Assembly: GCF_018336975.1 (NCBI RefSeq) | Contig: NZ_CP025572.1 | Span: 1 to 64,000, forward strand | DNA: 64,000 nucleotides | Reading direction: 5' to 3' | DNA from: Marinomonas sp. CT5 | GTDB lineage: Bacteria; Pseudomonadota; Gammaproteobacteria; Pseudomonadales; Marinomonadaceae | Shown here: positions 1 through 64,000 of the stretch, one piece after another | How the letters are laid out: each line of letters starts with the position of its first letter | How positions within the stretch are numbered: the first letter of the stretch is position 1 | Program-made: the position numbers and the translations under genes | Notes under the pieces: generated by a model | What the model was told of the DNA's origin: nothing | Seen by the model: only the letters and a program-made list of their open reading frames with translations | The model's database searches: none

Positions 1-258
1 TCTTTTGATTGTTTGAGCAGGTGTCTCTTTGGCTTTCGGGGATTTAGACATGGGTAGCCTCACTTTGGTAGACCAATCCATTTTGCCGTGTTTTCGAAGC
101 CAAGTCAGCACCGTTGATCGCCCTTGGATTCCATAGATTTTTTGAGCTTGCTTATAAGTCATGTCGCCTTTTTCGACGGCCATCACTATCTGTAATTTAA
201 AGCCCATTGTGTAGTCACGTTGAGTACGCTTGCGCTTGGTATTACTTGATGTCCCCAT
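1..258 (-). CDS. IS3-family transposase OrfA, HTH subunit (partial, 3' end outside window)
   Basis: This is the N-terminal 86 codons of a helix-turn-helix protein of the type encoded by the first frame of IS3 elements, which binds the IS ends. The start is ATG at 258, preceded by AGGAGA at 270-265. The protein begins MGTSSNTKRKRTQRDY, a basic N-terminus. It continues with an HTH containing KGDMTYKQAQKIYGI followed by STVLTWLRKHGKMDW, which is the usual OrfA pattern. The frame remains open to position 1. Normally OrfB (DDE catalytic part) would follow by -1 frameshifting to the left, outside the window. It looks intact as far as it can be seen. Confidence 0.8.
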   Translation of the reverse strand, partial: MGTSSNTKRKRTQRDYTMGFKLQIVMAVEKGDMTYKQAQKIYGIQGRSTVLTWLRKHGKMDWSTKVRLPMSKSPKAKETPAQTIKR

Positions 259-298
259 AATAGGTCTCCTAGGTGTAAACCTATTTCAGGACGGGACA
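1..298 (-). mobile_element. IS3-family insertion sequence, one end (rest lies outside the window)
   Basis: The element reads leftward and leaves the window at position 1. Its outer end is placed at 298, where the minus strand begins TGTCCCGTCCTGAAATAGG. It starts with the TG dinucleotide usual for IS3-family ends and stands just upstream of a transposase orfA. Only the 5' part of orfA is visible, so the second terminal repeat, orfB and the target-site duplication cannot be checked. The assignment to IS3 comes from the HTH protein and the end layout; the exact IS name is not known. Confidence 0.7.
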
Positions 299-302
299 CT
301 GG

Positions 303-345
303 AAAGCCCGCTTATTTTCCCCTTAAGCAAGTGGGCTTTTATTTG
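303..345 (+). terminator. Rho-independent terminator next to the IS end
   Basis: AAAGCCCGCTT (303-313) pairs with AAGTGGGCTTT (329-339), including one G-U, and is followed by TTTATTT. It lies 5 bp outside the IS terminus. It therefore probably served a plus-strand gene to the left that the IS has separated from it or lies beside. Confidence 0.55.
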
Positions 346-461
346 TGTAGACTTTTTCTCATCGATTTTCGTTACAATGGGAAAATTGCTATCCGTATTG
401 GTTGCTACGAGTTTTATCAGTAAATACTTAGCAGCTGAGCTTTCAGACTAGGGGACTCTGG

Positions 462-1133
462 GTGATAAAGAAAAGATCTGTGGTACGTCAAAGCTTGCCA
501 GATGTGATCGTTGCAGACTTACGTCAACGTATTTTGTCTGGTGATCTTGCCGAAGGCGAACTCATTCGTCAGGAGCTATTAGCAGAAGAATACGATGTGT
601 CCCGTATGCCGATACGCGAGGCACTCAAACGTCTGGATGCAGAAGGGCTGGTGGTGTTTACCAACAACCGTGGGGCGACGGTAACCAAACATAGCTTAGA
701 AGAGATCGCCGAAATCTTTGATGTGCGCATGATGCTGGAAGTGGATTTGTTTACTCGTGCCATTCCCTTGATGCAAGACGAACATTTTGAGCAGTGTGAA
801 GCCCTTCTTAAGGAGATGGAATTCTCTTACCAAAGTGGCGATGTCGCGGCTTGGGGGCCATTAAACGCTCGGTTTCATGGTGCACTGTATGCGGCATCAG
901 ATAGGAAACTAACCAGCCAACTCCTTGAGCGCGCCAGCTTACAATCCAACCGCTATGTGAGCATGCATATCGATCAATTGAAGAAGTCGGAATCGGCTCA
1001 TCAAGATCACAGTCAATTATTACAACTCGCGCGGCAGCGACAGGTCGAAGCCGCCGCTGAGCAACTCCGAGCCCATATTGAAAATACCAAGCTGCAAGTT
1101 CTTGAACACATCGCCGTGTTTCGTGGTGAGTAA
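462..1133 (+). CDS. GntR family regulator, FCD (FadR C-terminal) type
   Basis: A 223-residue DNA-binding repressor or activator, probably ligand-controlled by a small organic acid or amino acid. Residues about 8-70 form a winged helix (VSRMPIREALKRLDAEGLVV is the recognition region). Residues about 80-215 are an all-helical FCD domain with the expected metal/ligand His residues (NARFHGALY and later LRAHIENTK). The start is taken as GTG at 462 with AGGGG about 8 nt upstream; no ATG fits. It is convergent with the FAD oxidase operon. Its natural target could be the hydroxyproline operon, whose promoter carries a GntR-like palindrome (8636-8651), but this link is inference. Confidence 0.85.
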   Translation: MIKKRSVVRQSLPDVIVADLRQRILSGDLAEGELIRQELLAEEYDVSRMPIREALKRLDAEGLVVFTNNRGATVTKHSLEEIAEIFDVRMMLEVDLFTRAIPLMQDEHFEQCEALLKEMEFSYQSGDVAAWGPLNARFHGALYAASDRKLTSQLLERASLQSNRYVSMHIDQLKKSESAHQDHSQLLQLARQRQVEAAAEQLRAHIENTKLQVLEHIAVFRGE

Positions 1134-1148
1134 TTGAGAGTATCTTTT

Positions 1149-2411
1149 TTAAGACTCTAAAGAATCCATAATACGATAGTACTTTATAGCGATGGATGCA
1201 TAAGCGGGATGAAGCTTATGAAGTATAAATGGCTTTATTGGTACGATCGACATAGGTAAGGTGGTATTTTTGCTAATATATTGCGCCAGCGCTTCACCTA
1301 AACGTGTTGTTAAAGCCACTCCTCGACCATTAAAGCCAATAGCACTAAGGCTGGTATCAGTAAGCTTATGGATGTGGGGTAAGTGATCTGCTGTCATGGC
1401 AACACGTCCATACCAATGGTGAGTGCAAGTTATTCCATCCAGTTGTGGGAATATTTTACTTATTTCGTTATGAAGCTCTGAGAAGTCGGCGGTAGTATTT
1501 GGTTCTCGGAAGCTTCCACGTCCTCCTATCATCAAACGATTATCTGGACTAAGGCGGAAGTAATTTCCTATTCTTCGGGTATCAGAGGAAGCCACTTTAG
1601 TGGGGAGGACGTTAGTTAGTTGCTCTTGTGTCAGTTGGCTGGTGGCAACTTGAAAGCTGTGTGCTGGTATAATGCTTCGCTTTAAGTCAGGCTGAAGCTC
1701 ATCTGTGTAAGCGTTACAACACAACACAACATAATCTGCGTTTAGCCGTGTACCGTCTGCTAATTCTAATCGGTTTGGTGAAGTTTTATGCCATTTTACC
1801 ACTTCTGCTTGAGTGATAATTTTTGCGCCCGATTGTTGTGCTGCACATGCTAGCGATTTCACATAGTTCAAAGGATGAAGGGTGCCGCCACGAGGATCTT
1901 GCCATCCACCACAAAAATACTCAGTACCAAGTCGTTTTGACATTTCACTTGCATCTAAAAGTTCAGCTTTTACGCCTCTCTTTGACCATTGCTCAGTACG
2001 TTTAGCGAGCATATCTAAATGCTTCGTTTTACAGGTGGATTGCACCCACCCTTTTTGCTCTGCCTGACAATCTAATTTTAATGATTGAATAAGCTGAAAA
2101 GTAAAATCAGCCGCTTCACCAACTAATTTAGTTGTTTCTTCACCGTACATGGTATCTAAAACATTTGGATCGTACTTTAATCCAGGAATTACTTGCCCAC
2201 CGTTACGGCCACTACCACCAAAACCAATCTCATGTTTTTCCAATAGTGTTGTGCTTATCCCCATACGGGAAAGATGGTAAGCCGTAGAAACACCAAGAAT
2301 CCCCCCCCCAATTACGACAACTGAGGAAGAGGAAGAAGGTTCTAACGAATCGGGTTCGAATACTACTTTGTTCGTGTCATCCCAGAGTGAGTGATACAAC
2401 TTATTACTCAT
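1149..2411 (-). CDS. FAD-dependent amine/amino-acid oxidase, PuuB-like (DAO family)
   Basis: A 420-residue flavoprotein of the D-amino-acid-oxidase fold. The ADP-binding motif VVVIGGGILGVSTAYHLS lies at about residues 31-48, followed by GFGGSGRNGGQV, the pattern seen in gamma-glutamylputrescine oxidase (PuuB) and relatives. The C-terminal FAD motif is GFNGRGVALTT. Family members oxidise an amine, releasing aldehyde, ammonia and H2O2. The gene is last in a four-gene operon with an amino-acid ABC importer, 9 nt after the ATPase gene, so it likely oxidises the imported compound. The nearby PuuR-like regulator supports a polyamine-like substrate. No PuuA, PuuC or PuuD is present, so the full Puu pathway is not shown here. 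Confidence 0.8.
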   Translation of the reverse strand: MSNKLYHSLWDDTNKVVFEPDSLEPSSSSSVVVIGGGILGVSTAYHLSRMGISTTLLEKHEIGFGGSGRNGGQVIPGLKYDPNVLDTMYGEETTKLVGEAADFTFQLIQSLKLDCQAEQKGWVQSTCKTKHLDMLAKRTEQWSKRGVKAELLDASEMSKRLGTEYFCGGWQDPRGGTLHPLNYVKSLACAAQQSGAKIITQAEVVKWHKTSPNRLELADGTRLNADYVVLCCNAYTDELQPDLKRSIIPAHSFQVATSQLTQEQLTNVLPTKVASSDTRRIGNYFRLSPDNRLMIGGRGSFREPNTTADFSELHNEISKIFPQLDGITCTHHWYGRVAMTADHLPHIHKLTDTSLSAIGFNGRGVALTTRLGEALAQYISKNTTLPMSIVPIKPFILHKLHPAYASIAIKYYRIMDSLES

Positions 2412-2420
2412 AATATGGCC

Positions 2421-3152
2421 TTATATTGGATGCGTTACGCGACGGAGAAAATCTTGCGTTCTAGGATGAGTTGGCGAGGTAAGAATTTCGTTTGATGGGC
2501 CCTCTTCCAAAATCGATCCAGCATCTAAAAACAACACTCTATCAGCGACTTCGCGAGCAAAGTCGATTTCGTGTGTCACTATAATCATGGTCATGTGTTC
2601 TTCCGCTAAACTTCTCATAACCTGTAAGACTTCGCCGACCATTTCAGGGTCTAGGGCCGAGGTCGGTTCATCAAATAAAATAGCGTCAGGACGCATTGCT
2701 AGAGCACGTGCAATCGCAACGCGTTGCTGTTGCCCGCCAGATAATGATGACGGATAGAAATCCATTTTTTCTTTTAGCCCAACTCTTGTAAGTAAGGCTT
2801 TAGCTCGTTCTCGAACTTCTTTTGAGTCTTCGCGTAGTACATGGACGGGTCCCTCCATGACATTTTCTAATGCGGTGCGATTAGGAAACAAGTTAAAGCG
2901 TTGGAACACCATGGAGACTTTTGTTCGAATAGAATGAATTTGTTTCGAATTTGCATCAACGACGCTGTTATCAACAAGAATATCGCCCTTCTGATATTCC
3001 TCTAGACCATTTACACAGCGTAGCATCGTAGATTTTCCCGATCCCGAGGGACCAATTAAGCAAACCACTTCACCTTTTTTAATTTCTGCATTAATCCCTT
3101 TTAGTACTTCATTTCGGCCATAAGATTTATGCATATTAATAAATTGGATCAT
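2421..3152 (-). CDS. Polar amino-acid ABC transporter, ATP-binding subunit
   Basis: A 243-residue cytoplasmic ATPase that drives uptake through the adjacent permease. Visible motifs are Walker [10 protein letters not shown], signature [15 protein letters not shown], Walker [12 protein letters not shown] and switch His in VTHE, all as in GlnQ/HisP. The start is set at ATG 3152 ([12 protein letters not shown]) because it overlaps the permease stop in an ATGA junction, a typical translational-coupling arrangement. The frame is open upstream by 21 more codons, but those lie inside the permease gene and do not resemble the family. It belongs to the operon running from 4595 down to 1149. Confidence 0.92.
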
Positions 3153-3817
3153 TGAGACGCTCCCACTCGTTTTTCGACTCGGCCCATTACTAAATTGAGC
3201 GGAATTGTTAGACACAAATAAAGTAACGCCACTAGAGTAAATACGGTTAAGTTGTCAAAAGTTGTAGAAGATAGCATCTTGCCTTGCATCGTTAGTTCAG
3301 CAACAGAAATAACTGAAACTTGAGAAGAGTCTTTAAGCAACATCACTAGATTATTTGCATAAGGCGGAACGACGATTTTAAAGGCTTGAGGTAATACAAC
3401 GCGTCTCATCAATAAAGGTCGCTTCATACCCAGTGATTTACCCGCTTCAATCTGGCCTTTATCAACACCGTTGATTCCCGCTCGGAACGTTTCACCAATA
3501 TAACAAGAGTAAGTAATTGCTAGTCCAATTACGCCTGCCTGAAAGGCAGAAAGATCAATGCCTATTTCTGGCATTACAAAATAAAGATAAAACAAGACAA
3601 CCAGAATGGGGATGCCTCGGATAAACTCGACAAATACCTTTGTTGGCGTGGCCAGAATAGAGATCCCAGAGGTTCTCAGCAAGGCCCATAGTAATCCCAG
3701 AAAGGTAGCTAAAACTAAGGAAAGCAAAGTAACAGATACTGTTAGCCAAAGGCCGTTTGTCAGAATCGGTAAGTATTCCTGAGACCGTAAAATGAAATCA
3801 TACATAAACGAATACAC
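3149..3817 (-). CDS. Polar amino-acid ABC transporter, permease subunit (HisM/GlnP type)
   Basis: A 222-residue inner-membrane permease. About five hydrophobic segments are seen, and the EAA loop reads [22 protein letters not shown], which contacts the ATPase. The N-terminal signature [21 protein letters not shown] is typical of the His/Glu/Gln/Arg/opine permease family. Only one permease gene is present, so the transporter probably uses a homodimer. The stop overlaps the ATPase start by 4 nt, and the binding-protein gene lies 37 nt upstream. Confidence 0.92.
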
Positions 3818-3854
3818 CTAAACAAAAGGGGCGCACGGCCCCTGTGAACAAACT

Positions 3855-4595
3855 TTAAAGCCCGTATTTAGTAAAAATCGCATCTAACTTACCGTTTTTC
3901 TTCAATTTTTCGATGGCAATGTTTACTTTTTCCAGTAGTTTGGGGTTGCCCTTTGAGACCGCCAAGGCAACGTTATTGACTTTAATTGCCTTATAGTCTT
4001 TTACAAGTTTTACTCCTAGACGTGGATTTTTTGATACCTGAAATCCAATAACTGGCGCATCGCCTAAGCCCGCTTTAATACGGCCTAACTTAATGTCACG
4101 CATAATATCGGATAGAGAGTCATACAGCTTAATTTCACTAAAGCCTCCGTGTTTTTCTAGAAGAGTAGGGAAAACAGTTCCGATTTGAGCGCCGACTTTT
4201 TGTCCTTTCAAATCGTCTAATGATTTTGTCTCATCATCGTCAGCAGCCACAAAAAGGCCATCGCCATAGGAATAAACAATATCAGTGAAGTTCACGACTT
4301 TTTGGCGTTCTGCAGTGGCGAACATACCTGCGGAAATTAAATCAATCTTTCCCGTTTCAAGAGAAGGTATTAATGCGGAGAATGAGGTGATTTTGAATTG
4401 TGCTTCATCTCCCATAGAGGTAATGATTGCGTTAGCAAGGTCTACCATGGCTCCTGCAGGCTTTTGTGTTTTCATATCTAGATAAGTAAAAGGTATGCCT
4501 GTTGTTGTAATACCGACATCAATTGTGTCTGCTATAACAAGTGATGACATCGATAGTCCAAGAATTGCTGATAATATTAATTTTTTCATGCTCAT
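3855..4595 (-). CDS. Amino-acid ABC transporter, periplasmic substrate-binding protein
   Basis: A 246-residue family-3 solute-binding protein. Residues 1-22 are a Sec signal peptide (MSMKKLILSAILGLSMSSLVIA, first ~20 shown in part; cleavage near VIA-DT). The mature part begins with the IDVGITTTGIPFTYLD strand seen in this family. The start at 4595 follows AGGAAA with 6 nt spacing; a second Met two codons on is less well placed. It is first in the operon with permease, ATPase and PuuB-like oxidase and is driven by the promoter at 4668-4696. The ligand is unknown; a polyamine conjugate or amino acid fits the neighbours. Confidence 0.9.
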   Translation of the reverse strand: MSMKKLILSAILGLSMSSLVIADTIDVGITTTGIPFTYLDMKTQKPAGAMVDLANAIITSMGDEAQFKITSFSALIPSLETGKIDLISAGMFATAERQKVVNFTDIVYSYGDGLFVAADDDETKSLDDLKGQKVGAQIGTVFPTLLEKHGGFSEIKLYDSLSDIMRDIKLGRIKAGLGDAPVIGFQVSKNPRLGVKLVKDYKAIKVNNVALAVSKGNPKLLEKVNIAIEKLKKNGKLDAIFTKYGL

Positions 4596-4661
4596 GAAAC
4601 GTTTCCTTTTATGTGGCGTTTTTATTTGATTTTATGAAAAATTTATTAATTTTTTATCTTG

Positions 4662-4696
4662 TTTTTCAATATAATGAAAAAATGAGCATTTCTCAA
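4662..4696 (-). promoter_or_regulatory. Sigma-70 promoter with overlapping PuuR-like operator for the ABC/oxidase operon
   Basis: On the minus strand TTGAGA (4696-4691) and TATATT (4673-4668) are 17 bp apart. A perfect 7+7 palindrome, TTTTTCA-N6-TGAAAAA (4662-4681), covers the -10 box. Its right half, CAATATAATGAAAAA, resembles the E. coli PuuR operator as I remember it (AAAATATAATGAACA). A repressor here would block RNA polymerase directly. Binding by the 4725 regulator is inferred. Confidence 0.6.
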
Positions 4697-4715
4697 TCTA
4701 GATATCTTTTTTTTT

Positions 4716-4729
4716 TTCATTAAAATGAA
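4716..4729. promoter_or_regulatory. Second palindrome at the regulator start, likely auto-operator
   Basis: TTCATTAAAATGAA is a perfect 6+2+6 palindrome that shares the TTTCA...TGAA halves of the 4662-4681 site. It overlaps the first ATG (4725) of the XRE-cupin gene. A binding site here favours translation starting at the later ATG (4773), or else autorepression over the start codon. Confidence 0.4.
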
Positions 4730-5369
4730 TAAGAATGATAAATATCCCTTTGTAGGTGAACTGGAAACATCCAATATGAAAAATCCGCCATCAATTCCCC
4801 ATCGGTCTGAAGTTGTATGTGAAGACTCGTTTCTAGGACAACAGCTTAGAAGTGCTCGTATCGGTAAGGGGTTATCTCTCAAGGACGCATCAGAGATGGC
4901 TGGTATCTCGCTTGGGCAGTTGAGTCAAATTGAGCGAGGCTTATCTTCACCTTCTGTGAGAGCATTACGAGAACTCTGCAAAATTCTTGAGAAAGAGATG
5001 CATGAGCTATTTTCTGATTCACCTGTGGAACCTGGTCGAATCATCCGAGTGAATGAGCGTAAGAGCTTAAACTTCGGTGATCGAGGTATGGTGAAACAGT
5101 TTATGACCTCAGAGCAATCAAGCAATCTACAAATGATGGAAGTTATTTTACAACCGGACGGCGGGACTGGCGCTGAGCCTTATACTCACCAAGGTGAGGA
5201 GTGCGGTGTTGTTATTCAAGGTCGTATAGAGATTGTCGTTGATGGTGAGCAGCACTTGTTAGGAGAAGGAGATTCTTTCTATTTTAAAAGTACATTACCG
5301 CATATGTTTCGAAATGTAGGATATGGGAAGGCGAAAATCATTTGGGTCACAACACCTGCGGTATGGTAA
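4725..5369 (+). CDS. XRE-family regulator with C-terminal cupin domain (PuuR-like)
   Basis: A 214-residue repressor-type protein. The HTH lies around residues 33-85 (LRSARIGKGLSLKDASEMAG, then SLGQLSQIERGLSSPSVRAL), and a cupin sensor domain around 140-214 (HQGEECGVVIQGRIEIVVDG, then FRNVGYGKAKIIWVTTP). This two-domain layout is that of E. coli PuuR and of regulators of amine or amino-acid catabolism. It is divergent from the ABC/PuuB-like operon, with palindromes in between, so it probably controls that operon and itself. The first ATG has no clear ribosome site; ATG 4773 (MKNPPSIPHR) has GGAAA 8 nt upstream and may be the true start. Confidence 0.85.
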   Translation: MNKNDKYPFVGELETSNMKNPPSIPHRSEVVCEDSFLGQQLRSARIGKGLSLKDASEMAGISLGQLSQIERGLSSPSVRALRELCKILEKEMHELFSDSPVEPGRIIRVNERKSLNFGDRGMVKQFMTSEQSSNLQMMEVILQPDGGTGAEPYTHQGEECGVVIQGRIEIVVDGEQHLLGEGDSFYFKSTLPHMFRNVGYGKAKIIWVTTPAVW

Positions 5370-5417
5370 TGACAAGATGCTCATTCTTTTGAAACACCAA
5401 CCAGTTAGGTATTTATC

Positions 5418-6683
5418 TTAAAACCGAGTCGCTGAAAATGGCGTAAGGTCAATGCCTGGTGTTTGATCATTCGCAAGTGACGCCACCAATTCGGCGGTTC
5501 CTGCGGATTGAGTTAAGCCTAAATGACCATGTCCGAAAGCATAAATGACTCGCTTAGAGCGGCTGGAATAACTGATTACCGGAAGGCTGTCTGGCATAGA
5601 TGGACGGAACCCCATCCATTGTTTTCCACCAGCCGTGTTAAGACCAGGTAAGAAACTAGCGGCTTTGTTAAGCAAGACTTCAGCACGTTGATAGTTGGGC
5701 GGTAAATTCAATCCACCCAACTCAACGGCTCCTCCTATACGCACCCCGTTACCTACTTTTGTGACCACAAAGCCATGATTACTAAAGGTTATATGGGTTT
5801 TTAAGTGGAATGGACCCGCTGGTAAAGTGGTGTTGTATCCTCGCTCTGTATCCAAAGGTAAACTGTCACCAACCGATTTGGCTAATTTTTTTGACCAAGC
5901 CCCCGCCGCAAGCACCACTTGATTCGCTTCATAATCAACGGCATCGCTTTTTAAATGTACCGAGTCGTTTTTGAGCTCTAAAGCATGAATCGATGCGATG
6001 GCGATTTTACCACCGCGCTTTTCGAATTCATTGGCGAGGTGTTGTGTCCATTCGGCAGGGTCACAAACGTTTTTCCACTCAGGCGTGTAGGCGGCATGGG
6101 TAAATCGAGGGTCGATACCTGGCTGAATCTTGGCAATGGCTTCTGGGGTGAGTAGAAACTCATAGAGCACACCATGTTGTTGGCGTGTTTGCCAACTGGC
6201 CAGACTGGCATTAAATTCATCTCTTCCTTCGTAAAGTTGTAACTGCCCTTCTCGACGGATCATAGCTTCACCATCAACCGCATCTATTTGACGTTCCAGT
6301 GCGGCTTTCGACAATGTCATCAAACTGGCTTGTGCCGCCAATGCGGCTTGGTATTTGTCTTCCCAACTGGCACGCCAGAAACGCAACAGCCAAGGGAGGA
6401 TTTTCAGCGCGTACTTAGGGCGTAATGACAATGGGCCAAGTGGGTCAATCAACCAATTTGGCGCTTTGCGCATAATGCCCGGTGTTGCCAGCGGAATCAC
6501 ATCGGCAAAGGCAAAGGCTCCGGCATTGCCTGACGAGGTTTCGGCGGCCACACCTTTTTTGTCTAAAACGAGGACTTGCCGACCTTCTGATTGGAGCTTC
6601 AACGCAATGCTAATGCCGATGATCCCGGCACCAATGATAATTACATCCTGAGTGTTTGGGCTGTCCATTCTAGCTTCATCCAT
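5418..6683 (-). CDS. FAD-dependent D-amino-acid dehydrogenase (likely cis-4-hydroxy-D-proline dehydrogenase)
   Basis: A 421-residue DadA-type flavoprotein. The FAD motif DVIIIGAGIIGISIALKL is at about residues 14-31, followed by AAETSSGNAGAFAFADVIP, the loop typical of DadA. The C-terminal GHGHLGLTQSAG motif closes the FAD site. In the hydroxyproline pathway this family oxidises cis-4-hydroxy-D-proline to 1-pyrroline-4-hydroxy-2-carboxylate, passing electrons to the respiratory chain. It is third in the operon after the deaminase and epimerase, overlapping the epimerase stop by 8 nt. ATG 6668 is an alternative start. A general D-amino-acid dehydrogenase role cannot be ruled out, but the neighbours argue for hydroxyproline. 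Confidence 0.82.
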   Translation of the reverse strand: MDEARMDSPNTQDVIIIGAGIIGISIALKLQSEGRQVLVLDKKGVAAETSSGNAGAFAFADVIPLATPGIMRKAPNWLIDPLGPLSLRPKYALKILPWLLRFWRASWEDKYQAALAAQASLMTLSKAALERQIDAVDGEAMIRREGQLQLYEGRDEFNASLASWQTRQQHGVLYEFLLTPEAIAKIQPGIDPRFTHAAYTPEWKNVCDPAEWTQHLANEFEKRGGKIAIASIHALELKNDSVHLKSDAVDYEANQVVLAAGAWSKKLAKSVGDSLPLDTERGYNTTLPAGPFHLKTHITFSNHGFVVTKVGNGVRIGGAVELGGLNLPPNYQRAEVLLNKAASFLPGLNTAGGKQWMGFRPSMPDSLPVISYSSRSKRVIYAFGHGHLGLTQSAGTAELVASLANDQTPGIDLTPFSATRF

Positions 6684-7614
6684 GTAAGTTTATGCCATGC
6701 TTCAATGGATCGTTGGGGTTCAGGATTAATCTGGCTTCTTTGGTGATAAAGGCTTGTCCGGTAATGCTTGGGATAATGCTATCTGGGGTGGCGGCCTGAT
6801 AGCTCAAACGATAGCGGCTGCCAATGGTACTTTCCTGAATGATTTCTTCGCCCGGTGCCAGACGCTTGTCCGCTGCAAGGCAAGCTAGGCGTGCTGAGCT
6901 TCCTGTTCCGCAAGGCGAGCGATCGTAAGCGTTGTCAGGGCACAAAACAAAGTTACGGCTGTGACCATCTTGCATCAATGGCGGTCCATACAAAATAACA
7001 TGATCAATGATGCCACCCTCTGTACCTGTTAAGTTGTTGGCCTCAATGACGTTGCGTATCTTGATGGCGACGTCGGTCAGATTGCGGATATTACTAGGAA
7101 CCACAGGAACAGGGCTTTGATCGACGATAAAGAACCAATTTCCGCCATAAGCAATATCGCCAGAAACTGTACCTATTCCATCAACATCTAACGTCACATC
7201 TTTCTGCAAACGATGACTGGCCACGTTTTTTACGGTCACCGTATTGGCATCAGACAAGGTGACTTCAACCACGCCAACGGGCGTTTCTATCTTGTGCGTA
7301 CCAATGCCAATTGTCCCCATGTGAGCCAACGTTGCGGCAACACCAATGGTGCCATGACCGCACATACCAATCACCGCCGCCGCATCAAAATAAATCACGC
7401 CAGCCACGCAGGTTGAATCAACCGGTTCAACTAACATCACGCCGACCATGGCTTCTTGGCCGTATGGCTCAGATACCACAGAGCGATAAAAATCCCGATG
7501 TTCGGTGGCTAAAATCTTTGCCCGCTCGGCGAGGGAGCCAGAGCCTAAATCTGGCCCACCAGACACAATAACGCGAGTAGGTTCACCTTCCGTATGACTG
7601 TCTATGACTTGCAT
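6676..7614 (-). CDS. 4-hydroxyproline 2-epimerase (proline racemase family)
   Basis: A 312-residue cytoplasmic, cofactor-independent epimerase that interconverts trans-4-hydroxy-L-proline and cis-4-hydroxy-D-proline. Both catalytic cysteines are present: C85 in GMCGHGTIG and C235 in SPCGTGSSA. This separates it from the dehydratase branch, where one Cys is Thr. The start is ATG 7614 (MQVIDSHTEGEPTRV), which gives the usual family N-terminus and length; an upstream TTG at 7644 is in frame but lies deep in the previous gene. It overlaps the deaminase gene by 13 nt. The operon context supports hydroxyproline rather than proline as substrate. Confidence 0.88.
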   Translation of the reverse strand: MQVIDSHTEGEPTRVIVSGGPDLGSGSLAERAKILATEHRDFYRSVVSEPYGQEAMVGVMLVEPVDSTCVAGVIYFDAAAVIGMCGHGTIGVAATLAHMGTIGIGTHKIETPVGVVEVTLSDANTVTVKNVASHRLQKDVTLDVDGIGTVSGDIAYGGNWFFIVDQSPVPVVPSNIRNLTDVAIKIRNVIEANNLTGTEGGIIDHVILYGPPLMQDGHSRNFVLCPDNAYDRSPCGTGSSARLACLAADKRLAPGEEIIQESTIGSRYRLSYQAATPDSIIPSITGQAFITKEARLILNPNDPLKHGINLHG

Positions 7615-8579
7615 GTCTCTATGACTCCACCTTGTTTTGACCAATCCGCGAACCAGTTCTTGAAAAGACGATATTGCTCTTCACAGTAACGACGTTGCGC
7701 AGCGTTTAATTCGTCCGTTTCATTGAAGTGTAATCGATACGCGTCTTCGCCATTTAACACAAGCAAATATTTAAAGAATAGAACCAGTTCCGGACCTTCG
7801 TCAAAACTGGCTAAAACGGCAAAGGCTTCTTCTAATTCTTGGGCGCGAACACGGGCTTCAGCGTTACCTTTTGCCGCTAACTTGCATAAATTGGCAAGCA
7901 ATAAAACCTCTTTTGGTAGCGCCGTACCAATTCCTGTAATCGCACCGACAGCACCACACTTGACGAAGCCATGATAAACCGCGGTATCGACGCCCACCAT
8001 CAGCAAGACATTCTCGTCTTGGGAGGTGATGTTTTCTGCTGCATAGCGCAGGGCTTCTTTACTACCAAACTCTTTGAAGCCCACTAAATTTTTGTGTTCC
8101 GCTCGCAGCGCAAAAAACAAATCCGCACGGGTGGCAAAACCATAGACTGGGCTATTGTAGATAATGGCGGGGATGGAAGGTGCAGCAGAGAGAATCGCCT
8201 TGAAATGATTCTTCTGTGCGGCAATGACGGAACCGCGAGACAACACACGAGGAATCACCATCAGGCCAGCTGCACCGACTTTCTCGGCGTGCGCTGCCAA
8301 CGCCACCGCCGACTTGGTATTAATCGCCCCTGTGCCCACCACCACAGGAATACCCGCTGCGACCAAACGCTCCACGCCTTCCATGCGTTCTGCATCGGTC
8401 AGCAAAGGCCAATCCCCCATGGAACCGCAATAGACCACCGCGGACATTCCCGCCGCCATCATCTCCTTGCCCTTCTTCACCAAGTTATCGAAATCTGGCG
8501 TACGATCGGCCTTACATGGCGTCATCAACGCTGGCATGATGCCATTGAACACACTTACATCAAACACGTCATTGCTCAT
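7602..8579 (-). CDS. DHDPS-family lyase, likely 1-pyrroline-4-hydroxy-2-carboxylate deaminase
   Basis: A 325-residue TIM-barrel enzyme of the DapA/NAL family. The catalytic pair is visible: Y141 in IIYNSPVYG and the Schiff-base lysine K169 in LVGFKEFGS. Members linked to hydroxyproline epimerase deaminate 1-pyrroline-4-hydroxy-2-carboxylate to 2-oxoglutarate semialdehyde. True DapA is about 290 residues, so this longer protein with its operon partners is better read as the deaminase (LhpC-like). The start ATG 8579 has AAGG 8 nt upstream. It is the first gene of the operon. The next enzyme, 2-oxoglutarate-semialdehyde dehydrogenase, is not in the window. Confidence 0.83.
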   Translation of the reverse strand: MSNDVFDVSVFNGIMPALMTPCKADRTPDFDNLVKKGKEMMAAGMSAVVYCGSMGDWPLLTDAERMEGVERLVAAGIPVVVGTGAINTKSAVALAAHAEKVGAAGLMVIPRVLSRGSVIAAQKNHFKAILSAAPSIPAIIYNSPVYGFATRADLFFALRAEHKNLVGFKEFGSKEALRYAAENITSQDENVLLMVGVDTAVYHGFVKCGAVGAITGIGTALPKEVLLLANLCKLAAKGNAEARVRAQELEEAFAVLASFDEGPELVLFFKYLLVLNGEDAYRLHFNETDELNAAQRRYCEEQYRLFKNWFADWSKQGGVIETCKS

Positions 8580-8635
8580 AATTCGCTACCTTTTCAAAGA
8601 AATTGAAGGATTTTAACGACAGAAATTAAAAATGG

Positions 8636-8675
8636 ATTTTGTATCCAAAATATACTTAGCATAAAAATTAGTCAA
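8636..8675 (-). promoter_or_regulatory. Promoter of the hydroxyproline operon with GntR-type operator over the -10 box
   Basis: On the minus strand TTGACT (8675-8670) and TATTTT (8652-8647) are spaced 17 bp. ATTTTGTATCCAAAAT (8636-8651) overlaps the -10. It is one base away from the perfect palindrome ATTTTGTATACAAAAT, whose TTGTATACAA core is common for FCD-type GntR repressors. The GntR gene at 462 is the nearest candidate, but another regulator could bind. Confidence 0.6.
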
Positions 8676-8790
8676 TAAATACTCTTTTCTTAGGCGGTGT
8701 TTTACATTAGCTTTTAGATGTTATGCTGGCTGCCCTTTTGTCGGGCTTGTTTTATATGTCGTTGTTTAATGGTTATTACCGCTAGAAGAG

Positions 8791-9150
8791 GTGTGTTTGC
8801 CCTATTTCGATCAGTTTATGCAGCAGTGGAAAGCCTATTTAACGCAGCAACTTTCCTTATCGGGTTTGAGTTACCTTGTCTCAGACGCTGGTGATGCTAA
8901 GGATATTAAGACGAATTCACTGGCGTATTTTGCTTGGTTGAGGACGCACTCCATCGAGCTTGTTGGGATTGATGAAACAAGGGATAACGTGGCGTGGGTT
9001 ATGTTGGAAAAGCAGCTAAAAGCCTTTGCGGAAAAAGCCGAAAAAGGTACGTTCGATCTGGTTTCTAAACTGCACCTTGAAGAAAGCCAAATCCAGATTG
9101 TTCTTAATTTTAATTATGATGACGAGCAACATATCGTGTACGTTAGCTGA
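8791..9150 (+). CDS. Small hypothetical protein
   Basis: A soluble acidic protein of about 117-119 residues that I do not recognise. No signal peptide, transmembrane segment or repeated motif is seen. The middle (about residues 40-95) is amphipathic, with NVAWVMLEKQLKAFAEKAEK probably helical, and the tail QIQIVLNFNYDDEQHIVYVS looks like beta strands. The start is uncertain: GTG 8791 has no room for a ribosome site, TTG 8797 has GAGG 5 nt upstream and gives MPYFDQFM, and ATG 8818 is a third option. It stands alone between the divergent hydroxyproline operon and the convergent lpd gene. Confidence 0.55.
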   Translation: MCLPYFDQFMQQWKAYLTQQLSLSGLSYLVSDAGDAKDIKTNSLAYFAWLRTHSIELVGIDETRDNVAWVMLEKQLKAFAEKAEKGTFDLVSKLHLEESQIQIVLNFNYDDEQHIVYVS

Positions 9151-9182
9151 TCTTAGTCGTTTATTGTGTCTCTTGCCTTCTA

Positions 9183-9224
9183 TCACCTTAAACAAACCAA
9201 GAGGTGTTGGTTTGTTTAAGGTGA
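9183..9224. repeat. Perfect 18-bp inverted repeat between convergent genes
   Basis: Arm 9183-9200 (beginning TCACCTTAAACAAA) is exactly complementary to 9207-9224, with a 6-nt loop GAGGTG. It lies between the stops of the small gene (9150) and lpd (9246), so it may end transcription from both sides. There is no U-tract on either strand, which makes it an unusual intrinsic terminator. Confidence 0.75.
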
Positions 9225-9245
9225 ATATCAATCAAAATAAGACTA

Positions 9246-10649
9246 TTACGCTCTTTTCGCTTTCTTGTTTGGCAAGTCGGTAATCGTCCCTGCGCCGAGT
9301 TCCGCCGCCAAGCCAACGGTTTCGTGTAAGCTTGGGTGAGCATGGATGGTTAAAGCGATGTCTTCCAGTGTGGCGCCTAATTCTATGGCAAGGGTCAGTT
9401 CGCCGAGCAATTCCCCTGCGTGAGCACCCACAACACCAGCCCCCAAGACGCGTTCTGTGGCTTCGTCATATATGAGTTTGGTTTTGCCTTGGGTAGCGCC
9501 AGAAGCGATGGCACGTCCGCTAGCTGTCCAAGGAAATACCGCCGATTTCACGGCCATGTTCTGCTTTTTCGCTTCGGTTTCGGTTAAGCCAACCCAAGCG
9601 ACTTCTGGAAAAGTGTAAGCAATAGAGGGTATAGCGAGCGGTTGGAAGTCGACTTTATGACCAGCGACCACTTCCGCGGCCGTGTGGCCTTGGTGCGAGG
9701 CTTTGTGTGCCAGCATGGGACCATGAGTCACGTCGCCAATGGCGTAAATACTGGGTACAGATGTTTGGCACTTATCATTGGTCAATACAAAGCCGCGTTC
9801 ATCTAATTTTACCCCTATGTCAGCAATACCGGCGGTTTTACCATTGGGCGAGCGACCAACGGCCACCAATACGGCGTCAACAGCGAGCTGGCGTTCACCC
9901 TCTTTATCTTTCAAGGTAACGATTAACGCGTCTGGTGTGGCTTCTATATTGGTCACTTGGGTTTGGGTTAAAAAGCTCATGCGATTTTTGTTGGCTTGCT
10001 CGAACACATGCACTAGATCTTTGTCTGCGCCTGTCATGATCTGCTCGCCAAGCTCGGCAACCGTAATTTTCGCGCCGAGTGATTGATAAACCGTTGCCAT
10101 TTCTAAACCAATAATGCCGCCGCCAAGTATCAATAGGTGCTCTGGAATGCGTTCGAGCTGTAGCGCGCTGGTGGAATCTAAAATCCGAGGGTCGTCATAA
10201 GGCACAAACGGCAGCTTTATCGCACGAGAACCGACAGCGATGATGGCGTTTTTAAAATCGACTTGTTGTGACTGTCCGTCTTTGGAGACGGTGATTGAGC
10301 TGGTCGAATCGAACTGGCCTTCGCCATGAAAGACGGTGACTTTTCTTCCTTTCGCCATCAATGCAAGGTTGCTGGTGAGTGTGTCGACCGTGGATTGTCT
10401 ATGATGGCGGATCGCATCAAGATCTAGGGTTGGCTTGGTAAACTGCACACCGTGAGCGGGTTCATCAGCCATGAGAATTATACCTGCCACATGCAAAAGC
10501 GCTTTAGAGGGAATGCAGCCAACGTTTAAACAAACGCCGCCCAAGGTCCTGTGGCGCTCTATCATGGCAACGTTTAATCCTAAATCGGCCGCTCGAAAGG
10601 CCGCTGCATAGCCGCCAGGACCACTGCCTAAAACCACTAAATCGTACAT
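9246..10649 (-). CDS. lpdA: Dihydrolipoamide dehydrogenase (E3), stand-alone copy
   Basis: A 467-residue flavoprotein disulfide reductase that reoxidises dihydrolipoamide with NAD+. The FAD motif VVLGSGPGGYAAAFRAADLG is at the N-terminus, followed by the redox-active disulfide GGVCLNVGCIPSK. The NAD motif is ILGGGIIGLEMATVYQSLG, and the C-terminal HAHPSLHE carries the active-site His. Length and motifs are normal for Lpd. AGGAGA stands 8 nt before the ATG. No E1 or E2 gene is adjacent; instead it is divergent from a TetR gene with shared operators. It may be a second E3 made under special conditions, or serve a complex encoded elsewhere. Confidence 0.9.
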   Translation of the reverse strand: MYDLVVLGSGPGGYAAAFRAADLGLNVAMIERHRTLGGVCLNVGCIPSKALLHVAGIILMADEPAHGVQFTKPTLDLDAIRHHRQSTVDTLTSNLALMAKGRKVTVFHGEGQFDSTSSITVSKDGQSQQVDFKNAIIAVGSRAIKLPFVPYDDPRILDSTSALQLERIPEHLLILGGGIIGLEMATVYQSLGAKITVAELGEQIMTGADKDLVHVFEQANKNRMSFLTQTQVTNIEATPDALIVTLKDKEGERQLAVDAVLVAVGRSPNGKTAGIADIGVKLDERGFVLTNDKCQTSVPSIYAIGDVTHGPMLAHKASHQGHTAAEVVAGHKVDFQPLAIPSIAYTFPEVAWVGLTETEAKKQNMAVKSAVFPWTASGRAIASGATQGKTKLIYDEATERVLGAGVVGAHAGELLGELTLAIELGATLEDIALTIHAHPSLHETVGLAAELGAGTITDLPNKKAKRA

Positions 10650-10685
10650 GTCATTCGTCTCCTAAAACACTGTTATGAAGCCTAG

Positions 10686-10721
10686 ATATTCTATCTACCT
10701 ATCACTAGGTAGATAGAATAT
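10686..10721. promoter_or_regulatory. TetR operator 1: 16-bp-arm perfect palindrome overlapping the lpd -10 box
   Basis: The left arm 10686-10701 (ATATTCTATCTACCTA) and right arm 10706-10721 are exact complements around TCAC. On the minus strand the lpd promoter is TTGACC (10746-10741) and TATATT (10722-10717), 18 bp apart, so the palindrome covers the -10 box and the likely start point. A TetR dimer bound here would shut lpd off. Confidence 0.7.
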
Positions 10722-10752
10722 AGCTTGAGTATTTAGCCTTGGTCAATAAAAT

Positions 10753-10771
10753 ACCTATCACTTGATAGATA
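10753..10771. promoter_or_regulatory. TetR operator 2, next to the tetR promoter
   Basis: ACCTATCACTTGATAGATA matches the core of operator 1 (ACCTATCACTAGGTAGATA) at 17 of 19 positions and contains CTATCA-CT-TGATAG. It directly follows a candidate tetR promoter, TTGAGT (10725-10730), 16 bp, TAAAAT (10747-10752), which suggests autorepression. Confidence 0.6.
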
Positions 10772-10792
10772 AATTGATAAGACAGGTAAATG

Positions 10793-11353
10793 ATGGCTGA
10801 TAAAAACGCGACGAAAACGAAAATCATGGACACCGCCGAAGGCTTCATTGTGCAAGGTGGCTATAACACGTTTAGTTTTCGTGACATTGCAGAGGCGATA
10901 GGAATCAAGAGTGCAAGTGTTCACTATCACTACCCTACGAAAGCCGATCTCGTCTCCGCTGTGATGGAGCGTTACACCCAAGCCTTTGCCGCACAACTGC
11001 CCGATCCCACGGATGAAAAGTTTGACCCGAAAGCCTTGTTGAATGGCTTTATCGATGGATTTAAAGCCAAGATTGTTGATCAGCGAGACATGAGTTTATG
11101 TACTATGCTGACATCGAATAAGTCGATTTTGCCTGAATCGGTTAGCAGTGAATTAGCCGCCTTTTATCAGCTTATATTGGATTGGTTGTCTCAGGTTTTT
11201 GTACGTTTGGAACAGATTGATGAAGAGGCTGGACTGATTCAGGCGAGTCAGTTATTGGCTTGTCTACACGGTGCTTCGATCCTTGTACAAGGGACAGACC
11301 AGCCTGATTTTTTTGATCGAGCTTTATCTGCTTGGAGGCAGCGAACAGTCTAG
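10793..11353 (+). CDS. TetR/AcrR family regulator divergent from lpd
   Basis: A 186-residue repressor. The N-terminal HTH covers about residues 5-55, with FSFRDIAEAIGIKSASVHYH followed by YPTKADLVSAVMERY, which is a textbook TetR recognition region. The rest is an all-helical ligand domain of unknown specificity, with two cysteines (LCTML and LLACLHG) that could sense redox state. ATG 10793 is preferred over ATG 10790 because ACAGG lies at a better distance. Two matching operators lie between it and lpd, so control of both genes is likely. Confidence 0.87.
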   Translation: MADKNATKTKIMDTAEGFIVQGGYNTFSFRDIAEAIGIKSASVHYHYPTKADLVSAVMERYTQAFAAQLPDPTDEKFDPKALLNGFIDGFKAKIVDQRDMSLCTMLTSNKSILPESVSSELAAFYQLILDWLSQVFVRLEQIDEEAGLIQASQLLACLHGASILVQGTDQPDFFDRALSAWRQRTV

Positions 11354-11438
11354 CTTTCCGCTGAGACGACATAACAATTCAAGGTATAAGGGGATTGATG
11401 TATCATTACCATTCCACTATTTATGCGAATGTTTTTGA

Positions 11439-12377
11439 ATGAGCACTGGCGATAAGCATCTTTATAACCCCACCTTTGAGTGGCGTTTTCTTCATCCCCG
11501 CTTTTGGCTGACTTGGTTTGGCGTTCTCGTTACTTTGCTGATTGCTTTTCTACCCTTCCGATTACGGGATAAAGTGGCGAGTTGGATTGCTGGTCGACTT
11601 ATACATACCAAAAGTGCGGCATTAAAAAGAGCACGCATCAATTTAGCACAATGTTTTCCTGAGAAAGTCTTAGATGAGCGGGAAGCCATTCTGAAAAGCA
11701 GCTTTCAAATCGCGGCACAATATTTTTTGGCTTATGGTGAATTGATTGCTCGTAGCAAGCGTCATTGTGAGAATCGCACGGTAATTTTTGGTGAAGAGCA
11801 TTTATTTCCATTGCTCAAAAGTGACCAAAATGTCATTGCTTTGGTTCCGCATTGTTGGGCGATTGATTATGCGGGTGTAATGTTGACCGCAAAAGGTCAT
11901 GACACAGTGGCCATCATTCGGTCCCAGAAGAACCCTATCTTTAATTGGCTCATACATTTACAGCGTGTGCGTTATGGGGCCCGTGTGTATCTTCGTAGTG
12001 CGGGTATTAAGCCTTTTTTGAAATCGATTAAAGAAGGTTATTTGGGCTACTACCTTCCTGATGAAGATTTGGGCGCTCAGCATTCTGTTTTTACGCCGTT
12101 TTTTGCTGCAAACAAAGCGACGATGAAAGGCTTAGGTAAGCTAGCTAAGCTGTCTAATGCGACGGTGGTTCCTATGTTACCTGCATACAATGCAAAGTCG
12201 GGTAAATATGAGCTGTTTATCTCGCCACCTTTGGAAAACTTCCCAAGTGGTGATGAAGCAACGGATGCCTTAATTATGAATCAGGCGCTTGAGGCGATGA
12301 TATCTAAACACCCAGAACAATACATGTGGGTGCTTAATTTGCTGCGTACCCGTCCTGACGGTTCACATCTTTATTAG
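11439..12377 (+). CDS. Lipid A late acyltransferase (LpxL/LpxM family)
   Basis: A 312-residue inner-membrane enzyme that adds a secondary acyl chain to Kdo2-lipid A. An N-terminal membrane anchor spans about residues 22-42 (FWLTWFGVLVTLLIAFLPF). The HX4D catalytic motif is seen as PHCWAIDYAG, followed by the substrate-site RSQKNPIFNWLI and YYLPDEDLG blocks. The pattern suits LpxM/MsbB or LpxL; I cannot decide which. It stands alone, starts at ATG 11439 without a strong ribosome site, and is followed by a good terminator at 12417. Confidence 0.85.
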   Translation: MSTGDKHLYNPTFEWRFLHPRFWLTWFGVLVTLLIAFLPFRLRDKVASWIAGRLIHTKSAALKRARINLAQCFPEKVLDEREAILKSSFQIAAQYFLAYGELIARSKRHCENRTVIFGEEHLFPLLKSDQNVIALVPHCWAIDYAGVMLTAKGHDTVAIIRSQKNPIFNWLIHLQRVRYGARVYLRSAGIKPFLKSIKEGYLGYYLPDEDLGAQHSVFTPFFAANKATMKGLGKLAKLSNATVVPMLPAYNAKSGKYELFISPPLENFPSGDEATDALIMNQALEAMISKHPEQYMWVLNLLRTRPDGSHLY

Positions 12378-12416
12378 TCAGATCCTGCGCGACAATATGT
12401 GATTCGATGATAAACT

Positions 12417-13429
<1,013 letters not shown>

Positions 13430-13455
13430 TTGATGTTTAAATAAGGGGACACATT

Positions 13456-14256
13456 TTGGACCAGTACGCTGTTGTTGGGAATCCGATTGCTCACAGTAAA
13501 TCACCGAGCATTCATACACACTTCGCCACACTAACCAATCAAGAGTTGGTGTATTCGACTCTGCTGGGTGACGAGGTGGAATTTGAAAACCAAGTGCGAG
13601 AGTTTTTCGAAAAAGACGGTAAAGGTTTAAATATCACGGTTCCATTTAAAGAGCGCGCTTATGCTATGTGCGATATTTTAAGTCAACGTGCCAAACAAGC
13701 TGGAGCGGTGAATACCTTGCTCATGGGCAAAAATGGCGACCTGTTCGGCGACAATACCGACGGAATTGGCATGGTGCGTGACATTGTTAACAACCACGGA
13801 CAAGACTTAACTGACAAACGCATTCTGATTTTGGGTGCAGGTGGCGCAGTTCGTGGTGTGCTTGAACCTGTTTTGGCGGAAAATCCAGAATCTGTCACCA
13901 TCGCGAATCGCACTCTTGAAAAAGCCCAAGCTTTAGCGGATCAATTCGATTGCTTAGCCTCGTCCTTTGAAGCACTAGAAGGACCTTTCGATATCATCAT
14001 TAATGGCACATCAGCCAGCTTGTCTGGCAGTTTACCGCCATTAAAAGACGAGCTAGTGAACGGGCAAACATGGTGTTATGACATGATGTATGGCAAGGAG
14101 CGGACTGTGTTTTTGCAGTGGGCATACGAGCGTGGTGCCGAAGGGGCGGATGGTCTAGGTATGCTGGTGGGGCAAGCCGCAGAAGCGTTTTATTTGTGGC
14201 GACAAGTCAGACCTGAAACCGCCAGCTTAGTCGAAACTATGCGCGAACAGATGTAA
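13456..14256 (+). CDS. aroE: Shikimate dehydrogenase
   Basis: A 266-residue NADP-dependent enzyme of the shikimate pathway (3-dehydroshikimate to shikimate). Substrate-site motifs GNPIAHSKSPSIH and NITVPFKERAY (catalytic Lys) are present, as are NTDGIGMVRDI and the cofactor loop LGAGGAVRGVL with NRTLEKAQ. The start is TTG 13456, with AGGGGA 7 nt upstream, since no ATG precedes the conserved VVGNPIAHS. It probably shares a transcript with hemF. Confidence 0.96.
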   Translation: MDQYAVVGNPIAHSKSPSIHTHFATLTNQELVYSTLLGDEVEFENQVREFFEKDGKGLNITVPFKERAYAMCDILSQRAKQAGAVNTLLMGKNGDLFGDNTDGIGMVRDIVNNHGQDLTDKRILILGAGGAVRGVLEPVLAENPESVTIANRTLEKAQALADQFDCLASSFEALEGPFDIIINGTSASLSGSLPPLKDELVNGQTWCYDMMYGKERTVFLQWAYERGAEGADGLGMLVGQAAEAFYLWRQVRPETASLVETMREQM

Positions 14257-14295
14257 AGCGAGCGGTATTGACCACCAGAGAAAAAGGAAAGCAGT

Positions 14296-15483
14296 ATGAA
14301 AGCGCAATGGTTCAGTTCAGTTGATCAAATAGGTGAAGCCAAATGGCAAGAGGCTATTGGAGAAACGCGATATCCCTTTGCGCAATTTGCATTCCATCAT
14401 GCGTTAGAGCAAAGCAAAAGCATCGGCGATGGAACGGGCTGGTATCCTGAATATTTGCTGGTGATGGATGACGATGACAGTCCGCTTGCCATCGTCCCCA
14501 CCTATTTGAAGACCCACTCGCAGGGGGAATTTGTTTTTGATTGGTCATGGGCGGATGCCTACCAACGCTACGGCATGCGTTACTACCCCAAACGTATTTG
14601 GGCGATCCCTTTTTCTCCAGTGACAGGGCTACGAATCTTCTCTCATCTTGACCCAAAAGGAGATGACGCCGAGTTTTCTCATCTGTACCCTGCCCTTGCC
14701 GAATTGATGACCCAAGCCAACCAAGAGCGAGCATTTTCAAGCTGGCATCTGTTATTCCCAAAACCAGAGCACGTGGATTTGTTTCGGCATAATAAAGATC
14801 TGCTGCATCGAACTTCCTGTCAGTTTCATTGGTTTAACCGTGGCTACCAAGACATGGAAGATTACTTCTCTCACTTCTCTAGTCGTAAACGCAAAACCGC
14901 CCGCAAAGAACGAGAAAAAGTCGCCAAAGCCGGCATTACAATGACGCGAACCATAGGAAACGATTTAACTTCGGCAGACATCGATTTCTTTTACCTGTGC
15001 TACCAATCCACTTACGCAAAGCGCGGCCAACAAGGTTATTTAACCCGAGAGTTTTTCGGTCAACTAGCCGCAAACATGGGCGAGCAAATTCTCTTGGTAC
15101 AAGCGTTCAGAGGCGATGAAGCCATCGCGGCATCTTGGTGTTTCTTCGACGATCACTCTTTGTACGGTCGTTACTGGGGTTGCATGGAAGAAGTGGATTG
15201 CCTGCATTTTGAAGCTTGCTACTACCAAGGCATTGAGTTTTGCTTGGAAAAAGGGTTACAGCATTTTGATCCAGGTACCCAAGGGGAACACAAAATCGCC
15301 CGTGGTTTTGAACCTGTATTTAGTCACAGCATCCACTACATCGCCCACGAAGGCTTCCGCGACGCCATTGGGAACTTCTGTGAGGAAGAGGCCCAAGCCG
15401 TGCGTGAGTACCATCAAGATACCCACGAATTGTTGCCGTTTAAGCAGGACAGTCAGTCATCCCAGCCAGAGCGTAAAGCATAA
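14296..15483 (+). CDS. COG3146 (DUF482) N-acyltransferase-like protein
   Basis: A 395-residue protein of the GNAT/FemAB-like fold family often labelled a predicted N-acyltransferase or peptidoglycan-related protein. Characteristic blocks are FDWSWADAYQRYGMRYYPK, SRKRKTARKEREKV, RYWGCMEEVDCLHFEACYYQ and FDPGTQGEHKIARGFEP. The biochemical role of the family is not settled. No signal peptide or membrane segment is seen. It lies 40 nt after aroE on the same strand, with a ribosome site AAAGGAAAG, and may be cotranscribed with hemF-aroE; it ends in the shared terminator at 15482. Confidence 0.85.
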   Translation: MKAQWFSSVDQIGEAKWQEAIGETRYPFAQFAFHHALEQSKSIGDGTGWYPEYLLVMDDDDSPLAIVPTYLKTHSQGEFVFDWSWADAYQRYGMRYYPKRIWAIPFSPVTGLRIFSHLDPKGDDAEFSHLYPALAELMTQANQERAFSSWHLLFPKPEHVDLFRHNKDLLHRTSCQFHWFNRGYQDMEDYFSHFSSRKRKTARKEREKVAKAGITMTRTIGNDLTSADIDFFYLCYQSTYAKRGQQGYLTREFFGQLAANMGEQILLVQAFRGDEAIAASWCFFDDHSLYGRYWGCMEEVDCLHFEACYYQGIEFCLEKGLQHFDPGTQGEHKIARGFEPVFSHSIHYIAHEGFRDAIGNFCEEEAQAVREYHQDTHELLPFKQDSQSSQPERKA

Positions 15484-15509
15484 AAAACGCATACTTTGAT
15501 GCGTTTTTT
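15482..15509. terminator. Bidirectional rho-independent terminator
   Basis: AAAAAACGCAT (15482-15492) pairs with ATGCGTTTTTT (15499-15509). The A and T runs let it work for the plus-strand N-acyltransferase-like gene and the minus-strand carboxylesterase, whose stop codons face each other here. Confidence 0.85.
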
Positions 15510-15535
15510 ATGGCTTATTGTCTTTCTGACGAGTG

Positions 15536-17134
15536 CTAATTAGCTTCCGTCGCCTTTTGTACTGCATTCAGGCGTTTTACCCATGGATCTTGTTCGTGCA
15601 AGGCTGTGGCATTCATCGTAAACATCATGATGTTATCTTGCTTATCATCATAAGGTTTCCATTCTGGTTGGTCTGGCCTGTTTGGATCGCCATTCTTGAT
15701 AAAGTTCACTACGTAGTGAAACACTAAATCTGCCGCCGCTCTATCTTGTTGAGTGGCATCAGGATATTTCACATTTTCTGTTTTAAAGAAGAAGGGAATT
15801 TCACTGGCGTGGAGCGCACCCTGACCGTCTCGAATATTTTCAGCGACATAGTCATAACGATACAAATAGGCATTTTGGCCCATTCGAGTCATTTGTTGTG
15901 CGACGAAACGTGAAGGTTCCTGCATGTACCTGTCTTGTGCGACATTGGTAATCAAGGTTTTTAAATCCGCCTTACCTGTTGGGTCATAAGCTTGTTTGGC
16001 ATCTTCGGCAAACTTGCCAAATGAGGCAAATAAAGCCTCTTTATCTGGATAGCTAGCAAAGCCGATATCCTGACTGGTCGCCCCGACCATGACTGGTACC
16101 TTTGCCACCTGGCCTTGTTTCATCATAGTTTGAGGATCACCAAGCACAATCTCACCATCATTTACCGGGCCACCAAAGGTCGGTAGCTCTCCATCCTTTT
16201 TGGGCGAAAATAAGTCCATTAGGTTAAATCCATCAACGATATCGTCAGCTGGCAAAGAACGAAGGGCTGTTAGTGCCTTTTCGTCGGTTCCTTTAATGCC
16301 ATGTTTTTCTGCGAAGTTAATGCCGATTTGTTCAAGTGATGGATGTGTGTTTGTGCCTTTATCCAGGTAGCGTTTTCCGGCTAATGTACGGCCGCCGCCT
16401 GACATAATAATCGCTCGATGGAAGGTTCCTTGAGCGCTTGGGGTCTGCAACAAGTTATGAACTGAACCGCCCCCTGCTGATTCGCCCATGACGGTGACCT
16501 GATTTTTGTCACCACCGAAGGCTTCGATATTTTCCTGTACCCATTTCATTGCGGCGATTTGATCTTGATAGCCATAGTTACCAAGTGGCCCTTCATTGGC
16601 GGCGGATAAGGCGGGATGAGCAAAGAAGCCGAAACGACCAAGACGATAGTTAAAGCTGACAAATACCACTCCTGCGCGGGCAAATTCGCTACCATCGTAA
16701 GTGGCTGGCGATGCGCCTCCATTGATATAACCACCGCCGTGAATCCATACCACGACAGGGTGTTTGCCTTCTTCTTTCTGCGGCGCCCATACGTTGGCAT
16801 ATAAACAGTCTTCTGCGGGTTCTTTTCCTAATGGGGCGGCGTCGCTTGGGAATGGCTTCTGGGCACAGTCGTTACCGTAATCAGTGGCATCTTTAATGCC
16901 TTGCCAATTGGAGACTGGTTGAGGAGCGCGCCAGCGGTTTTCACCTACTGGTGGCTGGGCATAAGGTATGCCTTTGAAGACTAAAATGCTGTCGTCTTTC
17001 ACACCTTGAAGGGAGCCATTTTTAACTGTGATGTAAGGTTCTCTCATTGTTTCACTGACCTTTGCTGTATTGCTCCCACATGCAGACAACATGACGGCTG
17101 TAGCGGCTGAAAGAGCAAATAAATAGTTTTTCAT
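15536..17134 (-). CDS. Type-B carboxylesterase, lipoprotein
   Basis: A 532-residue alpha/beta hydrolase of the carboxylesterase/cholinesterase family, exported and lipid-anchored. The signal peptide ends in the lipobox LSAC (Cys19). The oxyanion-hole region VVVWIHGGGY and nucleophile motif VMGESAGGGS are intact, and HASEIPF near the C-terminus supplies the probable catalytic His. The start is ATG 17134 because AAGGA lies 8 nt upstream and the signal peptide begins there; the open frame runs 11 codons further. Substrate unknown; it likely hydrolyses small esters in the periplasm or at the outer membrane. It is monocistronic. Confidence 0.88.
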   Translation of the reverse strand: MKNYLFALSAATAVMLSACGSNTAKVSETMREPYITVKNGSLQGVKDDSILVFKGIPYAQPPVGENRWRAPQPVSNWQGIKDATDYGNDCAQKPFPSDAAPLGKEPAEDCLYANVWAPQKEEGKHPVVVWIHGGGYINGGASPATYDGSEFARAGVVFVSFNYRLGRFGFFAHPALSAANEGPLGNYGYQDQIAAMKWVQENIEAFGGDKNQVTVMGESAGGGSVHNLLQTPSAQGTFHRAIIMSGGGRTLAGKRYLDKGTNTHPSLEQIGINFAEKHGIKGTDEKALTALRSLPADDIVDGFNLMDLFSPKKDGELPTFGGPVNDGEIVLGDPQTMMKQGQVAKVPVMVGATSQDIGFASYPDKEALFASFGKFAEDAKQAYDPTGKADLKTLITNVAQDRYMQEPSRFVAQQMTRMGQNAYLYRYDYVAENIRDGQGALHASEIPFFFKTENVKYPDATQQDRAAADLVFHYVVNFIKNGDPNRPDQPEWKPYDDKQDNIMMFTMNATALHEQDPWVKRLNAVQKATEAN

Positions 17135-17291
17135 AGCAATATTCCTTATTTTTATTTTTGGCATCATGCACTTAAATGAGAAGGGCTGCGGACACTATAG
17201 TAGAACGGCGATTTTATACTTTCTCACATCGCCTTATTGTAAAAATAACCATGTAAATGCAGCGGATCAATAGGAATGAGAGTTTATTTTT

Positions 17292-17324
17292 AATATCAAA
17301 CAGGCGTAAACCTAGTTTGATATT
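17292..17324. repeat. Intergenic inverted repeat, 10-bp arms
   Basis: AATATCAAAC (17292-17301) and GTTTGATATT (17315-17324) are exact complements around a 13-nt spacer that can itself pair AGG with CCT. It lies between the end of the WYL regulator and the start region of the esterase, both minus-strand. It could end the regulator transcript or be an operator for the esterase; no T-run follows on the minus strand. Confidence 0.5.
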
Positions 17325-17390
17325 TTGGACTTCAAGATGGTAAAACCAACCCCTTGCTCCGCATCGAAGTAATCACCACATTAAATAGAG

Positions 17391-18350
17391 TTAATGATAA
17401 AGCCTTGCCAAGGATGACACCATTTTCTCCATTTCTGCCCGCAGTTCTGGCGGGCCTATCACTTCTAGTTCAGCCCCAAAGCGTAAGAGTTCTGCACAAC
17501 CGTATACCGATTCGCCTACTGGAAATCTGGCTCGGTGCCAACCTGATTCGTCCATTGGTTCTATCTGAGCTTGATTTACCGCATAGGAAGAGCAAACGTG
17601 TTGCATGATCTTTCTACCGAGAGACGTTAAACGCACCTCGGCAATAATAGGAAACTGCACCACTTCCATTCGGCGTAAACTGTCTTGCCAAAATGCCGTT
17701 AAATTAAAGTCTTTGGGGCGTTCGAATGTTTCATCTAGTAAGATTAATGATTCAATACGAGAGACTCTGTATGTCCGCACGTCTGTTTCTACTTGTGCAA
17801 GCAAATACCACTGGCCGCCTTTTAAAACGATGCCCAGAGGTTGTAGCTGGCGATTAATTTCTCCTTTCCAGCTTTGATATTGCATGACAACACCGCGTTG
17901 TTCTAATACCGCTGTCATTAGGTCTGGCAAGTAAGTGACTTTTTCATCGTCAGAAAACCAATTGGGCGCATCCAGCAAAAATCGACTTTGTAAGCGGTCG
18001 ATTTCAGGTCGTATGTTTTCTGGTAAGGCGGCCTTTAACTTTAATTGAGCATCGGCAAGGAGGGTGTCTATCCCCATTTTTTGCGCAGGACCAGACAACC
18101 CGGCTAAAAACAGTGTTTCTGCTTCTTTGGCGGAAAGCCCATTCAAACGGGTGCGATAACCTTGTAACAACCGATAGCCACCTTGAACTCCTTGTTCGCT
18201 GTAGACGGGGACGCCAATGGCGCTAAGTGCTTCGATATCCCGATAAACCGTACGAATAGAGGTTTCACAGGCGTCAGCCAATTCGGCGGCCGTGACCTTC
18301 TCGTGGGTTTGCAACATCATCAGCATTTTGAGTATTCGGCTGGCTCGCAT
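17391..18350 (-). CDS. YafY-type transcriptional regulator (HTH_11 plus WYL domain)
   Basis: A 319-residue regulator. The N-terminal HTH_11 is at about residues 1-55 (ASRILKMLMMLQTHEKVTAA, then CETSIRTVYRDIEALSAIG). The central WYL domain (about 140-210) carries the ligand-binding pattern QPLGIVLKGGQWYLLAQVE with TYRVSRIESL, and a C-terminal WCX extension follows. WYL regulators respond to unknown small ligands or nucleic-acid signals. It is divergent from a GST gene with a perfect palindrome between them, so it probably controls the GST gene and itself. Confidence 0.88.
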   Translation of the reverse strand: MRASRILKMLMMLQTHEKVTAAELADACETSIRTVYRDIEALSAIGVPVYSEQGVQGGYRLLQGYRTRLNGLSAKEAETLFLAGLSGPAQKMGIDTLLADAQLKLKAALPENIRPEIDRLQSRFLLDAPNWFSDDEKVTYLPDLMTAVLEQRGVVMQYQSWKGEINRQLQPLGIVLKGGQWYLLAQVETDVRTYRVSRIESLILLDETFERPKDFNLTAFWQDSLRRMEVVQFPIIAEVRLTSLGRKIMQHVCSSYAVNQAQIEPMDESGWHRARFPVGESVYGCAELLRFGAELEVIGPPELRAEMEKMVSSLARLYH

Positions 18351-18442
18351 GAGATTCTCCTGTCGCTGTTCTTTATCGTCGAGCTAAGTCATCTTGCCAA
18401 CTAACAGCATTAAGCGAATGTTATTTCACCAGTATAAAGTAT

Positions 18443-18467
18443 AAACCTGACACTAGATGTCAGGTTT
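18443..18467. promoter_or_regulatory. Perfect operator palindrome between the YafY-type gene and gst
   Basis: AAACCTGACA (18443-18452) and TGTCAGGTTT (18458-18467) are exact complements with a 5-nt centre. It lies 62 nt before the gst start, next to two TATAAA boxes (18433-18438, 18440-18445). CCTGACA-type halves are what I would expect for this regulator family, but the assignment is inferred from position. Confidence 0.7.
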
Positions 18468-18529
18468 GGTCACTAATATAGCTCATGTAACCACCAAAAA
18501 TGATCTAACAACCTACTGAGGTAACGGAT

Positions 18530-19171
18530 ATGAGCGAGATTCAAAGCAACCAAGACACCATCACCCTGTACCATGCTCCACAAACCCGAGGCACTGGCAT
18601 TTGGGTATTGCTGGAAGAGTTGGGGATTCCCTATGACATGAAAGTGCTGAATTTCAAAGCCGGTGAAAATCAACAACCAGAGTTTCTCGCTATCAATCCT
18701 TTGGGGAAATTTCCAACCCTTGTTCATAACGGCACTGTGGTTACAGAGCAAGTTGCTTGTTACACCTACTTGGCCGATCTGTTTCCTGAAAAAGGCTTAG
18801 CGCCTGCTTTCAATGATCCAAAACGTGGTGCGTATTTACGTTGGATGGCCTATCAAGGCAGCAGTTTTGAACCCGCTGTGATCGACAAAGCGTTTAATCG
18901 CCCTGAAGTCGCGGCGTCTCAATCATCCTATGGCAGCTTTGATAAAATGCTGCAAACGCTATTCGATCAAATCGCCAAAGGCCCTTATTTATTGGGAGAA
19001 GAGCTGTACGCAGTGGATATTCTTTGGGGCTTGAGTTTGAAGTGGTGCCGCATGTTTGGACTCATTACGACGAATCCTGTGGTCGACGCCTACATTGACC
19101 GTGTTATATCACGCCCTACCTTCACAAGAGTGGAGGAAAAAGAGCAAGCCTTGTTGCTTGCCCAGTCCTAA
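18530..19171 (+). CDS. Glutathione S-transferase family protein
   Basis: A 213-residue cytosolic GST. The N-terminal thioredoxin-like domain (residues about 10-85) starts ITLYHAPQTRGTGIWVLLEE and contains the cis-Pro block FLAINPLGKFPTLV and the glutathione contact VTEQVACYTYLADLFP. The helical C-terminal domain follows, with GPYLLGEELYAVDILWG as the N-capping motif. It lacks a clear catalytic Cys and probably uses Ser, Thr or Tyr. Ribosome site GAGG precedes the ATG. It is under the palindrome at 18443, so it may be induced through the WYL regulator. Confidence 0.88.
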   Translation: MSEIQSNQDTITLYHAPQTRGTGIWVLLEELGIPYDMKVLNFKAGENQQPEFLAINPLGKFPTLVHNGTVVTEQVACYTYLADLFPEKGLAPAFNDPKRGAYLRWMAYQGSSFEPAVIDKAFNRPEVAASQSSYGSFDKMLQTLFDQIAKGPYLLGEELYAVDILWGLSLKWCRMFGLITTNPVVDAYIDRVISRPTFTRVEEKEQALLLAQS

Positions 19172-19185
19172 TCAAATCTCTAATT

Positions 19186-19229
19186 AAAACAAAGCATGAG
19201 TATTATCGGTTACTCATGCTTTTTTGTTT
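19186..19229. terminator. Bidirectional terminator between gst and hmp
   Basis: AAAGCATGAGTA (19191-19202) and TACTCATGCTTT (19211-19222) form a perfect 12-bp stem with an 8-nt loop. It is flanked by an A-rich left side and TTTTTTGTTTT on the right, so it suits both converging genes. Confidence 0.88.
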
Positions 19230-19254
19230 TTCAGCTTAGTGTGTGACTTGTTTA

Positions 19255-20445
19255 TTAAACCTCTTGATGTGGTCCGAACAATTCATAATGAATACGGTCG
19301 GCTTCTACGCCAAGTGTGAGTAACTGTTGTTTAACAAACATCATGAAGCCAACTGGGCCGCAAAGATAAAACTCGCCATTCGTCAGCGGTAAGCTGTCTT
19401 TGATGACATCCAGTTGCATCATGCCTTTTGTTACGCCCTCTTCTTCGCTGTCGGCTTGTTCGTACCAAGTGTGAACGGACAAATTCAGTTGCTTCTTCAG
19501 GCTGTTCACGTGCTCTTTAAAGGAGTGTTGACCTTGGTGAGCACAAGCGTGTAAATAGCTCACTGGGTGGCTGTACTGCTGTTTGGCGAGTGTATCCAGC
19601 ATGGCTTGCATTGGGGTTAAACCAACGCCACCTGAAATCAGTACCACAGGTGTTTGCTTGTCTTGGAACACGAAGTCTCCGGCGGGTGGCATAACGTCAA
19701 TTTCATCGCCCACGTTTAAGTGATCATGCAGATAATTCGACATAACCCCTTTGATATCCCCTGCGCCTTCGCGTTTGACGCTAATGCGATAATTTTTGCC
19801 ATTGGCTGTGGTTGATAAAGAGTATTGACGTATCTCATCGAACTCATTGCCTTTTGGATGTAACTTAACGCCCAAGTATTGGCCTGGTTGGTAATCAATT
19901 ACCGCGCCGCCATCGATAGGTTCAAAGACAAAGCTGGTGACCAAATCCGATTCAGGTGTTTTCGAAGCGACACGGAAACGGCGGAAATCTTTCCAGCCAC
20001 CCAGTTGCGCAGCGCGTTCTTTATAAAGATCGCCTTCGACTTTGATAAATATTTCGGCCAACTGAGTGTATGCCGCTACCCAAGCTTCTTCTACGTCTTT
20101 GGTGAACGCATCTGGCGCCAATTCTCGTAAGGTTTCAATGAGGTGATGACCAACTATATCGTATTGATTTGGTTGAATATTAAAGCTGGTGTGTTTATGC
20201 GCAATACGCATCACTGCACTGGTTAGCACTTCTAAATTATCAATGTGTGTTGCGTACGCCGCGATGGCATTGAACAGAGCGGCAGGCTGGCCTCCGGTTC
20301 TTTGATGGGTCATGTTGAACACATCTTTTAGCTCCGGATTATGTGAAAACATACGCTGATAGAAGTGTTCAGTAATGGCCGTTCCTGCAGAGGCCAATAA
20401 AGGGATAGTGGCTTTTACTGTGTCGATATGCTGTTGAGCTAACAT
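19255..20445 (-). CDS. hmp: Flavohemoprotein (nitric oxide dioxygenase)
   Basis: A 396-residue cytoplasmic enzyme that turns NO and O2 into nitrate using NAD(P)H. Residues 1-140 are a globin with distal Y29 and proximal H85 in place. Residues about 150-255 form the FAD domain (QPGQYLGVKL, RQYSLS), and 265-396 the NAD domain (LISGGVGLTPMQAML, FYLCGPVGFM). Length matches E. coli Hmp. A sigma-54-type promoter and NorR-like sites stand upstream, with norR divergent, so induction by NO through NorR is strongly suggested. Confidence 0.97.
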   Translation of the reverse strand: MLAQQHIDTVKATIPLLASAGTAITEHFYQRMFSHNPELKDVFNMTHQRTGGQPAALFNAIAAYATHIDNLEVLTSAVMRIAHKHTSFNIQPNQYDIVGHHLIETLRELAPDAFTKDVEEAWVAAYTQLAEIFIKVEGDLYKERAAQLGGWKDFRRFRVASKTPESDLVTSFVFEPIDGGAVIDYQPGQYLGVKLHPKGNEFDEIRQYSLSTTANGKNYRISVKREGAGDIKGVMSNYLHDHLNVGDEIDVMPPAGDFVFQDKQTPVVLISGGVGLTPMQAMLDTLAKQQYSHPVSYLHACAHQGQHSFKEHVNSLKKQLNLSVHTWYEQADSEEEGVTKGMMQLDVIKDSLPLTNGEFYLCGPVGFMMFVKQQLLTLGVEADRIHYELFGPHQEV

Positions 20446-20495
20446 GGTATTTCCTTTTTAAGTGAGCAAAAAAATGCGTTGATAACTCTTCTATA

Positions 20496-20510
20496 GCGAA
20501 GGACGTGCCA
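20496..20510 (-). promoter_or_regulatory. Sigma-54 promoter for hmp
   Basis: The minus strand reads TTGGCACGTCCTTCGCT. The GG at 20509-20508 (-24) and GC at 20497-20496 (-12) are 10 nt apart, as RpoN promoters require. It lies about 50 nt before the hmp start and downstream of the NorR-like sites. Confidence 0.72.
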
Positions 20511-20562
20511 AATAAAAATAGGAAATAAAATCAATACTTTATAATTTTTTAACATTAACAGA

Positions 20563-20577
20563 GAGTCAATTTGACTC
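20563..20577. promoter_or_regulatory. NorR binding site (enhancer) 1
   Basis: GAGTCAATTTGACTC is a perfect 7+1+7 palindrome containing GTCAATTTGAC (20565-20575), which fits the GT-N7-AC core of NorR enhancer sites. It stands about 55-70 bp upstream of the hmp -24 element. Confidence 0.65.
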
Positions 20578-20608
20578 GTAAAATGAAAAGTCTTTATGAT
20601 ACCTTTGA

Positions 20609-20619
20609 GTCAAAATGAC
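20609..20619. promoter_or_regulatory. NorR binding site (enhancer) 2
   Basis: GTCAAAATGAC again fits GT-N7-AC, 44 bp (centre to centre) from site 1. It falls inside the reading frame if norR is started at 20596, an argument for the later start at 20653. Confidence 0.55.
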
Positions 20620-20652
20620 ATAGCTGCTAATTCACCTTTTGAGCCGATAATG

Positions 20653-22263
20653 ATGAATCAGGTTTCTAACAACGCTTTGTTGAGTTTTGCTCTTGATCTT
20701 GCCAGCGCGGTGACACAAGCAAATCGCTTCGAGCAATTGGTTTATGCCGTACGTGCAACGATTAATTGCGATGCGGTGGTGCTATTAGCGCATAACAATG
20801 GCGTACTCACGCCACTTGCCCAACGAGGTTTATCGGATGATCTGATGGGACGTCGTTTTACCATTAATGATCACCCTCGTTTGAAAGCGATCTGTAGCGG
20901 TCATTATCCTGTTCGCTTTCCTGCAGATTCACAGCTTCCCGATCCCTACGATGGCATGGTGTTAGGCCACGATGACAATTTACCAGTGCACTCTTGTATG
21001 GGCGTTCCGCTTTATTTGGAGGGTAAATTAATTGGTGTGGTGACCCTAGACAGCATCATGCCGGGTGTTTTTGATGATATTGATGCACGTGCGTTGGAGA
21101 TTATCGGCACCATGGCGGCCATGACGCTAAATACCGCTATCTTAATGGAAAAATTAGAAAACCAGTCGCAACATGCTCAAAACGTATTAAAAGTAATGGG
21201 CGAACAAAGCCATGAAATGATAGGCCAGAGCAAAGCCATGCAAGACCTTAAACAGTCGATTAATCTGGTCGCTCCTTCGGACTTTGCCATTTTGATTGAA
21301 GGGGAAACCGGTGTCGGTAAAGAGTTGGTTGCGAGAGCATTACATGAGCATTCTGCGCGCTCTGAAGCGCCAATGGTATACGTAAACTGTGCTGCGATTC
21401 CTCATCATCTTATCGAAAGTGAGCTTTTCGGGCATGTAAAAGGCGCGTTTACCGGAGCCGATAGAGACAGAGACGGTAAATTTCTATTGGCCGATGGCGG
21501 TACTTTATTACTTGATGAAATTGGTGAGTTGCCGCTGGAAGTACAAGGGACTTTGTTGCGCGCTATTCAAAATCAAGAAATCCAAGCCGTGGGCAAAGAT
21601 CAAGTACGCAAGGTAAACGTTCGAATCATAGCAGCCACTAATCGGCATCTAGAAACCGAAGTGGCAGAGCATCGCTTTCGTGCAGATTTATTCCATCGTC
21701 TTAGTGTGTTCCCGATTCAAGTTCCTGCACTACGTGATAGAAAAGGCGATATTGCTTTGTTGGCCGGATTCTTCGCCGAGCGTTTTCGACGCAAATTAGG
21801 CCTTCAACAACTCGCTTTGTCAGCGTCGGCTATCGACATGCTCGAAGCGTATCATTGGCCTGGTAACGTCAGAGAGCTAGAACACGTCATTTCCCGTGCG
21901 GCACTATTTTCTAAGGCCGAGAGTTCAAAGGTAGAAAGTGCTAAGACTGAAAACGTGAAATTTGGTCGAACAAAAAAAATTACAACCATTACGCCAATGC
22001 ACTTAACTGGGTTACAAATTGATCATGGATATCAAGAAAAGGTACAGGCTAATGTAATATCTGAGCCATCGTCAGATAAACAAAAAACCATTGATTTACG
22101 TTTAGAAACAGAGACTTATCAACGAAATTTAATCCGCAAAGCATTAGAAAGCAATGACGGCAACTGGACCAAAGCGGCTCAGCAGTTGTCTATGGATCGC
22201 GCCAACCTAGCTCGCTTGGCAAAACGCTTAGGGATTGTCGTTGCCAAAGAAGTACGTTCTTAA
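20653..22263 (+). CDS. norR: NO-responsive sigma-54 activator NorR
   Basis: A 536-residue enhancer-binding protein. Residues about 10-170 are a GAF domain that in NorR binds a non-haem iron sensing NO; the conserved [12 protein letters not shown] and VHSCMGVPL (Cys ligand region) are present. The AAA+ domain has Walker A GETGVGKE, the sigma-54 contact loop GAFTGAD and GNVRELEH. A Fis-type HTH ends the protein ([20 protein letters not shown]). ATG 20653 is chosen because it matches the E. coli NorR N-terminus; the frame is open from 20596. The linker before the HTH (about residues 415-480) is longer and more charged than usual. No norVW is nearby; hmp is the apparent target. Confidence 0.92.
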
Positions 22264-22364
22264 TCGTAAAGCGTTTCGGAAGCGCAACGACATTCCGCTG
22301 AGGTAGGCGTTAGTTTCGAGTAAGAATGTCATTGGCTTTGATTACAAGTAGCGCTGGTAATAAT

Positions 22365-22790
22365 TTACTGGTGTCTCGCTGCACTCACCTGTCGGATTCG
22401 CTCAGCAGGAAACTCAAGTTTGGGCAATAAATAGGCTTTCAAATCTTCAGCATAACCCAGTTCGTCTAAAGCGGCGGCCATGCAATTGAGCCACATGGCT
22501 TTTTCTTTCTCTGTGACGATTAGATGAGCATGGGCTTGCGGTAAGCTGATTGGGCCGTATTTTTTCGAAAAGAGTTTCTCGCCACCCATCCAGCCAGATA
22601 GAAAAGACACCAGTTTATCTATGGTCAGTTCGATATCGCTTGGATGCATATCGAATAATGGACGATATTCTGGTGTATTTTCCATGATTCTATAGAAGGT
22701 TTCGACCAAACTTTGTAAGCCTGTTAATCCACCCACGGCTTGTAATGTTGCGTCACCTTCACCATATGTTGGCGGGTTAGAAGTGGTCAT
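22365..22790 (-). CDS. Group II truncated hemoglobin
   Basis: A 141-residue globin of the 2-over-2 type (YjbI/trHbO group). Recognisable are YRIMENTPEYRPLFDMHPSD, the FLSGWMGGEKLFSKKYG block typical of group II, and the proximal His region LPQAHAHLIVTEKEKAMWL. Such proteins bind O2 and NO and can reduce peroxides or help with NO defence. It is convergent with norR and close to hmp, which suits a role in NO/O2 chemistry. A small membrane-protein gene ends directly before its ATG on the same strand, so the two are probably coupled. Confidence 0.9.
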   Translation of the reverse strand: MTTSNPPTYGEGDATLQAVGGLTGLQSLVETFYRIMENTPEYRPLFDMHPSDIELTIDKLVSFLSGWMGGEKLFSKKYGPISLPQAHAHLIVTEKEKAMWLNCMAAALDELGYAEDLKAYLLPKLEFPAERIRQVSAARHQ

Positions 22791-22994
22791 TTATTCGACG
22801 TCTTTTGGTTGGTTTTGTGCTTTTTTAGCGGCTTTTTCTTGATCCATTTTGATCGAATTGCGATAACCGCCCAAGGCAGCCAACGCCCCGATAATGAAAC
22901 TCATGTAAAGTGGAATTTGAAACAGCATAGTGATACTGATAAAAACACACCCGACGGCTAAACCTTCGATAAAGGGTTTGAGTTTCTTGGGCAT
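22791..22994 (-). CDS. Small membrane protein coupled to the truncated hemoglobin
   Basis: A 67-residue protein with two hydrophobic stretches (about residues 8-25, LAVGCVFISITMLFQIP, and 26-40, YMSFIIGALAALGG) and a charged C-terminal tail rich in Lys, Gln and Glu. The start is ATG 22994 with GGAG 7 nt upstream; an upstream TTG-type extension is unlikely. Its stop codon abuts the ATG of the globin gene with no gap, so the pair is one transcript. No family is recognised. A membrane partner or unrelated housekeeping role are both possible. Confidence 0.7.
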   Translation of the reverse strand: MPKKLKPFIEGLAVGCVFISITMLFQIPLYMSFIIGALAALGGYRNSIKMDQEKAAKKAQNQPKDVE

Positions 22995-23061
22995 AACTGT
23001 TCTCCGAGCGTTAAAAAATATACGCGAGTCTAGCAAATTTCAGCGAAGATGTGAGCAGGAT

Positions 23062-23295
23062 TGTGGAAAAAAGCATCACTTATCCAACATTAGGAGACGT
23101 TAATTTAAGAATGTTTTTTCTATGTGGATTTGTGGGTAACTAGGTTATAAATGAGGATAATAACTGACAAGAGGCATTTCTTGCTCATTATTTACACAAA
23201 ACGATGAATAAATACCTGTAAATGTGAATAACTGCTATTATTTTCCACAGATTTTTCTGTGGCAGATTTGATCTGTTGTTTGATTTTTATCCACA
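23062..23295. promoter_or_regulatory. Cluster of DnaA-box-like 9-mers in an AT-rich gap
   Basis: TTATCCACA at 23287-23295 and TTATTCACA on the minus strand at 23223-23231 match the DnaA consensus TTATNCACA. One-mismatch forms are TTTTCCACA (23241-23249 plus strand; 23062-23070 minus) and TTACCCACA (23132-23140 minus); TTATCCAAC lies at 23080-23088. Only one GATC is present and dnaA, mnmG or rpmH are absent, so this is probably not the main origin. Confidence 0.4.
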
Positions 23296-23325
23296 GTATT
23301 GAAGATACACACAAGAGAGCCGCTA

Positions 23326-24690
23326 GTGCTAAAGTTATCCCCTAATTCTATTTTTCGCTCGTATCGTGCAAATGCTGTACTGAATCAAAAAATTTGGCGC
23401 ATGGCATGGCCGCCAATGGTATCAAACATCACCACGCCGCTACTTGGCTTAGTCGACACAGCCGTGGTTGGTCATTTAGCCACAGCAACCCATCTTGCTG
23501 CTGTGGCGATTGGTGCGAGCATTTTTAGCTTTCTATTTTGGGCGTTTGGCTTTTTGCGTATGGGCTCAACTGGATTGACAGCGCAAGCCCTTGGACAAGG
23601 AGACGAAAGGCGTGTTCGTGAGTTGCTTCTGCAATCCATTTTAATGGGTGTATTCATCGGGCTAATCTTGATTTTGTTCCGAGCCCCATTGATTGATTTG
23701 GCGATAACCTTAATGGAACCCAGTGCTGAAGTAGAGCCTTGGGCGCGTTTGTATTGTGAAGCGCGAATTCTTAGCGCACCAGCGGTCTTAGCCGGTTATG
23801 CCTTAATGGGCTGGTTCTTTGGTGTGCAATATTCTAAAGGACCACTGTGGATGCTGTTGGTGATTAACATTGCCAACATGATTCTCGATTATGTCGCCGT
23901 TTATGGATTGGGTATGGCCAGTGATGGCGTGGCGTGGGCAACGGTGGCGGCCCATTATATTGGCGTGACGGTAGCGGGTGTGTTGGCTTGGCATAAATTG
24001 AAAGGTTTTTCAGGCCATGTACCCTTACGTGTTTTGGCGAAATGGCGCGAATACATGGCGTTAGTCAAAGTGAATCGTTACCTGTTTGTACGCACCATCC
24101 TCTTGTTGTTAGTGATGTTATTTTTTACCGCCCAAGGTGCGCGCCAAGGGGATTCTATTCTTGCCGCGAATGCTGTGTTGCTGACTTTCTTGATGATTAT
24201 TTCTAACGCCTTGGATGGTTTTGCTTTTTCGGTGGAAGCCTTGTGCGGCGAATATTATGGCCGTAAAGACAAAGCGAATTTTAACAAGGTGATTCAGCTT
24301 TCGACTTATTGGGCGCTACTCGCAGCCGTAGTTTTGATGCTGATTTTCTGGCTTTTTGGTAATCAAATCATAGCCTTATTGACCAGTGTGCAAAGCGTTC
24401 GAGACGATGCCGCTCTGTACCTACCTTGGCTCATTTCCTTCCCTCTGTTGGGTATTTGGTCCTTTATGTTGGATGGTGTCTTCATTGGCACAACTAGCGT
24501 AAAACAAATGCAAAACACCATGATTATTTGTGTGGTTGGCGTGTTCTTTCCGGTTTGGTTTATGACTCAAGACCTTGGCAATCATGGTTTATGGCTTAGC
24601 CAAGCCATGTTGTTTATCGCTAGAGCCATCACTTTATATTGGTGTTATCTGCAAAATATGAAAAAAGAGGTTTGGTTCGCGAACCATTAA
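23326..24690 (+). CDS. MATE family efflux transporter (DinF-like)
   Basis: A 454-residue inner-membrane antiporter with about 12 transmembrane segments, expected to expel cationic drugs or metabolites in exchange for H+ or Na+. The DinF-branch N-terminal block WPPMVSNITTPLLGLVDTAV and the following VGHLATATHLAAVAIG are clear, as is GSTGLTAQALGQGD. The start is taken as GTG 23326 with AAGAGAG upstream; the open frame reaches back to TTG 23299, which would overlap the last DnaA box. It is convergent with the LldR-like gene, the stops being 7 nt apart. Confidence 0.88.
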   Translation: MLKLSPNSIFRSYRANAVLNQKIWRMAWPPMVSNITTPLLGLVDTAVVGHLATATHLAAVAIGASIFSFLFWAFGFLRMGSTGLTAQALGQGDERRVRELLLQSILMGVFIGLILILFRAPLIDLAITLMEPSAEVEPWARLYCEARILSAPAVLAGYALMGWFFGVQYSKGPLWMLLVINIANMILDYVAVYGLGMASDGVAWATVAAHYIGVTVAGVLAWHKLKGFSGHVPLRVLAKWREYMALVKVNRYLFVRTILLLLVMLFFTAQGARQGDSILAANAVLLTFLMIISNALDGFAFSVEALCGEYYGRKDKANFNKVIQLSTYWALLAAVVLMLIFWLFGNQIIALLTSVQSVRDDAALYLPWLISFPLLGIWSFMLDGVFIGTTSVKQMQNTMIICVVGVFFPVWFMTQDLGNHGLWLSQAMLFIARAITLYWCYLQNMKKEVWFANH

Positions 24691-24697
24691 GCCTTGA

Positions 24698-25474
24698 TCA
24701 ACGTAAATTCTGCTGCTCGTTTCTGCGAAGCGAGCGCTGGATTCGTGTTTCCTCTTGGCGCATTTTTAATAAGTTGTCTTCCACAAAAAGCAAATGGGTA
24801 TGTGCTGCTGTCCGAGCCGCTTCGGCGTCGCCATCCATAATGGCTTGATATAGATTCGCATGTTGCTCCATCACTCGTTGGCGTGCGGCTTGTTTCTCGA
24901 ATAAGTTTCTTAAGTTGCTTGAAATACTTTTCGCTAACATAGCGTGCAGGCTGCGGAGTGTGTGAAGCAAGACTACGTTGTGTGCTGCTTCAGCAATGAT
25001 CATGTGAAACTCCACATCTAACTTGGCTTCCAAAGCGAAGGCTTTATGTTGATTCGCATCTATTAATTGATGAAAACACTGTGTGAGTTTGGTTTTGTCC
25101 GCGTCTGTGCTGCGCAACGCCGCATAATACGCGGCAAGGCTCTCTAACGCATCGCGAAACTCCAATTGGTCGTATAAGAATTCATCATGAGAGCTGATCA
25201 AATCTTGCAACGGATCTTCAAAAGAACTGCCAAGCTGTTCTGATACATACGTTCCTCCACCATGACGGCTGAATAACACGCCACGGGCGATTAGTTTTTG
25301 AATGGCTTCCCTCAACGAAGGGCGAGATACTTCAAAGCGGGCTGCAAGCTCTCTTTCTGGTGGTAGTTTTTGCCCCGCCGTAAAGCTGCCTTCCAAAATC
25401 ATGCTTTCGAGTTCTTTCATGATGATGTCGGAAATTTTCGGCTGTTTAACTCGACCAAAGTGATTGGTATTCAT
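24698..25474 (-). CDS. GntR/FCD regulator, LldR/PdhR-like
   Basis: A 258-residue regulator. The winged helix lies at about residues 10-75 (AGQKLPPERELAARFEVSRP, then SLREAIQKLIARGVL), the wording typical of the FadR/LldR/PdhR branch. The FCD domain (about 100-240) has the metal-site pattern with D at LDVEFHMIIAEAAHN and later His residues. It is divergent from a D-lactate-dehydrogenase-type gene with two TGGT-N3-ACCA operators between them, which is the LldR binding pattern. Lactate or a related 2-hydroxyacid is the likely inducer. Confidence 0.86.
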   Translation of the reverse strand: MNTNHFGRVKQPKISDIIMKELESMILEGSFTAGQKLPPERELAARFEVSRPSLREAIQKLIARGVLFSRHGGGTYVSEQLGSSFEDPLQDLISSHDEFLYDQLEFRDALESLAAYYAALRSTDADKTKLTQCFHQLIDANQHKAFALEAKLDVEFHMIIAEAAHNVVLLHTLRSLHAMLAKSISSNLRNLFEKQAARQRVMEQHANLYQAIMDGDAEAARTAAHTHLLFVEDNLLKMRQEETRIQRSLRRNEQQNLR

Positions 25475-25536
25475 AGCGTTTCCTAAAATTTATTCTCGAA
25501 TTTAGAATTTTTGCCAGTTGTGCATAAGTTTAAAAG

Positions 25537-25547
25537 TGGTAAAACCA
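25537..25547. promoter_or_regulatory. LldR-type operator 1
   Basis: TGGTAAAACCA fits the TGGT-N3-ACCA pattern of LldR/FadR-branch regulators. It stands near the regulator start (25474), so autoregulation is possible. Confidence 0.5.
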
Positions 25548-25640
25548 ATTAAAATTGCCGATAAAATTCACGAAATAACGACAAAAGTATCAGTTGACAA
25601 AATACTATTAGGTTTTTAATGTGCCTTATACTTAAAAGGT

Positions 25641-25659
25641 AAATTGGTATTACCAATTT
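25641..25659. promoter_or_regulatory. LldR-type operator 2 in front of the D-lactate dehydrogenase gene
   Basis: AAATTGGTATTACCAATTT is a perfect 9+1+9 palindrome containing TTGGTATTACCAA. It lies just downstream of a TATACT box (25627-25632) and a TTGACA (25594-25599), in a place where a bound repressor would block transcription of the gene at 25715. Confidence 0.68.
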
Positions 25660-25714
25660 GTCTAGCGTTATTCCTTAGAACTTACAAAATAGGCTATTGG
25701 CTGTGGAACCTGCT

Positions 25715-28603
25715 ATGAACTCCGACTCTTTTGCTTCTAAAGCGGCTCAATATCGCGACTTATATCTTGCCTTAAAAGATGCGCAAAACGGCATTGATGA
25801 AGGTAGATTGATACATGATCCACTTCGCACCTTGGCATACGGTACGGATGCGAGCTTTTATCGCTTGATTCCGCAATTGGTAGTACGGGTCGATAATGAA
25901 GCGGAAGTACAGCGGGTGCTAAAAGAAGCGAGAAAGCGTAACTTACCTGTGACCTTTCGCGCGGCGGGTACGAGCTTATCTGGGCAGGCGGTAACCGATT
26001 CCATCTTGATGCAATTGTCGGATAACTGGAAAGGTCATCGAATGCATGACCATGGTCATGCTATCTCTCTCCAGCCTGGCATTATCGGTGCGCGTGCCAA
26101 TCAACTGCTGGCGCCCTTTCAGCGAAAAATCGGCCCAGATCCAGCGTCCATTAATGCCTGTATGATTGGTGGTATCGCAGCGAATAACGCCAGCGGCATG
26201 TGCTGCGGTACAGCACAAAACAGCTATCATACGATTCAAAGTGCTCGTCTAATTTTTGCCGATGGTTCTTTGTTGGATACCGCTGATGGAGCCAGCCGAT
26301 TAGCCTTTGGTAATCGCAACGCTGACTTGTTAGACACGCTGATTCGTTTATCAAGAAGTGTTCAGGCGAATAAGGCACTAGCGGACAAAATTAGACACAA
26401 ATATCGTTTAAAAAACACCACAGGATACAGTTTAAACAGCCTAATTGATTACCAAGACCCTTTTGATATCTTGCTGCATTTGATGATCGGCTCCGAAGGC
26501 ACTTTGGGCTTTATCAGCGAAGTGACTTATCAAACCGTGGTCGATCACCCCATTAAAGCCGCGGCAATGATTTTCTTTGAAGATATGGAAAGTACTTGTC
26601 GAGCGGTGACGGCACTTAAAACGTCACCGGTTGCCGCTGTGGAGTTGATTGATCGGGCTGGCTTACGTGCTGTAGAAAGCAAACCGGGCATGCCGGAAAT
26701 CTTGTCGTCCCTCGGCCCACAAGTAGCAGGTTTATTGGTGGATGTGCGCGCTACCAATGCGGAGGAGTTAGAAGCGAATCTAGCCTTGGTGAAGCAAGCG
26801 TTAAGCGGCCAAACCACATTGAACCCGATTGAATTTACTCAAGACAAAGTTGTCTATGATTCCTATTGGAAAATTCGCAAAGGTTTGTTTCCAGCTGTTG
26901 GTGCGGTACGTCCCGTTGGCACCACTGTCATCATTGAAGACGTGGCCTTCCCTGTCGAACAACTCGCAGAAGGTGTTCTGGAGTTACAAGGCGTGTTTCA
27001 AAAACACGGCTACAGCGAGGCGATTTTATTTGGTCATGCTTTGGAAGGTAATTTGCACTTTGTGTTTACCCAAGGTTTTGATGATCCGAAGGAAGTGAAA
27101 CGCTACGAGCAACTAATGGATGAAGTGGCACAATTAGTGGCGGTGAAATACAAAGGTTCGTTAAAAGCAGAGCACGGCACAGGCCGTAACATGGCGCCTT
27201 ATGTGGAGCTGGAATGGGGCAAAGAAGCCTACGACATTATGTGGCAAATCAAACGCGCTTTTGATCCACAAGGCTTGCTTAATCCAGATGTGATCTTATC
27301 CCACAATGCTAACTTGCATGTACAGAACCTCAAACCCTTGCCAAAAGCTAATGACAAGGTCGATACCTGTATCGAATGCGGCTTTTGCGAATCCTCTTGT
27401 CCATCAAAATCCATTACGTTAACGCCTCGCCAACGTATAGTGATTTGGCGCGAGATTCAGCGATTGACCGCAATGGGTACAGATCCGCAGCGTCTTGCTG
27501 AACTGAAAAAAGACTATGATTATCAAGGCATTGATACCTGCGCTGGCTGTGGTTTGTGTTCGATGCAATGTCCAGTTGGCATCAATACGGGCGATTTAAC
27601 CCGCGAATTACGTCACGATCGCCATCCAGATAGCAAAGTCGGTTATTGGGTTGCCGATCATTTTGAAGGCGTAACCAAAACCGCAAAAATGGGGCTTGGC
27701 CTTGCTGGCGGTGCCCGTCGAATTATTGGCAACTCTGGTATGTCTGTTGTTACCTCAATGATGAATAAGGTATCTCATGGCGCAGTGCCGAAATGGCATA
27801 AACAAATGCCCAACGCGGCGGCGTCTTTGAAGTCGATTGCCGTAATGCAAGGTAATAAGAGACAAGGTAATGAGATGCAATCTGAAAACAGGCAGAAAGA
27901 AGTCATTTACTTCCCTAGCTGTGCTACTCGCGTTATGGGTGCTGGGCCGAATGCGGAAGATAAACGTTCCGTCATGGAGGTGATGTTCTCTGTATTGCAA
28001 AAATCAGGCTATAAAGTCACTGTACCTAATAATATCGACAGTCAATGCTGTGGCATGGCGTTCCAATCCAAAGGTCAATTCGAAGTCGCTAACCAAAAAG
28101 CCAATGATCTCAATAGTTTACTGCTCGCTGCCAGCGATAATGGCCGCATCCCCATCGTTTGTGATGTCAGCCCTTGCTTGCTACGCATGCAGGAAAGTCT
28201 TGATCCTTGTTTGGAGTTGCATGAACAAGTGGGTTTTGTTTCGACTTATGTGATGCCAAACCTGACGGTGAAAGAAAAGCTCGGTAAAATCGCCCTGCAC
28301 GTAACCTGCAGCACCACCCGCATGGGACTCGCCGACAGCTTCGTACAGCTTGCCCACCAACTGGCCGATGAAGTGGTGATTCCGCCAGACATTACCTGCT
28401 GTGGCTTTGCTGGCGACAAAGGCTTCTCGACCCCCGAACTCAACGCCAGCGCCTTGAAAACTTTAGCCAAAGCGGTAGACGGCTGCGAAGTGGGTTATTC
28501 AAACAGCCGCACCTGCGAGATTGGCTTATCGGAACACAGCGGCATCGAGTACCAATCCATCGTCTACCTGGTAGATCAACTGACTCAATCCTCAGTCTCC
28601 TAA
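25715..28603 (+). CDS. FAD- and Fe-S-binding D-lactate dehydrogenase (Dld-II type)
   Basis: A 962-residue respiratory enzyme that oxidises D-lactate or another D-2-hydroxyacid to the keto acid. The N-terminal half is the FAD_binding_4 fold (FRAAGTSLSGQAV, IGPDPASINACMIGGIAAN, GSEGTLGFISEV). A 4Fe-4S pair follows (CIECGFCESSCPS and CAGCGLCSMQCPVG). Two CCG domains end the protein (SQCCGMAFQSKG, TCCGFAGDKGF). ATG 25715 has GGAA 6 nt upstream; the frame is open from TTG 25697. The linker near residues 725-745 is low in complexity. L-lactate genes lldP and lldD are not nearby. LldR-type control is likely. Confidence 0.9.
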   Translation: MNSDSFASKAAQYRDLYLALKDAQNGIDEGRLIHDPLRTLAYGTDASFYRLIPQLVVRVDNEAEVQRVLKEARKRNLPVTFRAAGTSLSGQAVTDSILMQLSDNWKGHRMHDHGHAISLQPGIIGARANQLLAPFQRKIGPDPASINACMIGGIAANNASGMCCGTAQNSYHTIQSARLIFADGSLLDTADGASRLAFGNRNADLLDTLIRLSRSVQANKALADKIRHKYRLKNTTGYSLNSLIDYQDPFDILLHLMIGSEGTLGFISEVTYQTVVDHPIKAAAMIFFEDMESTCRAVTALKTSPVAAVELIDRAGLRAVESKPGMPEILSSLGPQVAGLLVDVRATNAEELEANLALVKQALSGQTTLNPIEFTQDKVVYDSYWKIRKGLFPAVGAVRPVGTTVIIEDVAFPVEQLAEGVLELQGVFQKHGYSEAILFGHALEGNLHFVFTQGFDDPKEVKRYEQLMDEVAQLVAVKYKGSLKAEHGTGRNMAPYVELEWGKEAYDIMWQIKRAFDPQGLLNPDVILSHNANLHVQNLKPLPKANDKVDTCIECGFCESSCPSKSITLTPRQRIVIWREIQRLTAMGTDPQRLAELKKDYDYQGIDTCAGCGLCSMQCPVGINTGDLTRELRHDRHPDSKVGYWVADHFEGVTKTAKMGLGLAGGARRIIGNSGMSVVTSMMNKVSHGAVPKWHKQMPNAAASLKSIAVMQGNKRQGNEMQSENRQKEVIYFPSCATRVMGAGPNAEDKRSVMEVMFSVLQKSGYKVTVPNNIDSQCCGMAFQSKGQFEVANQKANDLNSLLLAASDNGRIPIVCDVSPCLLRMQESLDPCLELHEQVGFVSTYVMPNLTVKEKLGKIALHVTCSTTRMGLADSFVQLAHQLADEVVIPPDITCCGFAGDKGFSTPELNASALKTLAKAVDGCEVGYSNSRTCEIGLSEHSGIEYQSIVYLVDQLTQSSVS

Positions 28604-28605
28604 CC

Positions 28606-28671
28606 GCTTATCAAGAGGACGTTTTGCTTGCGTCACTGACGTCGTCAGCGCAAAACGTCCTCTTGATAAGC
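28606..28671. repeat. Large inverted repeat A, perfect 22-bp arms with an inner hairpin
   Basis: Arm 28606-28627 (starting GCTTATCAAGAGGACG) is exactly complementary to 28650-28671. Inside, CTGACG and CGTCAG (28636-28648) form a second small stem. It begins 3 nt after the dld stop. No U-tract follows on either strand, so it is not a normal terminator. Confidence 0.85.
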
Positions 28672-28710
28672 TTGAATATGTTATGTCGGCACTATTGTTC
28701 ATTTAGCGAA

Positions 28711-28777
28711 TGTCACTAGATCAACGCCGAGCGGACGTTCTCGCTTTAGCGCCGAAGCGAGGGTTGATCTAGTGACA
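28711..28777. repeat. Large inverted repeat B, perfect 15-bp arms with an inner hairpin
   Basis: TGTCACTAGATCAAC (28711-28725) is exactly complementary to 28763-28777. Inside, TCGCTT (28741-28746) pairs with AAGCGA (28755-28760). Size (67 nt) and design match repeat A (66 nt), and both contain GGACGTT, but the arms differ in sequence. Confidence 0.8.
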
Positions 28778-28809
28778 GTTACCGAAAAATCTGAAGGCGA
28801 AACCACGGA

Positions 28810-29616
28810 CTAAAGCATAAACGTCGAGTACAAGCCAAATCCGCAGACGATGAGTAGCGCCCAGCCGACGAATTGGAAGAAGACGGGCGTTTCGGCTTTT
28901 TGAATGCGGTTGTGGAGTTTTTGTCCGAAGACGTGACCAATCAAGGCGCAAGGCAGTAACCAGAGTTGATGGATGAGTTGTAAATCGATGCCAGCGATGA
29001 GGAAGGACACCATTTTGATCATCACCAGAATAAACCAGAGCACGAACAAGGTATCGCGCAGTTGATGGCGGGGAACTTTGGTGGCGAAGACGGAGACGAT
29101 AAGCGGTGCGCCGATTAAGGAAGTGCCACTTACGTAGCCGCCAAGCATAAGAAAGATGGTATCGAGGAATTTGTTGTTGGTATAAAACGGTTTATTCAGG
29201 ATGTAAGACACAGCAAAGACAGCAACAATGACAAATATCACGCCAGTGACTATGTTGCCCGGTAAGGTTAATAAACCAAATACGCCGATCAGTTTCGGCA
29301 CTATCATGATGCCGAGGGCTTTTTTTAAATAACCCCAAGCGATATTGCCTTGTGCTTCTTGTGGCGCTTCGCCTCGTTCTGCTGCGAGTATGGCTTGTTT
29401 TTTTGTGGCTCTCGATCCTTGCCATGCAATCCAGCTGGAAAAGACCAAAAGATGAATGGAAATAATCGGTAAAAATAGCAGCGGATCATTTTTTACTAAT
29501 AATAGAAAGGGCAAAGCCAATACTGCGCCACCAAAGCCTAGACCACTGCGGACAAAGCCGCTCCATATAAAAATGACGCCGATTAAAGCGTACTGCCACC
29601 AGAGTAAATGTTCCAT
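28810..29616 (-). CDS. TauE/SafE family permease (sulfite/anion exporter-like)
   Basis: A 268-residue inner-membrane protein with about 8 transmembrane segments. The first family repeat is visible as SGFVRSGLGFGGAVLALPFL, and the second as GGYVSGTSLIGAPLIVSVFA. Family members move sulfite, sulfoacetate or other organosulfur and organic anions; the substrate here is unknown. It is convergent with the D-lactate dehydrogenase gene, separated by two large inverted repeats. It begins at ATG 29616 and is transcribed towards them. Confidence 0.85.
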   Translation of the reverse strand: MEHLLWWQYALIGVIFIWSGFVRSGLGFGGAVLALPFLLLVKNDPLLFLPIISIHLLVFSSWIAWQGSRATKKQAILAAERGEAPQEAQGNIAWGYLKKALGIMIVPKLIGVFGLLTLPGNIVTGVIFVIVAVFAVSYILNKPFYTNNKFLDTIFLMLGGYVSGTSLIGAPLIVSVFATKVPRHQLRDTLFVLWFILVMIKMVSFLIAGIDLQLIHQLWLLPCALIGHVFGQKLHNRIQKAETPVFFQFVGWALLIVCGFGLYSTFML

Positions 29617-29688
29617 GATTGTCCTTTGATCAGGTGAGGCCTTGTGTGAAATTGTTGTTCGCTAGTGTAACGAAAATCTTCTTTTAAA

Positions 29689-30579
29689 CTAAGGGATTGG
29701 ATGAAACCAGGTCTGTTGGTGGAGGAATTTTGTTAATTCATCTTTTAATAACTTAGCTCTCGCAGACAAACTGCGTCGATAAGGCCAGACTAAGAAAATT
29801 TCTCTATTTTGACCTCGCCACTCAGGTAATACGCGAATCAACTCTCCGGTTTCTAGGTCTGCGCTCACCATGCTCATGGGAATTAAAGCAATTCCAGCGC
29901 CTGCTTTTGTGAGGTTGAGTGTAATAGACATATCGTTACTAATATGTCGGTGTTCTTTATTCAGCGGATGATGTTCATTTTGATCCTTTATCAGTAACCA
30001 ATCTGCGAACATATTAGAGGCAATACTTGGTGTTTGTAATAAGTCATCAATCGTTTGAGGTAAAGGAAAAGGCGCCTTGGATGAAGCGACTAAGACAGGT
30101 TCAATATGCCCCAATTTTTTTTGAATAAGTGATGAGCTAGGCAATGAACCTGATCGCAAGGCAATGTCTGCTCTCGTGTCTTTAATGTCTTGCAAGGTGT
30201 TGCTTAGTTCTATGTTGAGCTCAATATCTGGGTACAGTTTAACAAACTCTTGCCAAAATGCATCCAGAGGCCCGCTACCTAAATTCACTGGAGCCAATAT
30301 TTTCAAATCGCCTTTTAAGCTATTTAGTGTCTGATCTAGATTGGAAATACGCTGATCTAGTGCATCGATAAACTCTGCGCATTCTTGGTAATAGCTTTCC
30401 CCAACGGGAGTAAGTGTAAGCCCTTTGGTTGAGCGATTTAGCAATTCACAACCTAGCTTGTGTTCGAGGGCGCTAATTCGCCGAGAGACTGTGGCGATGG
30501 TCATGTCTAGATGCTGAGCGGCAGCAGTCAGACTATTCTTATTAGCGGCTGTGATAAATATCTTTAGATCATCAAGCAT
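29689..30579 (-). CDS. LysR family transcriptional regulator
   Basis: A 296-residue LTTR. The N-terminal HTH is MLDDLKIFITAANKNSLTAA followed by HLDMTIATVSRRISALEHKLG. The effector domain runs from about residue 90 (LKILAPVNLGSGPLDAFWQE) to the end, closing in the usual FLVWPYRRSLSARAKLLKDEL. It resembles the DsdC/ArgP-unrelated CrgA-like group that often controls a neighbouring gene. It is divergent from the DUF2798 gene (151 nt apart) and ends 73 nt before TauE starts, so it may regulate either. The effector cannot be told. Confidence 0.88.
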   Translation of the reverse strand: MLDDLKIFITAANKNSLTAAAQHLDMTIATVSRRISALEHKLGCELLNRSTKGLTLTPVGESYYQECAEFIDALDQRISNLDQTLNSLKGDLKILAPVNLGSGPLDAFWQEFVKLYPDIELNIELSNTLQDIKDTRADIALRSGSLPSSSLIQKKLGHIEPVLVASSKAPFPLPQTIDDLLQTPSIASNMFADWLLIKDQNEHHPLNKEHRHISNDMSITLNLTKAGAGIALIPMSMVSADLETGELIRVLPEWRGQNREIFLVWPYRRSLSARAKLLKDELTKFLHQQTWFHPIP

Positions 30580-30729
30580 TTTGCATTTATGTAAATTTGG
30601 TTTTAAAAAATCAGTATATTTACAAATACAGATGCTTGCTAGTATAGAGTTTATTAATTTGAGTCATTTATTACTTTTCGTCTGGGGCACTCTTTTTAGA
30701 GAAGACGATGAGTTCACTAGGAGAGAAAT

Positions 30730-30945
30730 ATGAAACATAGAATTATTTTTGCCATATTAATGTCATTTACTTTGTCGTTGATTATGTCGGCATGGATTAC
30801 TTACGTGAATATTGGATTGCATCCTGATTTTGTTACTTTCTGGATGCATGCTTGGGCATTGGCTTGGCCAGCAGCGGGTATTATTTCCTTTATCGCTGGG
30901 CCATTTTTGCATGCTTTGGCACATAAATTAGCCGCTAAAATTTAG
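30730..30945 (+). CDS. DUF2798 small membrane protein
   Basis: A 71-residue protein with two transmembrane helices (about residues 5-26 and 42-64). It has the pattern known from DUF2798: start KHRIIFAILMSFTLSLIMS, then a middle HPDFVTFWMHAWALAWPAAG with conserved W and A/P. Function unknown. The ribosome site is GGAGAG just before ATG 30730. It is divergent from the LysR gene, often the case for small membrane proteins under LysR control, and is followed by the terminator at 30980. Confidence 0.8.
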   Translation: MKHRIIFAILMSFTLSLIMSAWITYVNIGLHPDFVTFWMHAWALAWPAAGIISFIAGPFLHALAHKLAAKI

Positions 30946-30979
30946 CATTATGAGATGCGTTGTCATAACGCGCAGACAT

Positions 30980-31036
30980 AAAAAACCGCTTAGAAATGAG
31001 TCCAACTTTATGGGGTCACTTCAAGAGCGGTTTTTT
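30980..31036. terminator. Bidirectional terminator with a long loop holding an IS-end-like sequence
   Basis: AAAAAACCGCT (30980-30990) pairs with AGCGGTTTTTT (31026-31036). The loop of 35 nt is far longer than usual and contains the sequence listed at 31001-31023. It serves DUF2798 (plus) and the alanine symporter (minus). Confidence 0.7.
31001..31023 (-). repeat. Solo IS3-family-like terminus inside the terminator loop
   Basis: The minus strand reads TGAAGTGACCCCATAAAGTT then GGA. It is close to the sequence at 49750-49772 (TGAACTGACCCCCAATAGTT then GGA; 19 of 23 identical by my count). The TGAACTGACCCC...AGTTGG pattern is familiar as the end of some IS3-family elements. No transposase is nearby, so it is at most a relic. 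Confidence 0.45.
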
Positions 31037-31069
31037 TATTGTCTGACATCTTAAATCTGTGTGAGCGAC

Positions 31070-32476
31070 TTATTTGCTTGGTTTTTCATCCCAAACGCTT
31101 AGGTCAATGTCATCACGGATTTCTGGGTAGTCATCTGAGTTAAAGACCGGGGTGTGGGTTTTTAATTGAGCAAAGTAATCTTTGGTCAATTTAACCACCA
31201 AACCAGACAACATCATGATGGCGATTAAGTTAATAGTCGCCATCAAGCCCATTGCGGCATCCGCGGCATTGAAGACGACGGCAACGCTTTCATACGCCCC
31301 CCATGGAATCATAGCTAGCGCCAGAAGACGCAAGATGACAATACCTGGTTTGTTTGCCCATTTAAGGTAAGTTAGGGCGTTTTCTGCGTAGCTGTAGTTA
31401 CCAATGATGGAGGTAAAGGCAAAGAAGAAGATGGCAATCGCCACAAAGTAATGACCAGCACTTCCGATATGCGTGGTTAACGCCGTTTGTGTCAGCATGA
31501 TGCCTGTTTGACCGTTACCTAATGCGCCAGATAATAGAATCATTAAGGCGGTTGCTGTACAGATTAGCAGGGTGTCAATGAACACACCCAGTGACTGCAC
31601 CATACCCTGAGACGCTGGGTGATGAGGGTTTGGTGTGGCAACGGCGGCAATGTTTGGCGCTGAACCCATACCTGCTTCGTTTGAGAACAAACCACGTTTC
31701 ACACCGTTGAGCATCGCACCTAATACACCGCCAGCAGCTTGTTCGATACCAAATGCGCTTTTGAAGATGAGTGCGAAAGCGGCAGGAACGTCAGAGATAT
31801 TAGCGAAGATCACATATAAAGCGAGTAGCAGATACAACACAGCCATGAAGGGCACGACGATTTCGGCAAAACGTGCGATCTTTTTGATGCCACCAAAGAT
31901 GACAATCGCAGCCAACAGCATGATTACAATACCTGTCACACTGGTGTCGATGCCAAATGCGCCTTCCATCGCTCCGGCAATAGAGTTAGCTTGCACGGCA
32001 TTGAACACCAAACCAAAAGCCAAGATCAACGCAAGGGAGAACACCGCGCCTGCCCAAGGGGCTTTTAAACCTTTGCTGATGTAAAACGCTGGGCCACCAC
32101 GCAACTGACCGTTCTGATCGCGCATTTTGTACAATTGCGCCAAGGTACTTTCGGCGTAGGCAGTTGCCATGCCGATAATAGCCACCACCCACATCCAAAA
32201 AATGGCACCTGGGCCACCAAGATACAAGGCTACAGCGACCCCCGTCATATTACCTGTGCCTACTCGAGAAGCGAGACTAGTACAAAGTGCTTGGAAAGGT
32301 GAGATGCCACCACGATCCGATTGTGGGGCCTTTAGAACGGTGCGGATAAACTCTGGAAAGCGTCGAACTTGGATAAAACCTAAGCGTAATGTGAAATAGA
32401 CGCCTACTGCTAGTAGTCCGTAGATGAGGATATAACCCCAGAAAATCGTATTTAAAAAGTCTATGATGGCTGCCAT
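31070..32476 (-). CDS. Alanine or glycine:cation symporter (AGCS family)
   Basis: A 468-residue inner-membrane carrier that imports alanine/glycine with Na+ or H+. Family blocks are LGFIQVRRFPEFIRTVLKAP, GGISPFQALCTSLASRVGTG, the WMWVVAIIGMATAYAESTLA stretch and GLFSNEAGMGSAPNIAA. About 11 transmembrane segments fit. ATG 32476 is preferred: AAGGGGA lies 9 nt upstream, while the GTG three codons earlier touches it. The gene has its own terminator, and no alanine-catabolic partner is adjacent. Confidence 0.92.
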   Translation of the reverse strand: MAAIIDFLNTIFWGYILIYGLLAVGVYFTLRLGFIQVRRFPEFIRTVLKAPQSDRGGISPFQALCTSLASRVGTGNMTGVAVALYLGGPGAIFWMWVVAIIGMATAYAESTLAQLYKMRDQNGQLRGGPAFYISKGLKAPWAGAVFSLALILAFGLVFNAVQANSIAGAMEGAFGIDTSVTGIVIMLLAAIVIFGGIKKIARFAEIVVPFMAVLYLLLALYVIFANISDVPAAFALIFKSAFGIEQAAGGVLGAMLNGVKRGLFSNEAGMGSAPNIAAVATPNPHHPASQGMVQSLGVFIDTLLICTATALMILLSGALGNGQTGIMLTQTALTTHIGSAGHYFVAIAIFFFAFTSIIGNYSYAENALTYLKWANKPGIVILRLLALAMIPWGAYESVAVVFNAADAAMGLMATINLIAIMMLSGLVVKLTKDYFAQLKTHTPVFNSDDYPEIRDDIDLSVWDEKPSK

Positions 32477-32624
32477 GTAGGGCACTCCCCTTATTCGATA
32501 GAATTATCGTTTTATTGTTCGTGGGTTGAATGTTAGAACGGCTTTTTTGGGTAAAAAAAGTGTTCTAAGAAACGCGCAGATGCTTAAAAAAGTGTGCAAG
32601 AGTAGCGATTTTGTGAAAAACCGC

Positions 32625-32672
32625 AAGAAAAAAACCACAAACACGCACTTTTTATGTGCATGAATGTGGTTT
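32625..32672 (-). terminator. Terminator of the PheS-like ligase gene
   Basis: AAACCACA (32632-32639) pairs with TGTGGTTT (32665-32672), with an inner GCAC/GTGC stem. On the minus strand the right arm runs into a T-run (TGTGGTTTTTTTCTT), as for a rho-independent terminator. Confidence 0.65.
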
Positions 32673-32699
32673 GGATTTCAGTTGTTTTTGTTTATTTGA

Positions 32700-33824
32700 T
32701 TAACTGGCTAAGTAGTTATGTCCTTGATTCAAGGACAAATAAATCTTGTTTCGCAACTCATTGGCTAGGCTGGTTGGGACACTCTTAGTTGGATGGCGTA
32801 AACTGATTCTTAATAGCAAATTAACTTGGGATGGCGTCATGCCTAGTCGTTCAACCGCGGACTTTGGCAGTTGATGATACTCGGTTCGCGACAATAACTT
32901 CAGCTCTTCGAGCCAATGGGCTTGTTCTCCCAAAGTGGTACGAACTTGATCGCCAATAATGTCCATATCTGTGTCTTGGTTCACCACTATCGAAATATCA
33001 CGATCCGCTTTGGGCTGTCGTGACACTGGGCGCCAAGGTGATAAATCGAGCATTTGTTGCTGAATGCGTGAATCTGGATCTCTCAGCAAACGAATATCAG
33101 GAAGGCCTTTACGTAACATCAATACTCTGTCTAAGCCTAAACCAATGGCGACACCCGTGTAATCTTTGCTTGGCCAACCATTTCTGTTTAACAGATCTGG
33201 ATCTATGTTGCCGCACTCACCCACTTCAATTAGGTTTTGTCCTTCAATAGCATCAAGTTGAACACCATTTATGGTGTAAGGGTGCGGTGATTTGGATTGT
33301 TGCACCACATGATTGGGCAATAGGGTTTTCATCAGTGCCGAAACTGACTCATTTAAAATCTCTATATCCTCGTCAGCTTGTGTTTTGGGCATGACAATCC
33401 AGATGTCTAATTGATGAGGTTCTGCGCAATGCCAGCGATCAATACAGTCACGACGGTAAACCAAACCGTGACTTATCATTCCTATCGAGTTCGGTCGTAG
33501 ACTTTGCCAACTGCTCAACCAGGTTGGCACTGCGCTGGACGTTTGAGTACGAAGCATCAAACTATCAGAAATATAGCGGCTGTAGCGAACGTCTCGCGAC
33601 GCTCCATCGGCAGGATAACCGAGCGCATCGTAGTTTTCGTAAACGGGCACAATAGGGTTGGCATTGATACGTTGCAGGTAACAGCACCATAAGGCAGAAA
33701 GCGCTGCTTCCGCTTCAGTGATGAGTTGTTGCATGGCATGAATGCCGTATTTTGGGTTGGTTAAATCACGCAAAGAAAGCGCGCTAAGTAATTGTTCGTG
33801 GGTAAGGTATGTGTTGGTAGACAT
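32700..33824 (-). CDS. Stand-alone PheS-like class II synthetase homolog with FDX-ACB-type domain
   Basis: A 374-residue protein related to the catalytic subunit of phenylalanyl-tRNA synthetase, but single-chain. Motif 2 is seen at about residues 119-142 (HGLVYRRDCIDRWHCAEPHQ, LDIW) and motif 3 at 225-247 (GVAIGLGLDRVLMLRKGLPD). Residues about 274-374 look like a ferredoxin-fold anticodon-binding domain, which is normally on PheT or on mitochondrial PheRS. The N-terminal coiled coil of PheS and any editing domain are absent. ATG 33824 has GGAG 7 nt upstream. The housekeeping pheST is not here, so this is probably a paralog with another job. I recall an uncharacterised family labelled PheS-related mystery ligase (SrmL) but cannot confirm membership. 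Confidence 0.75.
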   Translation of the reverse strand: MSTNTYLTHEQLLSALSLRDLTNPKYGIHAMQQLITEAEAALSALWCCYLQRINANPIVPVYENYDALGYPADGASRDVRYSRYISDSLMLRTQTSSAVPTWLSSWQSLRPNSIGMISHGLVYRRDCIDRWHCAEPHQLDIWIVMPKTQADEDIEILNESVSALMKTLLPNHVVQQSKSPHPYTINGVQLDAIEGQNLIEVGECGNIDPDLLNRNGWPSKDYTGVAIGLGLDRVLMLRKGLPDIRLLRDPDSRIQQQMLDLSPWRPVSRQPKADRDISIVVNQDTDMDIIGDQVRTTLGEQAHWLEELKLLSRTEYHQLPKSAVERLGMTPSQVNLLLRISLRHPTKSVPTSLANELRNKIYLSLNQGHNYLAS

Positions 33825-33874
33825 TATAAAGCTCCATAAATCCAAGATAAAAATTAGTGCAATGCTTTTGGATT

Positions 33875-33895
33875 CCTCCGAGTCGGGACTCGGAG
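33875..33895 (-). promoter_or_regulatory. GC-rich hairpin in the leader of the PheS-like gene
   Basis: On the minus strand CTCCGAGTC, CC, GACTCGGAG form a perfect 9-bp stem 51 nt before the start codon. A second copy of the left half, CCTCCGAGTCCC, lies upstream at 33952-33963 and could compete for the right half (10 bp, GACTCGGAGG). No T-run follows directly. Further on, AATCCAA and TTGGATT could pair next to the ribosome site. Confidence 0.5.
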
Positions 33896-33914
33896 AGAGC
33901 TTGTCTTTGAAAGG

Positions 33915-34001
33915 TTATTTCAGAAAGAACAAAGCCGCCGGGTCCAGTTTAGGGACTCGGAGGCTGGTAAATCGTTGTGATAGTACAATAAGATGCGTCA
34001 T
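33915..34001 (-). CDS. Possible leader peptide, 28 codons
   Basis: ATG 34001 is preceded by AGGA at 8 nt spacing and opens a frame ending in TAA at 33917-33915. The peptide begins MTHLIVLSQRF and ends DPAALFFLK, with 3 Phe and 6 Leu of 28. It spans the upstream repeat copy (33952-33963) and stops 20 nt before the hairpin at 33895. The position and composition resemble amino-acid attenuation leaders such as that of E. coli pheST, but the case is only suggestive: it is short, and a chance frame is possible. Confidence 0.35.
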   Translation of the reverse strand: MTHLIVLSQRFTSLRVPKLDPAALFFLK

Positions 34002-34085
34002 GCTTTTGATCCTAGCAGGCTATCTGTTGCAGAACAAGAAGCCTTTGGAGCAAGATCTGATTTACTTGACCTTGTTCCAAAGTTA

Positions 34086-34736
34086 CTACACAGCGTTCGG
34101 CGCAGTTGGTTCTGGGAAATCCTGACTCTGAATAGGGTCTTTTTGCAATTCCCCCCACTGTCTTTCTAACGGCATAACGCCCGCCCACACTGGCCAGTCG
34201 TTATCGGCTGGATCATCGATAGGTGGTTCTGCTCGGAATTTGACCGAGGCTTCGTCTATTTTGATACGCACGACTCCCGTCGCTTTGATCTCTTGCTCGT
34301 TGACGGGACGTAATGTTTCCCAGCGACCTGGGCTGACTTTATCGAGGAAAAGTTTGAATTGACGTACTTTTTCTTCTTTTTCTTCGATCAGTTCTGGTAC
34401 GCCAAATAAGGTCACGGAACGATAATTTACTGAATGGTGCATGGCCGAACGCGCCAAGACTAAGCCATCCAATAAACTGATGTTGATGCAGACTTTTTCC
34501 GGTTCGTCGATTGGCCCTTTAACATTGCGGGCTTTCGAATGAGCGTGCCAATAGAAGTAGTCGCCTTCACGCCAATGGCTGGTGGGGGTGACAAACACTT
34601 GCCCGTCTTTGGTTTGTCCGACATGACACATAAGCGCCGCATCAATAATGTTAAATGCTAGATCTTTGTCATAAGAGGCACGGTTTGGCCCGCGTTTTAC
34701 TTTACTTAATGTGGTTTCTTCTAGTGACTGGCTCAT
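34086..34736 (-). CDS. Pyridoxamine 5'-phosphate oxidase-like flavin-binding protein
   Basis: A 216-residue split-beta-barrel protein of the PPOX/NimA-like group that binds FMN or a related cofactor. Visible blocks are AFNIIDAALMCHVGQTKDGQ, VFVTPTSHWREGDYFYWHAH, the NVKGPIDEPEKVCINISLLD stretch and HHSVNYRSVTLFGVPELI, the pattern of the pyridoxamine oxidase family protein often paired with a MocR regulator. The ribosome site GGAGAG precedes ATG 34736. It is divergent from the MocR gene, so that regulator probably controls it. A detoxifying reductase role is possible; substrate unknown. Confidence 0.85.
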   Translation of the reverse strand: MSQSLEETTLSKVKRGPNRASYDKDLAFNIIDAALMCHVGQTKDGQVFVTPTSHWREGDYFYWHAHSKARNVKGPIDEPEKVCINISLLDGLVLARSAMHHSVNYRSVTLFGVPELIEEKEEKVRQFKLFLDKVSPGRWETLRPVNEQEIKATGVVRIKIDEASVKFRAEPPIDDPADNDWPVWAGVMPLERQWGELQKDPIQSQDFPEPTAPNAV

Positions 34737-34842
34737 GAATTCTCTCCTTGTGTCCTAATCGTTGATTCGCTATAACAAGACTTTAGATAAATCTGGATGT
34801 TATAAAAATAGCCAGAATCAAGATAAAAAAGCAGGCCAGATT

Positions 34843-36309
34843 ATGAAGCACGCGATCGCCAGTTTGCGCTTTTCTTTAGACGACGATGAACCCTATTACA
34901 AACAATTGATCGAGCAGATCCAGCAAGGCATTGTGTCTGGGGAGCTATCGGTTGGTGATAAGTTACCCTCCTCGCGTTTTTTAGCCAGTTCGTTGGGTGT
35001 TTCACGAAGTACGACCTCTCGGGCCTACGATCAATTAATCGCTGAAGGTATTTTAACCAGCGAAGAAAAGCGTGGTGTGTTTGTGGCGGCTTTGCCCATG
35101 GTTAGCCAGCGTTCAACGAGGCAATCTCATTCTTCCCACTTACCCATTAATACAGTGCCAGTAACACTAGCGTTCGATGCGGGGGCTGATGTGTCTGTCT
35201 TTCCCGCTAAGGAATGGGCGTCAAGTATGCGACGGAGTTGGCTCAATCCAGATTTAACTGTGCTGGAAGGTGGGTACGAAACAGGTTACCCAAATTTAAA
35301 AGTAGCGATAGTGGATTATTTGTACCGTGTTCGAGGTCTTGAGTGTTCCGCTGAGCAAATTATTGTCACGGCTGGAAGCCGTGACTCGTTGCTTTTATTA
35401 CAACATGCGATTACATCGTTGGGAGGTTTTCATGGGTCGTCAATGAAGTGGTGGTTTGAAGAGCCCACCTACCCGCCAATTCGCGAGACTATATCATCGT
35501 CTGCCAAATCGGGTGTGCTTTTGATAGACGAAGATGGGCCTTGTTTACCAGATAGCGAATCTGTTTTGAATGCCGCAATTTTAACCCCAAATCGGCAATA
35601 TCCTCTTGGCTTGAGTATAAGTGCGGCTCGACGTCAGCAATGGCTGCAAGCATTACAAAATGATTCGCTAAATTGGTGGTTAGTGGAAGACGATTATGAC
35701 AATGAGTTTGTCTATCAGGGGCGAAGTAATGTGCCTTTTATGCAAACAGCAAGCGTGCATGATCAAGCTCGAGATCGTGTCTTCTTTGTTGGAAGCTTTT
35801 CTAAAGTGCTGTTTCGAGGCTTACGGTTGGGCTTTATTGTCGCTCCAACGAAACATATTGCGGCATTACATAGAAGTCAGCGTGTGTTGGGTGCATCGGC
35901 TTCTTTACCTATACAACCTGCAGTAGCGAACTTTATGCTTGAAGGTCATTTTGATCGGCATGTCAATCGGATGCGTCGTCACTATAGACTCAAGCGAGAC
36001 CAACTCTTGCGACTTCTAGAGTGCCATTTAAAACCTTGGTTTGAGTGGAAGAAACCTCGTGGAGGGATGCATATATTAATAGAAATCAAAAACGACTTTC
36101 TTTCCATCGTGCAATCTGAGATGGCTTTAGATCAGTTAATAGCACAAGAGCTTGCTTGTAGTGGTGTGAAACTATCACCTTTGTCCAGACATTACGCTCA
36201 CGAGCGAGACCAATGTGGTTTTTTATTGGGGTTTAGTGGACCCAATGAAGAAACTATGGTGCATATTGTTGTCGCATTGGAACATTGGTGTATAGAAAAT
36301 TTGAGATAA
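34843..36309 (+). CDS. MocR/PdxR family regulator (GntR HTH fused to aminotransferase domain)
   Basis: A 488-residue PLP-binding regulator. Residues about 1-80 form a GntR winged helix (LPSSRFLASSLGVSRSTTSR then AYDQLIAEGIL). Residues about 115-488 are an aspartate-aminotransferase-fold domain with VTAGSRDSLLLL, the PNRQYPLG block, VEDDYDNEFVYQG and the PLP lysine in GSFSKVLFRGLRLGF. The start is ATG 34843, 7 nt after AGG; the open frame from 34762 runs through probable promoter sequence. TATAAC and GTTATA (34771-34776, 34799-34804) in the divergent gap could be its site. It probably senses PLP or an amino compound and controls the flavin-type gene beside it. Confidence 0.88.
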   Translation: MKHAIASLRFSLDDDEPYYKQLIEQIQQGIVSGELSVGDKLPSSRFLASSLGVSRSTTSRAYDQLIAEGILTSEEKRGVFVAALPMVSQRSTRQSHSSHLPINTVPVTLAFDAGADVSVFPAKEWASSMRRSWLNPDLTVLEGGYETGYPNLKVAIVDYLYRVRGLECSAEQIIVTAGSRDSLLLLQHAITSLGGFHGSSMKWWFEEPTYPPIRETISSSAKSGVLLIDEDGPCLPDSESVLNAAILTPNRQYPLGLSISAARRQQWLQALQNDSLNWWLVEDDYDNEFVYQGRSNVPFMQTASVHDQARDRVFFVGSFSKVLFRGLRLGFIVAPTKHIAALHRSQRVLGASASLPIQPAVANFMLEGHFDRHVNRMRRHYRLKRDQLLRLLECHLKPWFEWKKPRGGMHILIEIKNDFLSIVQSEMALDQLIAQELACSGVKLSPLSRHYAHERDQCGFLLGFSGPNEETMVHIVVALEHWCIENLR

Positions 36310-36542
36310 AGTATTATTTACAACGTGTAAGGAAATCGTCTTATAAGCGCGCTAATCTTAGCTTTACAGCTTATGTTTAAGGCATTTTTTTAGGCTAAAA
36401 ATGTGGAAGTTTATAAAAAGACAGTGAAGCAAAGATGAACAAAGGCTAAACTACACTTTGTGTGGCTGTATAATTTTTGCTATATTTCGCACACTTAAAT
36501 TCGTATGAAGCGTGTAAAAACGGCATTTTCACTTTTGTTTTT

Positions 36543-36932
36543 ATGAATCGGATGGATAAATTGAACAAATTTCAAGACATTTTGCGCCATAGTGTGCACT
36601 CGGTGTCCAGCGTCTTGGCGGATTCTTTACGCCTAGATTTTGCCGTGTCTTGCTTGATTTTAAGTTTCTCCGTAATGATTGCCGCTCCTTTCTCTATTTT
36701 TAACCCAAGTGTTATTAATATCGACCCTATTCCTAATGCGGGGCTATGTTTTAGTCTCGTATTTATAGCTCTATTATTGGTTAGTTATTGGTCCGTTATG
36801 ACCAATATCAACCCTGCTCGCCAGAAATTGGCCTTCTCTTTGTTTCATGTGTTTGCTCTTAATGAGCGACTTAGTCGTGCTGAGGCTCGATGCGTGATGA
36901 GATGTGGAGCTCCCCTTTTCAGATTTAGGTGA
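36543..36932 (+). CDS. Hypothetical membrane protein
   Basis: A 129-residue protein of no recognised family. Two hydrophobic helices are seen at about residues 33-53 (FAVSCLILSFSVMIAAPFSI) and 66-86 (GLCFSLVFIALLLVSYWSVM), between an amphipathic N-terminus and a basic C-terminus. The start is uncertain: ATG 36543 or 36552, neither with a strong ribosome site; the open frame goes back to TTG 36477 but would overlap the TATAAT box at 36469. It may be a real small gene or a chance frame. If it is not a gene, 36310-37091 holds only this promoter-like box and the hairpin at 37019. Confidence 0.4.
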   Translation: MNRMDKLNKFQDILRHSVHSVSSVLADSLRLDFAVSCLILSFSVMIAAPFSIFNPSVINIDPIPNAGLCFSLVFIALLLVSYWSVMTNINPARQKLAFSLFHVFALNERLSRAEARCVMRCGAPLFRFR

Positions 36933-37012
36933 TCCAAAAAAGCCATTGCTGCGTTAATTTTATTAACTAGGTAATGGTCTTTGTGCTGTTCTCAGTGTGG
37001 TGATCTTTACTG

Positions 37013-37038
37013 AAATACCCGGCGTTTTGCCGGATTTT
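37013..37038 (+). terminator. Weak hairpin terminator before the cyo operon
   Basis: CCGGC (37019-37023) and GCCGG (37029-37033) enclose GTTTT and are followed by ATTTT; partial A-T pairing extends the stem. It could end transcription of the small membrane gene and separate it from cyoA. Confidence 0.4.
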
Positions 37039-37091
37039 CGTTCTGTTACTGGATCGTTTGGTAGCAGTTTTGTGAACATAAGGGTTAGAGG

Positions 37092-38156
37092 ATGATTCTC
37101 TTGTTAACTCGTATCCTAAGTAAAGTCGCTTTGGCGCTAATGGTGGGCTTGCTCGCCGGTTGTCAGGGTGGTGTGCTCGATCCTAAAGGGCAAGTAGGTA
37201 TTGAAGAGAAGCAACTTATTATTGTTGCGACTTTGTTGATGCTGCTTGTTGTGATTCCTGTCATTTTCATGACACTGTATTTCGCTTGGAAATACCGTGA
37301 AGGACGTGACGAGATCTACGAACCAAAATGGTCACACTCCACAAAAATTGAAACCATTGTTTGGACTATTCCAATTGTCATCATCATCATTCTTGGTGTG
37401 ATTACATGGAAATCAACTCATTCATTGGATCCTTACAAGCCTTTGAAATCGGAAAAAGATCACATCGATGTTCAGGTCGTTTCGATGAACTGGAAGTGGT
37501 TATTTATTTATCCGGATCTTGGTATTGCCTCTGTGAACGAGCTGAGATTCCCAGCGAATGTTCCTGTTGCTTTCCATATTTCATCAGAAGGCACAATGAA
37601 CTCGTTCTTCATTCCTCAGTTGGGTAGCCAAATTTACTCAATGGCAGGCATGGTGACCAAGCTTCACTTGATTGCAAATGAGCCTGGTACTTTTGATGGA
37701 TTCTCTTCGAACTACAGTGGTCCTGGTTTTAGTACTATGAAGTTCAAAGCTATTGCGACAGAAACTGAAGCTGATTTTGATGCTTGGGTTGAAGGTGTGA
37801 AAGCTGAGTCAATTGATGGTGCTATTAATAACGGCATACTGGATCAAGCCTCTTATGAAAAGCTTGCCCAATATGATGCGGATCCTCATCACAAACATGA
37901 GGCGACTCCCGTACAGTATTACGGCTCAATTAAGTCGAGTGTTTTCATGGATAATGTTATGAAGTTCATGAAAGATCACGGCAAAGTTGAGTTGCTGAAA
38001 GGCACAACGTTTGATTCCCAAATGATCCACGGCAGTTCAAACCATGGTGAAATGAATCATGGCGAGATGAATCATGGCGAAATGAATCATGGCGAAATGA
38101 ACCATGAAGCATCTGAGCACTCATCTCACGAGATGCACATGGAGGCAGATAAATAA
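37092..38156 (+). CDS. cyoA: Cytochrome o ubiquinol oxidase subunit II
   Basis: A 354-residue subunit of the proton-pumping bo3-type quinol oxidase. The signal peptide ends in a lipobox LLAGC, followed by two transmembrane helices (about residues 45-68 and 88-108) and a periplasmic cupredoxin domain ([20 protein letters not shown]). The CuA ligands of cytochrome oxidases are missing ([14 protein letters not shown]), which marks it as a quinol oxidase. The last 45 residues are unusual: a run of NHGEM repeats and a His/Met-rich tail. It is the first gene of cyoABCDE and its stop overlaps cyoB by one nt. Confidence 0.96.
38042..38104 (+). repeat. Tandem 15-nt repeats in cyoA encoding NHGEM units
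   Basis: The unit AATCATGGCGAAATG, with slight variants, occurs four times in a row, with diverged copies at each side. It encodes a His/Met-rich tail typical of loose metal binding. The near-identity of the DNA copies points to recent slippage expansion. Confidence 0.8.
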
Positions 38157-40135
38157 TGTCTATTCTAGGTAAATTATCTTTAGATGCGATTCCATTTCAT
38201 GAACCGATTCTGATAGCCACATTCTCTGTTGTTGCTATCGGTGTATTGGTACTTGCTTTCCTACTTATCAAGTTTAACTTGCTTGGTGTTCTTTGGAGAG
38301 ATTGGTTAACATCTATTGACCATAAACGCCTTGGTGTAATGTATATAGTGCTCGCGCTTATCATGTTACTCCGTGGTTTTGCTGACGCAATAATGATGCG
38401 TTTGCAATTGGCTTTGTCTACTAATGGTGGCGAAGGCTACTTGCCACCACATCACTATGACCAAATCTTTACGGCGCATGGTGTTATCATGATCATCTTT
38501 ATGGCAATGCCATTTATGATTGGTCTGATGAACATTGTTGTTCCTCTACAGATTGGTGCTCGTGATGTTGCATTCCCATTCCTAAACAACCTTAGCTTTT
38601 GGCTAACGGCTGGTGGGGCTATCCTAATCAACATTTCTCTATTCGTTGGTGAATTTGCTAAAACTGGTTGGGTGGCTTATCCGCCACTAGCAGGTTTGCA
38701 GTTCAGTCCGGACGTAGGGGTTGATTACTATATATGGGCGCTGCAGATATCCGGGATAGGTACGACTTTAACGGCTGTTAACTTCTTGGCAACCGTATTT
38801 AAGATGCGTGCTCCTGGCATGAAATTGATGGATATGCCGATTTTCACTTGGACCTGTACTTGGGCCAATATCTTGATCGCGGCATCATTCCCAATTTTGA
38901 CTGCTGTACTAGCAATGTTGACACTTGACCGTTACTTAGACTTCCACTTCTTTACGAATGATGGCGGCGGTAACTCAATGATGTATATCAACCTATTCTG
39001 GGCATGGGGTCACCCTGAAGTGTACATTCTTGTACTTCCAGCATTTGGTATCTTCTCTGAAGTTGTGTCTACGTTCACTGGTAAGCGCTTATTCGGCTAT
39101 AAATCAATGGTCTGGGCGACAGCTTCGATTTCCATTCTTGGTTTCATCGTATGGCTGCATCACTTCTTTACCATGGGGTCTAGTGCGAACGTTAACGCCT
39201 TCTTTGGTGTGATGACTATGATCATCGCGGTACCAACGGGTGTGAAACTATTTAACTGGTTGTTCACTATGTACCGCGGTCGCTTACGTGTGACTGTGCC
39301 AGTACTTTGGACACTTGGTTTCATGGTGACTTTCTCTATCGGTGGTATGACAGGTGTTCTACTTGCGGTACCTGGTGCTGACTACGTATTGCACAACAGT
39401 TTGTTCTTGATTGCCCACTTCCACAACACCATCATTGGTGGTGCGGTATTTGGTTATCTAGCTGGTTTTGTTTTCTGGTTCCCGAAAGTAATGGGCTTCC
39501 ACCTAAATGTGAAATTAGGTAAAGCGGCTTTCTGGTGTTGGTTAGTTGGTTTCTTCTTAGCCTTTATGCCTTTGTATGTACTAGGTTTCTTGGGTATGAC
39601 GCGCCGTCTAAACCATACAGATAACCCAGATTGGAATATCTGGTTGTACATCGCTTTAGTTGGTGCTTTTGTTATTTTGGCAGGTATTGTTTGTCAATTG
39701 CTACAATTGTATGTCAGCTTCCGTGACCGTAAACAAAACTTGGATACTACAGGTGATCCATGGAATGGTCATACGCTTGAGTGGTCTACAGCATCACCGC
39801 CACAGTATTACAACTTTGCTAATATCCCAACTGTTTCTGATATCGATGCGTTCACCGATATGAAAGAGAAAGGTGAAGCTTACGTTCGTCATGAGAAATA
39901 TGAAGCGATTCATATGCCTAAGAATACTGCAGCAGGTATGCAGATCTCTGGCTGTATTACTCTAATGGGCTTTGCTTTAATCTGGCACATTTGGTGGTTA
40001 GCTGCGCTTGGTTTGATCGGTGGGTTTGTATTCCTTGTGCTTCGTGCTTACACCAAAGATGTTGATTACTATGTACAGCCTGATGAAGTTGCTCGCATAG
40101 AAAATGCTCATCTTGATAACGTGGCTAAGGGGTAA
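38156..40135 (+). CDS. cyoB: Cytochrome o ubiquinol oxidase subunit I
   Basis: A 659-residue heme-copper catalytic subunit that reduces O2 and pumps protons, with about 15 transmembrane segments. Heme and CuB ligands are visible: [13 protein letters not shown] (low-spin heme His), [15 protein letters not shown] with the cross-linked His-Tyr, HHFFTMG (CuB His pair) and [11 protein letters not shown] (heme o3 and low-spin heme His). The length matches E. coli CyoB (663). It is translationally coupled to cyoA and followed 2 nt later by cyoC. Confidence 0.97.
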
Positions 40136-40137
40136 TC

Positions 40138-40749
40138 ATGAGTACTACACATATGCATACGCATGACGCTCACGACGAGCATCACGATCACGATCCAGCA
40201 CCGCATAACGTGTTTGGTTTTTGGTTATACCTAATGACGGACTGTTTGCTTTTTGCATCCGTCTTCGCTACTTATGCTGTGCTCTTTATGAACACAGCAG
40301 GTGGTGTATCAGGTAAAGATATTTTCGAATTAGATTTCGTTCTAGTTGAAACCGCAGCGCTACTTCTTTCAAGTATCACTTACGGTTTTGCAATGATCTG
40401 CGCGCATAAAAAAGATAAAAAAGGCACCCTTTCTTGGTTGTCAGTTACTTTTATCTTGGGTGCTGTGTTCATTGGTATGGAAGTCTACGAATTCCATCAC
40501 CTAATCGTTCATGGTAACGGTCCTCAAGCAAGCGCATTCTTGTCAGCCTTCTTTGCCCTTGTGGGTACGCACGGCTTACACGTAACTGCTGGTTTGATCT
40601 GGATGGCTATCCTGATGATTGAGTTGATAGTATCTGGTTTTGGTAGCCGTACTGTAACTCGCTTAAGTTGCTTAAGCTTGTTCTGGCACTTCCTAGACGT
40701 TGTCTGGATTTGTGTATTCACCGTTGTTTATCTGATGGGAGCGATCTAA
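40138..40749 (+). CDS. cyoC: Cytochrome o ubiquinol oxidase subunit III
   Basis: A 203-residue, five-helix membrane subunit of the bo3 complex. Family blocks are [20 protein letters not shown], the [20 protein letters not shown] stretch with its conserved glutamate, and [14 protein letters not shown]. The N-terminus (about residues 5-22) is His/Asp-rich ([20 protein letters not shown]), beyond what E. coli CyoC has. The gene starts 2 nt after cyoB and its TAA overlaps the ATG of cyoD. Confidence 0.96.
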
Positions 40750-41069
40750 TGAGTGATCATTCTTCTGAAGCGCATTCACACGGTAGCGTAAAGTCATACC
40801 TAACAGGGTTTATTTGGTCAGTTATTTTGACTGGTATTCCTTTCTGGATGGTAATGACAGAAGCGTTCGATAAGGGACCAACTTATATAACAATCGTCTT
40901 GTTAGCGATTGTTCAGATTTTTGTTCACTTGAAGTACTTCCTTCATTTGAACTTCTCTGAGCAAGGTAAGTTGGATACTTATTCATTCATTTTTGCTGCT
41001 GTGGTTATTGTGATGGTTGTCGCGTTATCCGTATGGATTATCTACGCTTCCAACGCAATGATGATGTAA
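40749..41069 (+). CDS. cyoD: Cytochrome o ubiquinol oxidase subunit IV
   Basis: A 106-residue membrane subunit with three helices, needed for assembly of the oxidase. YLTGFIWSVILTGIPFWMVM opens helix 1 and VQIFVHLKYFLHLNFSEQGK is the family signature. The start is ATG 40749, overlapping the cyoC stop codon as TAATG; the frame is open further upstream inside cyoC but not used. The N-terminus is again His-rich (SDHSSEAHSHGS). Confidence 0.95.
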   Translation: MSDHSSEAHSHGSVKSYLTGFIWSVILTGIPFWMVMTEAFDKGPTYITIVLLAIVQIFVHLKYFLHLNFSEQGKLDTYSFIFAAVVIVMVVALSVWIIYASNAMMM

Positions 41070-41140
41070 GCAGATTAATCTGATGATTATGCGGACTTCT
41101 TTCATTATAAGTGATACGTGTCCGATGGGAGCCTATAACG

Positions 41141-42031
41141 ATGTTTAAGCGTTATCTTCAGGTAACAAAGCCTGGCATCATTATGGGCAACCTCATCTCT
41201 GTTGCGGGGGGCTTCTTTTTAGCCTCTCGTGGCGAGATTGACTGGATTCTTATGCTAGCGACTGTTGTTGGTTTGTCGTTGGTGGTTGCTTCTGGCTGTG
41301 CCATTAACAACTATATTGACAGAGATATTGATGCAAAAATGCAGCGCACGCGTAACAGGGTGACTGTAAATGGTGAAATGTCAGGCAAAGCGGCATTTTT
41401 TCACGGTATTGTATTAGGCCTTATTGGTTTTACTTTACTGTCGTATTTCACTAATTGGGTTGCGGTTGCTTTTGCCGCCTTCGGTTATGTGGTTTACGTT
41501 GGCTTATACACTATGTATTTCAAGCGAAAGTCCGTTTACGGGACGTTTGTTGGTAGTTTGTCTGGTGCCGTTCCTCCAGTTGTTGGCTATTGTGCCGCAG
41601 CGGGTCAGTTCGACGCTGGTGCCGCTATCCTGCTTACTATGTTTTGTATTTGGCAAATGCCGCACTCTTACGCAATCGCTATTTTTCGTTACAAAGACTA
41701 CGAAGCAGCAGGCATTCCTGTTCTTCCTGTGTCACAAGGTATCGCAAAAGCTAAGCGTCATATAATCCTACATATTGCTGCTTTTGCAGTCGTAGCTGCT
41801 CTTTTACCATTGACTGGCTATGTTGGGATTGGCTTTATGGTCGTAGCTCTAGCAACCAGCCTTTGGTGGTTGGCGATGGCACTACGGGGTTACCGCCCTG
41901 GTATTGATTTGAATGGTTGGGCACGACAAGTGTTCTTCTTCTCTATCATTACAGTAACCGCTCTTAGTGTGACTATGGCTGTGGATTTTAATGAAGTATC
42001 ACCAAATCTTTTGGTGTTTGCTGCGCATTGA
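41141..42031 (+). CDS. cyoE: Protoheme IX farnesyltransferase (heme O synthase)
   Basis: A 296-residue UbiA-superfamily membrane enzyme that adds farnesyl to heme b, giving heme o for CyoB. The prenyl-diphosphate/Mg motif [18 protein letters not shown] is intact, with [15 protein letters not shown] at the N-terminus and [20 protein letters not shown] in the second Asp/aromatic region. ATG 41141 has GGAG 9 nt upstream; the open frame from GTG 41111 is 10 codons longer. It is the last gene of the operon, before a strong terminator. Confidence 0.96.
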
Positions 42032-42038
42032 TATTTAT

Positions 42039-42065
42039 AAAAACGGGCTCCGGCCCGTTTTTTTA
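42039..42065 (+). terminator. Terminator of the cyo operon
   Basis: AAACGGGC (42041-42048), loop TCCG, GCCCGTTT (42053-42060), then TTTT: a strong rho-independent terminator 8 nt after the cyoE stop. Confidence 0.9.
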
Positions 42066-42187
42066 TTTCTCCTCTTCTTTTTTTGATAACTTCCTATTTC
42101 GTCCATTATTCGCTATTTTGAAAGCCTGACTGTTGAGTTTTATGTCGACGAATATGCTTAACATCGAAATCAAAAAGGATGATGAAA

Positions 42188-43852
42188 ATGAAAGCGCGTT
42201 TAATCTACCTAGCTCAAGTTATTGTACTTTTTGTTTTAGGAAGCAGCAGTGTTTATGCAGACCCCAGCCGCTGTCATGCTTTACTAGAAAATGCTCCGGA
42301 AGGGGTCAATATTACAACTTTGATGATGTCGCCAGATAGGGAAGTGAACAGTTCTTACTGCAAAGTAACCGGAGTCATGGCGCAGCGGATTGGAAGTGAT
42401 GGTAAATTTTATTCTATTCAGTTTGAGTTGCGACTTCCTAATAATTGGCAAGGAAGGTTTGCTTATCAATTTAATGGAGGTGTTGATGGTGACGTTAAAC
42501 CTGCATTAGGAAAAATTACAGGGCTTGTTAATTCTGAATATGCAATCAATCAAGGTTTTGCTGTTGTTTCAAGTAATGGTGGACATGATGGTAAAGCTAA
42601 CTCTGAACTAGGTCTTACGGGTGGGGTGGTATTTGGTCATGATCCAGAAGCTCGTCGTGATTACGGTTATGGAGCGGTTCAGAAGTTAAACCCCGTGGCT
42701 CGTTCTTTAGTAGAAATATATTACCAATCTCCGATTAAATATTCTTATGGTCTAGGTCAATCTAATGGCGGCCGCATGGCGATGGTGGCAGCTTCTCGTT
42801 TTCCTAAGATGTTTGATGGTTTGTTAGTTGGGTATCCAGGTTTTAATTTACCAAGAGCGGCTTTACAGCACGCTTGGGATATTCAAGCGTTATATCGAGT
42901 TAATGATGATATTAGTCAGGCACTAACTCAACGGGACTTAGATATGTTCGCTAAGCGTATATTAGACCAATGTGATGCACTAGACGGTATTAACGATGAT
43001 ATGATTTTTGCGGCGGATGCATGCCAACAAGTCTTTGAGCCGAAAGCATTAGTCTGCAAAGGTAAGTTTGATAAAAATTGCCTGCCATTACATAAGCTAG
43101 GCGCTTTGATACGTATGCATTTAGGACCTCATAATTCCCACGATCAAGCTTTGTATACCAGCTGGCCTTATGATACAGGGATTCGTTCTAAAAACTGGCG
43201 CATGTGGAAGGTGGAAAGTGAGGTACCAGCATGGGGTAATAAACCAATTAGTGTGGTTATGGGAGCGGGGGCTTTAGCACATATTTTTACGACGCCATAT
43301 ACAAATGTCTCTGGAGATGTTTATTCACTAGAAAATTACCTTCTGCATTTTGATTTTGATAAAGATGCCCCCAAGATTTATGCGATTAATCGTCAATTTA
43401 AAGAATCTGCAATGACGACGATGACTACGCCTGACGCAGCCAAGCCTAAATTAACCCAGTTTAAAAAGTACGGTGGGAAGATGATTATTTTCCATGGTAA
43501 CAGTGATCCAGCTTTCTCTGTGAAAGATACCGCGCGTTGGTATGACTTTTTAAACTTCACTTTAGTGGGTAAAGCACCGGAATTTGTACGTTTCTATCGT
43601 GTGCCCGGTATGCCTCATGGACAAGGTGGTCCCTCGGCTGACCAATTTAATATGCTTCGACCATTGGTTGCATGGGTCGAAAGAAAACAATCTCCCCAAG
43701 AAATTATTGCTGCCACACGAGCTGATAATCCTGAAATTACAGCTCGTATGGCAGGAATGACACGTCCTTTGTGCCCTTATCCAGCATACGCCAAGTACCA
43801 CGAAGGTAATTTTCTAAAGGCGAGTTCTTTTCAATGTGTGGTCACTAAATAG
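42188..43852 (+). CDS. Tannase/feruloyl esterase family protein, secreted
   Basis: A 554-residue hydrolase with a signal peptide (cleavage near VYA-DPS). The nucleophile motif is GLGQSNGGRMA (GxSxGG), the acid is probably in FHGNSDPAFSV, and the His in VPGMPHGQGG; a pair of cysteines beside the triad is a family trait (several Cys: RCHALL, SYCKVT, QCDALDG, ADACQQ). Family members cut gallate or ferulate esters. ATG 42188 has AAGG 9 nt upstream; ATGs at 42179 and 42182 are too close to it. It stands alone after the cyo terminator. Its stop lies 3 nt from the stop of the convergent SDR gene. Confidence 0.85.
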   Translation: MKARLIYLAQVIVLFVLGSSSVYADPSRCHALLENAPEGVNITTLMMSPDREVNSSYCKVTGVMAQRIGSDGKFYSIQFELRLPNNWQGRFAYQFNGGVDGDVKPALGKITGLVNSEYAINQGFAVVSSNGGHDGKANSELGLTGGVVFGHDPEARRDYGYGAVQKLNPVARSLVEIYYQSPIKYSYGLGQSNGGRMAMVAASRFPKMFDGLLVGYPGFNLPRAALQHAWDIQALYRVNDDISQALTQRDLDMFAKRILDQCDALDGINDDMIFAADACQQVFEPKALVCKGKFDKNCLPLHKLGALIRMHLGPHNSHDQALYTSWPYDTGIRSKNWRMWKVESEVPAWGNKPISVVMGAGALAHIFTTPYTNVSGDVYSLENYLLHFDFDKDAPKIYAINRQFKESAMTTMTTPDAAKPKLTQFKKYGGKMIIFHGNSDPAFSVKDTARWYDFLNFTLVGKAPEFVRFYRVPGMPHGQGGPSADQFNMLRPLVAWVERKQSPQEIIAATRADNPEITARMAGMTRPLCPYPAYAKYHEGNFLKASSFQCVVTK

Positions 43853-43855
43853 CGA

Positions 43856-44605
43856 TTAGCGACCACCCCCAACATCGATAAAGCCGCCAGTTGAGTAGCT
43901 GGATTTATCGCTGATAAGCCAGAGAATCGCTTCGGCGACTTCTTCTGGTTGGCCACCACGCTGTAGGGGTAAATTAGGCCCTATACGATCGACACGGCCA
44001 GCTTCACCACCATCGGCATGCATGTCGGTGTAAATTAACCCTGGTCTAACCACATTCACGCGAATGCCATCTCCTGCGACCTCTAAAGCAAACCCCTTAG
44101 AGAAAGAGTCGACTGCGCCTTTGCTGGCTGCATAGTCTACATATTCATTTGGTGAACCATAAACAGAGGCGAGAGAAGAGACGTTAACGATTGTTCCACC
44201 TTGTCCTCCTCGGCTTATGGCCATGTCTTGGAAAGCTTCTTGGCAGCATTGCATCGTCCCAAACACATTGGTTTGAAAAATGCGTTGCCAACGATCTGGT
44301 TGAGTATCTACAAAGCGTGTTTGATGATCTAAGACGCCTGCACTGTTGACTAGAGCACTAATTGGTCCCCATGTGTCTCTGATTGTTGCAAACATCTTGG
44401 CGACCTGATCTGTATTACTGACATCAGCCTGTACACAATGGGCTACACCACCAGAGGCAACAATGTCCGCGACAACGTTTTCAGCAGATGTAGCATCATT
44501 TCGATAGTTGATAATAACCTCGTAGCCATGTTGCGCGGCCAATTTCGCTGTCGCAGCGCCAATCCCTCTTCCACCACCTGTAATCAAAAGTATTGGTAGT
44601 TTCAC
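43856..44605 (-). CDS. Short-chain dehydrogenase/reductase (SDR)
   Basis: A 249-residue classical SDR. The cofactor motif LITGGGRGIGAATAKLAAQ is at the N-terminus, with the downstream Asn in NSAGVLDHQ, catalytic Ser in VNVSSLASVYG and YVDYAASKG carrying Tyr and Lys. It presumably oxidises or reduces an alcohol/ketone pair with NAD(P). The start is GTG 44605, as AAGGAG lies 6 nt upstream and Rossmann strand 1 begins there; the 36 upstream codons open to 44713 do not look like SDR. It is divergent from marR and may share its control. Confidence 0.9.
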   Translation of the reverse strand: MKLPILLITGGGRGIGAATAKLAAQHGYEVIINYRNDATSAENVVADIVASGGVAHCVQADVSNTDQVAKMFATIRDTWGPISALVNSAGVLDHQTRFVDTQPDRWQRIFQTNVFGTMQCCQEAFQDMAISRGGQGGTIVNVSSLASVYGSPNEYVDYAASKGAVDSFSKGFALEVAGDGIRVNVVRPGLIYTDMHADGGEAGRVDRIGPNLPLQRGGQPEEVAEAILWLISDKSSYSTGGFIDVGGGR

Positions 44606-44767
44606 TGTGCTCTCCTTGTTGTATTTATTGAAGTTTAAAGTAACGCGATCATTTGAATAAAACCAGTTTATGAATCTTAAAAAATTAAGGATATTTGGCG
44701 TGCTACTTTCCATGGATTGAGGAAGTATTAGTCATGTTTATAAGGTCGAGTTGAATATAATAAGCAA

Positions 44768-44791
44768 AGTATATAATAATCATTAGATACT
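44768..44791. promoter_or_regulatory. Imperfect palindrome in the marR-SDR gap, likely MarR operator
   Basis: AGTATATAATAA pairs with TCATTAGATACT at 10 of 12 positions. It includes a TATAAT box (44773-44778) and ends 17 nt before the marR start, a fitting place for autorepression of marR-emrAB. Confidence 0.5.
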
Positions 44792-44807
44792 AAATATGGT
44801 GATTTGA

Positions 44808-45224
44808 ATGCAAACAAATAATATTGGCTTTCTTTTAACAGACATTATTCGTCTTATGCGCAGGGAATATTTAAACAGTGATTTATGTATGACCCCAATG
44901 CAAGCGAGGGCGTTGGTTTATGTCTCTCATTGTGAAGGTATTAGACAGGTGCAATTAGCTGAAATGATGGATATTCAACCTATCACGCTTGCTCGTTTAA
45001 TCGATCAGCTAGCGGAGGATGAGTTAGTAGAACGTCGTCCCGATCCAAAAGATCGTCGTGCCTACGGATTGTATTTAATGGATGGTTCGGCGCCTTTGTT
45101 AGAAAAAATTGACGTAGAAGTTAAGCGAGTACGTAAGAAAGCCCTGCAAGGTTTAACAGAAGAACAGGTCAATGTTCTTCAGAATGCGCTCTCTGTTATG
45201 CATACAAATCTATCTGCGAACTAG
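44808..45224 (+). CDS. MarR family regulator of the emrAB operon
   Basis: A 138-residue winged-helix repressor. The recognition region is QVQLAEMMDIQPITLARLID and the wing is VERRPDPKDRRAYGLYL, which carries the D-x-R-x-x wing motif of MarR. MarR proteins release DNA when they bind phenolic or hydrophobic compounds. It is 33 nt upstream of emrA on the same strand, so the three genes likely form an operon switched on by pump substrates. The palindrome at 44768 is the probable site. Confidence 0.9.
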   Translation: MQTNNIGFLLTDIIRLMRREYLNSDLCMTPMQARALVYVSHCEGIRQVQLAEMMDIQPITLARLIDQLAEDELVERRPDPKDRRAYGLYLMDGSAPLLEKIDVEVKRVRKKALQGLTEEQVNVLQNALSVMHTNLSAN

Positions 45225-45257
45225 ACATCATAGAATTTACTTGGGGAAATATCGAAA

Positions 45258-46322
45258 ATGAGCGAACAAGAAAAGAATCCATCTGTGCCAAAGCAAGTGG
45301 AAAAGCGTAAGACTCGTCGTTTTCTATTAGTGGCATTACCACTAGTGGTTATTTTAGTCTCTGTTTTTGTTTATTTGCATGGTGGTCGCTATGTTGAAAC
45401 CGACAATGCTTATGTTCAATCTGATATCACGACCATTAATGCGGAAGTGTCTGGGGCCATTCAATCGATAGCGGTCAAAGAAAACGAGAAAGTTGCAAAA
45501 GGTCAGTTGTTATTTCGTATCGATGCTACTCCTTTTAAAGTAGCGGAAGCTAAAGCTCAAGCTCAACTACAGCAGGTCCGGTTAAACATACTGGAGCAAA
45601 AAGCGGCTTATGAAGAAAAAAAGGCTGAAATTAAACTTGCTGAAAATAAATATGCATTTAATCGACGTGAAGAGAAACGCCAAGCTAACCTGTTAAAACA
45701 AAAGTTCATTTCAGATACTCAGTTTGATCAAGCTAAGCAAGCCGCTGAAGTTAGCGAATTGAATGTCGCAACCTTGAAGAAAGATTTATTCCGTTTGAAA
45801 GAGGCTTTGGGCGGGGATCCGAGCGCGCCACTTGAGGATCACCCTAATTATCAAGCTGCTCAAGCAACTTTAGATCAAGCGCGTATTAATCTTGGTCACG
45901 TTGAAGTGCGAGCGCCTGCATCAGGTATCGTCGCAAAAGTCCCTAATAATGGTGAATACGTAATGGCTGGCTCAACCTCTATGGTTCTAGTATCAGATGA
46001 GAAAAAGTGGATTGCGGCAAACTTTACTGAAAAAGACCTTACATATGTTAAGCCTGGTCAGGATGTAGAAATTGAAGTGGATGCTTATCCAGATGTCACT
46101 TTGAAAGGAAAAGTGGAAAGTATTAGCCCTGCGACAGGGTCTGAGTTTTCAGTAATTCCTGCTGAGAACGCGACAGGTAATTGGGTGAAAGTGGCTCAGC
46201 GTCTAGCGGTTAAAATTGTGGTAGATAGCGATCAGAACACACCGGATTTGCGTACAGGTTTTAGTTCTACTGTCACAATAGATACAGAGCACCATCGCCG
46301 TTTATTCGGTATAGCGTTGTGA
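45258..46322 (+). CDS. emrA: EmrA-like membrane fusion protein (HlyD family)
   Basis: A 354-residue periplasmic adaptor of a tripartite multidrug pump. A single N-terminal membrane helix (about residues 22-41, FLLVALPLVVILVSVFVYLH) is followed by the lipoyl half-motif YVETDNAYVQSDITTINAEV. A long coiled coil follows (about 90-185, rich in Gln, Lys and Ala), then the second lipoyl half with VRAPASGIVAKVPNNGEYV and a beta barrel. It has a ribosome site GGGGAAA before the ATG. emrB follows 10 nt later. Confidence 0.93.
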   Translation: MSEQEKNPSVPKQVEKRKTRRFLLVALPLVVILVSVFVYLHGGRYVETDNAYVQSDITTINAEVSGAIQSIAVKENEKVAKGQLLFRIDATPFKVAEAKAQAQLQQVRLNILEQKAAYEEKKAEIKLAENKYAFNRREEKRQANLLKQKFISDTQFDQAKQAAEVSELNVATLKKDLFRLKEALGGDPSAPLEDHPNYQAAQATLDQARINLGHVEVRAPASGIVAKVPNNGEYVMAGSTSMVLVSDEKKWIAANFTEKDLTYVKPGQDVEIEVDAYPDVTLKGKVESISPATGSEFSVIPAENATGNWVKVAQRLAVKIVVDSDQNTPDLRTGFSSTVTIDTEHHRRLFGIAL

Positions 46323-46332
46323 GGCGATAGAG

Positions 46333-47859
46333 ATGGCGCTTACACAAAGCCTAAAAACGGAGAACGCGAGCACAAATCGCATCATGATCACGATATCTGT
46401 GATGTTAGCGACCATTATGCAGGCGTTAGATACCACCATTGCTAATGTGGCATTGCCACACATGAAAGGCGCCATGGGGACCACTCAAGATCAGATTTCT
46501 TGGGTGTTGACCTCTTACATTGTTGCCGCAGCGATTTGTATGCCTCTAACGGGGATTTTGTCCGCGCGAATTGGTCGTAAGCGCTTGTTTATGTGGTCAA
46601 TTGTGGGATTTACCGTCTCTTCCATTCTATGTGGTGCGGCTCAGTCTTTGGATCAGATAGTGTTATTTCGTTTGTTACAAGGTGTGTTTGGCGCAAGTCT
46701 AGTGCCTCTGTCACAATCGGTGTTGCTTGATACTTTTCCTAAAGAAAAGCACGGTTCTGCGATGGCCATGTGGGGTGTTGGTGTCATGGTTGGCCCAATC
46801 TTAGGGCCCTACCTTGGCGGTCTATTAACCGAATACTACAGCTGGCGTTGGGTGTTTTATATCAATGTCCCTTTTGGCATTGTTGCATGGCTTGGCCTTG
46901 CTGGCTTCTTAGAAGAGTCAACACTTGATAAAAAGCGTCGCTTTGATATGTATGGTTTTGTACTGCTTGGTATTGCCATTGGTAGTTTGCAGATGATGCT
47001 GGACCGAGGCGAATCACAAAACTGGTTTGCGAGCTTGGAAGTGACAATAGAAGGTTTGTTAACCATCGTTTGTGGCTCCATGTTTTTAGTGCATATTTTT
47101 ACTCATAGCCATCCTTTTATCGACCCTGACATGTTTCGTGATAGGAACTTCAGTGTGGGGATGGTGTTTATTTTTATTGTTGGCATCATTTTGTTGTCAT
47201 CAATGGCGTTATTGCCGCCTTTTATGAGTTCGTTAATGGGATACCCTGTCGTTGATATTGGTGCCATATTGGCTCCGAGAGGCTTTGGAACCATGGCTGC
47301 TATGATGATTGTTGGTCGTTTGTCGAACAAAGTGGATGCTCGTTTATTTATTACACTGGGTTTGGTGCTGATTATTGTCTCTATGTGGGAAATGACTTTG
47401 TTTACCGCAGAAGTAACGGCATGGGACATTATTCGTACGGGATTGGTACAAGGAACGGGGCTGGGCTTTATTTTCGTTCCTTTATCTACTATCAGTTTTG
47501 CGACTTTGAACCCTAAATATCGTAACGAAGGCACGTCCATGTTTAGTTTGCTAAGAAACATCGGCAGCAGTATCGGTATTTCCGTCGTAACAACGTATTT
47601 GGCACAAAGGACCCAAATCAACCATGCCGCCTTTGCCGATTATATTAATCCTTTTAGTCTTGGCTTACAGATGGCGGAACAGCAAGGCGCTTATAACACA
47701 ACCACAGCGGCAGGACTGACGGCGTTAAACCAAGTCGTGACTGGACAGGCGGCCACCTTAGCCTACCTGCAAGACTTTCGTTTGATGATGTGGGTAACAC
47801 TCGCTGCGTTGCCTTTGGTGTTGTTGTTAAAAGGCAAACCGAAAGAGGCCAAGGAATAA
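46333..47859 (+). CDS. emrB: EmrB-like DHA2 family MFS multidrug transporter
   Basis: A 508-residue inner-membrane H+-driven pump with 14 transmembrane segments. DHA2 motifs are present: the family N-terminal ALDTTIANVALPHMKGAMG, motif A GRKRLFMWSIVGF region, and motif C GVGVMVGPILGPYLGG with YYSWRWVFYINVPFGI. With EmrA and an outer-membrane TolC it would export hydrophobic toxins. The outer-membrane partner is not in this window. It ends before a clear terminator at 47889. Confidence 0.94.
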   Translation: MALTQSLKTENASTNRIMITISVMLATIMQALDTTIANVALPHMKGAMGTTQDQISWVLTSYIVAAAICMPLTGILSARIGRKRLFMWSIVGFTVSSILCGAAQSLDQIVLFRLLQGVFGASLVPLSQSVLLDTFPKEKHGSAMAMWGVGVMVGPILGPYLGGLLTEYYSWRWVFYINVPFGIVAWLGLAGFLEESTLDKKRRFDMYGFVLLGIAIGSLQMMLDRGESQNWFASLEVTIEGLLTIVCGSMFLVHIFTHSHPFIDPDMFRDRNFSVGMVFIFIVGIILLSSMALLPPFMSSLMGYPVVDIGAILAPRGFGTMAAMMIVGRLSNKVDARLFITLGLVLIIVSMWEMTLFTAEVTAWDIIRTGLVQGTGLGFIFVPLSTISFATLNPKYRNEGTSMFSLLRNIGSSIGISVVTTYLAQRTQINHAAFADYINPFSLGLQMAEQQGAYNTTTAAGLTALNQVVTGQAATLAYLQDFRLMMWVTLAALPLVLLLKGKPKEAKE

Positions 47860-47888
47860 CATTTCTAAAAACTAAGTATTAAAAGCGC

Positions 47889-47918
47889 AAACGCTCTGAC
47901 TTTTCAGAGCGTTTTTTT
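47889..47918 (+). terminator. Terminator of marR-emrAB
   Basis: AAACGCTCTGA (47889-47899), loop CTTT, TCAGAGCGTTT (47904-47914), followed by more T: a strong rho-independent terminator. Confidence 0.92.
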
Positions 47919-48049
47919 ATCTATAAGAATGAGATCGATTTACGACTATCGACGAATAATGCTGACATACGCTAGTACTGTCTAAAGCCACACGTTATCA
48001 TGCGCGTTATCTTGCAATTGGATTTGGTTAGTTTTGTTTGGAGGCCGTT

Positions 48050-48658
48050 ATGAGCGCATCAGATCGACATTTTATTTTAGGCTATGGCAGTCTCATTAAT
48101 GGTCAAAGTCGCGCGAAAACCGGTGAAACAGGCAAGGTTTGGCCTGTTAAGTTGCATGGGTTTGAGCGCCATTGGTCTGTCATGTCGTCTGAATACGGTA
48201 TGAGTTCCGTTGCCGTTGTTCACGCTGCTGAAAAAGCGTGTAACGGTGTATTGGTGGAAGTGCCTTTTGATCAATTTCCCTTGTTTGATGAGCGAGAGAA
48301 AGGCTATCAAAGAGCCGTAATTGACCCTAAGCAATTGGCTACATATCAAGACCACCCTCTACCTGAAGGCACCTATTGGGTTTATCATACTGATGACGTC
48401 ATTATGCCTGATGATGAGTGTCCGATTGCTTTAAGCTATCTAGATGTCATTTTGTCGGGTTGCTTAGAACATGGCGATGATTTTGCTCAGGACTTTCTAA
48501 CATTCACCAAAGGCTGGGCATCGCCTTTGCTTAATGACCGAAAAGCACCGCGTTATCCGCGAGCACAACCAGAACTTTCTACTGAGCGTTTGAATACTTT
48601 ATTGGCGCCTGTAACCACCTTATCAATAGAAGAGCTATCTGTATCTTATGAATCTTAA
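48050..48658 (+). CDS. Gamma-glutamylcyclotransferase-like protein
   Basis: A 202-residue protein of the GGCT/AIG2-like fold. The substrate-loop signature FILGYGSLINGQSR lies at about residues 8-21, and the likely catalytic Glu is in FDEREKGYQR. Such enzymes release 5-oxoproline from gamma-glutamyl compounds or act on glutathione. The start is ATG 48050, five nt after GGAGG; the frame is open from TTG 48038, which overlaps that site. The 3' end overlaps rsmC by 11 nt, so the two are translated in a coupled manner. Confidence 0.82.
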   Translation: MSASDRHFILGYGSLINGQSRAKTGETGKVWPVKLHGFERHWSVMSSEYGMSSVAVVHAAEKACNGVLVEVPFDQFPLFDEREKGYQRAVIDPKQLATYQDHPLPEGTYWVYHTDDVIMPDDECPIALSYLDVILSGCLEHGDDFAQDFLTFTKGWASPLLNDRKAPRYPRAQPELSTERLNTLLAPVTTLSIEELSVSYES

Positions 48659-49709
48659 TTCAACAAGCCAATTATTGGAGCGCAGTGAAGAAGAATTGGT
48701 CGGCAAAGTCTTATTTGCTAACCCGGAAGACACGTATCCGCTTGATTTAAGTAAAAAAGCGGACGTTTATGCTTGGTGCCAATCTAAAACGTTTCACGAT
48801 GCATTGTTGCGTGTTGGCTTTGAAGAAGAAAAACTTTTATTTTCCGAACTCTGGACGCCAGAGAATGGAACTGATTTTGATCACGTGGTGATTTATCAGC
48901 CAAAAGCAAAAGAATTATTGGATTATCTACTAGCCGTCGTTTTGCCACTGCTAAAAGAAGGCGGTCAAATCTGGCTGGTGGGTGACAATAAAAGCGGCGT
49001 TAAATCCTCTATGAAGCGTTTAGAAGCGGGATTAGACGAGGTTGGTAAGCATGATGGCGCCAAACACTGTTTGCTTTATACCGGTTATAAGCGCCGTCCT
49101 GCCGCGCCATTTGTTTTTGAAGATTGGGTAATGACTTGGCAACAAGAGGTGGCTGGGCAAACATTCACCTTGTGCAGCTTGCCGGGCGTTTTTGGACACG
49201 GCAAACTTGATAAAGGCACTGAAATTTTATTAAACCAGCTAAATCAGCATCGCTTTATGAGTGACGTTGCTGGTGCTCGTATTCTGGATTTTGGTTGTGG
49301 CGATGGCATTATCGCTTTGTGGTTACACAACAAAACGGGTGCGCGTATTACGGCGCTGGATGATAGTGCCATGGCATTAAAGGCAACGCAGCTAACGTTT
49401 GCGCTGAACCAAGTGGATGATGCAGTGACTGTCGTGGCATCCAATGGTTTAAATGAAGTGAAAGGCCGCTTTAACTATGTGGTTACCAATCCTCCATTCC
49501 ACAGTGGTGTGAGCACGGATTACAGTATTGCGGAAAGCTTTTTTATGACCGTGAAACAGCATCTTACTTTGAATGGCGAATTGTTTGTCGTGGCCAACGA
49601 TTTTTTACGCTACCCGCCAATTCTAGATGCGGCCTTGGGCTCTCATACTCGTTTGTATCGAGACAAAGGCTTTGCGGTTTATCATGGCCGCCAACCGAAG
49701 AAAAAATAA
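48648..49709 (+). CDS. rsmC: 16S rRNA (guanine1207-N2)-methyltransferase
   Basis: A 353-residue two-domain SAM-dependent methyltransferase that modifies G1207 in the 30S subunit. The N-terminal half is the degenerate RsmC_N domain; the C-terminal half carries motif I ILDFGCGDGIIALWL, acidic motif II ITALDDSAMAL and the catalytic VVTNPPFHSG. The length fits E. coli RsmC (343). The start ATG 48648 overlaps the upstream gene. RlmG is the closest alternative, but the size and N-terminal domain agree with RsmC. Confidence 0.9.
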   Translation: MNLNSTSQLLERSEEELVGKVLFANPEDTYPLDLSKKADVYAWCQSKTFHDALLRVGFEEEKLLFSELWTPENGTDFDHVVIYQPKAKELLDYLLAVVLPLLKEGGQIWLVGDNKSGVKSSMKRLEAGLDEVGKHDGAKHCLLYTGYKRRPAAPFVFEDWVMTWQQEVAGQTFTLCSLPGVFGHGKLDKGTEILLNQLNQHRFMSDVAGARILDFGCGDGIIALWLHNKTGARITALDDSAMALKATQLTFALNQVDDAVTVVASNGLNEVKGRFNYVVTNPPFHSGVSTDYSIAESFFMTVKQHLTLNGELFVVANDFLRYPPILDAALGSHTRLYRDKGFAVYHGRQPKKK

Positions 49710-49749
49710 AGTGATCGGCTGTTTGAAATAATACAAAAGCATCTATTTT

Positions 49750-49772
49750 TGAACTGACCCCCAATAGTTGGA
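49750..49772 (+). repeat. Solo IS3-family-like terminus after rsmC
   Basis: TGAACTGACCCCCAATAGTT followed by GGA resembles the end of IS3-family elements and the relic at 31001-31023. No transposase follows. It also supplies the left arm of the hairpin at 49758-49797. Confidence 0.45.
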
Positions 49773-49797
49773 TATTTTGATTTATGGGGGGCTTTTT
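49758..49797. terminator. Hairpin after rsmC with T-run
   Basis: CCCCCA (49758-49763) pairs with TGGGGG (49784-49789), followed by GCTTTTTATT. The left arm lies inside the IS-end-like sequence, so a transposon remnant may have become the terminator. Confidence 0.5.
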
Positions 49798-49847
49798 ATT
49801 GTATTAGCAGGATGATTTGCTGCTATTAATTGTTGTTTCTGGTTACG

Positions 49848-50465
49848 TCAGCGATCTGTAAACGCAAGTTTTATACCCAACAAAGCAAAGCTCGCTGCAA
49901 AGGTTTTTTGTAAGTATCTTGCGATATGGGATGAACCGCTTAAATATTTGCGAGCTTTGCTTGCAAGCATGCCATATAAGATGAAGACGATTAGCGTCAT
50001 CGTCATAAAAATACCACCAAGTAGTAACATTTGGTTGGTCGCGGAATTGCCATTTGAGGTAATGAATTGTGGTAAGAATGCTAAGAAAAAGATTGTTAGT
50101 TTTGGATTTAGCACATTAATTAAACAGCCTTTCAACGCAACTTGGAAGACGTTAATCATCTTATCTTCTGTTTTTTCGAATGCTAGTCCACCTGTTTCAC
50201 GCCACATTCCCCAAGCCAGATAAAGTAAATAAGCCACACCGACAAACTTCACAACTTGAAAAGCCATAGCGCTGGTATTCAAAATAACGGCTAGGCCAAA
50301 GATACTGGCTAGCATAGAAGGCACTATGCCTAGAGTACAGCCTATTGCTGCGGCTAATGAAGCTCGAACTCCTTGAAACAGCCCAGTTGCAATTGTGTAA
50401 ATAACCCCCGTACCAGGAATGAGTACTAGGATTAATGATGTGATCAAAAACTCCATGCTAATCAT
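49848..50465 (-). CDS. LysE/RhtB family amino-acid exporter
   Basis: A 205-residue inner-membrane exporter with six hydrophobic segments. The family N-terminus is FLITSLILVLIPGTGVIYTI with the G-x-G-x-x-Y pattern, followed by GVRASLAAAIGCTLG. The NPKLTIFFLAFLPQFI block is the typical mid-protein signature. Substrates of the family are lysine, threonine, homoserine and similar amino acids; none can be named here. It is monocistronic and convergent with rsmC. Confidence 0.9.
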   Translation of the reverse strand: MISMEFLITSLILVLIPGTGVIYTIATGLFQGVRASLAAAIGCTLGIVPSMLASIFGLAVILNTSAMAFQVVKFVGVAYLLYLAWGMWRETGGLAFEKTEDKMINVFQVALKGCLINVLNPKLTIFFLAFLPQFITSNGNSATNQMLLLGGIFMTMTLIVFILYGMLASKARKYLSGSSHIARYLQKTFAASFALLGIKLAFTDR

Positions 50466-50560
50466 AACGAATGCCTTTCGCTGTTGTTAATATTTTTTAG
50501 ATTATGAATAACGAGAGTAAAAATAAAGAGTTTAAGGTTTTTATTTAGTCGCTTTTATCA

Positions 50561-51694
50561 TTACGCCCCGATCAGTAATCGGCTTTTAGAACCCAAGATG
50601 GGTTTTAATTTACCGATTAGCCACACCGAGCCATAGAATTGAAAGACAAACAAACACACAGAAGAAACAAGGCTGTAGACCACTGTAGTATTAGGTTCGA
50701 TGTAACCTGCATTCAGTAAGATGTATTTTGTATTCCCCCACATCATCCCAAACAAAGGGTGCAAAAAGAAAACCGCAAAACTGACAGAGGCGATCATCAC
50801 CAGATGTTTGCCTAGCTTTTCACCCACACAGTTGGTGCAAAAGCCGATAAATAAGATACACCAGCCCAATTTTTGAATGAATTGTAAGTCCAACCCGCCC
50901 CATTCAAATGCCGCCTTATGGTAGCCGCCAATGTGTTCTAAAGCGTAGGTTTGTAAATACAGTGAGGTTAGGACAGCCATAATCGCAGCGATTAAAAATC
51001 CGCGGTAGTGCTGCTTCATCCAGTTTAAATATTGCGAGTAGAGCATACCGAATAAATAAAATGGCGTGAAATAGACCAATGATTGCAGCACATTAGCGTT
51101 ACCTTCTGGACGGTGAATGACCACCGATACCAAGGAAAACATAGCCAACAGAGAGAGCTTGGCAAACAGAGACAAATGCAAATAACGCAAGTGCAGGCCA
51201 GCGCACAAAAAAGTGGCCATAATGAAAGGAATATACCAATGTGGGAAAAGCACAAATCCCTGTTGTAAAAGTTTGCCACATTCGACTAAGGCTTCCCAAG
51301 GGCTGGCTTCACCAACAAACATAAAGACAAACCACTTCACAACAACTGCAAAGAGGGAAACAGCCAAGAAAGGCATGAGTACATTTTGGATTTTCTTTGA
51401 GATGAAGCGACGGTAATCAAAACCCGAAGCGAATACATGATGAAAAAAGAAGCCGGATATGAAAACAAATACGCCTGTGCCGCCACGTAAAATATTTTCT
51501 AGCAACAGAGGAAAACCGTTATTTGTATTGGTGACAGAATGACCAAGTACAATGAGCACAATCGCCAACCCACGCAAATAGTCGAACTCGACGACTCGGG
51601 TGGATTTTTGTTTTTTTACTAAGCTGGGAGACTCAGCAGAAGACGTTTGAGAAACCTCGATGTCTATCAGAGAAGGTTTTTTTGTCATGTTCAC
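50561..51694 (-). CDS. Acyltransferase family 3 membrane protein
   Basis: A 377-residue inner-membrane protein with about ten transmembrane segments. The catalytic-site pattern VVEFDYLRGLAIVLIVLGHS includes the conserved R and H of acyltransferase-3 enzymes, which move acetyl or succinyl groups onto sugars of exopolysaccharide, lipopolysaccharide or glycans. An N-terminal cytosolic extension of about 33 residues (rich in Ser/Lys) precedes the domain. No polysaccharide genes are adjacent, so the acceptor is unknown. It has its own promoter region of 213 nt in which I see no other gene. Confidence 0.85.
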   Translation of the reverse strand: MNMTKKPSLIDIEVSQTSSAESPSLVKKQKSTRVVEFDYLRGLAIVLIVLGHSVTNTNNGFPLLLENILRGGTGVFVFISGFFFHHVFASGFDYRRFISKKIQNVLMPFLAVSLFAVVVKWFVFMFVGEASPWEALVECGKLLQQGFVLFPHWYIPFIMATFLCAGLHLRYLHLSLFAKLSLLAMFSLVSVVIHRPEGNANVLQSLVYFTPFYLFGMLYSQYLNWMKQHYRGFLIAAIMAVLTSLYLQTYALEHIGGYHKAAFEWGGLDLQFIQKLGWCILFIGFCTNCVGEKLGKHLVMIASVSFAVFFLHPLFGMMWGNTKYILLNAGYIEPNTTVVYSLVSSVCLFVFQFYGSVWLIGKLKPILGSKSRLLIGA

Positions 51695-51907
51695 TGGCTT
51701 ACATCCATGAAAGTGAGAGATTTAAGCTATTAAGTCGCCAGTTTCACTGGTAATCAAGGTCGTTAGCAGACAGTATCGAATATTTTACGATAATCATGCA
51801 TTTTCGACGAGATTCTTACGAATTTATCGACAGATCTAGGTAAATACTTGCCGATCTGCTAGAGTCGCCGCCTACTATTATTTATTCCCTAACACTAGGA
51901 AGTCATT

Positions 51908-52366
51908 TTGAACAACAACGATATTTTACGCCGTCTTCGCTATACCTTTGACCTAAAAGAGCTGGAGATAGTGAATATCTTTGCCGCTGCTGATGGCATT
52001 GCCACTCAGCAGCAAGTAACCAGCTGGCTGAAGAAAGAAGACGATGCGGGCTATGTTGAAATGATTGATGTGGAAATGGCAACGTTTTTGAACGGCTTTA
52101 TTAATACCAAGCGTGGTAAACGTGAAGGCCCGCAACCTGTGCCTGAAAAGCGACTCACCAATAATGCTATTTTTATGAAGTTACGCATTGCTTTGAACCT
52201 GCAAGCCGAAGAGATTCTCGACATCATGTCACTTGCTGAATTTAATCTTAGCAAGCATGAGCTCAGTTCTTTCTTTCGCAAACCTGGTAACCGTCACTAT
52301 TGCGAATGTAAAGACCAAATCTTGCGTAACTTCTTGATGGGATTGCAAAAGCAATTCCGAGCGTAA
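51908..52366 (+). CDS. yehS: YehS-like protein (DUF1456, two repeats)
   Basis: A 152-residue cytosolic protein built of two similar halves, each starting with an NNxIxxxLRxxxxL pattern (NNNDILRRLRYTFDLKELEI and TNNAIFMKLRIALNLQAEEI) and closing near LNGFI / LRNFLMGL. This is the DUF1456 duplicated domain of E. coli YehS; the function is not established. The start is TTG 51908 in the context CTAGGAAGTCATT, with AGGA about 8 nt upstream; no ATG fits the repeat. A terminator follows at 52401. Confidence 0.88.
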   Translation: MNNNDILRRLRYTFDLKELEIVNIFAAADGIATQQQVTSWLKKEDDAGYVEMIDVEMATFLNGFINTKRGKREGPQPVPEKRLTNNAIFMKLRIALNLQAEEILDIMSLAEFNLSKHELSSFFRKPGNRHYCECKDQILRNFLMGLQKQFRA

Positions 52367-52400
52367 TTTCTAAGTTATTTCAAACCTTTCTTATTCCATA

Positions 52401-52432
52401 AAAAAGTTGCTGCTGGCTGGTGGCGGCTTTTT
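52401..52432 (+). terminator. Terminator after yehS
   Basis: AAAAAGTTGCT (52401-52411) pairs with GGCGGCTTTTT (52422-52432) using three G-U pairs, with a 10-nt loop, and ends in a T-run. Confidence 0.65.
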
Positions 52433-52548
52433 ATGATCTTTTCACCCAGTGTACAAAGATTGCACTATATGGCTATTTCGTTGCTCTGCGCTTTGCGATA
52501 TTGAAACCTCATAATAAATATAAATGATAAAAACAGGGTGATATCAAT

Positions 52549-53637
52549 ATGCTTATCAAAAATAAAGTCGCGCAGGCTGTTATTATTGCAGGGTTGTCTT
52601 CACAGGGGTTTGCTGTGGAGTTGGGTGATTTTAACGGTACTCAATTTAGCGTAGGTGGCTATCTAAAAGCCGAGGGCGTGTTTAATAGTCCAGATAAAGG
52701 TAAGAATACTTTTGAAGGAAGCGCTCGTCAGTCTCGTATCAATTTTGCGGCCAGCCGCACAGAAAATGGCCATAAAATAAGAGGTTTTATTGAAGGGGAT
52801 TTTTGGGACAACAATACAAGCGCTGACAGCACTTATGCTTATCGGTTACGTCATGCCACAATCTCTGTGGATAATTTAACGGTCGGTCAAACGTGGAATG
52901 GGCAGTTTTTTGCGAACGCACCATTTGATACGGAAATGCTTAATTTCTGGGGGCTTGGTATAGGTTCCATCGCTGGTAATGGTGCTGTTATCAGGCCTGA
53001 TCTTGTTGTGCACTATGCGACTAAAGGTTTCCGTCTTACTTTCCAAGACCCTGTTTATAGTGATGCAAGCTATCCAGACATGGTGGCTGCTTTTACTCAT
53101 CGTACTGCAAGTGGACATGCTTTTAATGTTGCCGTTACGGGTCGTGATGTAGATATGACGCCTTCAATCACAACAGATAGTGAGTCAAAATTTGGTGCGG
53201 CATTATCTTTAGCCACAAAACTTAAGTTTGGTGATACGAGTTTGTCGCTTAATGGTTTTTCAGGTAAGGGGGCAGCAGTTTACGCTGGTTGGGGCTACTT
53301 AGGAGCTACTGGAGCCTCAGGTGTCGCAGAAGTTGATAGCAAGGGTGACTTGGTTACTGTCACTGGCTTCTCTACTGGTGTTAGCCATAAGTTTAACGAT
53401 AAAGTGCGTGTGAATGTACGTTATGGTCAAGTTACCTCTAATGAAGTTTCGTCAACGCTCTCTGAAGACACACTGAAACTCTCTCTTGCTAACGTTATTT
53501 ATACGTATCTACCAGGATTGGAATTTGGTGTGGAATTACGTGATCAGAATGTGGCTAACCGTCCGCCTTCCGCTGTAGGTGTCTCTTCTCGTCCCGCTGG
53601 TAAGCAAGTTGAAGTCATGGCTATGTATAAATTTTAG
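52549..53637 (+). CDS. Outer-membrane porin, DcaP-like
   Basis: A 362-residue beta-barrel protein with a signal peptide (cleavage near GFA-VEL). The mature protein opens FNGTQFSVGGYLKAEGVFN and continues with RQSRINFAASRTENGHKIRG, the pattern of DcaP-type trimeric porins that let small acidic solutes pass. The alternating hydrophobic strands and the terminal aromatic residue (MAMYKF) fit outer-membrane insertion. It stands alone, with a terminator at 53657. An AraC gene is convergent and may or may not control it. Confidence 0.85.
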   Translation: MLIKNKVAQAVIIAGLSSQGFAVELGDFNGTQFSVGGYLKAEGVFNSPDKGKNTFEGSARQSRINFAASRTENGHKIRGFIEGDFWDNNTSADSTYAYRLRHATISVDNLTVGQTWNGQFFANAPFDTEMLNFWGLGIGSIAGNGAVIRPDLVVHYATKGFRLTFQDPVYSDASYPDMVAAFTHRTASGHAFNVAVTGRDVDMTPSITTDSESKFGAALSLATKLKFGDTSLSLNGFSGKGAAVYAGWGYLGATGASGVAEVDSKGDLVTVTGFSTGVSHKFNDKVRVNVRYGQVTSNEVSSTLSEDTLKLSLANVIYTYLPGLEFGVELRDQNVANRPPSAVGVSSRPAGKQVEVMAMYKF

Positions 53638-53656
53638 TTAAGAAAAGAGCAATGCC

Positions 53657-53700
53657 AAGAACAAGCAGGGCTTTACCCTTTTGCCTTGTTTGTTCTTTTT
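53657..53700 (+). terminator. Terminator after the porin gene
   Basis: AAGAACAAGCAGGGC (53657-53671) pairs with GCCTTGTTTGTTCTT (53683-53697) with two G-U pairs, then TTT. The A-rich left side could also serve the convergent AraC gene. Confidence 0.75.
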
Positions 53701-53708
53701 AACCTTTG

Positions 53709-54686
53709 TTAATTTGAAAATTCCCGCAATGTTTGTGACGGTAGCTCCCCTATCTGTTCTCGGTATTGAGCCGAAAATCTTCCCAAATTCGTAAAACCAT
53801 ACTTAAGTGCGACTTGTGTCACATTCTTAATGTGTTCATTACTTTTCAGCTCAGCATAGGCGCTTTCAAGTTTGAGGGAACGCACGTAAGCAGAAGGAGT
53901 GAGACCTGTCTCTCGTTCAAAAAGATTATAAAGAGACTTACGGCTGATTTCGCAAAGAGACGCTAACTCATCGATCGTTATGTCTGTGGTGATGTTATCT
54001 AATACATAATTACGTATACGCCCTATATGGCGGTGTAATGATTCGTTAGAAGTACTATTTTGGTAAATATGGCTATTAAACATGTGAAGAATCGCACTGC
54101 TTAATAGTCTGCAATAATAAATCAGTGCTCGTTCATAAAGCTCTGTCTTATCCTGTTGAAGCATGTCATTGAGCAGATTAAATAAAGGTCCGAATGTTGG
54201 AAATTGATTAACTTTGGTATCAAATTGAATCGGATTCAATGTGGATACATAGCCAAACTCTCGCGCCGTTTGATGAAAGAAATCCGCAGGAATTTTTACA
54301 ATAAGCTTTTTACAGTCAGCAGAATCATTGGATATAAAATGCGCCTTGGGCATAATGACAATAGAATCATTGCTTTTAAGTGTATGCTTACTATCATGAT
54401 TCTGCACTGTACTGCGACCAGCTAAGATTACATGTAGAAAATAAGCATCGGGTAATTTAGACGAGCTAATATGTGTTGGAACTCCCGCCGCATATTCTAT
54501 AATCGAGAGTGGTCCAAATTCTTTATACCGCAAAGCAGCTGTTTTTTTATGATGCGCACTCTGTACTAAATGATGCTTGCCAAACCCCTTGTTCAACAAA
54601 AGACCAGCAAGAGTTTGTGCTGAAGCGTCCTCGATCTGCAGATCGAAGATAGAAAAGTCAAACTTCATATTTACACACCAATGCAT
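53709..54686 (-). CDS. AraC family regulator (AraC_binding_2 type)
   Basis: A 325-residue regulator. Residues about 40-200 form a cupin-like sensing domain (ALRYKEFGPLSIIEYAAGVP, and FLHVILAGRSTVQNHD). The C-terminal 100 residues hold two HTH motifs, TIDELASLCEISRKSLYNLF and NVTQVALKYGFTNLGRFSAQ. This layout resembles regulators of aromatic or amine catabolism. ATG 54668 (MKFDFSIFDL) is an alternative start. It is divergent from the ABM-like gene (208 nt apart), the most likely target, and convergent with the porin gene. Confidence 0.88.
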   Translation of the reverse strand: MHWCVNMKFDFSIFDLQIEDASAQTLAGLLLNKGFGKHHLVQSAHHKKTAALRYKEFGPLSIIEYAAGVPTHISSSKLPDAYFLHVILAGRSTVQNHDSKHTLKSNDSIVIMPKAHFISNDSADCKKLIVKIPADFFHQTAREFGYVSTLNPIQFDTKVNQFPTFGPLFNLLNDMLQQDKTELYERALIYYCRLLSSAILHMFNSHIYQNSTSNESLHRHIGRIRNYVLDNITTDITIDELASLCEISRKSLYNLFERETGLTPSAYVRSLKLESAYAELKSNEHIKNVTQVALKYGFTNLGRFSAQYREQIGELPSQTLREFSN

Positions 54687-54894
54687 TAATTATTTTTATA
54701 AGTCAGCAATCTAGCTAGAACTTTGAGTCTGTTTTACTGCGTCTATTGAGTGTAATGCTTGACGCTTTCACTTAGTCATCCATTTTTTAGGTATATGCAT
54801 CAATTATTGATATAGAAAACAATATGTATATAAACGATATTGTTTGCTTTGGTAGAATCAGAAAGACATTTTTAATAGAGGAGAGGTAACTAAT

Positions 54895-55209
54895 ATGATT
54901 GCAAGAGAATGGAAAGCTCGTTGTCCCATATTGAAAAAAGAAGGCTTTATTGCCTATTTATATGAGACGGGTGTTAAAGATACTTCGGCTACTGAAGGTT
55001 TTAAAGGAGCACAAATTTTTGGCCGAGAAGTGGATGAGCTCACTTTTGAGGTAACGTTAATTACGTATTGGCCAACTCGTGAGTCTATTATTGCTTTTGC
55101 GGGTCAAGATATTGAAGTTGCCAAATTGTATCCTGAAGACGCTGAATATGAGTTAGATCCAGATACTTTTGTCCGTCATTATGAGGTGATAGAGAACCAT
55201 TGGGTTTGA
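54895..55209 (+). CDS. Small ABM-like (dimeric alpha/beta barrel) protein
   Basis: A 104-residue cytosolic protein. The pattern REWKARCPILKKEGFIAYLY, then TEGFKGAQIFGREVDELTFE with a later TYWPTRESIIAFAGQDIE, is that of the antibiotic-biosynthesis-monooxygenase-like ferredoxin fold (strand-helix-strand, with WPTRESIIAFAG the typical W-x-s-x-e-a-i-x-x-f motif). Such proteins are often monooxygenases or simple binding proteins; no function can be given. AGGAGAGG stands 8 nt before the ATG. It may be controlled by the divergent AraC regulator. Confidence 0.78.
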   Translation: MIAREWKARCPILKKEGFIAYLYETGVKDTSATEGFKGAQIFGREVDELTFEVTLITYWPTRESIIAFAGQDIEVAKLYPEDAEYELDPDTFVRHYEVIENHWV

Positions 55210-55244
55210 ACTGGAAGAGATCAATCATTCCTTATCGATGAAGA

Positions 55245-57533
55245 CTAATAGAGCCTGACCGAGAATTCGACTTGGTCACTTGAGCCAGCTTGGTCGATTA
55301 ATGTGAGTTGGTAGTGTCCAGATTTTAAATTTTTTAACGTAATTTTCTTTTGCTGATCCGATAATAAAACGCTGTTTAAAAACCAATAAAAAGGCGCTTC
55401 GCCTCCTTCCGCAGAGATGGTGATGTCTCGGTTTTGTTGCTTCGGTAGCTGGAACGCATCCTGATTGGCTAGTCCATGGATACGCACAGTAGATTGGCGA
55501 ACTATATTGCCTGTTGTTTTGCATCTAGGGTCCCAATTCGGAATCCGATAAGCTCGCCGTTGTTCAGTTGATAGCCAGTGCTCTAATGGCGCTGGCCAGA
55601 CAATTACTTGACGGCGTTTTGCCTCAACCTGACAGGCTATATTGACGCGGAGTTTTGAGTCATTTGCCTGCCAAAATTGGAACTCTGATGGATTAAATGC
55701 GGTTTGCCGTGCCGCTGTGTTATACCAAGTTTTAGGAACGGTTCCATCGACAATATAAGCGTTGCGGCTTTCTTCACAGTTTGTTTTAACTCGGTCTCCT
55801 TGTGGCCAACATATCTCCATGTTAGACACGCTGTCAGGCATCAAAGGTTCAGGTCGTTGATCGTTTAGCCGTTGGTAAATATTGTTTAACAAGGGCACGG
55901 CAGTGACTTGCCCGTAATGGCCTGGTATGGGAATCCCGTCAGGTCTGCCAATCCAGACTCCTAATGTGTAGTGCTGGCTTACTCCTATTGCCCATGCGTC
56001 GCGGAATCCATAACTAGTACCTGTTTTCACCGCTAAGCCAGAAACTGAATCTGGATTATCTAATAAGATTTTGCGAATGATCCAAGCCGCGCCATCGCTT
56101 AAAAGCGGTTGCTGTGATTGTTTGTCTTCAGTACTAAAACGCAGAGGTTGTGCTTGGCCTTTGTTTCCAAGACTGGTGTAAGCATAGACAAGATCTTCTA
56201 AACTTGAGCCGACACCACCAAGCGCTACTGCCAAATTAGGTTTGGCCCCGGTCGGGAGCTTTAATTCTATACCTGCTTTTTTCATTTTTAAGAAAAAGTA
56301 AATCGGCTTTAATTGTTCCAGTACTTGCACCGCTGGAATATTCAGGCTTTTCTGTAGGGCGTAGGTGACCGATACAGGGCCACTGACACTGCCATTGAAG
56401 TTGTCTGGCTGATAGTCTCCAAATGTTAGTGGTACATCCATCAATAAACTTTCGCTATGAATTAAACCCTCATCTAATGCCATTCCATAGATAAAGGGTT
56501 TGAGCGTAGAGCCCGGTGAGCGAATGGCTTGAACCATGTCTACATAAGCGAAACGGCTGTTGTCGTTAAAATCCGCTGATCCGGCGTAAACTTTTACTTT
56601 TCCTGTCTTATTTTCAACAACCAAAGCGGCGGCTGAGACTTTTTGGCCAATACCATGGACATAATTTTTGAGTAGATCACTGACCTGACTTTGCCATTGG
56701 GAATGAATAAAGGTTTTGATTCGCGGGGCTTGGTTAAGCGTTACTAATCTGCGCGCGAGTAGAGGTGCTGATTGGAAGTCTGACTTTGTTGTCAGGGGGA
56801 TGTCTTCAATTAAGGCATCATTTAGGCGTTCATCAGACCAGTGTTGATGTGTTACCAAGCGGCGCATGAGTTTATCTCGGGCTTGCTGGGCGCGCTCGCG
56901 ATGTCTGTCAGGCCGATAATAGCTGGGGGCTTGCGGTAAGACGGCTAAGAGTGCTGCTTGTGCATCTGTCAGTTGTTTTACTGTATGACCAAAGTAGCCT
57001 AAGGAAGCCGCTTGAATGCCTTCATAAGTCCCTCCAAAAGGTGCGTGGTTTAGGTAATAAGTGAGGATATCCGCTTTACTAAAATGCCATTCTAACTGCA
57101 AAGCGCGAACGATTTCCTTGAGTTTTCCCCATACGGTTCTGGGTTCTGGGTAACGGATGCGAGCGACTTGCATCGTTAGCGTTGAGCCGCCAGAGACAAC
57201 TTGGCCTGTGCTAATCCATTGCCAAGTGGCACGAAGGAGAGCAAATACATTAACACCAGGGTGCTGGTAGAAATATTGGTCTTCGTAAGTAATCAAGGCG
57301 TCTAGATAATTGGGGGAGACATCATCCAATGTCACAGGAAAGCGCCAAATACCATTCTCATCGGCAAAGTTACGCAAAATGGAACCATCTTCCGCGAGGA
57401 CTGTTTGGCTTAGCGAACGGGATGTTAAGTCGACAGGTACGGCCCAGTCATATAGTAAGAAAGAGAAAAACAGCAGTATGCCGATGATGGGTAAACTGGC
57501 CCATAATCGGCATCGAACAAGTCGCCTTGTCAT
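55245..57533 (-). CDS. pbpC: Penicillin-binding protein 1C
   Basis: A 762-residue bifunctional peptidoglycan synthase. One N-terminal membrane helix (about 12-30) leads to the GT51 glycosyltransferase domain with catalytic Glu84 in EDQYFYQHPG and GGSTLTMQVAR. The transpeptidase domain has S342-x-x-K345 (SPGSTLKPF), SLN at 396-398 and KTG at 503-505. A BiPBP_C domain ends the protein. All catalytic residues are in place. The start ATG overlaps the alpha-2-macroglobulin stop by one nt (TAATG), so both are made from one transcript, as is usual for this pair. Confidence 0.95.
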   Translation of the reverse strand: MTRRLVRCRLWASLPIIGILLFFSFLLYDWAVPVDLTSRSLSQTVLAEDGSILRNFADENGIWRFPVTLDDVSPNYLDALITYEDQYFYQHPGVNVFALLRATWQWISTGQVVSGGSTLTMQVARIRYPEPRTVWGKLKEIVRALQLEWHFSKADILTYYLNHAPFGGTYEGIQAASLGYFGHTVKQLTDAQAALLAVLPQAPSYYRPDRHRERAQQARDKLMRRLVTHQHWSDERLNDALIEDIPLTTKSDFQSAPLLARRLVTLNQAPRIKTFIHSQWQSQVSDLLKNYVHGIGQKVSAAALVVENKTGKVKVYAGSADFNDNSRFAYVDMVQAIRSPGSTLKPFIYGMALDEGLIHSESLLMDVPLTFGDYQPDNFNGSVSGPVSVTYALQKSLNIPAVQVLEQLKPIYFFLKMKKAGIELKLPTGAKPNLAVALGGVGSSLEDLVYAYTSLGNKGQAQPLRFSTEDKQSQQPLLSDGAAWIIRKILLDNPDSVSGLAVKTGTSYGFRDAWAIGVSQHYTLGVWIGRPDGIPIPGHYGQVTAVPLLNNIYQRLNDQRPEPLMPDSVSNMEICWPQGDRVKTNCEESRNAYIVDGTVPKTWYNTAARQTAFNPSEFQFWQANDSKLRVNIACQVEAKRRQVIVWPAPLEHWLSTEQRRAYRIPNWDPRCKTTGNIVRQSTVRIHGLANQDAFQLPKQQNRDITISAEGGEAPFYWFLNSVLLSDQQKKITLKNLKSGHYQLTLIDQAGSSDQVEFSVRLY

Positions 57534-60500
57534 TAACGAGGTAATACTTCTATCGTATTGAGCGACGTACCAATTGCTCGATAATTGGGGCGATACATAT
57601 CTTCTACAAACGGTGGTGCCACTTGATATGTACCAGGAGTAACCGCACGAGCTAGATAGTAAAGTTTCTTCACGGACCGAGCCGGAAGCTGCACGGACGC
57701 CACAAAACGATCATCGCGATATTCTTGGAAAGGGAGATTAATATTACGGAAGTAACTACTAAGTGGCTTATCGTCAATCACAATCTTGTCTAGATCGACG
57801 CGGCTGTTGCTGAGATTTTGGTTTTCTAATTCCAAACCAGCAGGTAAAAGATCAACTACTAAAGCCTCGGGGATTCGTAGATCGTTTATCGTAGCCACAC
57901 TCAATTCCACAATAATCAAATCGCCACTGGTTAATTGTGCGGGTGTTGTTGGTTGGCCTGCTAGATCGTAGTACTGGCGACTAATACGTAACCCTTTGCT
58001 ATAAGGTTGTGGCGTGCTTTTCGGTGCCCCCTGATATTGTAAACTGACATACAACTTTTGGTCCGCTGCAGTGATGCTTTCTAGCTTGCGCAATTGTTTA
58101 GCGTTAAAGACCGAGTGGAACGCTTGTTGTTTAATAAGCGACTGTTCACCTGAGGGTAATTGGATACTTGCATGCCATTCACTGCTTTTATTGGCGTATT
58201 GGTACGCAACTTTTAACAGTGCAATGCGTTCTTGCGTACTAAACCAACGCTTGTTATGCAGGCTTTCAATCATTTTGTCGGCTAGCTTACCGTCATTCAG
58301 CCCGAGTTCTAAAGCAACCGCAAGACTCAGTGCTTGATCACGTAAAACGGAGCCATAATCTTGGTAATAAGCATCGGATTTACGTTGGAATGTTAATGCC
58401 AGCTGGCGTGCTTGTTGGGCTCTGTTTGTATCGTTTAGTTGACTAAAAGCGCCGGCCAGATGCATCCAAGCCAGCCCAGACTCGTTTATCTCGGTTGTGG
58501 TCAATTTGCTGAGGGCTATTGTGTCATCCGCCTTATTAGAGGATTGGTCAAATAAACGGCGTACGTAGCTTAAGCTAATGGCATTTGCTTTGGCTAATAC
58601 AAAAGCGGCATAAGCACGATAAGATAATTGAGTATAAGCTGAGCTTTCGCTCCACAAATCACTGGAGGAAGTATTATTAACAAAAAAGGTTAATCGTTTG
58701 ATCGCACGGTTTAGCATATCCTCATCAATGACAATGCCTTGTTTACGAGCATCAACTAGAAACTCCGTAGCATAAACCGTTCCCCAACGAGACTCCCAGC
58801 TGCTCGAATTCCAGTAACCAAAACCGCCATTGCTCAATTGTTTCGCTTTCAGTTTTTCTATGCCATTCTGAATTTGTTTTTGGCGGAAGGCTTCCGAAAA
58901 AGGTTGCTTGAATGTTTGCTCAATACTGTCTTTCAAATCGAGCTGAGCGACCATGTTTTCATTTAGTAGAAGCCAAGGATAAGTCGAGCTGGTGGTTTGC
59001 TCTAAACATCCATAAGGATACTGCAATAAGTTTTCAAATTGGCTTCTAAAGTCGATCGCTGGGCGATTAGAAACGGTCAGCATGGCTTGAACACTGTTTT
59101 CTCTTAATGCATTAAGAGCAACGGTACTTAGGTTTAAATTAGGTTTCCATTGTTCGCCTGGCGCAAGCGTCGCTCCTAATTGATGGGTTGTCCATGGATA
59201 AGGGCTACGCACACCAAGTTGCCATGTTCGTGTAATATTTATGTCGTCACCATTATTGGCATTCAATGTGATGACGCCTTGGCCTTCATTATCTGAACCT
59301 GTTATCGGTATTGTTAGTACGATCTTTTCTTTATCGGCCAGTTCGAGACTTTGCTGCACGCCTTCGCTGATAACAGCGCCATTGATTTTTACAGTAACAT
59401 CAAGTGTTTGCTTGGTATTGGAAAGGTTATGAAGGTCAATATTGATTTGGCTCTTATCTCCCATGGCAAGAAAGCGAGGCATGGCGATTTGTGAGACCAG
59501 CTTGTCAGCGACAACCATTTCATTGTGCGCACTGCCGTAACTCTGGTCGCCATAGACCACAACCATCCATTCCAATTTGCCATTGAAGTTAGGTAAGTCA
59601 AAACTGACATCTGCCGTCCCATTGACGAGAGCAATAGGCTCGCTCAAGAAGGAAACGATTTGCACGTCAGATTTTGGTTTTTGACCACCTCGACTCAGTT
59701 CTGCATCGGATTCATTAAAGGCATCGCCACCAAATTTTTGGCGTATCATTTCATAACCAAGATTATTAATAATCTTGCCATAGATATCGAAATAGGCGGC
59801 TTCAAAGCGACGCGGAGCATAAAAGTATTTCTCGGGTTGTGGCGGTGTATAGCGGGTAATATTCAACACGCCTTTATCGACGAGAGCGACTGTGGCATAC
59901 AGTGGTTGATCGCCGAGTTGCGAAACATTGTTGACTTTAATATGAGCTTTGACCCGCTTGTTTGGTTGAACTTTTTCTGCTGTGATGAGTTCAACGTCTG
60001 CGATGGCATTTGGGCGAATAATAGGTAAATGCGTGATGCCTAATGCTCGCTTTGGGGCTACCTCTGTAACTTGGTCCGCAGGGGTTAAAACCATGGCCGT
60101 AACATACAGGTCATGTCGATTCCAATTTTGCTGAATATCGATACTGACTTCATTAGAACCTTTCTTGATGTTTTTACGCAGGCTGTATTGCACTCCGTTA
60201 GTGGATTCCACATTGATAATGCCTTCACCGGCAACAGGGCTGGTTAAACGTAGTGTGGCTCTATCGCTAGGTAAATAGTGATCCTTATCCAACGACATTT
60301 GCAGCATGTCAGGTTTTAAGTCGTGGCTAGTTTGTTTATCCCAGCTCCACTCGGTATCAAACTCAAAGGTACTTTTGGCACCGCTTTGCGACGTGACTTC
60401 TAGAATATATGTTCCCCATTGCACTGGAAAATCGACACTGACTGCGTTGCCTTTTACATCAAGGCTTTCGTTAGCAACGCCATAAATATGACTTTGATAA

Positions 60501-62443
60501 TTCCAGTACCAACCTCGGGATTCATTGTATTCCCAGAAGTATTCACGGTAGTTGCGAGACAATCGAACATTGAGTTTGTCATCGACCGGTTTTCCTTCAT
60601 GGTCGACACTCAGTAGCTTAAATTGCAGAGTCTGATTAGAAGCAGGTCGACCTTTAAATAATGGTTGGATACCGACTAATTTCTCGGTGCTTGGCAGCTG
60701 GATGACACTTTGGTTGCGTGTTATTGGTCGTCCACCACTTTCGTAAACGCTGGCACTGATGAGGTAGCGCAATGGGATAGAAAGAGTAGACCATTTATCT
60801 GGGATAGAAATCTGACCTTTACCATCGTTATTCAACTTGATTGCTGCGGTTTTAAAGGTACGGTCATGGATTTTTTCTTTGGCATTACCAAAGTAATAGT
60901 TTTTTAGTTTTGGAAACGGTGAGGTTGATGGTGAAACCATAACCACAGCGTCTGCTTCATTGCCTGCTGCGGGTGCGCCATAAAGGTAGTCTCCTTTAAT
61001 AGGCACAGTAAAAGCGCTTTTAGGTACATAGTGAGTTTGATTGGGAAGATTATTGTAAAAGGAAAGCGCTAGCGTTTCCGGTAAGAATTCTTCAACTTGA
61101 AACCAATAAGTATCGACATATTCATTGTTAATACTGACTTCCAGACGCCATTTTCCTGTTGGCGCGTTTTCATCTAATGGCAAGTGAGTTTGATAAAGAC
61201 TGGTGCCATCTGGCTGCCATGTGAACTGCTTTTTTCGTTCGCCACGGGCATCATAGAGCTTGGCTTGTAGAGGTAAATTGGCCACTTTTTGTCCGTCGTA
61301 ATTACGCAGCAATAAATTGACTGATACGCTTTCCCCCGGACGATATAAGTCGCGCGGTCCATACATAAACATCTGCAAATCACGGTGTAGGCTGGGGACA
61401 TTTGGATAGGCGGATAAGTCCAGCTCGTCTTGATCTAATTTGAGGAAGGTAATGCTATCACCATGGCGAGCCACCACGGATTGTGGCAAGTCATTGCTTG
61501 ATAATTGATAACTGCCATCTTGTCCACTGTTGACGATTTGTTCGTGAGCGGCTTGCTTATCTGTCTTTGGCCATAAAAATCGTAGATTGATGTTGGCCAT
61601 TGGTTTCGCTGTCGTAATGGAGTGACTGTAAACCACTAAAGAGTCTTTGTACTTTCTGACCTGTAGACCTATATCTGTGATGCTGAAAATGGCCGTGTCA
61701 TAGGCGTAGTCATAGTCTCCAGGCTTGCGGATAATCGCGACATAAATACCAGGGGCATTTTTTTCTAAAACAGGATCTAAATTAAGATTGTAGGTCTGAC
61801 GTTGATTGGCTTTAGCATCATTTTCATACCGTGCGGAATGAACTAAGTCGGCATATTGCTTTAAGCGTTTGAGACTGTAGTAATCATTCATTCCTTGAAA
61901 AGAGGTCTCGTCAAGAAAGCGATCTAATGCATTATCGCGAACTCGAAAAACATCTAAGTCCACCGATTTTTGATTGATGACGGTGACGGGAATACCATTT
62001 TGAATGTTGCCAACTAAGAAGCTGCCTTTGCCTGAAAAATTGGCACCGGGAGTGATTTTTCGCGTGTTAACGGTGCGTTTAAAGTGATGGATTTTGCCTT
62101 CATTGTCTTTTTCGGAGAGCGTTTTTCCATGAATAGAGGTCAGTTTGTCGTCTACTTTTATGGTGTATTCTGTGCTGGGCTCAACAAAGGGTAATACCCA
62201 CTGGCGGCCATTGTTTTGGGGTATCCATATATTGCCTGTCGTAGGGTTTGGAGTCACCGCAATGAATTGGTTTAAATAGCTTTGTGGATCAATGGCTTCG
62301 GTAAAACGAATGACTAACGCCGGAGCATCGTCCTGGGTTGTCTCACTGATATCGGAAATATAGAAGTCTGCCGCATAAAGTGAACTAGACAGCAGCAACA
62401 AACTGATCCAAATAAGGTGGAGACCTGATAGAACTGACCGCAT
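57533..62443 (-). CDS. yfhM: Bacterial alpha-2-macroglobulin (YfhM-like)
   Basis: A 1636-residue secreted protease trap paired with PbpC. The N-terminus has a signal peptide ending near LYA-ADF; unlike E. coli YfhM no lipobox Cys is seen, so it may be periplasmic and soluble or anchored otherwise. MG domains fill the first 900 residues, and the thioester motif GCLEQ is intact with Cys at about residue 1146, so covalent trapping of proteases should work. The start is ATG 62443 because AGGA lies 9 nt upstream and the signal peptide begins there; the frame is open to 62506. It protects the cell where PbpC repairs the wall. Confidence 0.92.
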   Translation of the reverse strand: MRSVLSGLHLIWISLLLLSSSLYAADFYISDISETTQDDAPALVIRFTEAIDPQSYLNQFIAVTPNPTTGNIWIPQNNGRQWVLPFVEPSTEYTIKVDDKLTSIHGKTLSEKDNEGKIHHFKRTVNTRKITPGANFSGKGSFLVGNIQNGIPVTVINQKSVDLDVFRVRDNALDRFLDETSFQGMNDYYSLKRLKQYADLVHSARYENDAKANQRQTYNLNLDPVLEKNAPGIYVAIIRKPGDYDYAYDTAIFSITDIGLQVRKYKDSLVVYSHSITTAKPMANINLRFLWPKTDKQAAHEQIVNSGQDGSYQLSSNDLPQSVVARHGDSITFLKLDQDELDLSAYPNVPSLHRDLQMFMYGPRDLYRPGESVSVNLLLRNYDGQKVANLPLQAKLYDARGERKKQFTWQPDGTSLYQTHLPLDENAPTGKWRLEVSINNEYVDTYWFQVEEFLPETLALSFYNNLPNQTHYVPKSAFTVPIKGDYLYGAPAAGNEADAVVMVSPSTSPFPKLKNYYFGNAKEKIHDRTFKTAAIKLNNDGKGQISIPDKWSTLSIPLRYLISASVYESGGRPITRNQSVIQLPSTEKLVGIQPLFKGRPASNQTLQFKLLSVDHEGKPVDDKLNVRLSRNYREYFWEYNESRGWYWNYQSHIYGVANESLDVKGNAVSVDFPVQWGTYILEVTSQSGAKSTFEFDTEWSWDKQTSHDLKPDMLQMSLDKDHYLPSDRATLRLTSPVAGEGIINVESTNGVQYSLRKNIKKGSNEVSIDIQQNWNRHDLYVTAMVLTPADQVTEVAPKRALGITHLPIIRPNAIADVELITAEKVQPNKRVKAHIKVNNVSQLGDQPLYATVALVDKGVLNITRYTPPQPEKYFYAPRRFEAAYFDIYGKIINNLGYEMIRQKFGGDAFNESDAELSRGGQKPKSDVQIVSFLSEPIALVNGTADVSFDLPNFNGKLEWMVVVYGDQSYGSAHNEMVVADKLVSQIAMPRFLAMGDKSQINIDLHNLSNTKQTLDVTVKINGAVISEGVQQSLELADKEKIVLTIPITGSDNEGQGVITLNANNGDDINITRTWQLGVRSPYPWTTHQLGATLAPGEQWKPNLNLSTVALNALRENSVQAMLTVSNRPAIDFRSQFENLLQYPYGCLEQTTSSTYPWLLLNENMVAQLDLKDSIEQTFKQPFSEAFRQKQIQNGIEKLKAKQLSNGGFGYWNSSSWESRWGTVYATEFLVDARKQGIVIDEDMLNRAIKRLTFFVNNTSSSDLWSESSAYTQLSYRAYAAFVLAKANAISLSYVRRLFDQSSNKADDTIALSKLTTTEINESGLAWMHLAGAFSQLNDTNRAQQARQLALTFQRKSDAYYQDYGSVLRDQALSLAVALELGLNDGKLADKMIESLHNKRWFSTQERIALLKVAYQYANKSSEWHASIQLPSGEQSLIKQQAFHSVFNAKQLRKLESITAADQKLYVSLQYQGAPKSTPQPYSKGLRISRQYYDLAGQPTTPAQLTSGDLIIVELSVATINDLRIPEALVVDLLPAGLELENQNLSNSRVDLDKIVIDDKPLSSYFRNINLPFQEYRDDRFVASVQLPARSVKKLYYLARAVTPGTYQVAPPFVEDMYRPNYRAIGTSLNTIEVLPR

Positions 62444-62515
62444 GACAAGCATTCCTTTTGCGTTGATATGTGGCTGGATACTATAAGAAGAACTTACCTG
62501 TTTCAATTTATTCAG

Positions 62516-62571
62516 CCCGATCCCAACCCCACCTAAAACCGAAACAGCTTTAGGTGGGGTTGGGATGGGCG
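62516..62571. repeat. Long inverted repeat between maiA and the macroglobulin gene
   Basis: Arm 62516-62538 and arm 62550-62571 are complementary over 22 bp except for one bulged G at 62520; the sequence includes ATCCCAACCCCACC. The loop is 11 nt. It lies downstream of maiA on the minus strand and before the macroglobulin start. No T-run follows on the minus strand. Confidence 0.8.
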
Positions 62572-62616
62572 CATACTATCTACATCCTTGTAGATTCTGC
62601 TTATTAAGTACTTTCG

Positions 62617-63255
62617 TTAACCTATATGAACATTGTCTGGCGAGGCTTTGGCAAATGCATCTAGAGCTTTACAGGCGTCTGAAATAGCAACTATTTTATG
62701 GCAGTTGGAATAATCGACATTCCATCTGTCTGCATTATAAAGTTGTGGTATAAGACAGATTTCAGCCAGCCCTGGGTTGCTGCCTCCAATGAAGGGAGCG
62801 GGCTCTATACCGACTAAGAGAGCTTCAAAGGCCTGTAGACCTTTGGAAATAAAATGTCTCATCCAGTCTTCTCGTACATTTTCTCTACCTGGAACAATGT
62901 TCGTTAACTGAGTCAGAACACCCAAGTTACAAATAGGATGTACATCCACAGCAAGAACATGCGCAAGAGCGGTTATTTTAGCCCGTTCTATTGGCTCGTC
63001 TGGATAAAGGAACAGGCCTCGAGTGACTTGCAAATAATCTAATATGGCTAACGATTGGGTAAATAGCTGACCATCTATTTCGAGTACAGGGACGAATCCC
63101 TGGGGGTTTCGAGTTAGATGCTCAACAGACTTTTGTTCTTGATCCAGTAGGTTCACCGGAACCGTTTTATAGTCCAATGCCAATAGGTTAAGTGCGACTC
63201 TTAATCGATAACTTGAGGACGAACGCCAATAATCATAGAGAATGATGTCACTCAT
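62617..63255 (-). CDS. maiA: Maleylacetoacetate isomerase
   Basis: A 212-residue zeta-class GST-fold enzyme that isomerises maleylacetoacetate to fumarylacetoacetate in homogentisate breakdown. The zeta motif SSSSYRLRVALNL (active site: YWRSSSSYRLRVAL) is at residues 10-22, with LNLLALDYKTVPVNLL and NPQGFVPVLEIDGQ following. Length is normal. The ATG overlaps the fahA stop by 8 nt, so both genes are coupled. Confidence 0.95.
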   Translation of the reverse strand: MSDIILYDYWRSSSSYRLRVALNLLALDYKTVPVNLLDQEQKSVEHLTRNPQGFVPVLEIDGQLFTQSLAILDYLQVTRGLFLYPDEPIERAKITALAHVLAVDVHPICNLGVLTQLTNIVPGRENVREDWMRHFISKGLQAFEALLVGIEPAPFIGGSNPGLAEICLIPQLYNADRWNVDYSNCHKIVAISDACKALDAFAKASPDNVHIG

Positions 63256-64000
63256 ATTTCTTTACAACTTGTTCAATGGCACCAAAGATAGACTGATTGT
63301 TTTGGTCTTTCATTTCAATCCGCACAGTATCGCCAAATTTCATAAAGCTTGTATGTGGTTGGCCGGAGTGAATGGTTTCGATCATACGGATTTCAGCTAT
63401 ACAGGAATATCCAACACCACCGTCTTTAATGGGGGTGCCAGGGCCATCGTTGAGCTTGTTTGAGACTGTACCTGAACCAATGATAGCGCCGGCTCCTAAA
63501 GGTCGAGTTTTCGCAGCATGAGAGACTAAGGTGCCAAAATCAAATGTCATATCAATCCCTGCATTAGCGCGCCCGAATGCCTCATTGTTATAGTCGATGC
63601 ATAACGGTAGGTGTACTTTGCCGTCTTTCCAGGCATCGCCAAGCTCGTCTGGTGTCACGGCGACGGGAGAGAAAGTTGAAGAGGGTTTTGATTGGAAAAA
63701 GCCGAAGCCTTTACCCAACTCCTGAGGAATCAAGCCGCGTAATGAGACGTCGTTTACTAGCATAATAAGGCGAATCGCCTTAGAAGCTTCTTCTGGTGAG
63801 GCTCCCATTGCAACATCGTCAACAATGACGGCAACTTCACCTTCCATATCTATCCCGTAAGCTTCATCAGCCACGTAGATTGGGTCACGAGGAGATAAAA
63901 ACGCATCTGAGCCACCTTGGTACATTAAAGGATCTGTCCAAAAGCTCGCTGGCATTTCTGCATTTCGTGCTTTGCGCACAAGTTCTACGTGATTGACATA
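63248..64000 (-). CDS. Fumarylacetoacetate hydrolase family protein (partial, 5' end outside window)
   Basis: The C-terminal 250 codons of an FAH-fold hydrolase that splits fumarylacetoacetate into fumarate and acetoacetate. The visible start of the fragment is YVNHVELVRKARNAEMPASF, which in full-length relatives lies near residue 85, so roughly a third of the gene is missing. Metal ligands are in GIDMEGEVAVIVDDVAMG and the closing FAH pattern in GTVSNKLNDGPGTPIKDGGV. With maiA it forms the end of the tyrosine/phenylalanine pathway; hmgA may lie upstream beyond the edge. Confidence 0.9.
   Translation of the reverse strand, partial: YVNHVELVRKARNAEMPASFWTDPLMYQGGSDAFLSPRDPIYVADEAYGIDMEGEVAVIVDDVAMGASPEEASKAIRLIMLVNDVSLRGLIPQELGKGFGFFQSKPSSTFSPVAVTPDELGDAWKDGKVHLPLCIDYNNEAFGRANAGIDMTFDFGTLVSHAAKTRPLGAGAIIGSGTVSNKLNDGPGTPIKDGGVGYSCIAEIRMIETIHSGQPHTSFMKFGDTVRIEMKDQNNQSIFGAIEQVVKKYE

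Follow-up and report, generated by a model that had tools for sequence, protein, structure and literature searches.

The srmL locus of Marinomonas

The window, a stretch of 64,000 nucleotides from Marinomonas sp. CT5, carries a gene for a stand-alone homolog of the catalytic α-subunit of phenylalanyl-tRNA synthetase (PheRS), preceded by a compact leader region (Table 1). The open reading frame (ORF), which the initial annotation had given with no strand, is real and lies on the minus strand: it runs over 374 codons from an ATG at 33824 to a stop at 32700-32702, the ORF list extends it to a TTG start 21 bases upstream of the ATG, and the plus strand of 32700-33824 is full of stops. In profile searches the product is a member of the NCBIfam family NF051887, 'PheS-related mystery ligase SrmL' (454.4 bits, E 2.5e-136; curated cut-off 300 bits), and its residues 27-257 match the PheRS-α core PF01409 (105 bits, E 4.4e-30), in agreement with the class II synthetase homolog first read from the sequence. 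The accompanying claim of an undescribed system holds for function, which the family name leaves unassigned, and not for the family itself, which is already named in NCBIfam. The nearest relatives, 86-90% identical to the window protein, are found in Marinomonas.

The genome, a single contig of 4.76 Mb, also has a normal pheS (331 aa; named by eye and by PF01409) and pheT (794 aa; named by eye), which a search for pheST elsewhere in the genome located side by side at C1:2622615-2626017; srmL is therefore an extra gene. No pheT is found among the ORFs neighbouring it.

Table 1. Coordinates in the window of srmL, its domains and sites, and its predicted leader elements
Feature	Position	Strand	Details
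srmL coding sequence	32700..33824	minus	374 aa + stop; NF051887, 454 bits
Class II PheRS-α catalytic core, residues 27-257	33054..33746	minus	PF01409 match
FDX-ACB anticodon-binding domain, residues 268-362	32739..33023	minus	PF03147; strand/helix order of model
Motif 2 region, residues 120-142	33399..33467	minus	alignments
Amino-acid pocket H181-P-Y183-T184, replacing F-P-F-T of PheS	33273..33284	minus	alignments
E203, replacing a PheS glycine (LGCG to GECG)	33216..33218	minus	alignment
Motif 3 region, residues 224-245	33090..33155	minus	alignments
srmL ribosome-binding site GGAG	33832..33835	minus	paired in predicted leader fold
Candidate attenuator hairpin 3:4	33876..33895	minus	belongs to predicted fold masking the srmL ribosome-binding site
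Candidate attenuator segment 2	33933..33945	minus	predicted partner of 1, and alternatively of 3
Candidate attenuator segment 1	33953..33965	minus	
Invariant CGA UUU (Arg-Phe) codons	33969..33974	minus	candidate control codon
Leader peptide ORF, MTHLIVLSQRFTSLRVPKLDPAALFFLK + stop	33915..34001	minus	kept in Marinomonas, where changes are synonymous or conservative

Domain architecture, catalytic residues and amino-acid pocket

SrmL is a single chain in which the catalytic core and an FDX-ACB domain are joined end to end, which is the layout of mitochondrial PheRS. The FDX-ACB-type C-terminus had been proposed at the outset: PF03147 is weak on SrmL alone (residues 268-362, E 0.01, 16.7 bits versus a cut-off of 31.1) and clearer in its relatives, being detected in 10 of the 11 members of a set of them (E up to 1, best 1.8e-9), and the order of strands and helices in the structural model is consistent with this domain. 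Like the bacterial (αβ)2 PheRS, SrmL has the core motifs of PheS and the FDX-ACB domain found at the PheT end; unlike it, SrmL lacks the N-terminal region of PheS (by alignment with the same genome's own PheS), the PheT body and the editing domain, as had been annotated. To human mitochondrial PheRS (FARS2; 3cmq, 3tup) it is 24% identical; unlike FARS2, SrmL is encoded in bacteria, plasmids and phages, and its score against the mitochondrial model TIGR00469 (pheS_mito; 100.4 bits) stays under the curated cut-off of 258.35, just as that against TIGR00468 (bacterial pheS; 85.1 bits) stays under 237.45. According to a passage of a 2010 review, mitochondrial PheRS is the one case known in which the class II catalytic module belongs to a monomeric synthetase (PMC3275996), and in the relevant part of a further paper monomeric PheRS means the mitochondrial enzymes only (PMC9976931).

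Both motifs quoted in the initial annotation, VYRRD..D..H..EPHQLD and GLGLDRVLMLRKGLPD, are present in SrmL; residues 120-142 and 224-245 make up the motif 2 and motif 3 regions, respectively. R124, D126, H132, H137 and Q138 of the former and G224, A226, G228, G230, R233, D243 and R245 of the latter are common to SrmL and PheS, R125 is invariant among SrmL sequences, and R124, H132, H137, Q138, E200, R233, D243 and R245 are identical across eight SrmL sequences and the genome's own PheS. Judged by these alignments SrmL retains the PheRS catalytic residues of motifs 2 and 3, and in the structural model it keeps the synthetase fold.

The F-P-F phenylalanine pocket of bacterial and mitochondrial PheRS is replaced by H181-P-Y183 in SrmL (FARS2 included in this comparison), H181 and Y183 corresponding to Phe258 and Phe260 of the Thermus enzyme; the pocket change is family-wide, and E203 is nearly invariant. 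Cytosolic PheRS, as described in the pocket passage of the review, has Asn/Tyr at the first two pocket places and a compensating Phe438 (PMC3275996); the latter is seemingly missing from SrmL, which has I207 there in our alignment. Because this change extends to the whole family, SrmL may use a substrate other than Phe. The alteration (FPF to HPY, Gly to Glu203) thus lends some weight to the earlier suggestion of an aromatic or unusual amino acid, with Phe itself still favoured.

A leader with the layout of an attenuator

In Marinomonas the approximately 170 bp upstream of srmL are almost invariant, even at 71% protein identity. The leader elements follow a fixed order: a short ORF with invariant CGA UUU codons comes first, hairpin 1:2 (segments 1 and 2) follows, and the ORF ends ahead of a second hairpin, 3:4 (segments 3 and 4). 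The predicted fold of the window leader has a z-score of -3.52, with none of 200 shuffles equally stable, and the srmL ribosome-binding site is paired in it. The same layout also stands before srmL in Saccharospirillum, Azotobacter and Glutamicibacter, as well as in G176, G299 and G1114. Hairpins 1:2 and 3:4 are predicted in all eight leaders, with the control codon preceding 1:2; the 5' arm of 3:4 resembles segment 1, sharing 6 to 10 unbroken bases with it, and the Glutamicibacter leader gives the poorest fit for 3:4. A U-rich run closes hairpin 3:4 in Azotobacter, G176 and G1114; the window hairpin is without one, and control there would therefore be translational.

By analogy, this layout is that of a ribosome-mediated attenuator. 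The alternative 2:3 pairing is predicted less firmly, from two sets of results that are to be read together: with automatically trimmed arms 353, 328, 419, 41, 36, 239, 76 and 18 of 500 shuffles paired as well in the eight leaders, placing one of the eight under 5%; with a wider segment 3, picked by eye after viewing the folds, the counts were 12, 18, 18, 0, 18, 3 and 14 of 300 in seven leaders, G299 (near-identical to G176) being left out. Either Phe or Arg may be what the control codon specifies, and the CGA codon is conserved equally with UUU; we prefer Phe since it agrees with the enzyme family and since the Phe-rich leaders of two phages have no Arg-Phe pair.

A scan for CGATTT found the hexamer in 44 of 131 srmL upstream regions, many of them mutual duplicates: the leader architecture is present in 32 rows, and 12 Pseudomonas rows have the hexamer with no such architecture. 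The main Pseudomonas clade has no leader of this kind upstream of srmL in the scan, and Rfam gave no match up to E 1 in 32300-34900. In Escherichia coli a leader peptide likewise controls a PheRS gene by attenuation, as the pertinent passage on pheM-pheST relates (PMC9291695); unlike pheM-pheST, the srmL leader precedes an accessory gene, and it carries either the invariant CGA UUU (bacteria) or Phe-rich peptides (two phages). A degenerate Marinomonas-type srmL leader, probably a relic, was observed in a genome without srmL (G019, L163:1484-1590), where another gene, cellulase-like by eye, follows it.

Sporadic distribution in bacteria, plasmids and phages

Above the NF051887 cut-off, srmL is present in 8 of 48 Marinomonas genomes, that of the window included, and these are the only carriers among the 94 relatives searched. 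The class sample has it in 3 of 369 genomes, again with the window genome, and the phylum sample in 1 of 398, namely the window genome. At the same cut-off it occurs in 29 of the 298 genomes of g314, a Pseudomonas-like genus taken to be Pseudomonas_E, and in none of the 25 genomes of genus g315. A pattern scan of public genomes, biased toward close relatives, gave 63 loci: 55 in Pseudomonas, six in Marinomonas and one each in Saccharospirillum and Paucimonas. Matches with E up to 1e-30 were found in 3 of 72,556 plasmid records; the SrmL of an Azotobacter chroococcum plasmid matches at 43% and that of a Glutamicibacter nicotianae plasmid at 42%. Among phages, LR745206.1 (635 kb) has a match covering 97% of the query; with E between 2e-18 and 2e-7, the matches of 13 other records are confined to the core. 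srmL is also carried by five viral contigs, 181 to 578 kb in length. Given this sporadic occurrence in genomes, plasmids and phages, srmL is an accessory gene with a history of transfer between hosts. A decayed srmL was also noted in Marinomonas G009 (L131:8437-8768, minus strand).

In a tree that has five PheS for its outgroup, the SrmL sequences with a leader group together (eight rows; support 94/94, just under the star level of the tool), and those of Pseudomonas and Paucimonas form a separate group on a long branch, beside which the SrmL of a 181-kb phage is placed (93/95). The remaining phage sequences fall outside both groups. The deep order is unsure, as the tree is drawn with a midpoint root and 10 of its 28 inner branches are open.

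srmL in huge phages

Phe-rich leaders, MNTNTTFNFFFSHKMV in LR745206 and MNMLNKNNFSFFMFDFFGTQARGAILLKE in L171, precede srmL at two of six phage loci; each is followed by a terminator-like hairpin, and their Phe density is reached by 1 and 4 of 300 shuffles, respectively. The same scan (ATG starts, 8-40 codons, 350 nt) found no Phe-rich leader at the other four loci, and the terminator test was also positive in L169, where no such leader stands. At L168, srmL (2959-4089) lies among 12 tRNA genes, the nearest on either side being tRNA-Phe(GAA), and at L176 the genes for tRNA-Phe and tRNA-Val end directly before srmL; the neighbouring tRNA-Phe genes of both loci carry the ordinary GAA anticodon. 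At L170, srmL is preceded at 8 bases by the end of a HisRS-like ORF of 211 aa, whose 150 bits do not reach the hisS cut-off; further upstream, at about 1.6 kb, is a complete seryl-tRNA synthetase gene, whose score of 440 bits exceeds its cut-off, and two tRNA-Phe genes are found at a distance of about 8 kb. No tRNA-Phe was found within the 60 kb scanned around srmL at three of the six loci, which are partial views. The six phage records have no second strong PheS by PF01409, two extra matches being weak (21.1 and 18.2 bits), and the SrmL of L164 and L171 have C-terminal matches to pheT_bact. Huge phages can carry up to 15 synthetases, according to a passage on their gene content (PMC7162821).

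Two side observations concern these contigs: L170 and L183 (G1144) belong to a 508-kb viral contig with large tRNA arrays, in which the seryl-tRNA synthetase gene adjoins tRNA-Ser genes, and a tmRNA is predicted at L190:4004-4379 in the 181-kb srmL-bearing viral contig.

The c1 gene and a 33-residue peptide in Pseudomonas

A gene here termed c1 is divergent from srmL in 36 of the 63 public loci, fragments included; where c1 is full-length (28 loci), the two genes are 391 to 486 bp apart. No Pfam or NCBIfam model matched the c1 proteins that were tested; they match CgnE 6zsu (4.5e-12) and 6zsv (4.4e-23; listed as an uncharacterised protein). CgnB and CgnE are described, in the relevant part of the source, as proteins that bind peptides in the crocagin pathway (PMC10070186). 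The interval between c1 and srmL contains an ORF of 33 codons whose product ends like GPENFGWAPLAWAHTED: a strict pattern found it in 24 loci, and a looser one added six more (33 loci looked at). c1 and the peptide form a possible minimal RiPP unit, resembling crocagin in a CgnE homolog with an adjoining small peptide ORF and differing from it in the end of the peptide. L050:6641-7723 and 35 further loci have this CgnB/E-like c1 with the conserved peptide ORF just upstream.

Among the 298 genomes of g314, 23 have c1 and 14 have it together with srmL, adjacent and divergent in every one of the 14 (Fisher p 1e-10, relatedness not corrected). Of the c1 found with srmL, 12 of 14 score at least 441 bits and two are partial matches; nine of the 298 genomes have c1 without srmL, at 106 to 345 bits, and in seven such relatives looked at with a loose pattern no similar peptide was found. 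Conversely, srmL occurs without c1 in 15 of its 29 g314 genomes and in all eight srmL-bearing Marinomonas, c1 being found in none of the 48 Marinomonas genomes searched. At L042, L064 and L072, where srmL is full-length, only 66, 81 and 20 residues of c1 are still matched, a pattern of decay which we infer to be that of a resistance gene outliving a lost partner.

Inspection by eye also revealed a recurring motif like CTGTAG...TTCTGAAAA approximately 100-150 nt before the Pseudomonas srmL start (e.g. L054, L058), with or without c1, which is possibly a promoter or operator.

SrmL as a probable stand-by phenylalanyl-tRNA synthetase

We consider SrmL probably to be an accessory, stand-by single-chain PheRS for tRNA-Phe; that its substrate is Phe itself is likely, and less sure than the PheRS reading because of the pocket. 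With its PheRS-type class II core and FDX-ACB (B8) domain arranged as in the mitochondrial enzyme, SrmL would form an amino acid adenylate, most likely of phenylalanine, and load the amino acid onto ordinary tRNA-Phe beside the housekeeping PheST. In the lineage of the window, the leader peptide would present a Phe codon immediately before attenuator segment 1: when Phe-tRNA is scarce, with PheRS inhibited or Phe short, the ribosome would stall at this codon, segment 2 would pair with segment 3, hairpin 3:4 would be blocked and srmL would be expressed, its purpose presumably being rescue from PheRS inhibition. The charging of tRNA-Phe is suggested because relatives of srmL adjoin tRNA-Phe(GAA) genes or follow Phe-codon leaders with attenuator- or terminator-like structures. 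The same ordinary tRNA neighbours and leaders speak against the initial proposal that the protein charges an odd tRNA or passes its amino acid to a protein or small molecule. Several observations weigh against the PheRS reading and its switch: the altered pocket, the CGA codon conserved equally with UUU, the weakly predicted 2:3 pairing, the main Pseudomonas clade with no such leader, the four phage loci with no Phe-rich leader and the three with no tRNA-Phe in the scanned 60 kb, the leader relic of G019 and the score below the TIGR00469 cut-off.

A more elaborate form of this reading, which we offer tentatively and regard as somewhat doubtful, is that SrmL serves as a spare PheRS that inhibitors do not affect: in Pseudomonas the adjacent CgnB/E-like protein and the 33-residue peptide would make a ribosomally derived PheRS inhibitor, with srmL as the self-resistance gene of the producer; elsewhere the gene would circulate and protect on its own, controlled by an attenuator that senses Phe-tRNA, and huge phages would charge their own tRNA-Phe with it. 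If so, the pairing of c1 and srmL would point to a natural PheRS inhibitor.

What we propose anew is a specific, testable function for SrmL, drawn from its fold together with the leader and the tRNA arrays of phages; a literature search for 'SrmL' and 'PheS-related' gave nothing relevant among the matches listed, and further publications may exist. If SrmL charges tRNA-Phe, the monomeric design would occur also in bacteria, plasmids and huge phages, with a bearing on the origin of organellar PheRS; a database 'mystery ligase' would become a testable enzyme, and the leader would report PheRS inhibition.

Among the alternatives, it is unlikely that SrmL charges tRNA-Phe or another tRNA with an amino acid other than Phe, e.g. 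an oxidised or substituted aromatic one, for recoding or to feed a pathway. The conserved change at H181, Y183 and E203 and the lack of an editing domain in the chain would suit such a role; however, a gene induced by scarcity of Phe-tRNA should restore Phe-tRNA, and the adjoining tRNA-Phe genes have the ordinary GAA anticodon.

A role as peptide ligase in a small RiPP pathway, in which SrmL together with c1 would attach an amino acid to the 33-residue peptide much as EpmA/PoxA adds a residue to EF-P, seems quite improbable: the adjacency of c1, its CgnE matches and the intervening peptide fit it, whereas srmL often stands without c1 or next to its remnants, and the attenuator and phage contexts, which have no c1, point to tRNA-Phe. 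That SrmL is no synthetase at all, and instead a resistance or regulatory protein that modifies an antibiotic or only binds tRNA, is very improbable: the Glutamicibacter plasmid has the Cmx chloramphenicol exporter gene 482 bases upstream of srmL and a Corynebacterium diphtheriae plasmid has erm(X) and tet(65) on either side of a partial match, but these are two plasmids only, such islands collect many genes, the srmL stretch of the Azotobacter plasmid has no annotated resistance gene, and the catalytic residues and synthetase fold are retained.

Neighbours of srmL in Marinomonas

With crude ORF calling at the Marinomonas loci, no constant operon partner of srmL was found. Pyridoxamine-oxidase-like and MocR genes, or an AgcS symporter gene, adjoin it in many of these loci, though not in all. 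In the window, a pyridoxamine-oxidase-like gene (34086-34736) is divergent from one for a MocR/PdxR-type regulator (34846-36309), the latter with a profile match of 341.9 bits (cut-off 320).
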